Origin: Rubritepida sp.
Lineage (GTDB): Bacteria > Pseudomonadota > Alphaproteobacteria > Acetobacterales > Acetobacteraceae
Reading direction: 5' to 3'
Assembly (NCBI GenBank): GCA_028291455.1
Contig: JAQGHY010000091.1
Span: forward strand, 1 to 36,054
DNA length: 36,054 nucleotides
Part shown: piece after piece, positions 1-36,054 of the stretch
Numbering within the stretch: position 1 is the first letter of the stretch
How the letters are laid out: each line of letters starts with the position of its first letter
Notes under the pieces: generated by a model
Seen by the model: the letters and a program-made list of their open reading frames with translations, nothing else
What the model was told of the DNA's origin: nothing
Databases searched by the model: none
Made by a program: the position numbers and the translations under genes

Positions 1-784
<784 letters not shown>

Positions 785-851
785 TCAGCGCAGCCGAAGA
801 CTGTTCCGGATATCAAGGGACATGAGGCGTCGCCTCGTTCCTTGCCGGCAC

Positions 852-1772
852 CTACGCTCCCACGCGCGGCCCGGAGCGGACGACGCGGAAGCCGAAATTG
901 TAGTTACGGCGATCCGGATCCTGAGGGTAGCGAAAGGCCGAGCGCAGCGCGCCATAGGTCGTCCCCCAGGAGCCGCCGCGGGCAACCCGCTCGCACCCAA
1001 CGGGTCCGGGCGCGGGACCGCCATCCTCTGGAATCCCCGTGAGATCGGGGGTGTAGCAGCCGGCGATCCATTGCCAGGCATTGCCGATCATGTCGTGCAG
1101 CCCGAAGCCGTTGGCCGGAAACTGGCCCGAGGGCGCGGTGAAGGGGAAGTCGTCCTGGCAGGGCGCAGCCGCCTGGTTTGGCAGTGCGGCCTGCAGGGCG
1201 CGGTCGGCGCCATTGGCGTGGGCGCATTGCGAACTGGCATCCCCGTCCCAAGGCCGCGAGCGGGCGTCGCCGGCCCGGGCGGCGTATTCCCACTCCGCCT
1301 CGCTGGGCAGGCGATAGTCCAGGCCGGTGCGGGCGGAAAGCCAGCCGGCATAGGCGTCAGCATCGGCCGGCGTGACGCAGACCACGGGGTCTGTGTCGGA
1401 TTGCGTAAAGCCGGGCTTGTGCCAGCTGTTGTTCGGACCCGCCACCATCCCGCGCCCATCATAGTAGTCGCAGCCCTCGTCGGCGCGGCCGGTCTCCTGG
1501 ACGAAGACGGCGTATTCGGCGCGGGTGACGGAGTAGCGACCAATGGCGAAGGGGGCGATCCGAATGCTGCGCTGCGGGCCTTCATTCGCCGAGCGGCCGG
1601 CTTCGCCCGGTGGTGAGCCCATCAGCAAAAGGCCGCCGGTCAGCGAGACCATCTGTGGACAGTCCTTGCAGTCACGGAAGGCGGTGCTGGCCGGCGCGGA
1701 GCGCGCCGGCGGGATGGATGCGACGATCCAGGCACTCAGGAACATGGTCGGCATCAGGGCGAAGCGCCGCAT
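852..1772 (-). CDS. Secreted SUMF1/FGE-fold protein lacking the FGE cysteines
   Basis: A 306-residue protein of the formylglycine-generating-enzyme (SUMF1) fold. It has an N-terminal signal-like segment (about 1-25), then the family hallmarks MGSP, EGP, RYSVTRAEYAVF, RLPSEAEWEYAAR, GLHDMIGNAWQW and the final RGGSWG...FGFRVVRS block. Authentic FGE oxidises a sulfatase cysteine using two cysteines in the segment just before the last GFR motif. Here that segment (RVARGGSWGTTYGALRSAFR) has none, so sulfatase activation is unlikely. Family members of this kind often bind ligands or act in other oxidations, but no specific role can be read here. The start is well supported by GAGGAGGGG just upstream. 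No sulfatase gene is in the window. Confidence 0.88.
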   Translation of the reverse strand: MRRFALMPTMFLSAWIVASIPPARSAPASTAFRDCKDCPQMVSLTGGLLLMGSPPGEAGRSANEGPQRSIRIAPFAIGRYSVTRAEYAVFVQETGRADEGCDYYDGRGMVAGPNNSWHKPGFTQSDTDPVVCVTPADADAYAGWLSARTGLDYRLPSEAEWEYAARAGDARSRPWDGDASSQCAHANGADRALQAALPNQAAAPCQDDFPFTAPSGQFPANGFGLHDMIGNAWQWIAGCYTPDLTGIPEDGGPAPGPVGCERVARGGSWGTTYGALRSAFRYPQDPDRRNYNFGFRVVRSGPRVGA

Positions 1773-1868
1773 ATCCCCTCCTCATGACTTCATGCAGTCG
1801 CATTCAGCCTGGGGAGATCAGCCTCATTACCCGATCGAGTCAAACAGCATTTCGCGGAGATTGCGCGT

Positions 1869-2600
1869 TCAGGCGTGCACCTGCTGCACCGGCCGCGTAT
1901 GCCCCGATGGCAAGGCATCCAGCCCCGGATCGGGCGGCAGCTCCACCGAAAAGTAGCGGCGCAGCACGTCCTGGATCAGCTCGTAGCAGGCGCCGATGCG
2001 CACGACCTCCATGGTCGTGAAGTCGATCATGGTCGAGGAGCGCCGGTAGGGATGATATTTCCTTAAGCCGTAATCGATCATGAGATCGGCGCAGTCGCGG
2101 ATCGCAGGCTGGACATCCTCGGCCCGGAACTTGGTCCCCGTCCCCGTCAGATTGGCCGAGGAGCCGAAGAGCGGCTGGGTCTCGGCATGGGCCAGCCGGC
2201 TCATCTCCAGCTCCAGCGCGCCGACGTTCATCAGGATGGCGAGCGTCCCGCCTTCGGTGCTGGCGGCCAGGGCGGCGGGCTCCAGCGCCGATGGCAGCGG
2301 GTGGTCGGGGCGGAAGGGACCGATGGCCGAGATCGGCAGGTCGTGATCCTCCACCAGGGCCTGGATCATGTCGCGGCCGCGCTGCGGCATGTCATGCACC
2401 TCGCGATGGATGTCGATATTGCCGAGCATCGCGTTGCGCTTGTGCGTGCCCCTCCCCTTGGCGCGGAAGAAGCGCAGCAGCGCCGCCTCGCAACCGCCGA
2501 CCCCGGCATAGCCAACATCCGTCGGGAAGACGCAGACGCCGCCCGCCTTCACCACATCCAGCACGCGACGGGCATCGCCCGCGATATCCAGGAGCGTCAT
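1869..2600 (-). CDS. Sua5/YciO/YrdC-domain protein, divergent
   Basis: A 243-residue protein with the YrdC fold, the family of threonylcarbamoyl-AMP synthases that start tRNA t6A modification. Visible landmarks are FPTDVGYAG (25-33), matching the usual PTDTVYGL segment, and SSANLTG (147-153), matching the SANxSG nucleotide-binding motif. The basic motif that normally reads KxRp is altered to KGRGTHKRNAMLG (48-60), and the C-terminus is unlike the Sua5 extension. It may therefore be a YciO-like paralogue rather than the essential t6A enzyme. The ATG at 2600 is preferred. A TTG at 2609 would overlap the preceding receptor gene's stop as TTGA. Either way the two genes are coupled. Confidence 0.78.
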   Translation of the reverse strand: MTLLDIAGDARRVLDVVKAGGVCVFPTDVGYAGVGGCEAALLRFFRAKGRGTHKRNAMLGNIDIHREVHDMPQRGRDMIQALVEDHDLPISAIGPFRPDHPLPSALEPAALAASTEGGTLAILMNVGALELEMSRLAHAETQPLFGSSANLTGTGTKFRAEDVQPAIRDCADLMIDYGLRKYHPYRRSSTMIDFTTMEVVRIGACYELIQDVLRRYFSVELPPDPGLDALPSGHTRPVQQVHA

Positions 2601-2605
2601 GTCTC

Positions 2606-3568
2606 TCAATCCAGCCGGAGGTTCAGGCTGGGCAGGATGGGCGCCCAGCGCTCGTTTTCTATGCGCAGCAGGGTCGCCGCCTGCTCGGGCGTCGTGGTCA
2701 TGATGTCGAAGCCGGCTCGGGTCAGGATGTCCCGCAGGCCCGGCTCGGCGAGGACCTCGGCTGATGCGGCGTGCAGGGTTCGGATCACCGCGGGCGGCGT
2801 GTGGGCCGGCGCCATGAGCAGGAAGCGCAGCGAATTCACCACATTGGGCAGCCCCGCCTCGGCCGTGGTCGGGATATCCGGCGCGGCGGCCGAGCGCGTG
2901 GGCGAGAGCAGCGCATAGGGCCGCAACGTGCCGGCCAGGAAGTGCTGGCTCACCGCGCCCAAGCTGAACACGCCGAGATGCACATGCCCCGCCAGAACGT
3001 CGTTCAGGGCCGGGCCGCCGCCGCGATACTCCGCCTGGACCATGCTGATGCCGGCCTCGCGGGCGAAGAGTTCGAAGCCCAGGTGATGGGGTGAGCCGAT
3101 GCTGGGATTGGCGAAGGTCCAGTGATCCGGTTCGCGTCGCACCAGCTGCACGAATTCCTGGAGGTTCTGGGCGGGTACGGCCGGATTGACGGCCAGCACC
3201 AGCGGCGACTCCGCGAGGTAGGTGACCGCCGCGAAATCGCGGAACAGATCGTAGGTCAGCCGCTGATAGAGATGCGGGAAGAGCGCCACGTTGTCCGTGT
3301 TGATGATGAGGGAATGGCCGTCCGGCGCAGCCCGCGCCGCCAGCTCCATGCCGATATTGGTCGACGCACCGCCCCGGTTTTCGATCACCAGGGGCTGGCC
3401 GAGCTTCACGCGCATCCGCTCGGCCCAGGGCCGGGCCAGCGTGTCGGTGCCGCCACCGGGCGGGTACGGGAGAATCAGGCGGATCGCGCGGATGGGATAG
3501 GCCTGGGCCCGGGCCATGACCGGCGTAAGAGCCGCCATGGCAAGGCCGAGCGCTGCTCTACGGCGCAT
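2606..3568 (-). CDS. Tripartite tricarboxylate transporter (Bug) substrate-binding protein
   Basis: A 320-residue periplasmic receptor of the TctC/Bug family, which captures small carboxylates for TctAB-type uptake or for signalling. It has a signal peptide (about 1-22, MRRRAALGLAMAALTP...ARA), then the family opening YPIRAIRLILPYPPGGGTD, where the glycine-rich loop contacts the ligand carboxylate. Further family marks are ENRGGASTNIG and LLMAPAHTPPAVI. Length is normal for the family. GGAGAA sits nine bases before the ATG. No tctA or tctB lies nearby, so this is an orphan receptor, a very common arrangement in Roseomonas-like and Bordetella-like genomes. The ligand cannot be predicted. It ends next to the YrdC-domain gene, probably co-transcribed. 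Confidence 0.93.
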   Translation of the reverse strand: MRRRAALGLAMAALTPVMARAQAYPIRAIRLILPYPPGGGTDTLARPWAERMRVKLGQPLVIENRGGASTNIGMELAARAAPDGHSLIINTDNVALFPHLYQRLTYDLFRDFAAVTYLAESPLVLAVNPAVPAQNLQEFVQLVRREPDHWTFANPSIGSPHHLGFELFAREAGISMVQAEYRGGGPALNDVLAGHVHLGVFSLGAVSQHFLAGTLRPYALLSPTRSAAAPDIPTTAEAGLPNVVNSLRFLLMAPAHTPPAVIRTLHAASAEVLAEPGLRDILTRAGFDIMTTTPEQAATLLRIENERWAPILPSLNLRLD

Positions 3569-3675
3569 TGGAAGTTCTCCTCAAAGCAGGCTGCTTCTGA
3601 AAGGCAGCGCTATGAGGAGGGTAACATCACCTTATACGGACAACAAAGGCCGCAAGGCGGCATCTCGTCCGAAGG

Positions 3676-4281
3676 CTAGAGCGGAACGCAGCGCACGATG
3701 TCGTCGTGGCCCAGGGCGGTGGTGGCGATGGTGCCGTCCGGGCAAGCGGCCTGGCTCATCGCGGCGGGGGCGAGGCCGCCGGTCCAGCGCATCGATTCGC
3801 CGCGCGAGGCGGAGACCGTGGAAGCGCAGCTGCGCCGGCCGTTACGGAAGGTGCAGGAGGCCATGGCGGTGCGGCGGAGGCCGCGCCCCTGCGGCAGCGC
3901 CTGCTGGCGGCCATAGGGAATGGCGGCGGCCATCCGGCTGCCGCTCACCCCGCGCTGGCGCATCGAAGCGACGTCGCGGCGGCTGCTGAAACGCGCACTT
4001 ACCGGCTGGCGGCTGGTGCTGGCGGCGGTGCGGAAAGCGACGGGGCGGCTGGCGGTTCGAGCACCGGCCGAGAAATGCGGAGCCGTCGGGCGGCTAGCGG
4101 CCTGCCTTGTTGCAACAGACCTTGTTGCGATGGGCCTGGCGGCGGAGCTCGTTCGGTGTGGTGCGGATCGGAAGGAAGAGGACTGCGTAGACGCCCTTGC
4201 GTCGGTACGGGCCGAAGCCTCAACCGGGAGAAGTGTAGCCATCAAGCACAGGCCCAGAAGGCCTCCGATTAAATTCCGCAT
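3676..4281 (-). CDS. Secreted Ser/Arg/Ala-rich low-complexity protein, unrecognised
   Basis: I do not recognise this 201-residue protein. From the chosen ATG it has a clean signal peptide (MRNLIGGLLGLCLMATLLPVEASA). A low-complexity stretch follows (about 25-120) made of Ser, Arg, Ala and Thr with repeated SRP, TRS and ASR units, then a C-terminal part with five cysteines (SCTFRNGRRSC, QAACPDG, IVRCVPL) that could form disulfides in the periplasm. The ATG at 4281 is preferred over an in-frame upstream one because GGGGG precedes it and the signal peptide begins there. The high arginine content and cysteine-rich tail suggest a basic envelope protein. It could instead be poorly constrained, since its codon use fits the genome but its sequence is low in complexity. 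Confidence 0.65.
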   Translation of the reverse strand: MRNLIGGLLGLCLMATLLPVEASARTDARASTQSSSFRSAPHRTSSAARPIATRSVATRQAASRPTAPHFSAGARTASRPVAFRTAASTSRQPVSARFSSRRDVASMRQRGVSGSRMAAAIPYGRQQALPQGRGLRRTAMASCTFRNGRRSCASTVSASRGESMRWTGGLAPAAMSQAACPDGTIATTALGHDDIVRCVPL

Positions 4282-4354
4282 GGAACCCCCATTTGTTAAA
4301 CTAAAGCCCCCGAGCGGCGTTTGGCTTAGCCGTCTCATGTTTCGGCGTATTACG

Positions 4355-5524
4355 TCAGGGCAGGTGAGGCAACCCCAAATACTCCTGGCTCTGCATTTCC
4401 ATGATCCTCGACGCGGTGCGCTCGAACATCGCGGCGTTCTCGCCCCGCTCGTAGAGCTGGTCCGGCCCTGCCTCGGCCGAGGCGACGAGTTTGCAGCGGT
4501 GCTCGTACAGCGCGTCCACCAGGGTGATGAAGCGGCGCGCCTTGTCGAAGTTGTCCGGCCCGAGTCGCGGGATCCCGTCCAGCACCAGGGTGTGGAAATG
4601 CGTCGCCAGCGCCAGGTAGTCAGCCGGGCCGAGCGGACGGCCGCAGATATCGTCGAAGGAAAGCCGCGCCACGCCGCGCGCCGCCTCGCCGATCGGCACG
4701 GCCCGCCCCAGCACCTGGATGCTGCTGGGCTCGCCGCGAGCCTTGCCCGTCAGGTCCAGAAAGGCGGCGTCCAGTGCGCGCTCGGCCCGGCCATCGGCGG
4801 GGAAATGCCAGGTGGGCAGCCCGCGGATACGCTCGCGCCGGTAATCCTGCGCGGCCTCGAGGTACAGCACCTCCACGCGGGACTGGATCAGCGCGATGAA
4901 GGGCAGGAAGGCGTCTCGGCCCGGCTTGCCCTTGAAGAGATCCTGCGGGGCGGTGTTGCTGGTCGCCACCATCACGACGCCGCGGGCGAAGAGCGCCTCG
5001 AAAAGCCGGCCCAGGATCATCGCATCGGTGATGTCGTGCACCTGGAACTCGTCGAAGCAGAGCAGTGCAGCCTCGCCGGCGATGGCATCGGCGAGCGGCG
5101 GGATCGGGTCTTCGGCGTGGGGATTTGCCTGCCGCCACAGGTGGATGCGCCGATGCGCCTCCTGCATGAAGGCGTGGAAATGGATGCGGCGTTTGCGCCG
5201 GACCTCCGCCGTCTCGAAAAACAGGTCCATCAGCATGGACTTCCCACGCCCGACCGCGCCGACGAGGTAGAGCCCCTCCGGCGTTCCCGCCGGCGCCGCA
5301 AGGTCGCCCGAGCCCCGCTTGCTGCCGCCGAACAGCTTGCCCAGGAACCCGCGCGCCGTTTCGGGCGCGGTGGGCTTCGGATCATAGCCGCGCAGGTTGC
5401 GCCAGAGACCTTGCAAGGTCTCGGCCGCATGGGCCTGGGCAGGATCGGCGCGGAGGGCACCTTCCGCGACACGGGCACGATAGGCCAGCAGCGGGCCTTC
5501 GTTGATCTGGGGCAGTGAGTCCAT
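4355..5524 (-). CDS. zapE: Cell division protein ZapE (AFG1-like ATPase)
   Basis: A 389-residue AFG1/LACE1-type P-loop ATPase. In Escherichia coli ZapE joins the division ring late in constriction; in mitochondria its relative AFG1 handles inner-membrane proteins. Walker A is GAVGRGKS (89-96) and Walker B is LLCFDEFQV (about 155-163). They are followed by the family motifs DITDAMILGRLFEALF, TSNTAPQDLFKG and a closing FDKARRFITLVDALYEHRCKL. The ATG at 5524 gives the usual N-terminus; a TTG at 5560 is possible but less likely. No signal peptide or membrane span is visible. In many alphaproteobacteria zapE lies near mdh and the succinyl-CoA synthetase genes; here mdh is about 4 kb away on the same strand. 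Confidence 0.93.
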   Translation of the reverse strand: MDSLPQINEGPLLAYRARVAEGALRADPAQAHAAETLQGLWRNLRGYDPKPTAPETARGFLGKLFGGSKRGSGDLAAPAGTPEGLYLVGAVGRGKSMLMDLFFETAEVRRKRRIHFHAFMQEAHRRIHLWRQANPHAEDPIPPLADAIAGEAALLCFDEFQVHDITDAMILGRLFEALFARGVVMVATSNTAPQDLFKGKPGRDAFLPFIALIQSRVEVLYLEAAQDYRRERIRGLPTWHFPADGRAERALDAAFLDLTGKARGEPSSIQVLGRAVPIGEAARGVARLSFDDICGRPLGPADYLALATHFHTLVLDGIPRLGPDNFDKARRFITLVDALYEHRCKLVASAEAGPDQLYERGENAAMFERTASRIMEMQSQEYLGLPHLP

Positions 5525-5582
5525 GGGCGAAGGGATAGACCGGGCAAGGCGGCGGCTCAACTCGCCTCCCGCACCGCAGCAA

Positions 5583-6167
5583 TCAATCCTGCTGCGCCAG
5601 GTAATGGGCGATGGCCGCGATGTCGGGGTCGGACAGCCCGACGACCGCGCCGTTCATCTGCGTATCGGCACCGGCGCGCCGCCCTTCCCGGTATTCGACC
5701 ATCGAGCGGGCCAGGAATTCCTCTCGCTGCGCGGCGATGCGCGGGATCTGCGCGCGGCCGCCGAAGTCGGGCACATGGCAGGTCGCGCAATGGCGCGGTC
5801 CGATCAGCGCCTGTCCGGCGGCGTAGAGGTCCGCATCGCGCGGCCGGCGGTCATCCGGCGGGCCGGGCCGCAGGCCGTCGAAATAGGCCGCGAGGTCCTC
5901 GATGTCGCGATCGGGTATATCCGCGGCGAACTGGTTCATCACCGGCACCCGGCGGATGCCCTCGCGGAACAGGATCATCTGCAGGGTGATGAAATCCGTC
6001 GGCTGCCCGGCCAGCGAGGGAATGTCCTCGATCTGGCTGCGGCCATTGTCGCCATGGCAGGCGAGGCAGGTCTGGGCGAGATCGGCGCCGCGCCGGGCAT
6101 CCTGCGCCAGCGCCGCTCCGGGAAACGCGGCGGCCAGGACGGCCGCCGCCAGCAATCGCGCCAGCAT
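5583..6167 (-). CDS. Periplasmic dihaem cytochrome c (c4-like)
   Basis: A 194-residue exported cytochrome with two class-I domains. The signal peptide covers about 1-22, the first haem site is CLACH (34-38) and the second is CATCH (127-131). Methionines in RRVPVMNQF and ADTQMNGAV are the likely sixth ligands. The tandem arrangement and length match c4-type electron carriers. It overlaps the preceding dehydrogenase gene by one base (TGATG), so translation is coupled. I infer that it takes electrons from that sugar dehydrogenase to the terminal oxidase. A GTG one codon upstream (6170) is an alternative start. Confidence 0.92.
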   Translation of the reverse strand: MLARLLAAAVLAAAFPGAALAQDARRGADLAQTCLACHGDNGRSQIEDIPSLAGQPTDFITLQMILFREGIRRVPVMNQFAADIPDRDIEDLAAYFDGLRPGPPDDRRPRDADLYAAGQALIGPRHCATCHVPDFGGRAQIPRIAAQREEFLARSMVEYREGRRAGADTQMNGAVVGLSDPDIAAIAHYLAQQD

Positions 6168-7384
6168 CACTGGCGATAGGTGATGCGGTAGATGGCGCCC
6201 GTCTGCTCATCCGCGACCAGCAGGGAGCCGTCGCGCAGCACCTGTACGTCAGCCGGACGGCCGAGGAAGCGCTGGTTGGCCTCGTCGAGCAGGCCCGTCA
6301 TGAACGGCTCGACGCCGGTGACGTTGCCCTGCGCGTCGAGCCTCGCCATCACCACGTCATAGCCGGTCAGCCGCTCGCGGTTCCAGGAGCCACGGCGGGC
6401 GATGAAGATCTGGTTGCGATAGGCCTCAGGGAACATGGTGCCGGTGTAAAAGCGGATGCCGAGCGGCGCGACATGGCCGCCGAGCAGGGCGGAGGGCTGC
6501 GAGAATTCACTGCAGTTGCGCCCGGCATTCTCCTGCGGATCGGCCCAGCTGCCGACGCAGAACGGGTAGCCATGGTCCTCGCCGCTGCGGCGGACGCGGA
6601 TGAGCGTGTCGTTCGGCACGTCGTTGCCGGCCCAGTCGCGGCCGTGATTGCTGGCCCAGAGCTCCCGCGTCACGGGGTGATGGGCCAGGCCTACGCTGTT
6701 GCGCACGCCGCGCGATTCGATGCGCCGGTCGCTGCCATCGGGGTTGAACGAGACCAGCAGCGCGAAGCGGTCGCGGTCGATGCTGCAGATGTTGCAGTTC
6801 GCGCCGACATTCGTATAGATCCGGCCGTCTGGTCCGAGCGTCGCGACCTTCCAGAAATGGTTGCCGCCGTGGTCCGCCTCGTTCGGGAAACCGAAGGCGG
6901 CCGTCAGCTCGACCGGCGCAGGAATATTGTCGAGATTGGCCTCGATATTGTCGTAGCGCAGCACCCGGTTGAGCGCGAAGACGAAGAGGTTATTCCCCAC
7001 CATCACGATGCCGTTGGGGTTGTTCAGACCCTGCGCGATGACGCGCGTGCGCGTCGTGCCGTCGGGGTTGCGGGTGATGGCATAGACCCGCCCGATCACG
7101 CGGCTGCCGGCGAAGACGGTGCCGTTCGGGCCTTCAGCCATCGCGCGCACGCCGGGGATCCCATGCGCGAAGACCGCGGCCGAGAAGCCCGGCGGCAGGC
7201 GAAGCGCCGCCACCGGCAGCTGATCGGGCGCCATCACCGTCAGGCGGGGTGAATGGGGGGCAAGGGCGGAGCCCTCGGGGCGGCCCACGGCCCATCCGGG
7301 GACTGCGGGTGCGGGTTGTTGGGAGAAGGCCGGTCCGGCGATCAGCACCGCGGCCAAGCCGAGCAGAAGGCGTTTCATGGTCAT
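6167..7384 (-). CDS. Soluble glucose/sorbosone-type PQQ-dependent dehydrogenase
   Basis: A 405-residue secreted beta-propeller enzyme of the glucose/sorbosone dehydrogenase family, which oxidises aldoses or related sugars in the periplasm with PQQ. A signal peptide (MTMKRLLLGLAAVLIAGPAFS) is followed by family marks LPPGFSAAVFAHGIPGVR, NNPNGIV, RGVRNSVGLAHHP (with the His pair of the active-site region), ELWASNHGRD, GEDHGYPFC and RPADVQVLRDGSLLVADEQ. It lies about 110 bases after pqqE on the same strand and is coupled to a dihaem cytochrome, which supports a PQQ enzyme with a cytochrome acceptor. The ATG at 7384 follows GGGAGAG; a second ATG lies two codons on. Two tandem GCCC/GGGC hairpins precede the ribosome site. 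The substrate is not predictable. Confidence 0.9.
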   Translation of the reverse strand: MTMKRLLLGLAAVLIAGPAFSQQPAPAVPGWAVGRPEGSALAPHSPRLTVMAPDQLPVAALRLPPGFSAAVFAHGIPGVRAMAEGPNGTVFAGSRVIGRVYAITRNPDGTTRTRVIAQGLNNPNGIVMVGNNLFVFALNRVLRYDNIEANLDNIPAPVELTAAFGFPNEADHGGNHFWKVATLGPDGRIYTNVGANCNICSIDRDRFALLVSFNPDGSDRRIESRGVRNSVGLAHHPVTRELWASNHGRDWAGNDVPNDTLIRVRRSGEDHGYPFCVGSWADPQENAGRNCSEFSQPSALLGGHVAPLGIRFYTGTMFPEAYRNQIFIARRGSWNRERLTGYDVVMARLDAQGNVTGVEPFMTGLLDEANQRFLGRPADVQVLRDGSLLVADEQTGAIYRITYRQ

Positions 7385-7401
7385 GCTTTTCTCTCCCTGC
7401 T

Positions 7402-7425
7402 GCCCTTTTGGGCTGCCCTTTGGGC
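7402..7425 (-). promoter_or_regulatory. Tandem mini-hairpins in the sugar dehydrogenase leader
   Basis: Two near-identical palindromes stand side by side, GCCC-TTTT-GGGC (7402-7413) and GCCC-TTT-GGGC (7415-7425), just upstream of the ribosome site of the sugar dehydrogenase gene. Each can form a 4-bp G/C stem in RNA. They could affect mRNA stability or translation of the dehydrogenase relative to the pqq genes, or arise from local duplication. Seen in sequence; function inferred. Confidence 0.4.
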
Positions 7426-7492
7426 ATCGCTCAAGGATGGAATGACTAAACCGCGGAGGTTGCAAGCCCGTACTTCGACGGCCATGCCTGCG

Positions 7493-8563
7493 TCAGGAGA
7501 ATTCGCGGTACCTGAAGCGGGCTTCGCCGGCCTCGGCGACGGCGGCGGCCAGCATCGCGTGGTGCGGCGAGAGGGCGCAGGCCGGGTCGGTGGCGGCGGC
7601 ATCGCCGGTCAGCGCGAAGGCCTGGCAGCGGCATCCGCCCCAGTCGCGCTCGGCATGCGCACAACCTTGGCAGGGTGCGGGCATCCAGGCCATGCCGCGG
7701 AAAGCGTTGAAGGCGTCGCTGCCGGTCCAGGCCGCTTCCAGCGACGTGTCGCGGATGTTCGGGAAGACCATGCCGGTGACGGATTTCGCGGCGTGGCAGG
7801 GCAGCACCTCGCCCATCGGCGAGACCGCGAGGAACCGCCGGCCCCACCCGCCCATGCAGGCCTTGGGCCGCGCGGCGTAGTAATCCGGGACCACGTAGTC
7901 GATGACGAGGCGGCCACGATTTGCCAATCTTGCCGCGTCCACGATGCCAGTGGCCGCGTCGAGCTGCGCGCGGGTCGGCAGCAGCGCGTCGCGGTTGGCC
8001 AGCGCCCAGCCGTAATACTGCACATGCGCGACCTCGAGCCGCTGCGCACCCCATTCCAGCGCGATGGCGATGAGCTCGGACAAGTTATGCAGGTTCTGCC
8101 GGTGGACCACGGCGTTGAGGGTGAGCGGCAGGCCGGATTGCCGGACCAACGCCGCCGCGGCGCGCTTCTTGGCCTGCGCGCCCTTCATCCCACCGATCCG
8201 CTCAGCGCCCGCCTCGTCCGCGTCCTGGACGGAGAGCTGCACATGGTCGAGGCCCGCCTCGACGAGCCGCGCCATCAGCCCCGCATCGAGCAGCACGCCG
8301 GCGGTGATGAGGTTGCTGTAGAGCCCGGCGGCGCGCGCGGCGGCGACGATCTCCACGATGTCGCGCCGCACGGTGGGCTCGCCGCCGGAGAGGTGGAGCT
8401 GCAGGCAGCCCAGCGCCGCAGCTTCCCGGAAAACCCGTGCCCATTCGGCGGTGGTGAGCTCGCTGCTGGCGCGCGCCAGTTCCATCGGATTGGAGCAATA
8501 GGGGCAGCGCAGCGGGCAGCGATGGGTGAGCTCCGCCAGGAGGGCCAGGGGTGCGTCAGCCAT
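7493..8563 (-). CDS. pqqE: PQQ biosynthesis radical SAM enzyme PqqE
   Basis: PqqE makes the first carbon-carbon bond of PQQ, linking the Glu and Tyr side chains of PqqA bound to PqqD. The 356-residue protein has the radical-SAM cluster motif CPLRCPYC near residue 16, the SAM-binding LSGGEP motif, and the PqqE-specific EVAHVQYYGWALANR. The C-terminal SPASM cysteines for auxiliary clusters appear in KACMGGWG, VLPCHAAK, PCQGCAHAERDWGGCRC and DPACALSPHH. The ATG at 8563 overlaps pqqD by eight bases. A GTG at 8575 is possible but gives a longer N-terminus than usual. It is the last pqq gene of the operon, before the sugar dehydrogenase. Confidence 0.96.
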   Translation of the reverse strand: MADAPLALLAELTHRCPLRCPYCSNPMELARASSELTTAEWARVFREAAALGCLQLHLSGGEPTVRRDIVEIVAAARAAGLYSNLITAGVLLDAGLMARLVEAGLDHVQLSVQDADEAGAERIGGMKGAQAKKRAAAALVRQSGLPLTLNAVVHRQNLHNLSELIAIALEWGAQRLEVAHVQYYGWALANRDALLPTRAQLDAATGIVDAARLANRGRLVIDYVVPDYYAARPKACMGGWGRRFLAVSPMGEVLPCHAAKSVTGMVFPNIRDTSLEAAWTGSDAFNAFRGMAWMPAPCQGCAHAERDWGGCRCQAFALTGDAAATDPACALSPHHAMLAAAVAEAGEARFRYREFS

Positions 8564-8816
8564 GGGCCAGCGCACCCTTGGCGATCAGATCCTCCAGCAT
8601 GGCGCCGACATCCGCGCCGATTTCCTCGACCGGCGCGTCGAACTTGGCCGCAAGCAGCGCGACGATCGCCGCCTCGTCCCTGATGCCGTCCACGAGGCGC
8701 AGCACTTCGAGGGCGATGTCGTCAGGGATGAACATGCGCTCGGGGGCCATGACGATCCAACGCGCCCGGGCCTTGTCCTCATGCAGGCGCACGCCGGGGG
8801 CGAAGCGGGGGATCAC
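8556..8816 (-). CDS. pqqD: PQQ peptide chaperone PqqD
   Basis: PqqD is a small RiPP-recognition protein that binds the PqqA leader and presents it to PqqE. The 86-residue product begins VIPRFAPGVRLHEDKARARWIVMAPERMF and ends in a helical acidic tail, matching family length and order (RFxPGVRLxxD, then W.xxxPE.). The GTG start at 8816 is chosen because it overlaps the pqqC stop as GTGA and gives the normal size. A longer reading through from 8924 would add residues unlike PqqD. Confidence 0.93.
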   Translation of the reverse strand: MIPRFAPGVRLHEDKARARWIVMAPERMFIPDDIALEVLRLVDGIRDEAAIVALLAAKFDAPVEEIGADVGAMLEDLIAKGALAHG

Positions 8817-9535
8817 GGCCGGTAGGCGCCCGGGGGCGGCAAGGCGGGCGCAACATAGGCGAAGTGCAGCGCATCGAGCTGCGCCCAGAGCAGGTCGCAT
8901 TTGAAGCGCAGCGCGGCCAGGCACAGCTCCTGCTTCTCGCGCGTATCGGCGTAGCGCTTCACGTAGCCGAGCGCGAAATCCACATCCTGCGGCGCCTGGG
9001 TGAGGCGGGGCGTGAAGTAGGCGAGCGTCTCCTCGCTCACGAAGTCGTAGCCGCGCAGCATGCCGGCCACGCGCTCCTGGATGATGTTGGGCGAGAACAT
9101 CTCCGTCAGCGAGGAGGCGATAGCCTCCAGCACGCTCCGCTCGCGCACGAAATGCACATAGGCATCGACGGCGTAGCGCGTGCCGGGCAGCAGGCCCTCC
9201 AGCGAAATCACGTAATCGCGGTCGATCCCGAGGCTGTCGGTCAGCACCAGCCAGCGCTCGACGCCGCCGGGCTTGGAGCCGTCGCCGTCATGATCCTCGA
9301 TGCGGCGGCGCCATTCGCGGCGCAGGTCGGTCGTGGGCAGGCGGGCGAGGAGCGAGGCGTCCTTCGCGGGGATGCTGGCCTGGTAGTAGTAGCGGTTCAG
9401 CGCCCAGGCCTGGACCTGCGGCTTGGTCAGCTTTCCCGTGTGCAGCAGCCGATGAAAGGGATGCAGGATATGGTACCGCTCGGCGCCGATGGCGCGGAGC
9501 TCGGCTTCCAGGGCCTCGGGGCTCGCCAGCGTCAC
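8813..9535 (-). CDS. pqqC: Pyrroloquinoline-quinone synthase PqqC
   Basis: PqqC is the cofactor-free oxidase that closes the ring and performs the final oxidations to PQQ. The 240-residue all-helical protein shows RYHILHPFHRLLHTGKL, the conserved NRYYYQASIPAKDASLLAR segment that lines the active site, RRIEDHDGD, and LTEMFSPNIIQERV near the centre. Length matches the family. The gene begins with GTG and overlaps pqqB (GTGA), so the operon is translationally coupled. Confidence 0.96.
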   Translation of the reverse strand: MTLASPEALEAELRAIGAERYHILHPFHRLLHTGKLTKPQVQAWALNRYYYQASIPAKDASLLARLPTTDLRREWRRRIEDHDGDGSKPGGVERWLVLTDSLGIDRDYVISLEGLLPGTRYAVDAYVHFVRERSVLEAIASSLTEMFSPNIIQERVAGMLRGYDFVSEETLAYFTPRLTQAPQDVDFALGYVKRYADTREKQELCLAALRFKCDLLWAQLDALHFAYVAPALPPPGAYRP

Positions 9536-10455
9536 AATGCGATCTCCATCCCGTCCTCGGCGACGACCCAGCCCGCGGCGGCCAGCTGCGCGCGCTCGGG
9601 ACTGTCGTCCAGCAAGGCGGGGTTGGTGTTGTTGAGGTGGACATAGATGCGCTGCCCGACGCCAAGCTCGGCAAAGGCATCCAGCGAGCCGCCGGGGCCG
9701 CTGATCGGCATATGGCCCATGCGGCGCCCGGTCTTGGGGCCAGCACCGGCACGGATCATCTCGTCATCGGTGAAGAGCGTGCCGTCGAACATCACGCAGG
9801 CCGCGCCGCGCAGCCGGGCCGTGAGTTCCGGCGTCATAACCGCGCAGCCGGGAATATAGTGCAGCGTGCCGCCGCCCGCCGAGATGGCGAGCCCGACCGC
9901 CTCGCCATCCTCGGCCAGGCCGGGATCGGCGCCAGCCTCGGCAAAGAGCGGGACCTTGCCGGGAACGGGATAGGCCTCGACCGTGAGGCCCAGGGGCTCG
10001 CCCAAGCCGTCGGCCGGCGTGAAGGGGGTGCCTAGTGGCAAAACCTCCCGCGTAACGAAATCGGGGTTCAGGGCACGAAAGATTGGGTTCTCCGCCAGCA
10101 CCGCGAGGCTGGGTTCGGCGCCATAGAGCCGGAAAGGCTGCCGCTCCCGCAGGTTCAGCAGGCCCGCGATGGTATCGACCTCCGCCCCGGTCAGCGCGAC
10201 CGCCGCAATGGGCGAGTTGCGCAGCGATCCAGCCCGGGGATGCAAGGCGGGGGTAGCGGCAATCTGCGCGCGCAAATCCGGCGAGGCATTGACGATCAGC
10301 CAGCGCTCGCCGTCCGCGCTGACGGCCAGGGACGCCTGGCTGCGCGGCTTGGCCGCGGTATCGCCGGCACGGGCGCGCTGACAGCCGGGGCCAGCAGAGT
10401 TCCATTGCGGGAAGCCGCCTCCGGCCCCCGCTCCCAGCACTATCGCGCGCAACAT
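9532..10455 (-). CDS. pqqB: PQQ biosynthesis hydrolase/hydroxylase PqqB
   Basis: PqqB is a metallo-beta-lactamase-fold protein that has been shown in other bacteria to hydroxylate the tyrosine part of the PQQ precursor. The 307-residue product opens MLRAIVLGAGAGGGFPQWN, typical of PqqB, and includes HYIPGCAVMTPEL, MFDGTLFTDDEMI, GRRMGHMPISGPGGS and YVHLNNTNP. The structural-zinc segment that reads CxCxxC in many PqqBs is NSAGPGC here, with only one Cys; the same loss may be common in this group. It starts 37 bases after pqqA, directly behind a strong hairpin. Confidence 0.94.
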   Translation of the reverse strand: MLRAIVLGAGAGGGFPQWNSAGPGCQRARAGDTAAKPRSQASLAVSADGERWLIVNASPDLRAQIAATPALHPRAGSLRNSPIAAVALTGAEVDTIAGLLNLRERQPFRLYGAEPSLAVLAENPIFRALNPDFVTREVLPLGTPFTPADGLGEPLGLTVEAYPVPGKVPLFAEAGADPGLAEDGEAVGLAISAGGGTLHYIPGCAVMTPELTARLRGAACVMFDGTLFTDDEMIRAGAGPKTGRRMGHMPISGPGGSLDAFAELGVGQRIYVHLNNTNPALLDDSPERAQLAAAGWVVAEDGMEIAL

Positions 10456-10462
10456 GACTTAT

Positions 10463-10485
10463 GCCCGGAGCACAGTCCCCCGGGC
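10463..10485 (-). promoter_or_regulatory. Hairpin between pqqA and pqqB (attenuator or processing site)
   Basis: On the coding strand GCCCGGGG and GCTCCGGGC face each other, giving an eight-pair stem (one G-U) with a seven-base loop. It ends seven bases before the pqqB ATG and leaves no clear separate ribosome site for pqqB. Such a structure could lower read-through or translation of pqqB-E relative to pqqA, which is needed in excess as the peptide substrate. Confidence 0.5.
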
Positions 10486-10492
10486 CGGAGCC

Positions 10493-10573
10493 TCAGCCGA
10501 TTTCGGCGGAGGCGTAGCTGTTGATCTCGAGCGCCAGGGACACTTCGACGATGCGGGGCTTTTTCCAGGCCAT
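10493..10573 (-). CDS. pqqA: PQQ precursor peptide PqqA (26 residues)
   Basis: PqqA is the ribosomal peptide whose Glu and Tyr become PQQ. The 26-residue product begins MAWKKPRIVEVSLALEINSY and ends ASAEIG. It carries the diagnostic E-x-x-x-Y pair as E16 and Y20, and the MxWxKP opening. GGAGG stands seven bases before the ATG, one of the best ribosome sites in the window, as expected for a highly made substrate. It heads the pqqABCDE operon and is divergent from asd. The 139-base gap between them must hold both promoters. Confidence 0.96.
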   Translation of the reverse strand: MAWKKPRIVEVSLALEINSYASAEIG

Positions 10574-10712
10574 GATGTTACCTCCAAAAGGACCGGCCAT
10601 TCGCCGGCACCCATCAACATGGCCGCGCCGGGGCTATCCATCAAGGCCGCTTTGCTGGACGCGCCCAGTCCCAGGACGTAAAGCCCTGGCTTGTTTCTCT
10701 GGAGTTGAAGCC

Positions 10713-11744
10713 ATGGCCTATCGGGTCGCAGTCGTGGGTGCCTCGGGCGCGGTCGGGCGCGAGTTGCTGAAGGTCCTCGCCGAGCGGAACTTTCCGGTCA
10801 CCGAGGTCATCGCCCTCGCCTCCCCCCGCTCCACGGGCCAGAATGTCAGCTTCGGCGAAAAGACCGTGCTGAAGATCCGCAATCTCGAGACCTTCGACTT
10901 CACGGGCGTCGATATCGCTTTGTTCAGCCCGGGCGCGGCGGTCTCGGCCATCCATGCGCCGCGCGCGGCCGCCCAGGGCTGCGTGGTGATCGACAATACC
11001 AGCCAGTTCCGCATGGAGCCCGACGTGCCGCTGGTGGTGCCGGAGGTGAACCCGCATCACCTGGCCCGCTTCCGCAAGCGCGGCATCATCGCCAATCCGA
11101 ATTGCAGCACGATCCAGATGGTGGTGGCGCTGAAGCCGCTGCACGACGTGGCGAAGATCAAGCGGGTCGTCGTCTCGACCTATCAATCCGTCTCCGGCGC
11201 CGGCAAGGAAGGCATGGACGAGCTGTTCAACCAGACCAAGGGCAGCTTCGTCCACGACATGCCGACCATCGAGCAGTTCACCAAGCCGATCGCCTTCAAC
11301 GTCATCCCTCACATCGACGGGTTCATGGATGACGGCTCGACCAAGGAAGAGTGGAAGATGTCCGTGGAGACGCGGAAGATCCTCGATCCCGATATCCAGG
11401 TCTTCGCCACCTGCGTGCGCGTGCCGGTCTTCATCGGCCATGCCGAGGCGATCAGCGTCGAGTTCGAGAACCCGATCACCGTGGCCCAGGCGCTCGCCGC
11501 GTTGAAGAAGGCGCCCGGCATCTCGGTCTTCGACAAGCGCGAGGACGGCGGATACATCACGCCGCTCGATGCCGCCGGCGACGACGACGTCTTCATCTCG
11601 CGGCTGCGCAAGGATCCGACGGTGCCGCATGGCCTCGCCTTCTGGTGCGTCTCGGATAATCTGCGCAAAGGCGCGGCGTTGAACGCGGTGCAGATTGCGG
11701 AAGAACTGCACAAGCAGGGGCTGCTGGCGAAGAAGGTGGCCTGA
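10713..11744 (+). CDS. asd: Aspartate-semialdehyde dehydrogenase
   Basis: Asd reduces aspartyl phosphate to aspartate semialdehyde with NADPH, the branch point to lysine, diaminopimelate, threonine and methionine. The 343-residue protein has the nucleotide loop GASGAVG (9-15), SPGAAVS near 72-78, and the catalytic cysteine C131 in NPNCSTIQM. Later come YQSVSGAG and a substrate-binding RVPVFIGHAE with the conserved His. The ATG after GGAG (10701-10704) yields a family-standard N-terminus; upstream in-frame sequence is not family-like. A stem-loop overlaps the stop codon. Confidence 0.97.
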   Translation: MAYRVAVVGASGAVGRELLKVLAERNFPVTEVIALASPRSTGQNVSFGEKTVLKIRNLETFDFTGVDIALFSPGAAVSAIHAPRAAAQGCVVIDNTSQFRMEPDVPLVVPEVNPHHLARFRKRGIIANPNCSTIQMVVALKPLHDVAKIKRVVVSTYQSVSGAGKEGMDELFNQTKGSFVHDMPTIEQFTKPIAFNVIPHIDGFMDDGSTKEEWKMSVETRKILDPDIQVFATCVRVPVFIGHAEAISVEFENPITVAQALAALKKAPGISVFDKREDGGYITPLDAAGDDDVFISRLRKDPTVPHGLAFWCVSDNLRKGAALNAVQIAEELHKQGLLAKKVA

Positions 11745-11765
11745 TCCCTTTTTGGGACCAGGCCA
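11739..11765 (+). terminator. Stem-loop over the asd stop codon
   Basis: GGCCTG-A-TCCC pairs with GGGA-C-CAGGCC across a TTTTT loop, an eleven-position stem with one A/C mismatch. It includes the asd stop codon and lies between asd and a convergent gene. No T run follows, so it may act as a weak bidirectional or factor-assisted terminator, or protect the mRNA end. Confidence 0.55.
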
Positions 11766-11807
11766 TTACATCGTCTTAAGGCGGGCCGTCGTTAAGGGCA
11801 GGCCGAC

Positions 11808-12131
11808 CTACGGAAAGGTGACTTCGGTCAGCTCGCAGGTGTTCACGTTGCGGCGCTCGTTGGACTGGCCATCGGCATAGACGACCTTGATGTCGTTGCG
11901 GCACTGGCCGGCGGGCAGGACGACGTTGAGGTTGCGGCCGGGCGCGAGGGTGTTCTGGCCCAGGCGGTCATTGCCCCAGCTGTTGCGGGCGGAGGACGAG
12001 ACATAGACCTCGTTGATGACCTGCTGCCCGCGGTTCTGCAGGGTGAAATCCGGGTTGTTGGACTGGGCCCAGGCGGGAGCGGCCAGCAGGGCGCCCATGG
12101 CGGCGACCAGGGCGAAACGTGTGACGATCAT
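11808..12131 (-). CDS. Small secreted protein, unknown function
   Basis: A 107-residue exported protein. MIVTRFALVAAMGALLAAPAWAQ is a textbook signal peptide; the mature part (about 84 residues) is polar and predicted beta-rich (DFTLQNRGQQVINEVYVSSS). It contains two cysteines (GQCRNDIK and NTCELTE) that could form one disulfide. Similar short proteins of the pattern 'signal, NPDFTLxN..., two Cys' occur in Acetobacteraceae, but I know of no function. The gene converges with asd. A TGTCC-GAAT-GGACA inverted repeat lies 25 bases upstream of the start, a possible operator. Confidence 0.8.
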   Translation of the reverse strand: MIVTRFALVAAMGALLAAPAWAQSNNPDFTLQNRGQQVINEVYVSSSARNSWGNDRLGQNTLAPGRNLNVVLPAGQCRNDIKVVYADGQSNERRNVNTCELTEVTFP

Positions 12132-12155
12132 GGCGTTTTTTTCCGGTTAATTGCA

Positions 12156-12169
12156 TGTCCGAATGGACA
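12156..12169. promoter_or_regulatory. TGTCC-N4-GGACA inverted repeat
   Basis: A perfect 5-bp inverted repeat with a GAAT spacer lies between the start of the small secreted protein gene and the promoter region of the divergent membrane-protein cassette. The size and position fit an operator for a dimeric regulator. No regulator is assigned. Confidence 0.35.
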
Positions 12170-12247
12170 CAACCTGAATGCTAGCTGAACGACAAGCGTT
12201 ACGCCAGCAGAACCTAGGACATCGTTCCTGATTTTGTTTGCAAATGA

Positions 12248-12262
12248 GAACAAAATAGGAAC
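12248..12262. promoter_or_regulatory. Candidate LexA (SOS) box, GAAC-N7-GAAC
   Basis: GAACAAAATAGGAAC is an exact match to GAAC-N7-GAAC, the reverse complement of the alphaproteobacterial LexA site GTTC-N7-GTTC. It lies 32 bases before the TTG start of the membrane-protein cassette, where LexA would block transcription. It is also the right arm of an imperfect inverted repeat starting at 12224, so a hairpin or other dyad protein site is the alternative reading. One such 8-base match per window this size is not far from chance. Confidence 0.45.
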
Positions 12263-12294
12263 ATACCCATCTCCCCGCTCGGAGGTTCCCCGCC

Positions 12295-13695
12295 TTGCCC
12301 AGCTTCCTCACCGCTCCCCTGAAAATTCTTTGCATCGGCCTGGCCGGCGTCACCGTCCTGTTCTGCGCTCGCCTGGCCGGACTCGGCTTCGGCCTCGGAC
12401 CGATCTTCGCCGCGCCTAGCAGCCTGGCCGCCGTCCTCGTCTTCCTGGTCGGCATCGCCTTCGCCGCCTTCCTTTGGTGGCTCGCCTCGCGCTGCTTCGC
12501 GCTGCTGCGCGACCCCGCGACCACCCCCGAGCAGATGGCCGCCCTGCGCGACCTGCCGCTGGCCCTGCCCGAGGGCACGGTGCGCGCGCTGCTGGCGCTG
12601 ATCGTCGGCGTGATCGGCCTGCCGTTGCTGCTGTTCAGCCAGACGCTCGCGCTGAACGACGCCATCGCCGGCTATGTGAACGGCATCATCGCCGGCGTCT
12701 TCGGCTATTATTTCGGTGCCCGTTCGACCGGCCCGGAGGCTCAGGCCGCCCGCCGCCTCGGCGATGCGCTGGACAGCCAGCAGCGGATCAACGAAACGCT
12801 CCGAGCCAGCGAGGCCGCCGCCCGTGAGGCCGCCGCCCAGGCCGGTCAGCCATCCCTCGTCGCGGGGGCGTTGGCAACGCTGGAGAGCCACCTCGCCGTG
12901 GCCCGCACCCTGGTTCAGCGCCTCGGCCCGGCCCTGCCGGCGGGGCTGATCCCGGCCGGGGCGGAGACCCTGCTGAACCAGGCCGAACAGGCGCTGAGCG
13001 CGGCTCGCGCGCTGGGCGGCCAGGCGGATCTGGCTACGCTCCAAGCGGCCACCGCCGCGCTGACCGGACGGGACGGCCCGCTCTCATCCCTGTTGCGCGC
13101 CGCTGCGCCGCTGCTACCGGCCGTCGGCGGGCCGCTGGGCGGCATCGCGCTGCTGCTGGGCCTCGGCTGGAATCTCGGGGCCGCGGCTTGGCGCCGCTTC
13201 CGTGCGCAACTGCTGGATGCCCCGCATGATCCCGCGCTGTTCGAGCCGGGCTCCATCACCCCCGCCTCGGCCGAGCTACGCCTGGCTGCCGCGCCCATCT
13301 TCGCGCGGCTTTTCACCCCCCGGCTGGCCGAGCCCGGCTTCCTCGCGGGGTTGCTCGACAACTGCCTGCGCGAGGACGCGGCGGATCGGCTCTGGGCGCG
13401 CTATCCCGGCTTCGCGAACCCCGCCGAGGCGGCGCAGGGCCTCGCCGAGTTCCGCAAGGCCCTGCTGGAGGACCGGGTCGAGGCCGATCTCAGCCCCGAC
13501 CTCGTCGCCCGCGTCGCACAATCGCTGAACGGCGCCGCGCCCAGCCTCCGGCCCGATGCAACGGCACGCCCGGCTTTGCCGCAGCCCGGCTCGCCGGAAG
13601 CGCAGGCCGCCCTGCAGGCCCTGGCGCTGCTGCTCGGCGAGATGCGCGACAGCCACACCGACCCGGTGCCGCTGCTGGCGGGGCTGACGCCATGA
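12295..13695 (+). CDS. Multi-pass membrane protein with coiled-coil region, unrecognised
   Basis: I do not recognise a named family. The 466-residue product has four likely membrane spans (about 9-30, 43-66, 94-118, 123-142). These are followed by an Ala/Glu/Arg-rich helical segment (about 146-260) suited to a coiled coil, a fifth hydrophobic stretch (about 265-295), and an Ala/Leu-rich helical C-terminal domain. The TTG start is supported by GGAGG nine bases upstream and the lack of a nearby ATG. The stop overlaps the next start as ATGA, and that gene overlaps a lytic transglycosylase gene, so the three are one unit. Membrane protein, lipoprotein and leaderless muralytic enzyme suggest a role in moving or controlling the enzyme (holin-like or scaffold), an inference only. 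A candidate LexA box stands upstream. Confidence 0.75.
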   Translation: MPSFLTAPLKILCIGLAGVTVLFCARLAGLGFGLGPIFAAPSSLAAVLVFLVGIAFAAFLWWLASRCFALLRDPATTPEQMAALRDLPLALPEGTVRALLALIVGVIGLPLLLFSQTLALNDAIAGYVNGIIAGVFGYYFGARSTGPEAQAARRLGDALDSQQRINETLRASEAAAREAAAQAGQPSLVAGALATLESHLAVARTLVQRLGPALPAGLIPAGAETLLNQAEQALSAARALGGQADLATLQAATAALTGRDGPLSSLLRAAAPLLPAVGGPLGGIALLLGLGWNLGAAAWRRFRAQLLDAPHDPALFEPGSITPASAELRLAAAPIFARLFTPRLAEPGFLAGLLDNCLREDAADRLWARYPGFANPAEAAQGLAEFRKALLEDRVEADLSPDLVARVAQSLNGAAPSLRPDATARPALPQPGSPEAQAALQALALLLGEMRDSHTDPVPLLAGLTP

Positions 13696-14279
13696 GGCGC
13701 GCGGCCATCCTGGTCCTCGCCGGCTGCACTCCGCTGGCCGCCGTCGTGGACCCGCCGCTGGCGCAGCTTTCCCGCTGGGAAAGTGCCGGCCCGGCCGAGA
13801 TCGCCGCCGAGCCGGTTTCCTGCTCGCCGGGCCATGCCGCCTGCCCCCGGTTGCATATGCTTCGCGCCGAGGCCTGCATGAGCATCGCCATGGCAAGCCG
13901 CGCGCCGGGTGCGGCCTGCCCCGCTTTGCGCGGTAACCTGCCCTGTGCCGCCGATTCCTACGCCGCCGCACGCGCCCTGACGCCGAACCCCGCCTTCGCG
14001 GCTGGCGAGGCCCAGGCACGGCTTTGCCTTGCGGAGCTGCTTCCACCAGCCGAAGCCGTTCGCGAGGCGGCGCTTGCCGCGAGCGCCGCCATGGCAGCAG
14101 GGGCGCCTATCCTCGCCGCCCGCGCCGCCCTGATCGCCGCCCGGCCCGGCGCAGGAACGGAACCCCAGCGCTGCGCCGCCGCCCAGGCCGGGCTGCGCCT
14201 CGCCCCCGCCGGATCGCGTGAGGCGGCCGACATCGCCCTCCGCATCGCCACCATCCCCGATTGTGGAGCCACGCCATGA
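13692..14279 (+). CDS. Cysteine-rich lipoprotein, unknown function
   Basis: A 195-residue protein with a short lipoprotein signal: MRRAAILVLAGC, with the lipobox LAGC placing the lipidated Cys at 12. The mature part is Ala-rich and probably helical, with TPR-like periodicity (YAAARALTPNPAFAAGEAQARLCLAEL), and at least eight further cysteines that may pair in the periplasm. It overlaps the membrane-protein gene by ATGA and the lytic transglycosylase gene by ATGA. In phage lysis cassettes an outer-membrane lipoprotein (o-spanin) occupies a similar place, but this protein is longer and has no visible spanin features, so that comparison is only suggestive. Confidence 0.7.
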   Translation: MRRAAILVLAGCTPLAAVVDPPLAQLSRWESAGPAEIAAEPVSCSPGHAACPRLHMLRAEACMSIAMASRAPGAACPALRGNLPCAADSYAAARALTPNPAFAAGEAQARLCLAELLPPAEAVREAALAASAAMAAGAPILAARAALIAARPGAGTEPQRCAAAQAGLRLAPAGSREAADIALRIATIPDCGATP

Positions 14280-15214
14280 TGCTCGAACGCACCCTCGCCT
14301 TCCGCCTCCCGCTCACCCGCGGCGACGATGTACGCACAGCGCAACTCGCTCTCGTCCGAGCGGGAAACCTGCGCGGCGATGCCGACGGCGTCTTCGGACC
14401 CACCACGCGCGACGCGGTCGCCGGCTTCCAGCGGCGGGAGGGGCTTCCGGCGGACGGCGTGGTGGGCCCACTGACCTGGTCGCGGCTCGTGGATCAGCCG
14501 GTGCTAAAGCGCGAACGGCCTTGGCAGGAGGGACTGCGGCCCTTTCTTCCCGCACTACTCGCATGGCATGCCTTGCCGGTCGGCAGCGGGAGCAACCGCT
14601 GGCGCCTGACGCGCGCGGGCGTGGAGATCGAGGGCGAGAAGAACGCTCGCCGCAATACGAGCCCCAGCGTCGCCGCCACCTGCTGGTCCACGCACCGGCC
14701 CGCGCTGGAAGCCGCCGCGCAGCGCTTCGCCGTGCCGGTGGAGCTGCTGCTCGCCACCGCCTGCACCGAGAGCGCGGGCCGCGCCGACGCCGTGCGCGAG
14801 GAACCCGGCTTCACCTCCGATGCCGCGACCCCGAACCGCGTCTCGCCCGGCCTGATGCAGACGCTGATCTCGACGGCGCGCGAGGCCTTGGCCGACCCGA
14901 CGCTGACCCGTGCCCGGCTGCTGGACCCCGCGGTCTCGGCCGCGGCCGGCGCCGCCTATATCCGGCGCCAGGCGCGGTCCGGCAGCGCGCCGACGGGTTT
15001 CGATCCGCCGCTCGTCGCCATCGGCTACAATGCCGGCAGCCTGCGGGTGGACCGCGACGGGGCGAATCCCTGGGGCCTGATCCAGACCCGGCGCGGCGCC
15101 GGCAGCTGGCATGCGGACAGCTTCAGCGCCTATCTCGGCGACGCCTACGGGATATTCGCCACGGGGACGGCGCCGGGCGACGAGGTGCCGAGCCTCTGGA
15201 ACCTGCTCCCTTGA
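14276..15214 (+). CDS. Peptidoglycan-binding lytic transglycosylase without signal peptide
   Basis: A 312-residue cell-wall enzyme. Residues about 12-72 form a PG_binding_1 repeat (TRGDDVRTAQLALVRAG ... ADGVFGPTTRDAVAGFQRREG). Residues about 135-290 form an SLT-type (GH23) domain with catalytic E165 in CTESAGR, the GLMQ motif at 192-195 and the IGYNAG motif at 249-254. It should cleave the MurNAc-GlcNAc bond to 1,6-anhydro products. There is no signal peptide, so it must reach the wall by another route, as phage and tailocin endolysins do. It overlaps the lipoprotein gene by ATGA. ATG ATG at the start leaves a one-codon ambiguity. Confidence 0.88.
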   Translation: MMLERTLAFRLPLTRGDDVRTAQLALVRAGNLRGDADGVFGPTTRDAVAGFQRREGLPADGVVGPLTWSRLVDQPVLKRERPWQEGLRPFLPALLAWHALPVGSGSNRWRLTRAGVEIEGEKNARRNTSPSVAATCWSTHRPALEAAAQRFAVPVELLLATACTESAGRADAVREEPGFTSDAATPNRVSPGLMQTLISTAREALADPTLTRARLLDPAVSAAAGAAYIRRQARSGSAPTGFDPPLVAIGYNAGSLRVDRDGANPWGLIQTRRGAGSWHADSFSAYLGDAYGIFATGTAPGDEVPSLWNLLP

Positions 15215-15258
15215 AGCGTCGGCTAGAAGCCGGGAGGATGATGCCGGAAGGAAACACC

Positions 15259-15714
15259 ATGCCCCTCATCATCCGCTCCGTCGCCCGAGGAGATTACGAG
15301 CAATGGCTGCTCCTCTGGGACGGCTACAACGCCTTCTACGGCCGCTCGGGCCCGACCGCGCTCGGGCCCGAAATCACGCGCATGACCTGGTCGCGCTTCT
15401 TCGATGCCTATGAGCCGGTGCACGCCCTCGTCGCCGAGAGCGATGGCGTGCTGCTCGGCCTGACGCATTACCTCTTCCACCGCAGCACCACGGTCATCGC
15501 GCCGAACTGCTACCTGCATGACCTCTTCACCAACACGGCGGCGCGCGGCAAGGGTGTCGGGCGGGCGCTGATCGAGGGCGTCTACGATCGCGCGCGGGAA
15601 GCGGGCTGCCCGCGTGTCTACTGGCAGACGCACGAGACGAATGCCGCGGCGCGGCTGCTTTACGACAAGGTGGCGCAGCACCTGGGCTTCCTGATCTACA
15701 CGAAGCTCCTCTGA
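15259..15714 (+). CDS. GNAT family N-acetyltransferase
   Basis: A 151-residue Gcn5-type acetyltransferase using acetyl-CoA. The pyrophosphate-binding motif A is visible in NTAARGKGVGRALIEGV, preceded by the beta-4 segment NCYLHDLF, and the C-terminal YWQTHETNAAARLLYDKVA is typical of small-molecule or amino-acid acetyltransferases of this group. The ATG at 15259 follows GGAAGG at a good distance; ATGs at 15238 and 15241 are too close to the nearest GGGAGG. It lies 44 bases after the transglycosylase and may be co-transcribed. The substrate is unknown. Confidence 0.88.
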   Translation: MPLIIRSVARGDYEQWLLLWDGYNAFYGRSGPTALGPEITRMTWSRFFDAYEPVHALVAESDGVLLGLTHYLFHRSTTVIAPNCYLHDLFTNTAARGKGVGRALIEGVYDRAREAGCPRVYWQTHETNAAARLLYDKVAQHLGFLIYTKLL

Positions 15715-16236
15715 TCAGGCATTCGCCTCGATCAACGCGACGAGCCCTTCGAGAATTTGCGTCGGCGAGGGCGGGCAGCCGGGGATGACGAGGTCCACCG
15801 GCAGCGCCGCATCCACCCCGCCGAGCACGGCGTAGCTGCCCTTGAAGATCCCACCGTCGACGGCGCAATCGCCGAGCGCGACCACCCAGACCGGCTCGGG
15901 CGTCGCGGCGCGGGCGCGCAGCAGCGCCTCGGCCATATTGCGCGACAAGGGACCGGTGACGAGCAGGATATCGGCATGGCGCGGGCTGGCGACGAAGCGC
16001 AGGCCGAAACGCTCCAGATCATGCGCGACGTTCTGCAGCGCGTTGATCTCCAGCTCGCAGCCGTTGCAGCTGCCGGAATCCATATGGCGGATGGCGAGCG
16101 AGCGGCCAAGCCGCGCCTGGGATGCCTCCTCCAGACGGGCGCGCAGCTCGGCGATGATCTCCGGCGCCACGGGCGGCGGCGCCGGATCGGTCAGCGGGCG
16201 CGATACGAGGTTGCGGACCAGCCTGGGCCAGAGCAT
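15715..16236 (-). CDS. hyfI: Hyf/complex-I small FeS subunit (HyfI/NuoB-like)
   Basis: This 173-residue subunit is homologous to HyfI/HycG and NuoB and carries the terminal [4Fe-4S] cluster that passes electrons to or from the large-subunit site. All four ligands are visible: C57 and C60 in SCNGCELEIN, C124 in GDCAVDGG, and C154 in GCPPSP. It has the hydrogenase-4 spacing (CxxC) rather than the adjacent Cys pair of NuoB. It is the last gene of the six-gene operon. GGAGGG lies seven bases before the ATG, and a 12-codon ORF joins it to the large-subunit gene. The electron partner cannot be a NiFe site here, because the large subunit lacks its ligands. Confidence 0.9.
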   Translation of the reverse strand: MLWPRLVRNLVSRPLTDPAPPPVAPEIIAELRARLEEASQARLGRSLAIRHMDSGSCNGCELEINALQNVAHDLERFGLRFVASPRHADILLVTGPLSRNMAEALLRARAATPEPVWVVALGDCAVDGGIFKGSYAVLGGVDAALPVDLVIPGCPPSPTQILEGLVALIEANA

Positions 16237-16274
16237 CAGCCGCCCTCCGCATTCGGGGTCACGAATCGCGGCAT
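16236..16274 (-). other. 12-codon ORF bridging the large and small subunit genes
   Basis: MPRFVTPNAEGG is encoded exactly between the hyfG-like stop and the hyfI-like start, with a TGATG junction at both ends. In E. coli the ferredoxin gene hyfH occupies this position; none is present here. It may relay ribosomes between cistrons, be a remnant, or be chance, because the small-subunit gene has its own strong ribosome site. Confidence 0.3.
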
Positions 16275-17755
16275 CAGAGGTCCACCCCGCTATAGCTGCC
16301 GTTGATGCTTTTGTTGATGAGCGGGAAGTCGGCCACGATATTGCCGATCACCGCGGCTTCCAGCAGCGGCCAATGCAGCCAGGACGGATCGCGCAGGAAG
16401 CAGGCCTCGATCAACCCGCCGTCGTCCAGGCGCATCCAGGCCAGGCATTCGCCGCGAAAGCCCTCCACCAGCGCGATGCCTTCGCCGCCGCGCTGGGTCA
16501 TGGGCGTGGTGAGCGGGCCTTCCGGCAGCCTCGCCAACAGCGCGGCCAGGAAGGCGATGGATTGCAGCGCTTCGGCATATCGCTGGCGCCAGCGCGCATC
16601 GACATCCGCACCCGATTGCAGGATCAGCGCTTCGGGCGCCAGCTCGCCGGTGAGCAGCCGCGCATCGAAGGCGCGTCCGGCGGCGCGGCCGACCACGCCG
16701 CCGGGCGCGAAAGCCGCCACGAGGTCGGCGGACATCGTGCCCGTGCCCAGCACGCGGTCCTGCAGGCTCGCATGGCTCTCGTAGTAGCCGAGCAGCACCG
16801 GAAGCTCCGCCTCGATGGCGGCAAGCGCGACCCGCAGCGCCGCGACGCCCTCCGGCGTGAGGTCCTGCGCCACGCCGCCCGGCTGGAGGCCGTCCATCAT
16901 CAACCGATGCCCGAAGGCGGCGAATTGCGCACGCAGCAGCTCCTCGCGGACCAGCCCGGCGCGCGCATGGATCACCGCGAAGGCGGCATCGTTAGCGATG
17001 AAGCCGAGGTCGTTGAGGTGATTGTGCAGCCGCTCCAGCTCCAGCATCGCGGCGCGGATCGCCGCCGCCCGCGGCGGGATCTCGACGCCCTGCGCGGCCT
17101 CGGCGGCGCGGGCGAAGGCGAGCCCGTGCGCGACCGTGCTGTCGCCCGAAAGCCGTGCCGCGAAGCGCGCGGCAGCGCGGGGCGACTTGCCCTGCATCAG
17201 CGTCAGCAGGCCCTTATGCGTATAGCCCAGCCGCAGCTCCAGCCGGACGATGATCTCGCCTTGGACGTGAAAGCGGAAATGCCCCGGCTCGATGACCCCT
17301 GCATGGATGGGGCCGACGGGAATGACGTGCACGCCCTCGCCCGCCACCGGCAAGAATTCCATCGGCGTCGGGTCGGGTGCATGGCGCGTGGGATGGGCGG
17401 AAAGCGGACCGAGGACCGGCCACCGGCCATGGTCCAGCCAGCCCCGGGGATCGCCGCCCTCGGCCTCGATGGCGTAGAGATCCCGCAGCATGCGCTCGAA
17501 CAGCGCGGCACCCGGGCGTCCCTGCGACAGCGCGGGGATATGCCCCTCGGGTGCGGCGACGGAGGCGAGCAGCACCTGCATCCGCGCTTCGTCCAGAAAT
17601 GCGGCATGCGCCATGCCCGCCTCGCCCCACAGCCCGAGCAAAGCGAGGTCCGACGGCGACGCCAGCTGCGCCCAGCGCGAGGCGTCCAGCAGGTAGCGCG
17701 GCCAGGGCACGCATCCGACAGGGCGTCCGGATTCGATGATCGCGCGCGCGCTCAT
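16274..17755 (-). CDS. hyfG: Hyf large subunit-like protein lacking NiFe ligands
   Basis: A 493-residue NuoC-NuoD-like fusion as in HyfG/HycE: an N-terminal NuoC-like part (about 1-135), then the large-subunit core beginning FLPVAGEGVHVIPVGPIHAGVIEPGHFRF (about 134-162) and LGYTHKGL. In [NiFe] hydrogenases of group 4 the next motif is R-x-C-G-x-C; here it reads RLSGDSTVAH (201-210), with Ser at 203 and 206. The C-terminal DPCxxC is absent; the chain ends DFPLINKSINGSYSGVDL. Only three cysteines exist in the whole protein (15, and in GECLAW and EACFL), none in ligand positions. It therefore should not make or use H2. This matches the cofactor-less energy-converting-hydrogenase-related (Ehr) type. 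Start and stop overlap both neighbours. Confidence 0.9.
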   Translation of the reverse strand: MSARAIIESGRPVGCVPWPRYLLDASRWAQLASPSDLALLGLWGEAGMAHAAFLDEARMQVLLASVAAPEGHIPALSQGRPGAALFERMLRDLYAIEAEGGDPRGWLDHGRWPVLGPLSAHPTRHAPDPTPMEFLPVAGEGVHVIPVGPIHAGVIEPGHFRFHVQGEIIVRLELRLGYTHKGLLTLMQGKSPRAAARFAARLSGDSTVAHGLAFARAAEAAQGVEIPPRAAAIRAAMLELERLHNHLNDLGFIANDAAFAVIHARAGLVREELLRAQFAAFGHRLMMDGLQPGGVAQDLTPEGVAALRVALAAIEAELPVLLGYYESHASLQDRVLGTGTMSADLVAAFAPGGVVGRAAGRAFDARLLTGELAPEALILQSGADVDARWRQRYAEALQSIAFLAALLARLPEGPLTTPMTQRGGEGIALVEGFRGECLAWMRLDDGGLIEACFLRDPSWLHWPLLEAAVIGNIVADFPLINKSINGSYSGVDL

Positions 17756-19173
17756 GCCAGCAACCTCGCCGCTTCGAGCAGCATGCGCGCCAGCGGTTCG
17801 GGCATCGCCAGCGCCAGGATCGCCGCCAGCAGCAGGTTGACCCAGAGCGGCAGCAGCGTGGCGAGGCCGGAGCGGGCCGGGATGGGCTCGGGCGTCGGCA
17901 GGCCGAAGCAGAGGCGCTGCATCGCGTGCAGCAGCGCCGTGCCGGCCACGAGCAGGCCGAGGATCAGCAGCGGCAGCAGCCACGGCCGCTCGCGCCCCGT
18001 CTCCATGGCCAGCAGCACTTCCGAGGCGAAGAGGCTGAACGGCGGCAAGCCCGCCAGCGCCGCCATCGCCAGGGCCAGCCCCCATCCTAGCGCCGGATGC
18101 GTTGTGGTGAGGCCGGCGATGGATTCGATCCCCTGCCCGCCCTTCATCCGCGCCGCGCGTCCGATCGCGAAAAAGGCCGCCGACTTCACCAGCGAATGGC
18201 CCCAGAGATGCAGCAGCCCCGCCATATGCCCGGGCACGCCGCCGATTCCGAAGGCGACGGCGACGATGCCCATATGCTCGATGCTGCTCCAGCCAAACAG
18301 GCGCTTGGCATCGCGCCGGCGCCACAGCGAGAAGGCGGCCAGCAGCAGCGTGATGAAGCCCAGCACGATCAGGAAACTGCCGGGCGAGATCACCGCGGGA
18401 TTGGTGCCCACGATCGCCTTGCCGCGGAGAATGCCGAGCATGGCCCCGTTCAGCAGCAGGCCTGAAAGCACAGCGGCGATCGGCGTCGGCCCCTCGGCAT
18501 GGGCATCCGGAAGCCAAGAATGCAGCGGCACCAGCCCGGCCTTGGTGCCGAAGCCCACCAGCAGGAAGATGAAGGCGAGGTTGAGCAGGCCGGGATCGGC
18601 GCGGGCCGCGACGGCGCGCAGGGCGAGGAAGGAAAGCTGCTCGCCATGGCCCAGCAGCGGCTGCGCCGCCAGAGCCAGCACGATGATGCCGAACAAGGCT
18701 AGCGCGATGCCGACGCCGCAGAGGATGAAGAACTTCCACGCGGCCTCGATGGCCGCCGGCGTCCGGTGCAGCGCCACCATCAGCACGCAGGCCAGCGTGC
18801 CGGCCTCAATGGCCACCCACATCACCCCGAGATTGTCGGAGAGCAGCGCCAGGAAATGCGCGGCCATGAAGCCCTGGAATCCCGCGTGGTAAAAGCGCGC
18901 GCGGCGCCGGTCGAACATCTCGTAGGCGACGTCCTGCTCGGAGAAGATCGCGGTGCCGAAGCCCACGATCGCCGCGATCAGCACCAGCGGCATGTTCAGC
19001 GCATCCGCGCGCAGCAGCCCGTCGCCGCCGGGTTCGGTCAGCACCAGCAGGATCGCCAGCAGCAGCGTGGCGCCGGAGGCGACAATGTTCAGCCGGCTTG
19101 CGCGATCCGGCAGCAGCGCCAGCAGCACGGCCGCGAGGAGCGGCAGCAGGACGAGGGCGGCGGCCAGGCTCAT
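17752..19173 (-). CDS. hyfF: Hyf antiporter-like membrane subunit F
   Basis: A 473-residue, roughly 13-14-span subunit of the Mrp/NuoL-M-N antiporter family, closest in context to HyfF. The proton-channel signature is clear: VGFGTKAGLVPLHSWLPDAHAEGPTPIAAVLSGLLLN, with the conserved Lys and His, and LFGWSSIEHMGI later. It should couple redox change at the peripheral arm to ion movement across the inner membrane. It overlaps hyfE upstream (ATGA) and the large-subunit gene downstream. Length and motif spacing are normal, with no missing charged residue seen. Confidence 0.93.
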   Translation of the reverse strand: MSLAAALVLLPLLAAVLLALLPDRASRLNIVASGATLLLAILLVLTEPGGDGLLRADALNMPLVLIAAIVGFGTAIFSEQDVAYEMFDRRRARFYHAGFQGFMAAHFLALLSDNLGVMWVAIEAGTLACVLMVALHRTPAAIEAAWKFFILCGVGIALALFGIIVLALAAQPLLGHGEQLSFLALRAVAARADPGLLNLAFIFLLVGFGTKAGLVPLHSWLPDAHAEGPTPIAAVLSGLLLNGAMLGILRGKAIVGTNPAVISPGSFLIVLGFITLLLAAFSLWRRRDAKRLFGWSSIEHMGIVAVAFGIGGVPGHMAGLLHLWGHSLVKSAAFFAIGRAARMKGGQGIESIAGLTTTHPALGWGLALAMAALAGLPPFSLFASEVLLAMETGRERPWLLPLLILGLLVAGTALLHAMQRLCFGLPTPEPIPARSGLATLLPLWVNLLLAAILALAMPEPLARMLLEAARLLA

Positions 19174-19838
19174 CGCCCCTCACCCCGATGCGGGTCGAGC
19201 ATGTCGGTGTCGAGGCTGTCGAAGCGCTCATGCATGACGCGGGCGAAGAGGCCGGCGATGACGGCGGCGACCAGCACCAGCCCCGCGGTGGAGAGCTCGA
19301 TCACCAGCGGCATTCCCGCCACCCCGATGGCCGCGAGCACCAGCCCGTTCTCCATCGTCATCAGCCCCGCTATCTGGGCGAGGGCGCTGCGCCGCATCAG
19401 CATCATCAGCAGGCCCAGCAGGATGATGGAGAGGGCGACGGCCAGATCCTCGCGCGCCAGGGCCTTCGCCCCGGTCGTCACCGGCAGCACGACCAGGATG
19501 GCCAGCGCCACCAGCAGCGCGCCGCCGATCATGGAAAGGCCGATGTTGGAAGCGGGCTCGGTGTGGTGGCCCGGCGCCAGCTTGCGCATCATCCGCCGCA
19601 GGAAGATCGGGATCAGCACGCCCTTGGCGACCAGCGCGATCAGCCCCGTGACGTAGAGCTGCGGCGCGCCCTGGACGTAGCCCTGCCACACCGCGGCCAT
19701 CGCCAGCAGCGCGCCCTGCAGCGCCAGCGCGTTCACCAGCGAGGCGACGCGGCGCTGGTAGAGCAGCACGAAGGAGACGAGCAGCATCGCGCCGCCCAGC
19801 ACATGCGCGACGTCATAGGGGAGCTCGCCGATGCCCAT
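19170..19838 (-). CDS. hyfE: Hyf membrane subunit E
   Basis: A 222-residue membrane protein of the HyfE type, a small subunit related to NuoK with extra spans. It is almost wholly hydrophobic helices (HVLGGAMLLVSFVLLYQRR, ALQGALLAMAAVW, LYVTGLIALVAKGVLIPIFLRR) with the recognisable MTMENGLVLAAIGVAGMPLVIEL segment, where the Glu is the expected conserved acidic residue of the proton path. The ATG shares one base with the hyfC stop (TGATG). A longer upstream reading is non-hydrophobic and not supported. Confidence 0.9.
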   Translation of the reverse strand: MGIGELPYDVAHVLGGAMLLVSFVLLYQRRVASLVNALALQGALLAMAAVWQGYVQGAPQLYVTGLIALVAKGVLIPIFLRRMMRKLAPGHHTEPASNIGLSMIGGALLVALAILVVLPVTTGAKALAREDLAVALSIILLGLLMMLMRRSALAQIAGLMTMENGLVLAAIGVAGMPLVIELSTAGLVLVAAVIAGLFARVMHERFDSLDTDMLDPHRGEGR

Positions 19839-20797
19839 CAGGCCAACCCCGTCGATACGAAGATGAGCGCCGCAGCCAGCAGCGCCAGCAGCAGGGCGCC
19901 GCCGAGGAAATCCGGCACGCGGAAGACGCGCATCTTGGCGATGGCGCTCTCGAACATCGCCAGCATCAGCGCCAGCAGTCCCATCTTCACGAGCCAGAAC
20001 AGCAGGCCGAGGCTCCAGAGGAGCGGCCCGCTTCCCGCCGACGCGGTGCCGAAGGGTAGGAAGATCGCGGCCAGCAGCGCGAACCACAGCGTCAGCTTCA
20101 AGGCCGCCTGCATCTCCCAGACCGCCAGATGGCGTCCGGACGCCTCCAGCAGCATGGCCTCATGCACCATGGTGAGCTCGAGATGGGTCGCGGGATTGTC
20201 GACGGGCACGCGGGCATTCTCCGCCAGCGCCACCGCGACCAAGGCCAGCGCGGCGAAGAGCAGCGAGACGCGCAGGCCCAGCGCGCCCTCGCGGAAGACG
20301 GCGCCGATGGTGTCCAGGTTGGAGCTGCCCGCCAGCACCGCGAAGACCATCACGCAGACCAGCAAGGCCGGCTCGGCGAAGACGGCGAAGGTCATCTCGC
20401 GCGCCGCACCCATGCCGCCGAAGGGCGTGCCGGCATCGTGGCCGTTCAGCGCCAACGCGACGCGGGCCAGGGCCAGCAGCCCCGCGATCAGCAGCAGGTC
20501 CGCGATACCAGCGAGGAGCATGCCCTGGGCGAAGCTGGGGATCAGCGCCGCCGCGAGCAGCGTGGCGCCGAAGGCTAGGTAGGGCGCGGCGCGGGAGACG
20601 ATGCTGGCGCCGTCGGCCAGGATCGGGCGCTTGCGCAGCAGCTTCAGGATGTCGCGCCAGGGCTGGAGCGGATGCGCCCCGCGCCGCCCCATCAGCCGCG
20701 CCTTCAGCCAGCGCACCACGCCCGTCAGCAGCGGTGCCCCCGCCAGGATGAGCGCCAGGTGCAGAAGCTGGGTGATGAGGCCGCCGAAGACCACCAT
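19838..20797 (-). CDS. hyfC: Hyf membrane subunit C (NuoH-like)
   Basis: A 319-residue membrane subunit of the HyfC/HycD/NuoH family that anchors the peripheral arm and connects it to the antiporter subunits. Visible family features are GRRGAHPLQPWRDILKLLRKRPI near the start (the conserved cytoplasmic loop after the first helix), ARVPVDNPATHLELTMVHEAMLLEASGRHLAVWE (the NuoH-like acidic loop), and MFESAIAKMRVFRVPDFLGG near the end. About eight spans are predicted. Its start overlaps hyfB (TGATG) and its stop overlaps hyfE, showing strict coupling. Confidence 0.93.
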   Translation of the reverse strand: MVVFGGLITQLLHLALILAGAPLLTGVVRWLKARLMGRRGAHPLQPWRDILKLLRKRPILADGASIVSRAAPYLAFGATLLAAALIPSFAQGMLLAGIADLLLIAGLLALARVALALNGHDAGTPFGGMGAAREMTFAVFAEPALLVCVMVFAVLAGSSNLDTIGAVFREGALGLRVSLLFAALALVAVALAENARVPVDNPATHLELTMVHEAMLLEASGRHLAVWEMQAALKLTLWFALLAAIFLPFGTASAGSGPLLWSLGLLFWLVKMGLLALMLAMFESAIAKMRVFRVPDFLGGALLLALLAAALIFVSTGLA

Positions 20798-22794
20798 CAG
20801 CCGCGCTCCAGCCAGGCGACCAGCGCCAGCAGGAAGACCAGCGTGCCGAAGGCGAGCGAGAGGTTGATCCGCAAGGTCCGCCCGCGCAGCGCCTCCGCCC
20901 GGCGGGAGAGCCGGCGGCGGAGGCGGGCCAGCGGATAGAGCATCTGCGTAAAGCCGCGATCCTCGGTGTCCACCCGCAGCGTCGCAGTGGCGGGATCGCC
21001 GGGCATGGCGGGGTAATGCCGCTCACGGATGGCGAGCGCGACGCGGCCGAGGCTGCGGCGGATGGGCTGGCCGAGCCCCATGGCACTCACCTGGCTGAGC
21101 GGATCGCCGAAGGGCAGGTGCGGCGGCGGCGGCATGAAACCGCCATCCCAGGCCGGCTCCCGCGTCGGCGCCAGCGAGGAGCGGCGGCGCACGGCGAGCC
21201 AGGTCAGCCCCACCGCCAGCGCCAATAGCAGCGCCACGGCCCAGGGCGCGTAGCGCGCACCCGCATCGCCGAGGACTAGATCGAAGCCGGCGACCGGCGC
21301 CAGGGCGTTGGCGCCCAGCAACTGCCGGATGGCGCCGCCCGTCAGGGACAGCATCGGCGCGGCCAGCACCGCCAGCAGCAGGCTCAGCGCCGCGGGCAGT
21401 AGCAGCGCCACCCGCATCATCCCCACCGCATCCGGTGCCCCGGCGGCGCGGGGTGTGCGCGGGCGTCCCAGGAAAACGAGGCCGAGCAGCCGCACCATCG
21501 CCGCCGCCGCCAGCCCGACAGCCATGCCCACTACCGCCAGCGTGCCTGCCGCGATGAGCTGGATGGACATTTCCGCCACGCGCCAGCCCTGGATCAGCGA
21601 TTGCAGCAGCAGCCACTCGCTCGCGAAGCCGGAGAGCGGCGGCAGGGCCGCGGCCGAGAAGGCGCCCAGCATGGCGCAGCCCGCGACCCAGGGCATGCGG
21701 TGGATCAGCCCGCCCAGCCGGTCCGGATCGCGGCTTCCGGCGAGGCTCGCCACCGCGCCGGCGCAGAGGAACAGCAGCGTCTTGAAGCCGGCATGGTTCA
21801 GCGCGTGCAGCAGCACGGCGGCCAGCGCGAGGCTCGCCAGCGGCCGCAGGTCCGAGCCGCGGAAGACCAGCGCCAGCCCCAGCCCGACCACGATCAGCCC
21901 CATATTCTCCAGGGTGGAGCAGGCCAGGATCGCCTTGATATCGCGCTCCAGATTGGCCCGCAGCGCGCCGATCAGCGCCGTCGCCGCCCCCAGCCCGATC
22001 AGCGGCAGCCCCCACCACGCCGGCTGCGCCGGGCCGGGCAGGTCCAGCAGCAGGCGGATCATCACATAGAGCGCCACCTTGACCATCGCGCCCGACATCA
22101 GCGCGGAAACCGGCGTCGCCGCGGCCGGATGGGCGAGCGGCAGCCAGATGTGGAAGGGCGCCAGCCCGGCCTTGGACCCCGCGCCGAGCAGCACCAGGAT
22201 CAGCACCATCGCCGCCCGCCAGCCCTCCGGCGGGGCCGCGCGGATTGCGGCGAAGCCGAGCCCGGCGGGTGCCAGCAGCGCGAAACCCGCGATCAGGCAG
22301 AGGCCCGAGAAGGCGGCGAAGGCCAGATAGAGCCGCGCCGTGCGCCGGCCCACGCCGGTCGGGTGGCGGGCGGCGATCAGCGCCCAGGAAGCCAGCGACA
22401 TCAGCTCGAAGCCGAGCAGCAGGGTGAAGCCGTCGGCGGCCACCAGCACCGCAGCCATGCCGGCCAGGAAGAGCGGGAATGCCGCGCCCTCGGCCGGGGG
22501 CGGCGCGGGCGAGGCGGCGGCGAAGAGCAATGCGGGCACGGCCACGACGGCGAGAATCAGCAGGAACCAGGCGGAAAGCGGGTCGAGCGCGACCAGCGAA
22601 GGTGCCCAGGGCGGGCCGACGGGCAGCGCCGTCGCGGCCATGCCATCCCCCGTCAGCGCGATTGCTGCGGCCAGGCCGAAACCCGCCGCCGCGGCGGCGC
22701 AGCCAAGAAACACGACGCGCGGCGCCCGGCCGGTGACGCCGAGTGCGGACAGCCCCAGAAGCGCCAGGAGGCAGGCCCCCAGCAGCGTCAGCAC
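20797..22794 (-). CDS. hyfB: Hyf antiporter-like membrane subunit B
   Basis: First gene of the six-gene unit. The 665-residue product is a NuoL/HyfB-like antiporter subunit with about 16 spans. It contains LLGFELMSLASWALIA, the channel signature GAGSKAGLAPFHIWLPLAHPAAATPVSALMSGAMVKVALY with its Lys and His, and ACSTLENMGLIVVGLG. A long soluble C-terminal loop (WDGGFMPPPPHLPFGDPLSQ) typical of HyfB precedes the last span. It starts with GTG at 22794, preceded by a G-rich stretch. The divergent neighbour is the TRAP transporter, sharing a 162-base promoter region. HyfA and HyfD equivalents are absent. Confidence 0.92.
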   Translation of the reverse strand: MLTLLGACLLALLGLSALGVTGRAPRVVFLGCAAAAAGFGLAAAIALTGDGMAATALPVGPPWAPSLVALDPLSAWFLLILAVVAVPALLFAAASPAPPPAEGAAFPLFLAGMAAVLVAADGFTLLLGFELMSLASWALIAARHPTGVGRRTARLYLAFAAFSGLCLIAGFALLAPAGLGFAAIRAAPPEGWRAAMVLILVLLGAGSKAGLAPFHIWLPLAHPAAATPVSALMSGAMVKVALYVMIRLLLDLPGPAQPAWWGLPLIGLGAATALIGALRANLERDIKAILACSTLENMGLIVVGLGLALVFRGSDLRPLASLALAAVLLHALNHAGFKTLLFLCAGAVASLAGSRDPDRLGGLIHRMPWVAGCAMLGAFSAAALPPLSGFASEWLLLQSLIQGWRVAEMSIQLIAAGTLAVVGMAVGLAAAAMVRLLGLVFLGRPRTPRAAGAPDAVGMMRVALLLPAALSLLLAVLAAPMLSLTGGAIRQLLGANALAPVAGFDLVLGDAGARYAPWAVALLLALAVGLTWLAVRRRSSLAPTREPAWDGGFMPPPPHLPFGDPLSQVSAMGLGQPIRRSLGRVALAIRERHYPAMPGDPATATLRVDTEDRGFTQMLYPLARLRRRLSRRAEALRGRTLRINLSLAFGTLVFLLALVAWLERG

Positions 22795-22956
22795 GCCGCC
22801 ACCCCTGCCCTGTCCGCTCCGATTCGCGCATGCATGGCCGGGAGTTTAGGCACGCCGTGCCGCCACGGCGAGGGCCACGGCGTATGGACAATCGGGAAGT
22901 TATCTTTAGGGATCGCGCGCGGCCCAGAAAACCCGGACAGGCGCTGGAGGATGACG
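22795..22956. promoter_or_regulatory. Divergent promoter region with a 13-base palindrome
   Basis: This gap separates the Hyf-like operon from the TRAP genes and must carry both promoters. It contains a perfect palindrome GGCACG-C-CGTGCC (22849-22861) at its centre, followed by two copies of GCCACGGCG about 14 bases apart. The A/T-rich patch GAAGTTATCTTTAGG (near 22901) may belong to the TRAP promoter. GGAGG at 22946-22950 directly abuts one ATG, so the next ATG, six bases on, is chosen for dctQ. Confidence 0.45.
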
Positions 22957-23505
22957 ATGGATCTGCTTCTGGCCTTCAGCCGGGGCGTGGACTGGATCAA
23001 CGAGAAGTTCGGCCGGCTGGCGGACTGGTGCATCCTGCTCGCCTGCACCATCAGTGCCGGCAACGCGATGAGCCGCTACGGCTTCAACTTCTCCTCCAAT
23101 GCCTGGCTCGAGGTGCAGTGGTACTTCTTCGCGGCCGTGGTGATGCTGGGCTCCAGCTACACGCTGTTCCGCAACGAGCATGTCCGCGTCGACCTCCTCT
23201 ACGGCTGGGTGAGCGACCGCACGCGGCTCTATATCGACATCTTCGGCTTCATCGTCTTCCTGCTGCCGGCCATGGCGCTGCTGGCCTGGATGACCTGGCC
23301 CTTCTTCCTCGACAGCTTCCTACGCGACGAATTCTCCGCGAGCCCCGGCGGGTTGATGCGCTGGCCGGTCAAGCTGCTGATGCCGCTAGGATTCTTCATG
23401 GTTCTGCTGCAGGGCCTCTCCGAGCTGGTCAAACGCCTCGCTCTGCTGCGTGGCCCGGTCGCGGGCATCGCCGTCGTCACCGAGTACCAGAGGCCAGAGC
23501 AATAA
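22957..23505 (+). CDS. dctQ: TRAP transporter small permease DctQ
   Basis: A 182-residue four-span membrane protein, the small subunit of a sodium-driven TRAP transporter. Typical features are WCILLACTISAGNAMSRYGFN, SNAWLEVQWYFFAAVVMLGSSYTLFRNEHVRVDLLY (the EHVRVD motif is diagnostic), and a closing GLSELVKRLALL. The resemblance is to the DctQ of mannitol/chloroaromatic-type systems. The ATG at 22957 gives six bases from GGAGG; the ATG at 22951 would have none. Two bases separate its stop from dctM. Confidence 0.93.
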   Translation: MDLLLAFSRGVDWINEKFGRLADWCILLACTISAGNAMSRYGFNFSSNAWLEVQWYFFAAVVMLGSSYTLFRNEHVRVDLLYGWVSDRTRLYIDIFGFIVFLLPAMALLAWMTWPFFLDSFLRDEFSASPGGLMRWPVKLLMPLGFFMVLLQGLSELVKRLALLRGPVAGIAVVTEYQRPEQ

Positions 23506-23507
23506 CC

Positions 23508-24917
23508 ATGAGCCTCGATGTCATGCCGCCGCTGATGTTCGGCGGGCTGGTGGTGTTCCTGCTGCTGGGCTTCCCGGTCGCCTTCAGCCTCTCCGCGGTG
23601 GGGCTGTTCTTCGGCTTCCTCTCGATCGAGCTGGGCTTCTTCACCACCGCCTATCTGGGCAACCTGCCGCTGCGGGTCTTCGGCATCCTCTCCAACGACC
23701 TGCTGCTCTCCATCCCGTTCTTCACGCTGATGGGCGCGATCCTGGAGCGGTGCGGCCTCGCCGAGGACCTGCTGGAGGGCACCGGGCAGCTTTTCGGCAA
23801 GATCCCGGGCGGGCTGGCCTATGCCGTCATCATCGTGGGCGCCGTGCTCGGGGCCATCACCGGCACGGTCGCGGCCTCGGTCATCGCCATGGGCATGATC
23901 TCGCTGCCGATCATGATCAAATACGGCTACGACACGCGGATCGCGACCGGCGTGGTCGCCGCCTCGGGCACCATCACCCAGCTCATCCCCCCCAGCCTGG
24001 TGCTGATCGTGCTGGGCGACCAGCTCGGCAAGTCGGTCGGCGACATGTACGCCGGCGCGATCGGCGTCTCGATGCTGCAGATTCTGCTGTTCATCGGCTT
24101 CATCGCCGTGGTCAGCATCGTGGCGCCGCACAAGGTGCCGCCATTGCCGCCCGAGGCGCTGGTGCCGCGGGGATGGCCGCTTTACCTGCGGGTGCTGAAG
24201 GGCATGGTGCCCTCCATCGCGCTGATCTTCCTGGTGCTCGGCACCATCTTCATGGGCCTCGCCACGCCGACCGAGGCGGGTGCGATGGGCGCGGTCGGCG
24301 CCGTGGTGCTAGCCGTGCTGAACGGCCGCTTCACCTGGGCGCTGCTGCGCGAGGCGATGGGCAACACCATGCGCCTGACCGCCATGGTCATCTTCATCCT
24401 GATCGGCGCCACGGTGTTCAGCCTGGTATTCCAGGGCGTGGACGGCTCGCGCTGGGTCGAGAACATGCTGAGCCACCTGCCGGGCGGGCAGACCGGCTTC
24501 CTGTTCTTCGTCAACGTCTTCGTCTTCTTCCTGGCCTTCTTCCTCGATTTCTTCGAGATCGCCTTCATCGTCGTCCCGCTTCTGGTCCCGGTCGCGACCA
24601 AGCTGGACATCGACCTGGTGTGGTTCGGCGTGCTGCTCTGCATCAACCTGCAAACCAGCTTCATGCACCCGCCCTTCGGCTTCGCGCTCTTCTACCTGCG
24701 CAGCATCGCGCCCAAGTCGGTGCTATCGAAGGACATCTACCTGGGCGCCATTCCCTGGCTCGGGCTACAGCTGATCCTGGTGGCGATCGTCATCTTCTGG
24801 CCGGCCAGCGTGACCTATTTCGTGCATGCGGGCTCCGGCGTGGACCCCGCGAGCGTGACGATCGAGGTGCCGGCGGGGCCCGCACCGGACGACGATGCGA
24901 TGCCGATTTTCCGGTAG
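23508..24917 (+). CDS. dctM: TRAP transporter large permease DctM
   Basis: A 469-residue, about 12-span subunit that forms the transport pathway for organic acids driven by a sodium gradient. Recognisable are LLSIPFFTLMGAILERCGLAEDLLEG, the SGTITQLIPPSLVLIVLGDQ segment of the first transport hairpin, GLATPTEAGAMGAVGA, and the ending HPPFGFALFYLRSIAP. Full length, no breaks. No DctP-type solute receptor gene accompanies it in the window, so the receptor must be encoded elsewhere. Its stop and that of the convergent aldo/keto reductase are only six bases apart, over a short TAGCC/GGCTA hairpin. Confidence 0.95.
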   Translation: MSLDVMPPLMFGGLVVFLLLGFPVAFSLSAVGLFFGFLSIELGFFTTAYLGNLPLRVFGILSNDLLLSIPFFTLMGAILERCGLAEDLLEGTGQLFGKIPGGLAYAVIIVGAVLGAITGTVAASVIAMGMISLPIMIKYGYDTRIATGVVAASGTITQLIPPSLVLIVLGDQLGKSVGDMYAGAIGVSMLQILLFIGFIAVVSIVAPHKVPPLPPEALVPRGWPLYLRVLKGMVPSIALIFLVLGTIFMGLATPTEAGAMGAVGAVVLAVLNGRFTWALLREAMGNTMRLTAMVIFILIGATVFSLVFQGVDGSRWVENMLSHLPGGQTGFLFFVNVFVFFLAFFLDFFEIAFIVVPLLVPVATKLDIDLVWFGVLLCINLQTSFMHPPFGFALFYLRSIAPKSVLSKDIYLGAIPWLGLQLILVAIVIFWPASVTYFVHAGSGVDPASVTIEVPAGPAPDDDAMPIFR

Positions 24918-24923
24918 CCCCGG

Positions 24924-25754
24924 CTAAAGCATCGCCAGCGAGCGCTTCTTCTTCGGCGGCGGGAACGCCGCGTCCAGCGCGGCGTGGTCCTCCTCGGTCA
25001 GCACGATCTCCGCTGCGGCCGCGTTGGCCCGCACATGGTCGGGCTGGGTCGCCTTGGGGATGCTGATGACGCCGGGAAAGGACAGCGTCCAGGCTACGGC
25101 GATCTGCGCCGCCGTCACGCCGTGCGCCTTGGCCACCTGCCCCAGCGCCCGGTCCCGCAGCAGCGCGCCGCCCTGGCCGACGGGGGAATAAGCCATCACC
25201 GGCATGCCGCGCCCCTCGCAGAAGGGCAGCAGGTCGAACTGCGGTCCGCGATGCTGGAGGTTCAGCAGCACCTGGTCCGTCGCGCAATTCTCCAGCGCCT
25301 GGCCGAGCTCCTCCAGGTCCCCGACGTCGAAGTTCGAGACGCCCCAGTGGCGGATCTTTCCCGCCGCCTGCATCCGCTCCATCGCCTCCACCGTCTCGTC
25401 CAGAGGAACGGAGCCGCGCCAATGCAGCAGGTAGAGGTCGATCGTCTCGACGCGCATCCGCTTCAGGCTGCGCTCGCAGGCCTGCGGCAGGCCGCGGCGG
25501 GAGGCGTTGTGGGGATAGACCTTGGAGACGAGGAAGACCTCGTCGCGCCGCCCGTCGATCGCGTCGCCCACCACCTCCTCGGCGCCGCCCTCGCCGTACA
25601 TCTCGGCGGTGTCGATCAGGGTCAGCCCCAGCTCGATACCCAGGCGCAGCGCCGCGATTTCCGCCTGCCGCTGCCCGGGCTTCTCGCCCATATGCCAGGT
25701 GCCCTGACCGAGCGCCGCTACTTCCGTGCCATCCGGCAGTTTAACGCTTGCCAT
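24924..25754 (-). CDS. Aldo/keto reductase
   Basis: A 276-residue NAD(P)H-dependent oxidoreductase with the (beta/alpha)8 barrel of the aldo/keto reductases. The catalytic tetrad is complete: D48, Y53 (TAEMYGEGG), K78 (LVSKVYP) and H111 (LLHWRG). Further marks are GVSNFDV and the nucleotide-binding ISIPKATQPDHVRAN near the end. It resembles the DkgA/YeaE-like group. The ATG at 25754 is favoured over an in-frame GTG at 25763 because GGAG sits eight bases before it. The gene is divergent from the sigma-factor operon with only 35 bases between starts. Confidence 0.94.
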   Translation of the reverse strand: MASVKLPDGTEVAALGQGTWHMGEKPGQRQAEIAALRLGIELGLTLIDTAEMYGEGGAEEVVGDAIDGRRDEVFLVSKVYPHNASRRGLPQACERSLKRMRVETIDLYLLHWRGSVPLDETVEAMERMQAAGKIRHWGVSNFDVGDLEELGQALENCATDQVLLNLQHRGPQFDLLPFCEGRGMPVMAYSPVGQGGALLRDRALGQVAKAHGVTAAQIAVAWTLSFPGVISIPKATQPDHVRANAAAAEIVLTEEDHAALDAAFPPPKKKRSLAML

Positions 25755-25760
25755 CGTTCT

Positions 25761-25775
25761 CACTCCATCGGAGTG
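25761..25775. promoter_or_regulatory. CACTCC-ATC-GGAGTG inverted repeat
   Basis: A perfect 6-bp inverted repeat in the 35-base gap between two divergent genes. Its GGAGTG arm contains the ribosome site of the aldo/keto reductase. It could be an operator serving both genes, or an RNA hairpin masking the ribosome site. Confidence 0.4.
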
Positions 25776-25789
25776 CTAGATTACCCGCT

Positions 25790-26401
25790 ATGATGAAGCT
25801 TGCCACTGCCCTCTGCCTGCTCCTGCTTCCTCTGGCTGCCTCGGCACAGCCGGCACCCGAGGAGATCGGCAGCTGGCGCCTTGCCTGCGCGACCGACCGC
25901 ATGACGGACCGCTCCGCCTGCATCCTTCGCCATCGCGACTGGGTGGAGCGGCCGAGCGTCGGCGCCGGGCTGGCCCTGGAAGTCCAGGATCGTGCCGGGA
26001 AGCTGGTGCCGGTCGTCACCGCGCGGGACCTGTCGCTCGACAGCGCCTCGCGTGCGCTGATGGCGGTGACGGGCACGGCGCAGCTGCGCTTCGACCGCAA
26101 TGCGATGATGGAGCTTCCCTGCAGCCTCGAAGGGCGCAGCCTGGTCTGCGCGCCCCGGTCGGCCGATGCCGCGCGCGCCGCGACGGAACTCCTGGCCGCC
26201 GAGCGCGTTCTGGTCCGCATGGCAGGTCTCGGCAGCAACACCAATGCGGCGACCGAACCGACGGAGCTGCGCCTCGCCGGCACGACCCCCGCGCTGGAAC
26301 GCCTGCGCCGCACGCAGCCGCCGGGGGCGCCTACCCCGCCGGCCGAACCCGGCCTCGACCTGCGCGAGCTGCTCGGCCGTGCGCAGCGGCTCCTCCAGTG
26401 A
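25790..26401 (+). CDS. Secreted IalB-like protein ahead of the sigma factor
   Basis: A 203-residue exported protein. A signal peptide (MMKLATALCLLLLPLAASA) precedes a domain with GSWRLACATD, RSACILRHRDW, LEVQDRAGKLVPVV, LPCSLEGRSLVC and repeated Cys that recalls the invasion-associated-locus-B family of alphaproteobacterial periplasmic proteins; this match is by pattern and is weak. The C-terminal part is Pro-rich, then helical. Its stop overlaps the GTG of the ECF sigma factor (GTGA), so the two are coupled, suggesting that the protein is a target or sensor of the same stress pathway. No good ribosome site was seen before its ATG. Confidence 0.72.
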   Translation: MMKLATALCLLLLPLAASAQPAPEEIGSWRLACATDRMTDRSACILRHRDWVERPSVGAGLALEVQDRAGKLVPVVTARDLSLDSASRALMAVTGTAQLRFDRNAMMELPCSLEGRSLVCAPRSADAARAATELLAAERVLVRMAGLGSNTNAATEPTELRLAGTTPALERLRRTQPPGAPTPPAEPGLDLRELLGRAQRLLQ

Positions 26402-26928
26402 GCGATGCCGCGGCGCTGCTTCTCCGTATCGCGGGCGAAGACCGGACGGCCCTGCAGGCCCTCTACAAGCTGCAATCGGTCCGCCTCTTCGGCGTGGCCA
26501 TGGCGATCCTGCGGGACCGCGATGCCGCCGCCGACGCCGTGCATGACGGCTTCGTCAACGTCGCCCGCCGCGCGGCGCAATTCGATGCCGAACGCGGCAC
26601 CGCCGAGGGCTGGCTCGGCTCCATCATCCGCCACGCCGCGCTCGACATCGCGCGCCGCCGCGGCCGGGAAATCCCGACGGACGACGCGACGCTCGGCGAC
26701 ACGCCGGTCGAGGCCGCGCAGCTCGACAGCATCACGGCGAGCGAGGAGGGTGCGCGGCTGCGCGCCTGCCTGGCCGATCTGCCCGAGAAGAACCGGCAGG
26801 GCATCGTGCTCGCCTTCGTCCACGGGCTTTCGCATCCGCAGATCGCCGCCCGCCTGGAGCTGCCGCTCGGTACGGTAAAGGCCTGGATCCGGCGCGGATT
26901 GCTCACCCTCAGGGAGTGCCTGGCATGA
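26398..26928 (+). CDS. ECF-type RNA polymerase sigma factor
   Basis: A 176-residue group-4 sigma factor. Region 2 (about 10-80) shows LYKLQSVRLFGVAMAILRDRDAAADAVHDGFVNVAR and a WLGSIIRHAALDIARRR ending, and region 4 (about 118-172) shows LPEKNRQGIVLAFVHGLSHPQIAARLELPLGTVKAWIRRGLLTLRE with a clear helix-turn-helix. It starts with GTG at the stop of the upstream secreted-protein gene and overlaps the anti-sigma gene by ATGA. This is the order expected for a sigma factor held by its anti-sigma and released on envelope or oxidative stress. It probably directs its own operon and the DUF4394 gene, though no promoter was confirmed. Confidence 0.95.
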   Translation: MSDAAALLLRIAGEDRTALQALYKLQSVRLFGVAMAILRDRDAAADAVHDGFVNVARRAAQFDAERGTAEGWLGSIIRHAALDIARRRGREIPTDDATLGDTPVEAAQLDSITASEEGARLRACLADLPEKNRQGIVLAFVHGLSHPQIAARLELPLGTVKAWIRRGLLTLRECLA

Positions 26929-27587
26929 CCCCTGGGGAACGCGACGCACTGGCCGCCGAATATGTGCTGGGCACGCTCGACGCGCGCGCCACGGCCGAGT
27001 TGCGCGGAGCGATGGAGACCGACGCCGCGCTTGCCGATGCAGTGGCCGGCTGGGAGCAGCGGCTGGCCCCGTTGCAGCTGCTCGCCACGCCCGAGGCGCC
27101 GCCGCCGGATCTCTGGGCACGCCTCGAACGGACGCTCGGCGGGGGTGCGCGGCGCAAGGCCTGGCGCTTCCCCTGGCCGGCCTTCGGCCTCGGCGCCGGC
27201 GCGCTCGCTGCCGGGCTTGCCGCCTTCATCGTCTTCCGCCCGCCGCCGGCCGCACCGCTGATGACGGTGCTGCTGACCAGCCGCGATCAGCCCGCCTATC
27301 TCGTCGAAGCCGAGCGCGGCACGCTGCGCCTCGCCGCCCTCAACCCGCGCGGGATCGAGGCCGGGCGCGTGATGCAGCTCTGGGCCTTGCCGCAGGGCGC
27401 GACGGCGCCGACCTCGCTCGGCCTCATTCCCGAAAGCGGGCGCTTCAGCGTGACGCCGCAGAACATCCGGCCCGAGCCAGGCATGCTGATCGAGATCAGC
27501 CTGGAGCCGCCCGGCGGCTCGACCACCGGGCGCCCGACCGGGCCGATCCTGTTCATCGGCAGGCTAAGCGCGGCTGGAAACAGCTGA
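26925..27587 (+). CDS. RskA-type membrane anti-sigma factor
   Basis: A 220-residue single-pass protein that should hold the adjacent sigma factor at the membrane. The cytoplasmic N-terminus (TPGERDALAAEYVLGTLDARATAEL) has the anti-sigma-K pattern and no HxxxCxxC zinc site. A membrane span lies at about 84-105 (WPAFGLGAGALAAGLAAFIVF). The periplasmic C-terminus (VMQLWALPQGATAPTSLGLI ... PGMLIEISLEPPGGS) is the RskA domain, whose usual ending GPILFIG is present. The ATG lies in the sigma-factor stop (ATGA); an upstream in-frame ATG at 26916 is less likely. Confidence 0.94.
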   Translation: MTPGERDALAAEYVLGTLDARATAELRGAMETDAALADAVAGWEQRLAPLQLLATPEAPPPDLWARLERTLGGGARRKAWRFPWPAFGLGAGALAAGLAAFIVFRPPPAAPLMTVLLTSRDQPAYLVEAERGTLRLAALNPRGIEAGRVMQLWALPQGATAPTSLGLIPESGRFSVTPQNIRPEPGMLIEISLEPPGGSTTGRPTGPILFIGRLSAAGNS

Positions 27588-27684
27588 GGTTTTTCTCGAC
27601 GGCGGCTGCATCCGGCCCGCGTCACGGCCCGTAACGTCGACAGCGAGGCGATGAACGTCCCGCGTGACACATGGAGCCGATACG

Positions 27685-28464
27685 ATGTCCAAGACCCTTC
27701 GCCTGGCGCTGCTCGGCAGCGTTGCTTTTCTTGCCGCCGCGCAGGCCCAGGCCGCCACGCTGGTCGGCCTCACCGCCGACAATCACCTCATTCGCATCGA
27801 CAGCGAAACCCGCCGCGCGATGCCCGCCATGCGCATCATGGGCGCCGACGGCATGGTGGTCGGCATCGACCAGCGCCCGCAGGACGGCAAGCTCTACGGC
27901 ATCACCGCCACCGGCCAGATCGTGACGATCGACCTGGCGAACGGCCGTGCGGTGCAGGTGAGCCGGCTGAACACGCCATTCCAGGCCGCCGGCCGCGCCG
28001 TGTTCGACTTCAATCCCGTTGCCAACCGCGTGCGCGTGATGGGCATGGACGGCCAGAACCTGCGCGTGAACGTCGAGAACGGCGAGGCCACCACCGACGG
28101 CCGGCTGAAGAACGCCGATGGCCCCATCGGCGCCGCGATGCCGCGCGTCGTTGCCGGCGCCTATACCAACAGCATGCAGGGCGCGACCGCGACCATGCTG
28201 CTGACGATCGACGCGGCGCAGAACAGCCTCAACGTGCAGAACCCGCCGAATGACGGCGTGCAGACGCCACGTGCGCGCCTCTCGATGCAGATGCCCGCGG
28301 GCGTGGCTTTCGACATCCTGAGCGAGGGCACGAACAATATGGGCTACGTGATGGCCGGCAATACGCTGCACACGCTGGACCTGGCGAGCGGTGCGCTGAC
28401 CGCGCGCGGAACCGTCACCCTGCCGCGCGGCGCCGAGATCATCGATATCGCCGCGATGCGGTGA
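27685..28464 (+). CDS. Secreted DUF4394 beta-propeller-like protein
   Basis: A 259-residue exported protein of the DUF4394 type, function unknown. It has a signal peptide (MSKTLRLALLGSVAFLAAAQAQA), then repeated segments with a beta-propeller look: LVGLTADNHLIRIDSETRRA, DQRPQDGKLYGITATGQIVTIDLANGRA, FNPVANRVRVMG and TLHTLDLASGALTARG. Genes of this family frequently follow an ECF sigma/anti-sigma pair, as here, suggesting it is a regulated envelope product. ATG at 27685 follows GGAG; an in-frame GTG at 27664 is possible. A 21-base perfect direct repeat spans the stop codon. Confidence 0.9.
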   Translation: MSKTLRLALLGSVAFLAAAQAQAATLVGLTADNHLIRIDSETRRAMPAMRIMGADGMVVGIDQRPQDGKLYGITATGQIVTIDLANGRAVQVSRLNTPFQAAGRAVFDFNPVANRVRVMGMDGQNLRVNVENGEATTDGRLKNADGPIGAAMPRVVAGAYTNSMQGATATMLLTIDAAQNSLNVQNPPNDGVQTPRARLSMQMPAGVAFDILSEGTNNMGYVMAGNTLHTLDLASGALTARGTVTLPRGAEIIDIAAMR

Positions 28465-28491
28465 AACCGGTCGCCGCGATGCGGTGAAACC
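28448..28491. repeat. 21-base tandem direct repeat over the DUF4394 stop codon
   Basis: Copies at 28448-28468 and 28471-28491 are identical (TCGCCGCGATGCGGTGAAAC plus one C) and are separated by GG. The first copy holds the last codons and the stop, the second is non-coding. This is a recent-looking duplication, probably from slippage. Confidence 0.85.
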
Positions 28492-28804
28492 TGCGCGCCC
28501 CCGCGCGATCCGCACACCGCCGCGCCACTGCCCCAACCGGGGCGCAGCGCGCGCGGGGGAAAGCGCCTTTGGGCGTTGTTATGGGCCGCCGATGGACCTC
28601 ACAGTGGCGAGCCGGCTACTCGCCGCCATCGCCACCGTCACCAGGTCGGCGCCCTGCGCCGCACGCCGCATACGCCCAGCAGGACCAGGGACTGGCCGCC
28701 GGCCAGCCGAACCTCCGGGTAAGCCCGCCGCGCACGCCTACCTCCCGCGGCAAGGCCTCGCCAGTAGTGCCGGCTCGCGCGTTCAAGCCCGAGCCGGCGT
28801 TGAG
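28465..28804. other. Gene-free stretch between two convergent genes
   Basis: Apart from the direct-repeat copy, I see only G/C-rich inverted repeats here. The clearest is CTGGCC-GCC-GGCCAG at 28692-28706, which could end transcription from the minus-strand PEP-CTERM gene, though no T run follows. Open frames on the plus strand here have no credible start signal or family features. Confidence 0.5.
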
Positions 28805-29647
28805 TCAGCCGCGCGAGCGGCCGCGCCGACGGCGAACCATGCCGAGTCCGACAAGGCCCATGCCGAACATCGCCATGGAAGCTGGCTCCGGAACTGTGGT
28901 CACCGGCGGCACCACGATCGTCCCGTTGCGCACCTGAAAGATATACTGGCCCGTGACGCCGTCGTTCGTATTGGCGGTCAGCGAGTTTGGCCCGCCATCG
29001 ATGAGCGCACCGTTCACGAGTGAGCCCGGGAACTGATAGTAGGTTCCGTCGGGATTGCCGGCCTGACCTGCATTGAAGCCTGCCGCGGCGGATACGCCGC
29101 CGAAACCGCCGGTCCCGCCGCTGGCGCTTCCGGTCTCCCAAAGGATCTGGTTGTAGTTCAGGTAGATGTCGAAATTGCCCGCACCGGTGTCGGAGCGGTT
29201 CGTCATCAGGATCTGGAAAGCGTTCAGCAGATTGTCTTGGGAGGGGAAGTAGCCCACGCCCGGCCAAGTCGCACCAAAGGCCTGATATCCCATGTACGTC
29301 CCGGTGCCGTAGCTGGTCAGTGCGCTGCCGGCGCCGCGGGTATCAACATCGGCGAAGAAGGCGGCGATAATCGGCTGGCCCGAGTAGCCGGCGCCGAGCC
29401 CAGACGGGGTGTAGCTGCCCTGGCCGTCATTGAAGGTGATGTAGCCGTTGTTGCTGACATAGGCGGTCGAATAGGTCGTGCCGTAGAAGTTCGCCGAGAA
29501 ACCAAGACCGATTGCACCGGTCGCGCCATCGTCGTTGGCGGCGAAGGTCGAGCCGGCGAAGCCGGGGGCGACGGGCCCCGCTAGAGCGGTCCCTGCTAGT
29601 AAACCCAAACAGACCGCCATTGCGGTGACTGACATTGCTATGCGCAT
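28805..29647 (-). CDS. PEP-CTERM sorted protein with nidogen-like domain
   Basis: A 280-residue exported surface or exopolysaccharide-associated protein. It has a signal peptide (MRIAMSVTAMAVCLGLLAGTALA), then a nidogen-like domain (FSANFYGTTYSTAYVSNNGYITFNDGQG ... IIAAFFADVDTRGAG ... NAFQILMTNRSDTGAGNFDIYLNYNQI ... WETGSASGG), rich in Gly, Asn and Thr. The C-terminus ends VPEPASMAMFGMGLVGLGMVRRRR, a full PEP-CTERM signal with VPEP, a hydrophobic span and an Arg cluster, to be cut by an exosortase, which is not in this window. Codons are more A/T-tolerant than its neighbours. ATG at 29647 follows AGGAC; an upstream in-frame ATG at 29695 would spoil the signal peptide. Confidence 0.92.
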   Translation of the reverse strand: MRIAMSVTAMAVCLGLLAGTALAGPVAPGFAGSTFAANDDGATGAIGLGFSANFYGTTYSTAYVSNNGYITFNDGQGSYTPSGLGAGYSGQPIIAAFFADVDTRGAGSALTSYGTGTYMGYQAFGATWPGVGYFPSQDNLLNAFQILMTNRSDTGAGNFDIYLNYNQILWETGSASGGTGGFGGVSAAAGFNAGQAGNPDGTYYQFPGSLVNGALIDGGPNSLTANTNDGVTGQYIFQVRNGTIVVPPVTTVPEPASMAMFGMGLVGLGMVRRRRGRSRG

Positions 29648-30013
29648 TGTTCTCGTCCTTTTTGTGAGGAACTGGCGGGTTACCAGCGTCTTCAACTGGC
29701 AAGAATCGTGCCTGTATTCGAATCAATGACTTATGGGACTGGAATCCGCCAAATGTAAGATTCTCGGACAAATCGCCGGCCAGACTTGATCGATCAAGAC
29801 GCCGGGAAAACAACAGCTTGGATCGTTTGAATTAAGCCTGTCCGAGACCCACAAATTTTCGCCGAATTCAGAAAGTCCGAGGCTTCAGACTCGCAAGCGC
29901 CTCTCGGATATCTGGTTTTCATTGTATCCGAAACGAAAATGCTTCACGCTTTTCCTGCCGCGAGCTAACCCGCTGGAATGATCCGATCCTCGCGACGGGG
30001 GAAAGTGACAGCG
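29648..30013. other. A/T-richer intergenic gap with clustered repeats
   Basis: No gene is supported here. The gap lies between divergent exported-protein genes and so holds both promoters. It contains a 14-base perfect palindrome, six TCCGA/TCGGA cores, an inverted pair TCTCGGACA (29762-29770) and TGTCCGAGA (29839-29847), and an inverted pair TCGGATA (29904) and TATCCGA (29925). Its base composition is clearly lower in G+C than the rest of the window. Confidence 0.6.
29785..29798. promoter_or_regulatory. Perfect palindrome CTTGATCGATCAAG
   Basis: A 14-base perfect palindrome about 140 bases upstream of the PEP-CTERM gene start, a typical size for a dimeric-regulator site. The regulator is unknown. 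Confidence 0.4.
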
Positions 30014-30424
30014 ATGAGAAACATCCTTCTCGTGGTGCTAGCAATTCCCGCTTTGTCTGCTTGCCAGGCGCCCCCTCCCGGCTTCGATGGAACCTGGGAC
30101 GTCACGCTGGCGTGTCCCATGCACTCCGATGGAGCTTTAGGTTACGAATACCGCTTCCCGGTAGAGGTGCGTGATGGGGTTCTTCGAGGACAACACAGGA
30201 CAACAGGCCGCACGAGTTCCCTGACTTTGGAAGGAACCATCGGCCCCGATGGGGCGGCCTATCTCACAGCGAACGGCGTTACGGGCGAGACGGCATACAA
30301 CGTCGCGCGCATGTCTCCCGCCGTTCCGTATACGTATCACGTCCAAGCCACTTTCGCCGGGTCGCGTGGGAGCGGACGGCGCGTTGAGGTTCGGATCTGC
30401 GACTTTCAATTCGTCAGACGATAA
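30014..30424 (+). CDS. Small lipoprotein, unknown function
   Basis: A 136-residue lipoprotein. MRNILLVVLAIPALSAC gives a lipobox LSAC with Cys 17, followed by a flexible QAPPPGF and a compact domain likely to be beta-sandwich: FDGTWDVTLACP, EVRDGVLRGQHR, SLTLEGTIGPDGAAYLTANG, TYHVQATFAGSRGSGRR. A late Cys in VRICDFQF may pair with the one in LACP. The FxGTWxVxL opening is common to small secreted proteins that bind or modify surfaces, but no function is assigned. Codon choice (TCT, GCT, TTG, ATT) is unlike the neighbouring housekeeping genes. ATG at 30014 is preferred because it begins the lipoprotein signal. Confidence 0.75.
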   Translation: MRNILLVVLAIPALSACQAPPPGFDGTWDVTLACPMHSDGALGYEYRFPVEVRDGVLRGQHRTTGRTSSLTLEGTIGPDGAAYLTANGVTGETAYNVARMSPAVPYTYHVQATFAGSRGSGRRVEVRICDFQFVRR

Positions 30425-30445
30425 GCTCGCTCGACGCTGCTGATC

Positions 30446-30461
30446 GGCCCCCTGAGGGGCC
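30446..30461 (+). terminator. G/C hairpin after the lipoprotein gene
   Basis: GGCCCC-CTGA-GGGGCC, a perfect 6-bp stem with a 4-base loop, begins 21 bases after the stop. There is no strong T run, but in a G/C-rich genome this is a plausible terminator. Confidence 0.55.
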
Positions 30462-30525
30462 ATCCAGCCTTCCGTCATCCCAAGCCGCGGTGTAACGCGA
30501 AGCCTCGGGATTGGGGGAACGTCAC

Positions 30526-31464
30526 ATGCGGGTTCTGGTGCTGGGCGCGGGCGCGCTGGGCGGATATTACGGCGGCCGACTGGCCGAGGCTGGCGGCGAC
30601 GTGACCTTCCTCGTGCGGCCCGCCCGCGCGGCGATACTGGCGCGGGACGGCCTCGTCATCGAGAGCCAGTTCGGCAATGCGAAGCTCACGCCCAAGACCA
30701 TCCTGGCCGATGAGGTCCAGCCGGGCTGGGATGTGATCCTGCTCACCTGCAAGGCCTATGATCTGGAGGATGCGATCGCCACGATCCGGCCTGGGGTTGA
30801 TGCGCGCACCGCCATCCTGCCGGTGCTGAACGGGCTCTCGCATATTGAGACCCTGCAGAAGGAATTCGGCGCGGAGCACGTCCTGGGCGGGCTGTGCAAG
30901 ATCCAGGCGACGCTGACTCCGACCGGCACGGTGAAGCAGTTGAACGACTGGCGCTGGCTCACCTTCGGCGAGATGGCGGGCGGCACCAGCCCGCGCGTCG
31001 AGGCGCTCGAAGCCGCCTATGCGAGCGCCGTCGGCGTCGAGGCCAAGGCGGTGCCGAACATCGCGCAGCGCCTATGGGAAAAGCTGGTTCACCTGGGCAC
31101 AAGCGCGGTCGGCACCGTGCTGATGCGCGCCAATGTCGGCGAGATCGTGCGGGCCGGCGGTTCGCCGATGCTGCAGGCCATCCTGGAGCGCAATGCCGCC
31201 ATCGCGGCCCATCACGGGCATCCCATGCCGGATGCCTTCATGGCCGAATACCGCGCCTTGTTCAACGATCCCGCCAGCGCCTACGCGACCTCGATGCTGC
31301 GCGACATCGAGGCCGGCAACCGCATCGAGGGCGAGCACATCCTGGGCTTCCTGCACGAGGCCGCCCAGCGGGCCGGCGTCGACGCCACGATCCATGAAGC
31401 CGCCGCGCTGCATGCCCGCAGCTACGAGGAGCGCCGGAGGGCCGGCCGGCTGGTCCAGGCGTGA
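30526..31464 (+). CDS. 2-dehydropantoate 2-reductase family protein (PanE/ApbA)
   Basis: A 312-residue NADP-dependent ketoacid reductase of the PanE/ApbA family; the classical reaction makes pantoate for coenzyme A. The dinucleotide loop GAGALGGYYGG lies at 8-18, and the conserved LTCKAYDLEDA, QRLWEKLVHLG (with the family's catalytic Lys) and ATSMLRDIEAGNRIEGEHILG segments follow. The last one (SMxxDIxxGRxxE) is a family signature. Roseomonas-type genomes carry many paralogues, so this copy may serve catabolism and not pantothenate synthesis. GGGGGAA precedes the ATG; an upstream in-frame start at 30511 is less likely. Confidence 0.92.
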   Translation: MRVLVLGAGALGGYYGGRLAEAGGDVTFLVRPARAAILARDGLVIESQFGNAKLTPKTILADEVQPGWDVILLTCKAYDLEDAIATIRPGVDARTAILPVLNGLSHIETLQKEFGAEHVLGGLCKIQATLTPTGTVKQLNDWRWLTFGEMAGGTSPRVEALEAAYASAVGVEAKAVPNIAQRLWEKLVHLGTSAVGTVLMRANVGEIVRAGGSPMLQAILERNAAIAAHHGHPMPDAFMAEYRALFNDPASAYATSMLRDIEAGNRIEGEHILGFLHEAAQRAGVDATIHEAAALHARSYEERRRAGRLVQA

Positions 31465-31500
31465 GGGCGCGGCAAACCCTCCAATGAGGGCCAACGCACT

Positions 31501-31516
31501 ATATGCTTGCGAATAT
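31501..31516. promoter_or_regulatory. Imperfect dyad upstream of the MarR gene
   Basis: ATATGCTTGCGAATAT has ATAT arms and partial inner symmetry, about 95 bases before the MarR start and after the preceding stop. MarR proteins usually repress their own promoter through a dyad of this size. The inner mismatches make this weak. Confidence 0.3.
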
Positions 31517-31610
31517 GTCAGCAATCCGTAATTCCCCTTAATTGCATGCCGTCGAACAGGAACGGCAAGTTCTGCCTCAGTCAGGACAAACCTGGTTGGG
31601 GAATTAGACG

Positions 31611-32087
31611 ATGGACGGAATTATGCTCCGCACCGAGCGGTTCGTGGATGATTATCTGCTCTATCTCATGGCGCGAGCCTCGCATGCGGTGTCATCGGAA
31701 TTCCACGGAACGCTCCGCAAGGCCGGAGTCTCCGTACCCGTCTGGCGGGTCCTGGCCACGCTTTCGGGCAGCCCGGGCGAGACCGTCACCGGCCTGGCCG
31801 AAGCCTGCCTGCTGCAGCAGCCGACCATGACCAAGCTGCTGGACCGCATGGTCCGCGACGGCATCGTGAAGCGCATGCCCGACCAGCGCGACCGCCGCGT
31901 CGTCCGCATCCAGATGCTGCCGCGCGGAGAGCAAATCGTCCGCGGCCTGCTGGTCTCGGCGAAGTCGCATGAGGCGGAGGTGCTGTCGCGCTTCCCCGCA
32001 GTCGACCGGCTCCAGCTCAAGCAGCTGCTGCGGGCGATGCTCGCCAAGCCGGCCCGGGTGCGCCGCAGCATCGCCATGGCCGCTTGA
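31611..32087 (+). CDS. MarR family transcriptional regulator
   Basis: A 158-residue winged-helix regulator that would bind DNA as a dimer and release it on sensing phenolic or oxidative ligands. The core is visible: VPVWRVLATLSGSPGETVTGLAEACLLQQPTMTKLLDRMVRDGIVKRMPDQRDRRVVRIQML, with the recognition helix around QQPTMTKLLDRM and the wing DQRDRRVVRIQM. Two ATG codons four apart compete as start. Its target is unclear; the flanking genes are a PanE-like reductase and Hsp33. A tiny membrane-peptide ORF overlaps its stop. Confidence 0.94.
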   Translation: MDGIMLRTERFVDDYLLYLMARASHAVSSEFHGTLRKAGVSVPVWRVLATLSGSPGETVTGLAEACLLQQPTMTKLLDRMVRDGIVKRMPDQRDRRVVRIQMLPRGEQIVRGLLVSAKSHEAEVLSRFPAVDRLQLKQLLRAMLAKPARVRRSIAMAA

Positions 32088-32179
32088 AGCTACCACCACC
32101 GGACCAGATCAGCCGGATTGCGCTGATACTGGCCGCGGTGGGGACGTTGGTGCAGATTCTTGTGCTGGTCATCGGGTAG
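32084..32179 (+). CDS. Probable 31-residue single-span membrane peptide
   Basis: A short frame starting at a TTG that overlaps the MarR stop (TTGA). The N-terminus reads KLPPPDQISR, then one continuous hydrophobic helix (IALILAAVGTLVQILVLVIG) to the stop. Twenty-four of 31 codons end in G or C, in keeping with the genome. No separate ribosome site was seen, so translation would rely on coupling. Small single-span proteins of this kind are often missed; it may also be chance in G/C-rich DNA. Confidence 0.4.
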   Translation: MKLPPPDQISRIALILAAVGTLVQILVLVIG

Positions 32180-32224
32180 CGAGATGCCTCGCAAGCCGGG
32201 GCCGTCTGTTCTATTCACGGGGTT

Positions 32225-33178
32225 GTGACCCAACCGACACCAACCTTCCTCGATCATGACCGCCCGCCCGTGCCCGACCTCGTCGTGCCGCGCGGCGTCA
32301 ATCCCTTCCATCTCGACGGCAAGCCGGTCCGCGGCCGGCTGATCCGGCTGGGGCCTCTCGCCGATGCCCTGATGACGCGCCACAGCTCGCCCGATTCGGT
32401 AACGCGGCTGCTGGGCGAGGCGCTGGCGCTGACCGCCGGCCTCGCCTCCGCGCTGAAATACCGTGGCAGCTTCTCGCTCCAGGCCAAGGGCGAAGGCCCC
32501 ATCACCATGCTGCTGGCCGATTGCACGGATCAGGGAGAACTTCGCGGCTATGCCCGGAGCGACCCCGACAAGCTGGCGCAGTACGGCCGCAACCCCTCGG
32601 CCCGTGCCCTGCTGGGCCGCGGCTACCTCGCCTTCACCGTGGACCAGGGCGACGAGGCCGAGCGTTACCAGGGCATCGTCCCAATTGAAGGCGCGAGCCT
32701 CACGGAGATGGCGGGCACTTATTTCGCTTCCTCCGAGCAGCTGCGGACCCATCTCCGCCTGGCCTGCGCCAAGACGGAAAAGGGCTGGCGCGCCACGGCC
32801 TTCATCATGGAGCGCGTCGCGGGCCAGGGCGGCATCGGCCCGGAGCTGGACGAGATCGCGCAGGACGATGCCTGGGATACGGCCCTCGCCCTGGCCTCCA
32901 CCCTCAAGGATGAGGAGATGCTGGATGACGAGTTGCCGCCCGAGACCCTGCTGCACCGTCTCTTCCACGCCGAGGGCTTGGCGTTGGGCCAGCCCCGTGC
33001 GCTCGCCTACGGCTGCCGCTGCTCGCGCTCACGCCTCGCCGGCGTGCTGGAGGGGTTCCCCATGGCGGACCTCGACCACATGGCCGAATCGGGGCTGATC
33101 ACGATGAAGTGCGAGTTCTGCAACTACGATTTCCGCTTCGACCGCGAGAGCATCCGCGGATCCGCGGGGCACGCCTGA
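32225..33178 (+). CDS. hslO: Redox-regulated chaperone Hsp33
   Basis: Hsp33 holds unfolded proteins when oxidation releases its zinc. The 317-residue protein has the N-terminal chaperone fold (LGEALALTAGLASALKYRGSFSLQAKGEGPITMLLADC ... RGYAR) and the C-terminal redox switch: C264 and C266 (GCRCS), then 29 residues, then C296 and C299 (KCEFCNYDF), the CxC-x29-CxxC zinc site. The start is a GTG at 32225, with only weak ribosome-site support, but no better start is near. Its stop overlaps an upstream ATG option of the next gene. Confidence 0.95.
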   Translation: MTQPTPTFLDHDRPPVPDLVVPRGVNPFHLDGKPVRGRLIRLGPLADALMTRHSSPDSVTRLLGEALALTAGLASALKYRGSFSLQAKGEGPITMLLADCTDQGELRGYARSDPDKLAQYGRNPSARALLGRGYLAFTVDQGDEAERYQGIVPIEGASLTEMAGTYFASSEQLRTHLRLACAKTEKGWRATAFIMERVAGQGGIGPELDEIAQDDAWDTALALASTLKDEEMLDDELPPETLLHRLFHAEGLALGQPRALAYGCRCSRSRLAGVLEGFPMADLDHMAESGLITMKCEFCNYDFRFDRESIRGSAGHA

Positions 33179-33192
33179 TGGGAGAACAAGCT

Positions 33193-33813
33193 ATGCTGCA
33201 TCGTCGTTCCCTGCTGATCCTTCCGGCCGCGCTGGGCGCCTGCTCCAGCACGCCGCCGCCGCAAATCGAGGGGCCGCCCATCAGCTATTCCTACCTCACC
33301 CAGCTGCGGCTCGACGTGGCGACGGTCACCATCGAGGACCGCAACCCCAACGCCGGTCCGAACGACATCGGCCGCGAACTGAACCCGACGGCTGCCGAGG
33401 CAGTGCGCATCATGGGCCGCGACCGGCTGGCGGCCTTCGGCACCGAGCACAAGGCGCGCTTCAGCGTCACCCGCGCGCAAATCCTCCGCACGCGGAACGT
33501 CGGGCGCGGCGGCGCCTTCTCCAGCGATCCCGGCGAGCGGCTGGACTGCCAGCTCACCGCGCGGCTGGATATCCTCGATGGCAACGACCGCCGGCTGGGC
33601 TTTGCCGAGGCCTCGGCCGAGCGGTCGCAGAGCACGGAGAGCACCGGCAACTCGCGCCGGATCGCCGCGGAATCGCTGCTGCGCCAGGCGATGTTCGACC
33701 TGAACACCGAATTCGAGTTCCAGCTTCGCCGCGCCCTGCGCCCCTACCTGGTCGAGGGCCCCGCCGCCGCGCCGCCGCCCCCCGTCAACCGTGAGGAGCT
33801 GTCCCGCCCATGA
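33193..33813 (+). CDS. Conserved lipoprotein, unknown function
   Basis: A 206-residue lipoprotein. MLHRRSLLILPAALGAC has the lipobox with Cys 17, followed by SSTPPPQIEGPP, a short linker, and a domain with YSYLTQLRLDVATVTIEDRNP, ELNPTAAEAVRIMGRDRLAAFG, KARFSVTRAQILR and LDCQLTARLDILDGNDRRLGFAEASAERS, ending in a Pro-rich tail. It looks like a conserved alphaproteobacterial outer-membrane or periplasmic protein of unknown role. The ATG at 33193 is preferred because GGGAG stands nine bases before it and the lipoprotein signal begins there; ATG at 33178 would touch the Hsp33 stop. It overlaps the RidA-like gene by ATGA. Confidence 0.82.
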   Translation: MLHRRSLLILPAALGACSSTPPPQIEGPPISYSYLTQLRLDVATVTIEDRNPNAGPNDIGRELNPTAAEAVRIMGRDRLAAFGTEHKARFSVTRAQILRTRNVGRGGAFSSDPGERLDCQLTARLDILDGNDRRLGFAEASAERSQSTESTGNSRRIAAESLLRQAMFDLNTEFEFQLRRALRPYLVEGPAAAPPPPVNREELSRP

Positions 33814-34199
33814 TCACCTTTTCCAACCCTCAAGGCGTGCGCACGCCCACCTCGGGCTATTCGCTCGCCGCCCTCGTCGAGGGGCCGGGCCAGCGGCTGG
33901 TGATCTCGGGCCAGATCGGCATCACGCCGGACGGTACCATTCCCGCGGATCACGACACGCAGATCAAGCAAGCACTGGCCAATCTGCGCACCATCCTCGC
34001 CGCGCATGGCATGGGCCCGAAGCATCTGGTGAAGATCACCGTGTTCCTGACGGACGTCGCGCTGATCAAGCCGTGGCGCGCCGCGCGCGATGCGGCGATG
34101 GAAGGTGCTGCGCCGGCCAGCACGCTTCTGATCGTGGCGGGGCTTGCCGATCCGCGCTTCGTCGTCGAAGTGGAGGCCGAAGCCTTCCTCTCCGCCTAA
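33810..34199 (+). CDS. RidA (YjgF/UK114) family protein, non-canonical
   Basis: A 129-residue trimeric-fold protein. RidA removes reactive enamines and imines from PLP enzymes. Family segments are LVISGQIGITPDGTIP, QIKQALANLRTILAAHGMGPKHLVKITVFLTDVA and PASTLLIVAGLADPRFVVEVEAEAF. In RidA the deaminase arginine lies in the VARLPKD motif; here the matching site reads VAGLADP with Gly, so imine hydrolysis by the standard mechanism is doubtful. It fits the Rid subfamilies lacking the Arg. ATGA overlap with the lipoprotein gene implies coupling, and a Bug receptor follows. Confidence 0.87.
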   Translation: MITFSNPQGVRTPTSGYSLAALVEGPGQRLVISGQIGITPDGTIPADHDTQIKQALANLRTILAAHGMGPKHLVKITVFLTDVALIKPWRAARDAAMEGAAPASTLLIVAGLADPRFVVEVEAEAFLSA

Positions 34200-34227
34200 T
34201 CCCACCAGCCTCGGAAACGTCCAAACA

Positions 34228-35199
34228 ATGAATCTCGCCCGACGCGGCCTCCTGGCCGCCGCCGCCCTCACTCCGTTTGCCGTCAAGGCGCAGCCGGCGT
34301 GGCAGCCCACCCGCGCGTTGCGCCTTATCGTGCCCTTCGCCCCCGGCGGCAGCACCGATGTCGGCGGCCGCCTCATCGCCGAGCGTATGGGCGAGACGCT
34401 GGGCCAGTCGGTCGTGGTGGAGAACCGCACCGGCGCGGGCGGCGCGGTCGGCGTCGAGGCCGCGGCACGCAGCCCGGCGGATGGGTACACGCTGCTGGTG
34501 GGCACCAACGGCGCCTTCACCCTCGCGCCGCATCTGGGGTTGATGCGGAGCGTGGATGTGCGGCGCGAGCTGGCGATGGTCTCGCTGATCTTCACCTCGG
34601 ACGTGATCGTGGTGGTGAATCCTCGGCTGCCGGTTACGAACATCGCGGAGTTCCTGGCCTATGCGCGGGCGCGGCCGGGTGAGCTCTCCTTCGCCACCTC
34701 GGGCGTCGGCAGCGGCACGCATATCTTCACCGAGCTCTTCATGGCGGTGTCGGGCATCCAGATGGTGCATGTGCCCTATCGCGGCTCGGGCCAGGCCATG
34801 TCGGATCTCGTCAACGGCACGGTGCAGGTGATGCTGGACCAGCCGGCCAGCTCCATCGCCCAGGTTCGCGCCGGGGCGATCCGCGCGCTGGCCACCAGCG
34901 GCGAGCACCGCCTCGCTTTGCTGCCCGACCTGCCCACCTTTACCGAAGCCGGCTTGGCGGAGGCGACATCGCAGAGCTGGGGCAGCATCGCCGTTCCCGC
35001 CGGCACGCCGCCCGCCGCCATCGAGCGGCTGGGCGCAGCCGTGCGCGAGGCCGTGGCGCATCCGCCAGTGGTGGCACGCATGGCCTCGGCCGGGCTCGAC
35101 GCTGTCGGCAGTACGCCAGGGGAGATCGGCGCCATCATCAACCGCGACTACGAGCGCTGGGGCCGCCTGATCCGCGAGCGCAACATCCGCGTGGATTAA
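34228..35199 (+). CDS. Tripartite tricarboxylate transporter (Bug) substrate-binding protein
   Basis: A 323-residue periplasmic receptor, the second Bug protein of the window. A signal peptide (MNLARRGLLAAAALTPFAVKAQ) precedes WQPTRALRLIVPFAPGGSTDVGGR, ENRTGAGGAVGVEAAARSPADGYTLLVG, TSGVGSGTHIFTELFMAVSGI, HVPYRGSGQAMSDLVNGTVQVMLD and a C-terminal NRDYERWGRLIRERNI, all family standards. It is again without tctA/tctB. It lies 28 bases after the RidA-like gene and 7 bases before a SnoaL-like gene, suggesting one small catabolic or sensing unit. Ligand unknown. Confidence 0.94.
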   Translation: MNLARRGLLAAAALTPFAVKAQPAWQPTRALRLIVPFAPGGSTDVGGRLIAERMGETLGQSVVVENRTGAGGAVGVEAAARSPADGYTLLVGTNGAFTLAPHLGLMRSVDVRRELAMVSLIFTSDVIVVVNPRLPVTNIAEFLAYARARPGELSFATSGVGSGTHIFTELFMAVSGIQMVHVPYRGSGQAMSDLVNGTVQVMLDQPASSIAQVRAGAIRALATSGEHRLALLPDLPTFTEAGLAEATSQSWGSIAVPAGTPPAAIERLGAAVREAVAHPPVVARMASAGLDAVGSTPGEIGAIINRDYERWGRLIRERNIRVD

Positions 35200-35206
35200 G
35201 GGCAGC

Positions 35207-35581
35207 ATGCCGGAGAGCCCGCAGGCCGTACTCGACCGCTTCGCCGCGAACTTCTTCACGCGCGACGCGGCGGCGCAGGCGGCGCTGTTCCGCCCCGACG
35301 CGACGTTCTTCGGATCCAGCGTTCCGCGCCTGCTGCGCGGCCCGGAGGACGCGCTCGGATATTTCCAGCAGGCCTGGGCCAAGGCCGCGCCGGGAGTGAT
35401 GACCTGCGATGCCGTCGTCTTCCAGCAACCCGCGCCGGATGTGGTGCTGTTCTCGGCCATTTGCCGCCTGGTCCGGCCCGAACGCACGACGATCCTGCGC
35501 GCCAGCGGCACCGTCATGCGCGATGTGGAGGGTTGGCGATTCGCCGACCTGCACGTCTCGGCCGCACCGCCGCCGCGCTGA
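35207..35581 (+). CDS. SnoaL-like / NTF2-fold protein
   Basis: A 124-residue protein with the cone-shaped NTF2-like fold, used by polyketide cyclases, ketosteroid isomerases and many small-molecule binders. It opens VLDRFAANFFTRDAAAQAALFRPDATFFGSS, followed by GPEDALGYFQQAWAKA and a sheet-rich end VMRDVEGWRFADLHVS. No catalytic pair is certain. The sequence looks like the DUF4440/SnoaL-like group. Seven bases separate it from the receptor gene, so co-transcription is likely. Convergent with azlD. Confidence 0.82.
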   Translation: MPESPQAVLDRFAANFFTRDAAAQAALFRPDATFFGSSVPRLLRGPEDALGYFQQAWAKAAPGVMTCDAVVFQQPAPDVVLFSAICRLVRPERTTILRASGTVMRDVEGWRFADLHVSAAPPPR

Positions 35582-35583
35582 GT

Positions 35584-35898
35584 TCAGAGCGCAGACAGCG
35601 CCAGGGTCGCCGCCAGACCTGCGAGCAGCGGCAGCAGCAACCCGCCGCGCCAAGCCAGCACGGCGACCGCCACCACGAGTCCGGCGATCCGCCCGTGCAG
35701 GGGGATGCTCGCCAGCGTCCCGGTCGGGGCGATCACGGCGGCGGCGATGAAGGTGGCCAGCGTCGCCACGGAGACCGAGGCCGCCCAGCGCACGAAGGGA
35801 TGATCGGTTCGCAGCCGCCCGGCGACCAGCAGGCCGATCCCGCGCATGGAAGCGCCGGCCAGGATCAGCAGCAGGAGCGCGAGATCAGCGCCGCTCAA
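35584..35898 (-). CDS. azlD: AzlD family branched-chain amino acid exporter subunit
   Basis: A 104-residue membrane protein with four spans (LALLLLILAGASMRGIGLLVAG, WAASVSVATLATFIAAAVIAP, RIAGLVVAVAVLAW, LLPLLAGLAATLALSAL), matching the small AzlD subunit that works with AzlC to export branched-chain amino acids. The start is a TTG overlapping the azlC end by 14 bases; no nearby ATG preserves the first helix. Two bases separate its end from the convergent SnoaL-like gene's stop. Confidence 0.85.
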   Translation of the reverse strand: MSGADLALLLLILAGASMRGIGLLVAGRLRTDHPFVRWAASVSVATLATFIAAAVIAPTGTLASIPLHGRIAGLVVAVAVLAWRGGLLLPLLAGLAATLALSAL

Positions 35899-36054
35899 GG
35901 CGCTGCCCCCATAGGAAGGCGAGCGTCCCGCCTACCAATCCGGCGCCGAGCAGCGCCCAGGATGCCGGCAGCAGCAGCACCAGCGGCGTGACGAGAAGCC
36001 CGCAGATCACGGCGCGGCGCGTCGGGCCAGCCCGCATGCCGCCGGCCAGGATCA
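35885..36054 (-). CDS. azlC: AzlC-like permease, C-terminal end only
   Basis: Only the last 55 residues are present, cut by the window edge. The fragment reads ILAGGMRAGPTRRAVICGLL, then a hydrophobic helix, TPLVLLLPASWALLGAGLVGGTLAFL, and a basic end. Position in front of azlD on the same strand, with overlapping ends, and the hydrophobic nature fit the large AzlC subunit; the rest is needed to be sure. Confidence 0.68.
   Translation of the reverse strand, partial: ILAGGMRAGPTRRAVICGLLVTPLVLLLPASWALLGAGLVGGTLAFLWGQRLERR

Follow-up and report, generated by a model that had tools for sequence, protein, structure and literature searches.

A hydrogenase-4-like operon without Ni-Fe ligands in Rubritepida sp.: assignment to the Ehr type and possible function

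What can a hydrogenase-4-like membrane complex do when its large subunit has no Ni-Fe site? This question is raised by a six-gene operon (15715-22794, minus strand) of Rubritepida sp., analyzed here in a window of 36,054 nucleotides, the whole stretch of DNA under study. A preliminary description from the sequence alone had identified genes for B, C, E, F, G and I subunits, and this set was recovered with the same coordinates and reading frames (Table 1).

Table 1. Genes of the operon and the adjoining TRAP genes (positions in the window).
Gene	Product	Length (aa)	Position	Strand	Match
B	hyfB/EhrA-like antiporter subunit, GTG start	665	20797..22794	-	PF00361, E 7.5e-42
C	hyfC/NuoH-like membrane subunit	319	19838..20797	-	PF00146, E 5.9e-33
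E	hyfE-like membrane subunit	222	19170..19838	-	NCBIfam hydrogenase 4 membrane subunit E, 3e-25
F	hyfF-like antiporter subunit	473	17752..19173	-	PF00361, E 3.8e-46
G	hyfG/EhrL-like large subunit (NuoC-like + NuoD-like) without Ni-Fe ligands	493	16274..17755	-	PF00346, E 9.9e-20; PF00374, E 9.1e-9
I	hyfI/EhrS/NuoB-like small subunit, four cluster cysteines	173	15715..16236	-	PF01058, E 4.1e-32
DctQ	TRAP small membrane subunit (context only)		22951..23505	+	PF04290, E 1.2e-19
DctM	TRAP large membrane subunit (context only)		23508..24917	+	PF06808, E 1.2e-90

The NCBIfam models of hydrogenase 4 subunit B, membrane subunit E and subunit F matched with 520.6, 89.4 and 505.9 bits, below the respective model cut-offs of 667, 136 and 533, and the E subunit had no Pfam match. 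Overlaps were 1 nt for B/C and C/E and 4 nt for E/F and F/G, and I started 37 nt past the end of G. Therefore, the translational coupling claimed for all six genes is tight from B to G but only likely for I. No hyfA, hyfD, hyfH, fdhF, hyc or hyp genes were detected by Pfam and NCBIfam within the operon, which is in agreement with the absences noted before, and its sequence encodes no NuoI/HyfH-type extra FeS clusters.

The loss of the Ni-Fe site in G, the central claim of the preliminary description, was borne out by aligning G to its hydrogenase and complex I relatives, the check that had been proposed. RVCGIC is changed to RLSGDS (201-206), DPCYSC and the processed tail are replaced by NGSYSGVDL and a stop, and no ligand cysteines occur at the motif columns. 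Nor were the four Ni-Fe cysteines found elsewhere in G, which contains only Cys15, Cys437 and Cys452 and none at ligand columns 203, 206, 487 and 490. The C-terminus INGSYSGVDL is Cys-free, ends three residues past the last ligand column and carries no processing tail. Structures were compared with VIA-align and Foldseek, which listed the HycE and complex I families. The best match of G was HycE (7z0s_E; E 4.6e-44, Z 40.5, rmsd 2.7, 487 of 493 residues aligned), and the second-best sequence match was 6cfw_L (E 1.5e-25). In the predicted model of G, the pocket loops (144-158, 176-180 and 490-493) had a pLDDT below 50, too low for a cavity to be read from the model.

No region in the catalytic domain of G was better conserved than the loops lining the pocket (145-162, 199-210 and 474-493). 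Their mean conservation was 0.85 compared with 0.62 in the rest of residues 130-493, a value reached by none of 10000 permutations (61 sequences). Judged from these alignments, the pocket is under strong selection, and conservation around the former metal site suggests that it was probably re-used for a new purpose. Our own alignments also yielded a family signature of the remodelled pocket, namely RxSGDS, GPxHAGxIEPGHFRF and FPLxNKSFNxSYSGxDL.

The small subunit I matched HycG (7z0s_G, E 5.5e-35) and, as previously reported, keeps all four FeS cysteines (Cys57, Cys60, Cys124 and Cys154), which aligned with those of HyfI, HycG and NuoB. In the membrane arm, E130, K208, H334 and E393 of B aligned with NuoL/HyfB sites, with the NuoL His254 site falling in an alignment gap, and E123, K211 and E385 were present in F. 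The TM8 site of F is N242, as in HyfF. The statement that both antiporter subunits keep their channel Lys and His residues thus holds for most sites but not for the TM8 Lys of F. The C subunit displayed PVDNPATHLELTMVHEAMLLE in place of the NuoH/HyfC motif PFDxxEAEQEL in the alignments. At the sequence level, ion pump and FeS cluster appear intact, as had been proposed.

Ehr complexes have carried a name since about 2005; PMC6688271 cites Coppi 2005. The accessible parts of PMC6349859, PMC10284858 and PMC10432482 define them as group-4-like complexes without Ni-Fe ligand motifs, with antiporter-like subunits and a role that is not established, and the latter two still call this role unknown. 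The Rubritepida operon encodes a NuoD/group 4-type large subunit in which the CxxC motifs are missing, a NuoB-like small subunit, and antiporter-like, NuoH-like and HyfE-like membrane subunits in one cluster. By published definition and subunit composition, its assignment as an Ehr-type complex, which the preliminary description had suggested, is supported, the named Ehr being known from descriptions. The Ehr of Geobacter, Methylacidiphilum and Nitrospira share with it a group-4-like large subunit without CxxC ligands, a small subunit, and HyfE-like and antiporter-like subunits, and the Methylacidiphilum set ehrABCDLS, according to the accessible part of PMC6688271, likewise comprises six genes. 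The tree of G contained the relatives, Hyf/Hyc and NuoCD; the RxSGDS/NKSFNxSYSGxDL signature comes from our alignments of relatives, whereas the named Ehr were compared by description. In PMC8076601, 'Ehr' occurs only within species names, and the accessible part of PMC12361115 contains nothing on Ehr.

Among other related systems, hydrogenase-4/FHL-2 (HyfA-I) and Hyc share the order and type of the B, C, E, F, G and I subunits, and HycE is the nearest solved structure. However, the window operon lacks their Ni-Fe ligands, HyfA, HyfD, HyfH, FdhF, HycI-type protease and processing tail. Complex I has NuoD, NuoB, NuoH and antiporter-like folds and one N2-type cluster in common with the operon, which differs by the lack of the NADH module, NuoI and the His38/Tyr87 pair. 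Two further PF00346 proteins are encoded in the genome, and one of them has neighbours of the NuoB and NuoC type. Similarity to Mbx/Mbh of Pyrococcus shows in the second-best match above and in Glu156 of G, which aligned with MbhL Glu21 (residues counted in the alignment), but the operon lacks the Ni-Fe ligands and presumably has fewer antiporter-type genes than Mbh.

Matches to G at E<=1e-50 were detected in 62 of 398 genomes of the phylum, and at E<=1e-40 in 217 of 299 same-family genomes (own genome included in both), although some of the weakest same-family matches (E ~1e-41 to 1e-50) could represent different members of PF00346. All six genes were found in order on one strand in 115 of 151 loci, a set that includes three known repeats (L169, L132 and L175); therefore, the arrangement in the window is not due to chance. 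Another 22 loci were without one called subunit, one (Rhodococcus) had a different order, and 13 were without two or more, some of these at contig ends. Of 147 loci, 135 had two antiporter-family genes, 11 had one and a single locus had three. The motif counts left out the three repeats, sequences below 80% of the window's length and sequences with X. On this basis, none of 147 G proteins had the four ligand cysteines (two had one such Cys), 132 of 147 had RxSGD, and all four cluster cysteines were present in 139 of 140 I proteins, among them that of the window, implying selection on the cluster. The six-gene form without Ni-Fe ligands is thus common and, going by the named records, occurs in bacteria of soils and in those associated with plants. 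The easily grown laboratory strain Rhizobium johnstonii 3841 carries a relative (RL_RS31255 to RL_RS31230, 47% identical in G); the main texts of two papers on R. leguminosarum insertion mutants (PMC11406972, PMC11103875) make no mention of hydrogenase, hyf or NADH-quinone genes.

That the operon encodes an active [NiFe] hydrogenase with its ligands placed elsewhere would fit the overall fold and the hydrogenase-4-like scores, but this reading is practically untenable. G has only three cysteines, none at a ligand column, and no processing tail. HypD, the Hyp maturation protein searched for, was not found in the Rubritepida genome (89.8% complete) and was missing in 38 of 58 other genomes with the large subunit (39 of 59 in total), so the earlier statement that maturation genes are absent stands for hyp genes in the operon and for HypD in this genome. 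In contrast, the FHL of a member of the same family, Acetobacteraceae (Rhodovastum), keeps RVCGIC, DPCYSC, hycI and fdhF, and control loci L205 and L206 have the full HyfA, HyfD and HyfH plus protease gene set. The cysteine columns, the HypD absence and the zero count among 147 G proteins rule this reading out. Very unlikely, too, is a decaying remnant of a Hyf operon, for which the lost ligands, the altered pocket motifs of L054 and L113 and the same-family locus L043, where G and I stand in 20 kb without any of the four membrane subunit genes, could be cited. The frames are intact, the motif set is conserved across alpha-, beta- and gammaproteobacteria and plasmids among the matches listed, and relaxed selection on the cluster cysteines was not seen. 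With 62 of 398 genomes matched and both motifs and cluster cysteines conserved, decay was rejected for the family.

The TRAP genes are divergent from the operon, 156 nt from B. Their adjoining position agrees with the shared promoter region proposed earlier, but no sigma-70-like site was found in 22700-23000. An organic-acid context had also been suggested from these genes. They do adjoin the operon in the window, but the association is local: DctM occurred in 21 of 151 loci and DctQ in 20, and the 21 DctM loci came from the same family (14; 13 of 29 same-family regions plus the window), from Roseomonas-type genera (four loci) and from MAGs (three loci). No conserved partner enzyme was found next door among the 151 loci, and neighbours vary by lineage. 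An XRE-type HTH gene directly preceded B in 40 of 151 loci. Seven loci belonging to different classes of the same phylum had a regulator that resembled, by eye, an XRE-cupin protein. Recurrent but scattered neighbours in the 151 loci were spermidine-synthase-like (c24/c30), YoaK-like (c29) and YjdM-like (c25) genes.

Distant relatives adjoin fluoride riboswitches as well as genes for CrcB, DUF190 proteins, enolase or pyrophosphatase. In M. branderi (L203) and Allomeiothermus (L198), both of which fall outside the window's clade, I has lost all four N2 cysteines and the other kinds of subunit are kept; the fluoride-linked M. branderi large subunit has a Cys at one of the four ligand columns. 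Two distant relatives have an I subunit that continues into a ferredoxin domain with two clusters. Relatives of the L204 large subunit occurred in 94 of 398 genomes at E<=1e-25, none above 35% identity among the matches listed, so the fluoride-linked branch is known from plasmid records alone. The window had no Rfam match at E<=1, crcB RNA (RF01734) included. Of 59 genomes, 14 have this RNA (13 of these above the cut-off). In 12 of them its contig differs from that of the operon, and in two it shares the contig at distances of 0.70 and 1.58 Mb. Fluoride control of the window's clade was rejected, with no RF01734 in the window and none near the operon in the 59 genomes.

The best explanation, to which we give about even chances, is an Ehr-type one-cluster redox-driven ion pump. 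It would consist of a HyfBCEF-like ion-translocating membrane arm and a minimal cytoplasmic arm, made up of G and I, with a single putative [4Fe-4S] cluster at the N2 or proximal site. The cluster of I would be reduced by a soluble ferredoxin- or flavodoxin-type donor of low potential. From there the electrons would reach a small acceptor that sits in the remodelled pocket of G and is not H+; it could be the head group of a quinone or a different small molecule. The redox step might drive outward transport of H+ or Na+ via the C, E, F and B subunits, so that the complex would act as an accessory pump supporting ion and pH homeostasis. This reading is favoured by the match to HycE, the RxSGD motif and conserved loops of G, the near-constant cysteines of I, the antiporter residues mostly kept as in Hyf, and the missing HypD. 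The I-ferredoxin fusions may hint at ferredoxin-type electron entry. That Ehr complexes use a redox reaction on the cytoplasmic side to translocate charge is only suspected in print, as far as the accessible part of PMC6349859 goes. The redox-driven pump is weakened by the lack of a donor or acceptor gene seen travelling with the operon, by the absence of the quinone residues, by L043 with G and I but no membrane genes in 20 kb, by the low confidence of the modelled pocket loops, and by the two relatives without N2 cysteines, which indicate that the scaffold can exist without that cluster. Unlike the present reading, a Geobacter study (PMC7894505, accessible part) suggests that its Ehr may work together with formate dehydrogenase to produce H2.

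A special case of the redox-driven pump, overlapping it in probability, is a quinone reductase, a cut-down complex I passing electrons from ferredoxin to ubiquinone at a changed Q site. We regard this as possible, though well short of even chances. G aligned with NuoCD (7p64_C; Z 37.9, rmsd 2.6, 480 residues) and ends like it, in a short tail whose penultimate residue is Asp. His38 and Tyr87 (Thermus numbering), which we take to be the quinone-site residues of complex I, are replaced in the sequence alignment by Ile155 and Gly204, however, and the NuoH EAEQEL motif is replaced in C. Work on Margulisbacteria suggested an FDH-Ehr that could have quinone or a similar carrier as its acceptor (PMC6349859, accessible part). 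Alternatively, the complex could be a redox-silent exchanger of Na+/H+ or other ions, in which G and I form a structural or regulatory plug and the cluster serves assembly or sensing. The N2 cysteines lost in L203 and L198 with the other subunits kept, together with the fluoride riboswitch setting of distant relatives, where Na+/H+ antiporters are common (PMC11139923, accessible part), make it a serious rival, and no conserved partner enzyme was seen. We nevertheless consider it unlikely, because a plug would need neither the four cysteines of 139 of 140 I proteins nor the best conserved pocket loops.

We further propose, as a doubtful extension, a stepwise loss of redox centres in a hydrogenase-type pump, from FHL with Ni-Fe and several clusters, through the window's clade with one cluster and a new pocket, to some distant relatives without N2 cysteines but with the membrane arm kept. 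The pocket might have been re-used for a non-metal ligand that gates or drives ion transport, with a role in ion or pH stress, and fluoride stress in one branch. If this is true, at least part of the 'formate hydrogenlyase' annotated under fluoride riboswitches would be such complexes and not hydrogen enzymes, and the way in which relatives lost their redox centres by degrees would be relevant to the coupling of chemistry and pumping in complex I-type machines. The operon fits the known, widespread and functionally unexplained Ehr family, and the version in Rhizobium johnstonii 3841 makes its role testable.

Pfam and NCBIfam assign the products of the operon B-C-E-F-G-I as follows: B and F are antiporter-like, C is NuoH-like, E resembles subunit E of hydrogenase-4, G resembles the 49-kDa/NiFe large subunit, and I is NuoB-like. 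The translational coupling proposed for all six genes in the preliminary description holds from B through G, which overlap by 1 or 4 nt, and is only likely for I, which starts 37 nt past G. The Lys/His channel residues said to be kept in both antiporter subunits were mostly, though not fully, conserved. The source genome consists of 356 contigs.

Positions of the operon and of other features in the window and the compared loci
Feature	Locus	Position	Strand	Source	Identification
Operon B-C-E-F-G-I	window	22794 down to 15715	minus	Rubritepida sp.	Pfam, NCBIfam
Sigma-70-like factor, RskA-like anti-sigma, DUF4394 protein (consecutive)	window	26398-28464		Rubritepida sp.	
Fluoride riboswitch	L204	5173-5243		B. 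cenocepacia plasmid	RF01734
Fluoride riboswitch	L203	5157-5230		M. branderi plasmid	RF01734
Fluoride riboswitch	L222	5167-5237		Caballeronia plasmid	RF01734
Fluoride riboswitch	L224	7393-7453		Alicyclobacillus plasmid	RF01734
Large subunit 3' of riboswitch	L224	7599-9095		Alicyclobacillus plasmid	
Small subunit fused to N-terminal two-cluster ferredoxin domain	L204	10115-10915		B. cenocepacia	
Small subunit fused to N-terminal two-cluster ferredoxin domain	L207	13609-14358		Variovorax set	
NuoB-like subunit, all four N2 cysteines gone	L203	10405-11199		M. branderi	
NuoB-like subunit, all four N2 cysteines gone	L198	11269-12141		Allomeiothermus	
F-type ATPase operon divergent to Ehr operon	L196	1-6243		Methylovirgula plasmid	

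Alignment of G with HycE from the E. coli formate hydrogenlyase structure (7z0s_E, E 4.6e-44) bore out the proposed loss of the Ni-Fe ligand motifs: RLSGDS (201-206) replaces RVCGIC, the Cys-free NGSYSG stands at DPCYSC, and G stops three residues past the last ligand column, where HycE continues into a tail. In contrast, the control hydrogenases of Azospirillum lipoferum and Rhodovastum atsumiense (Acetobacteraceae) retained RVCGIC, DPCYSC and the tail, and both were flanked by fdhF, 4Fe-4S (HyfA-type), hyfB, hyfD, iron-sulfur (HyfH-type), hycH and hycI genes. The four ligand cysteines were absent as a set from all 147 aligned G proteins, window included (one ligand cysteine in two), and RxSGD was found in 132. 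The columns of the Thermus Nqo4 quinone-site residues His38 and Tyr87 are Ile155 and Gly204 in G. Since both ligand motifs and quinone-site residues are replaced, the pocket, judged by alignment, is neither a hydrogenase site nor a classical quinone site. Glu156, in the column of MbhL residue 21 and also found in HycE, was retained in 58 of 61 aligned G.

Pocket loops picked by us as lining the old metal site (145-162, 199-210, 474-493) had a mean conservation of 0.85 in the 61 aligned G, compared with 0.62 for the rest of 130-493 and 0.48 for the N-terminal 129 residues; none of 10000 permutations matched the pocket value. An AlphaFold2 model of G built from 20 sequences (mean pLDDT 84.4) superposed on HycE (Z 40.5, rmsd 2.7, 487 residues) and complex I NuoCD (Z 37.9, rmsd 2.6, 480 residues); with pocket loops below pLDDT 50, it informs the fold, not the cavity. 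The four FeS cysteines described for I were confirmed, and 139 of 140 I proteins retained them, the exception being Allomeiothermus, outside the clade of the window. HypD is required for the Ni-Fe ligands; it was absent from 39 of 59 genomes bearing the large subunit, including that of the window, and present in 20.

The NuoCD-rooted tree, built from 75 sequences, separated a group of four Hyf/Hyc proteins (support 1.0) from one of 70 NiFe-less proteins (0.92) and placed the window G in a group of 48 (0.85). Matches to G occurred in 62 of 398 Pseudomonadota genomes (E<=1e-50) and 217 of 299 of the same family (E<=1e-40, the weakest counted on E-value alone), own genome included in both, and in 62 plasmid records (E<=1e-40), 31 of them from Rhizobium. 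A genome-contig scan gave at least 583 stretches, at least 577 of them relatives, and 80 were retained; the two best named loci among the matches listed showed 79% and 66% identity, and the named loci would place the source genome in the Acetobacteraceae near Rubritepida and Roseomonas. The 151 compared loci (window, 60 other genome regions, 80 scan loci, nine plasmid loci L194-L202, and L207) count three known repeats. All six genes lay in order on a single strand in 115 loci, while 22 lacked one called subunit, 13 two or more, and one differed in order; some uncalled I genes were recovered by tblastn. Antiporter-family genes numbered two in 135 of 147 loci, one in 11 and three in a single locus, so a third (D) subunit is no part of the NiFe-less form.

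Several variants were observed. L043 has G and I, with B, C, E and F absent from the 20 kb fetched. A gene of ~124 aa lies between G and I in L035, L036, L039 (Glyoxalase_7 in Pfam), L044, L119 and L120. Same-family copies L054, L113, L052, L105 and L112 have changed pocket motifs (e.g., RMQAEA, NKSFNxSYSG missing); the source genomes of L052 and L105 each hold two copies. The cluster is present twice on an Allomeiothermus silvanus plasmid (L198, L223).

Among distant relatives on Burkholderiales, Actinomycetota and Bacillota plasmids, fluoride riboswitches adjoin large subunits in which three or all four of the Ni-Fe cysteines are missing. RF01734 was detected in four of 11 plasmid loci scanned and was absent from L196, L197, L198, L200, L201, L207 and L223. 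The counterparts of RVCGIC are RVSGVD (B. cenocepacia, Caballeronia), RVEGIA (M. branderi) and RISGTA (Alicyclobacillus), and the two C-terminal ligand columns hold one cysteine in M. branderi and none in the other three; the usual [NiFe] site cannot form in these four. The Alicyclobacillus large-subunit gene starts 145 nt beyond the end of the RNA, and tblastn with the window proteins gave no further subunit in the 17 kb fetched. The annotated records L203, L204 and L224 have CrcB, DUF190, enolase or pyrophosphatase genes nearby. A review names comparable riboswitch-linked genes formate hydrogen lyase (PMC11139923). No fluoride link was seen in the clade of the window.

The neighbourhood comparison revealed no enzyme accompanying the operon across loci. 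A small XRE-type HTH gene (HTH_3 in one member) immediately precedes B in 40 of 151. The organic-acid context suggested from the TRAP genes proved local. DctM occurred in 21 loci (14 same-family genomes or window, four with Roseomonas-type genus names, three MAGs) and DctQ in 20, and seven also had a binding protein. The single one tested matched 2hzk (E 1.1e-133; listed as SmoM), which we take to be TakP, and a ketoacid-binding protein; these matches make 2-oxo acids the likely cargo where a binding protein occurs. However, the window has DctQ and DctM with no adjoining binding protein, and TRAP genes are mostly confined to the same family. Relatives of the window sigma-factor group lie near the operon in a few other loci (e.g., L035). 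Spermidine-synthase-like, YoaK-like and YjdM-like genes are recurrent but scattered near Ehr operons of rhizobia, Burkholderiales, Rhodococcus and one Roseomonas (L075, L127, L090, L200, L201, L197, L154, L118). The Methylovirgula ATPase gene order is reminiscent of Na+-type N-ATPases.

The proposed Ehr pattern agrees with publications describing NiFe-less group-4 relatives whose role is not established (PMC6349859, PMC10284858, PMC10432482). Among the open-licence papers listed, none dealt with the NiFe-less form from either Acetobacteraceae or rhizobia. Set against the published descriptions, the window operon is, by its sequence, a previously undescribed member of the Ehr complexes. Geobacter Ehr subunits were more abundant with formate than in hydrogen-containing conditions and H2 formation from formate was considered (PMC7894505), which differs from our reading as an ion pump; the complex of Methylacidiphilum was suggested to act in pH homeostasis (PMC6688271).

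The main rival is a redox-silent exchanger, kept alive by the relatives without N2 cysteines (M. branderi, Allomeiothermus), which retain the other kinds of subunit; we consider it rather unlikely. The reading most consistent with the conserved cluster cysteines, the conserved pocket and the mostly conserved antiporter residues is a redox-driven ion pump with a single cluster, to which we give an even chance. The operon may encode such a pump, with a donor, an acceptor and an ion that we infer.
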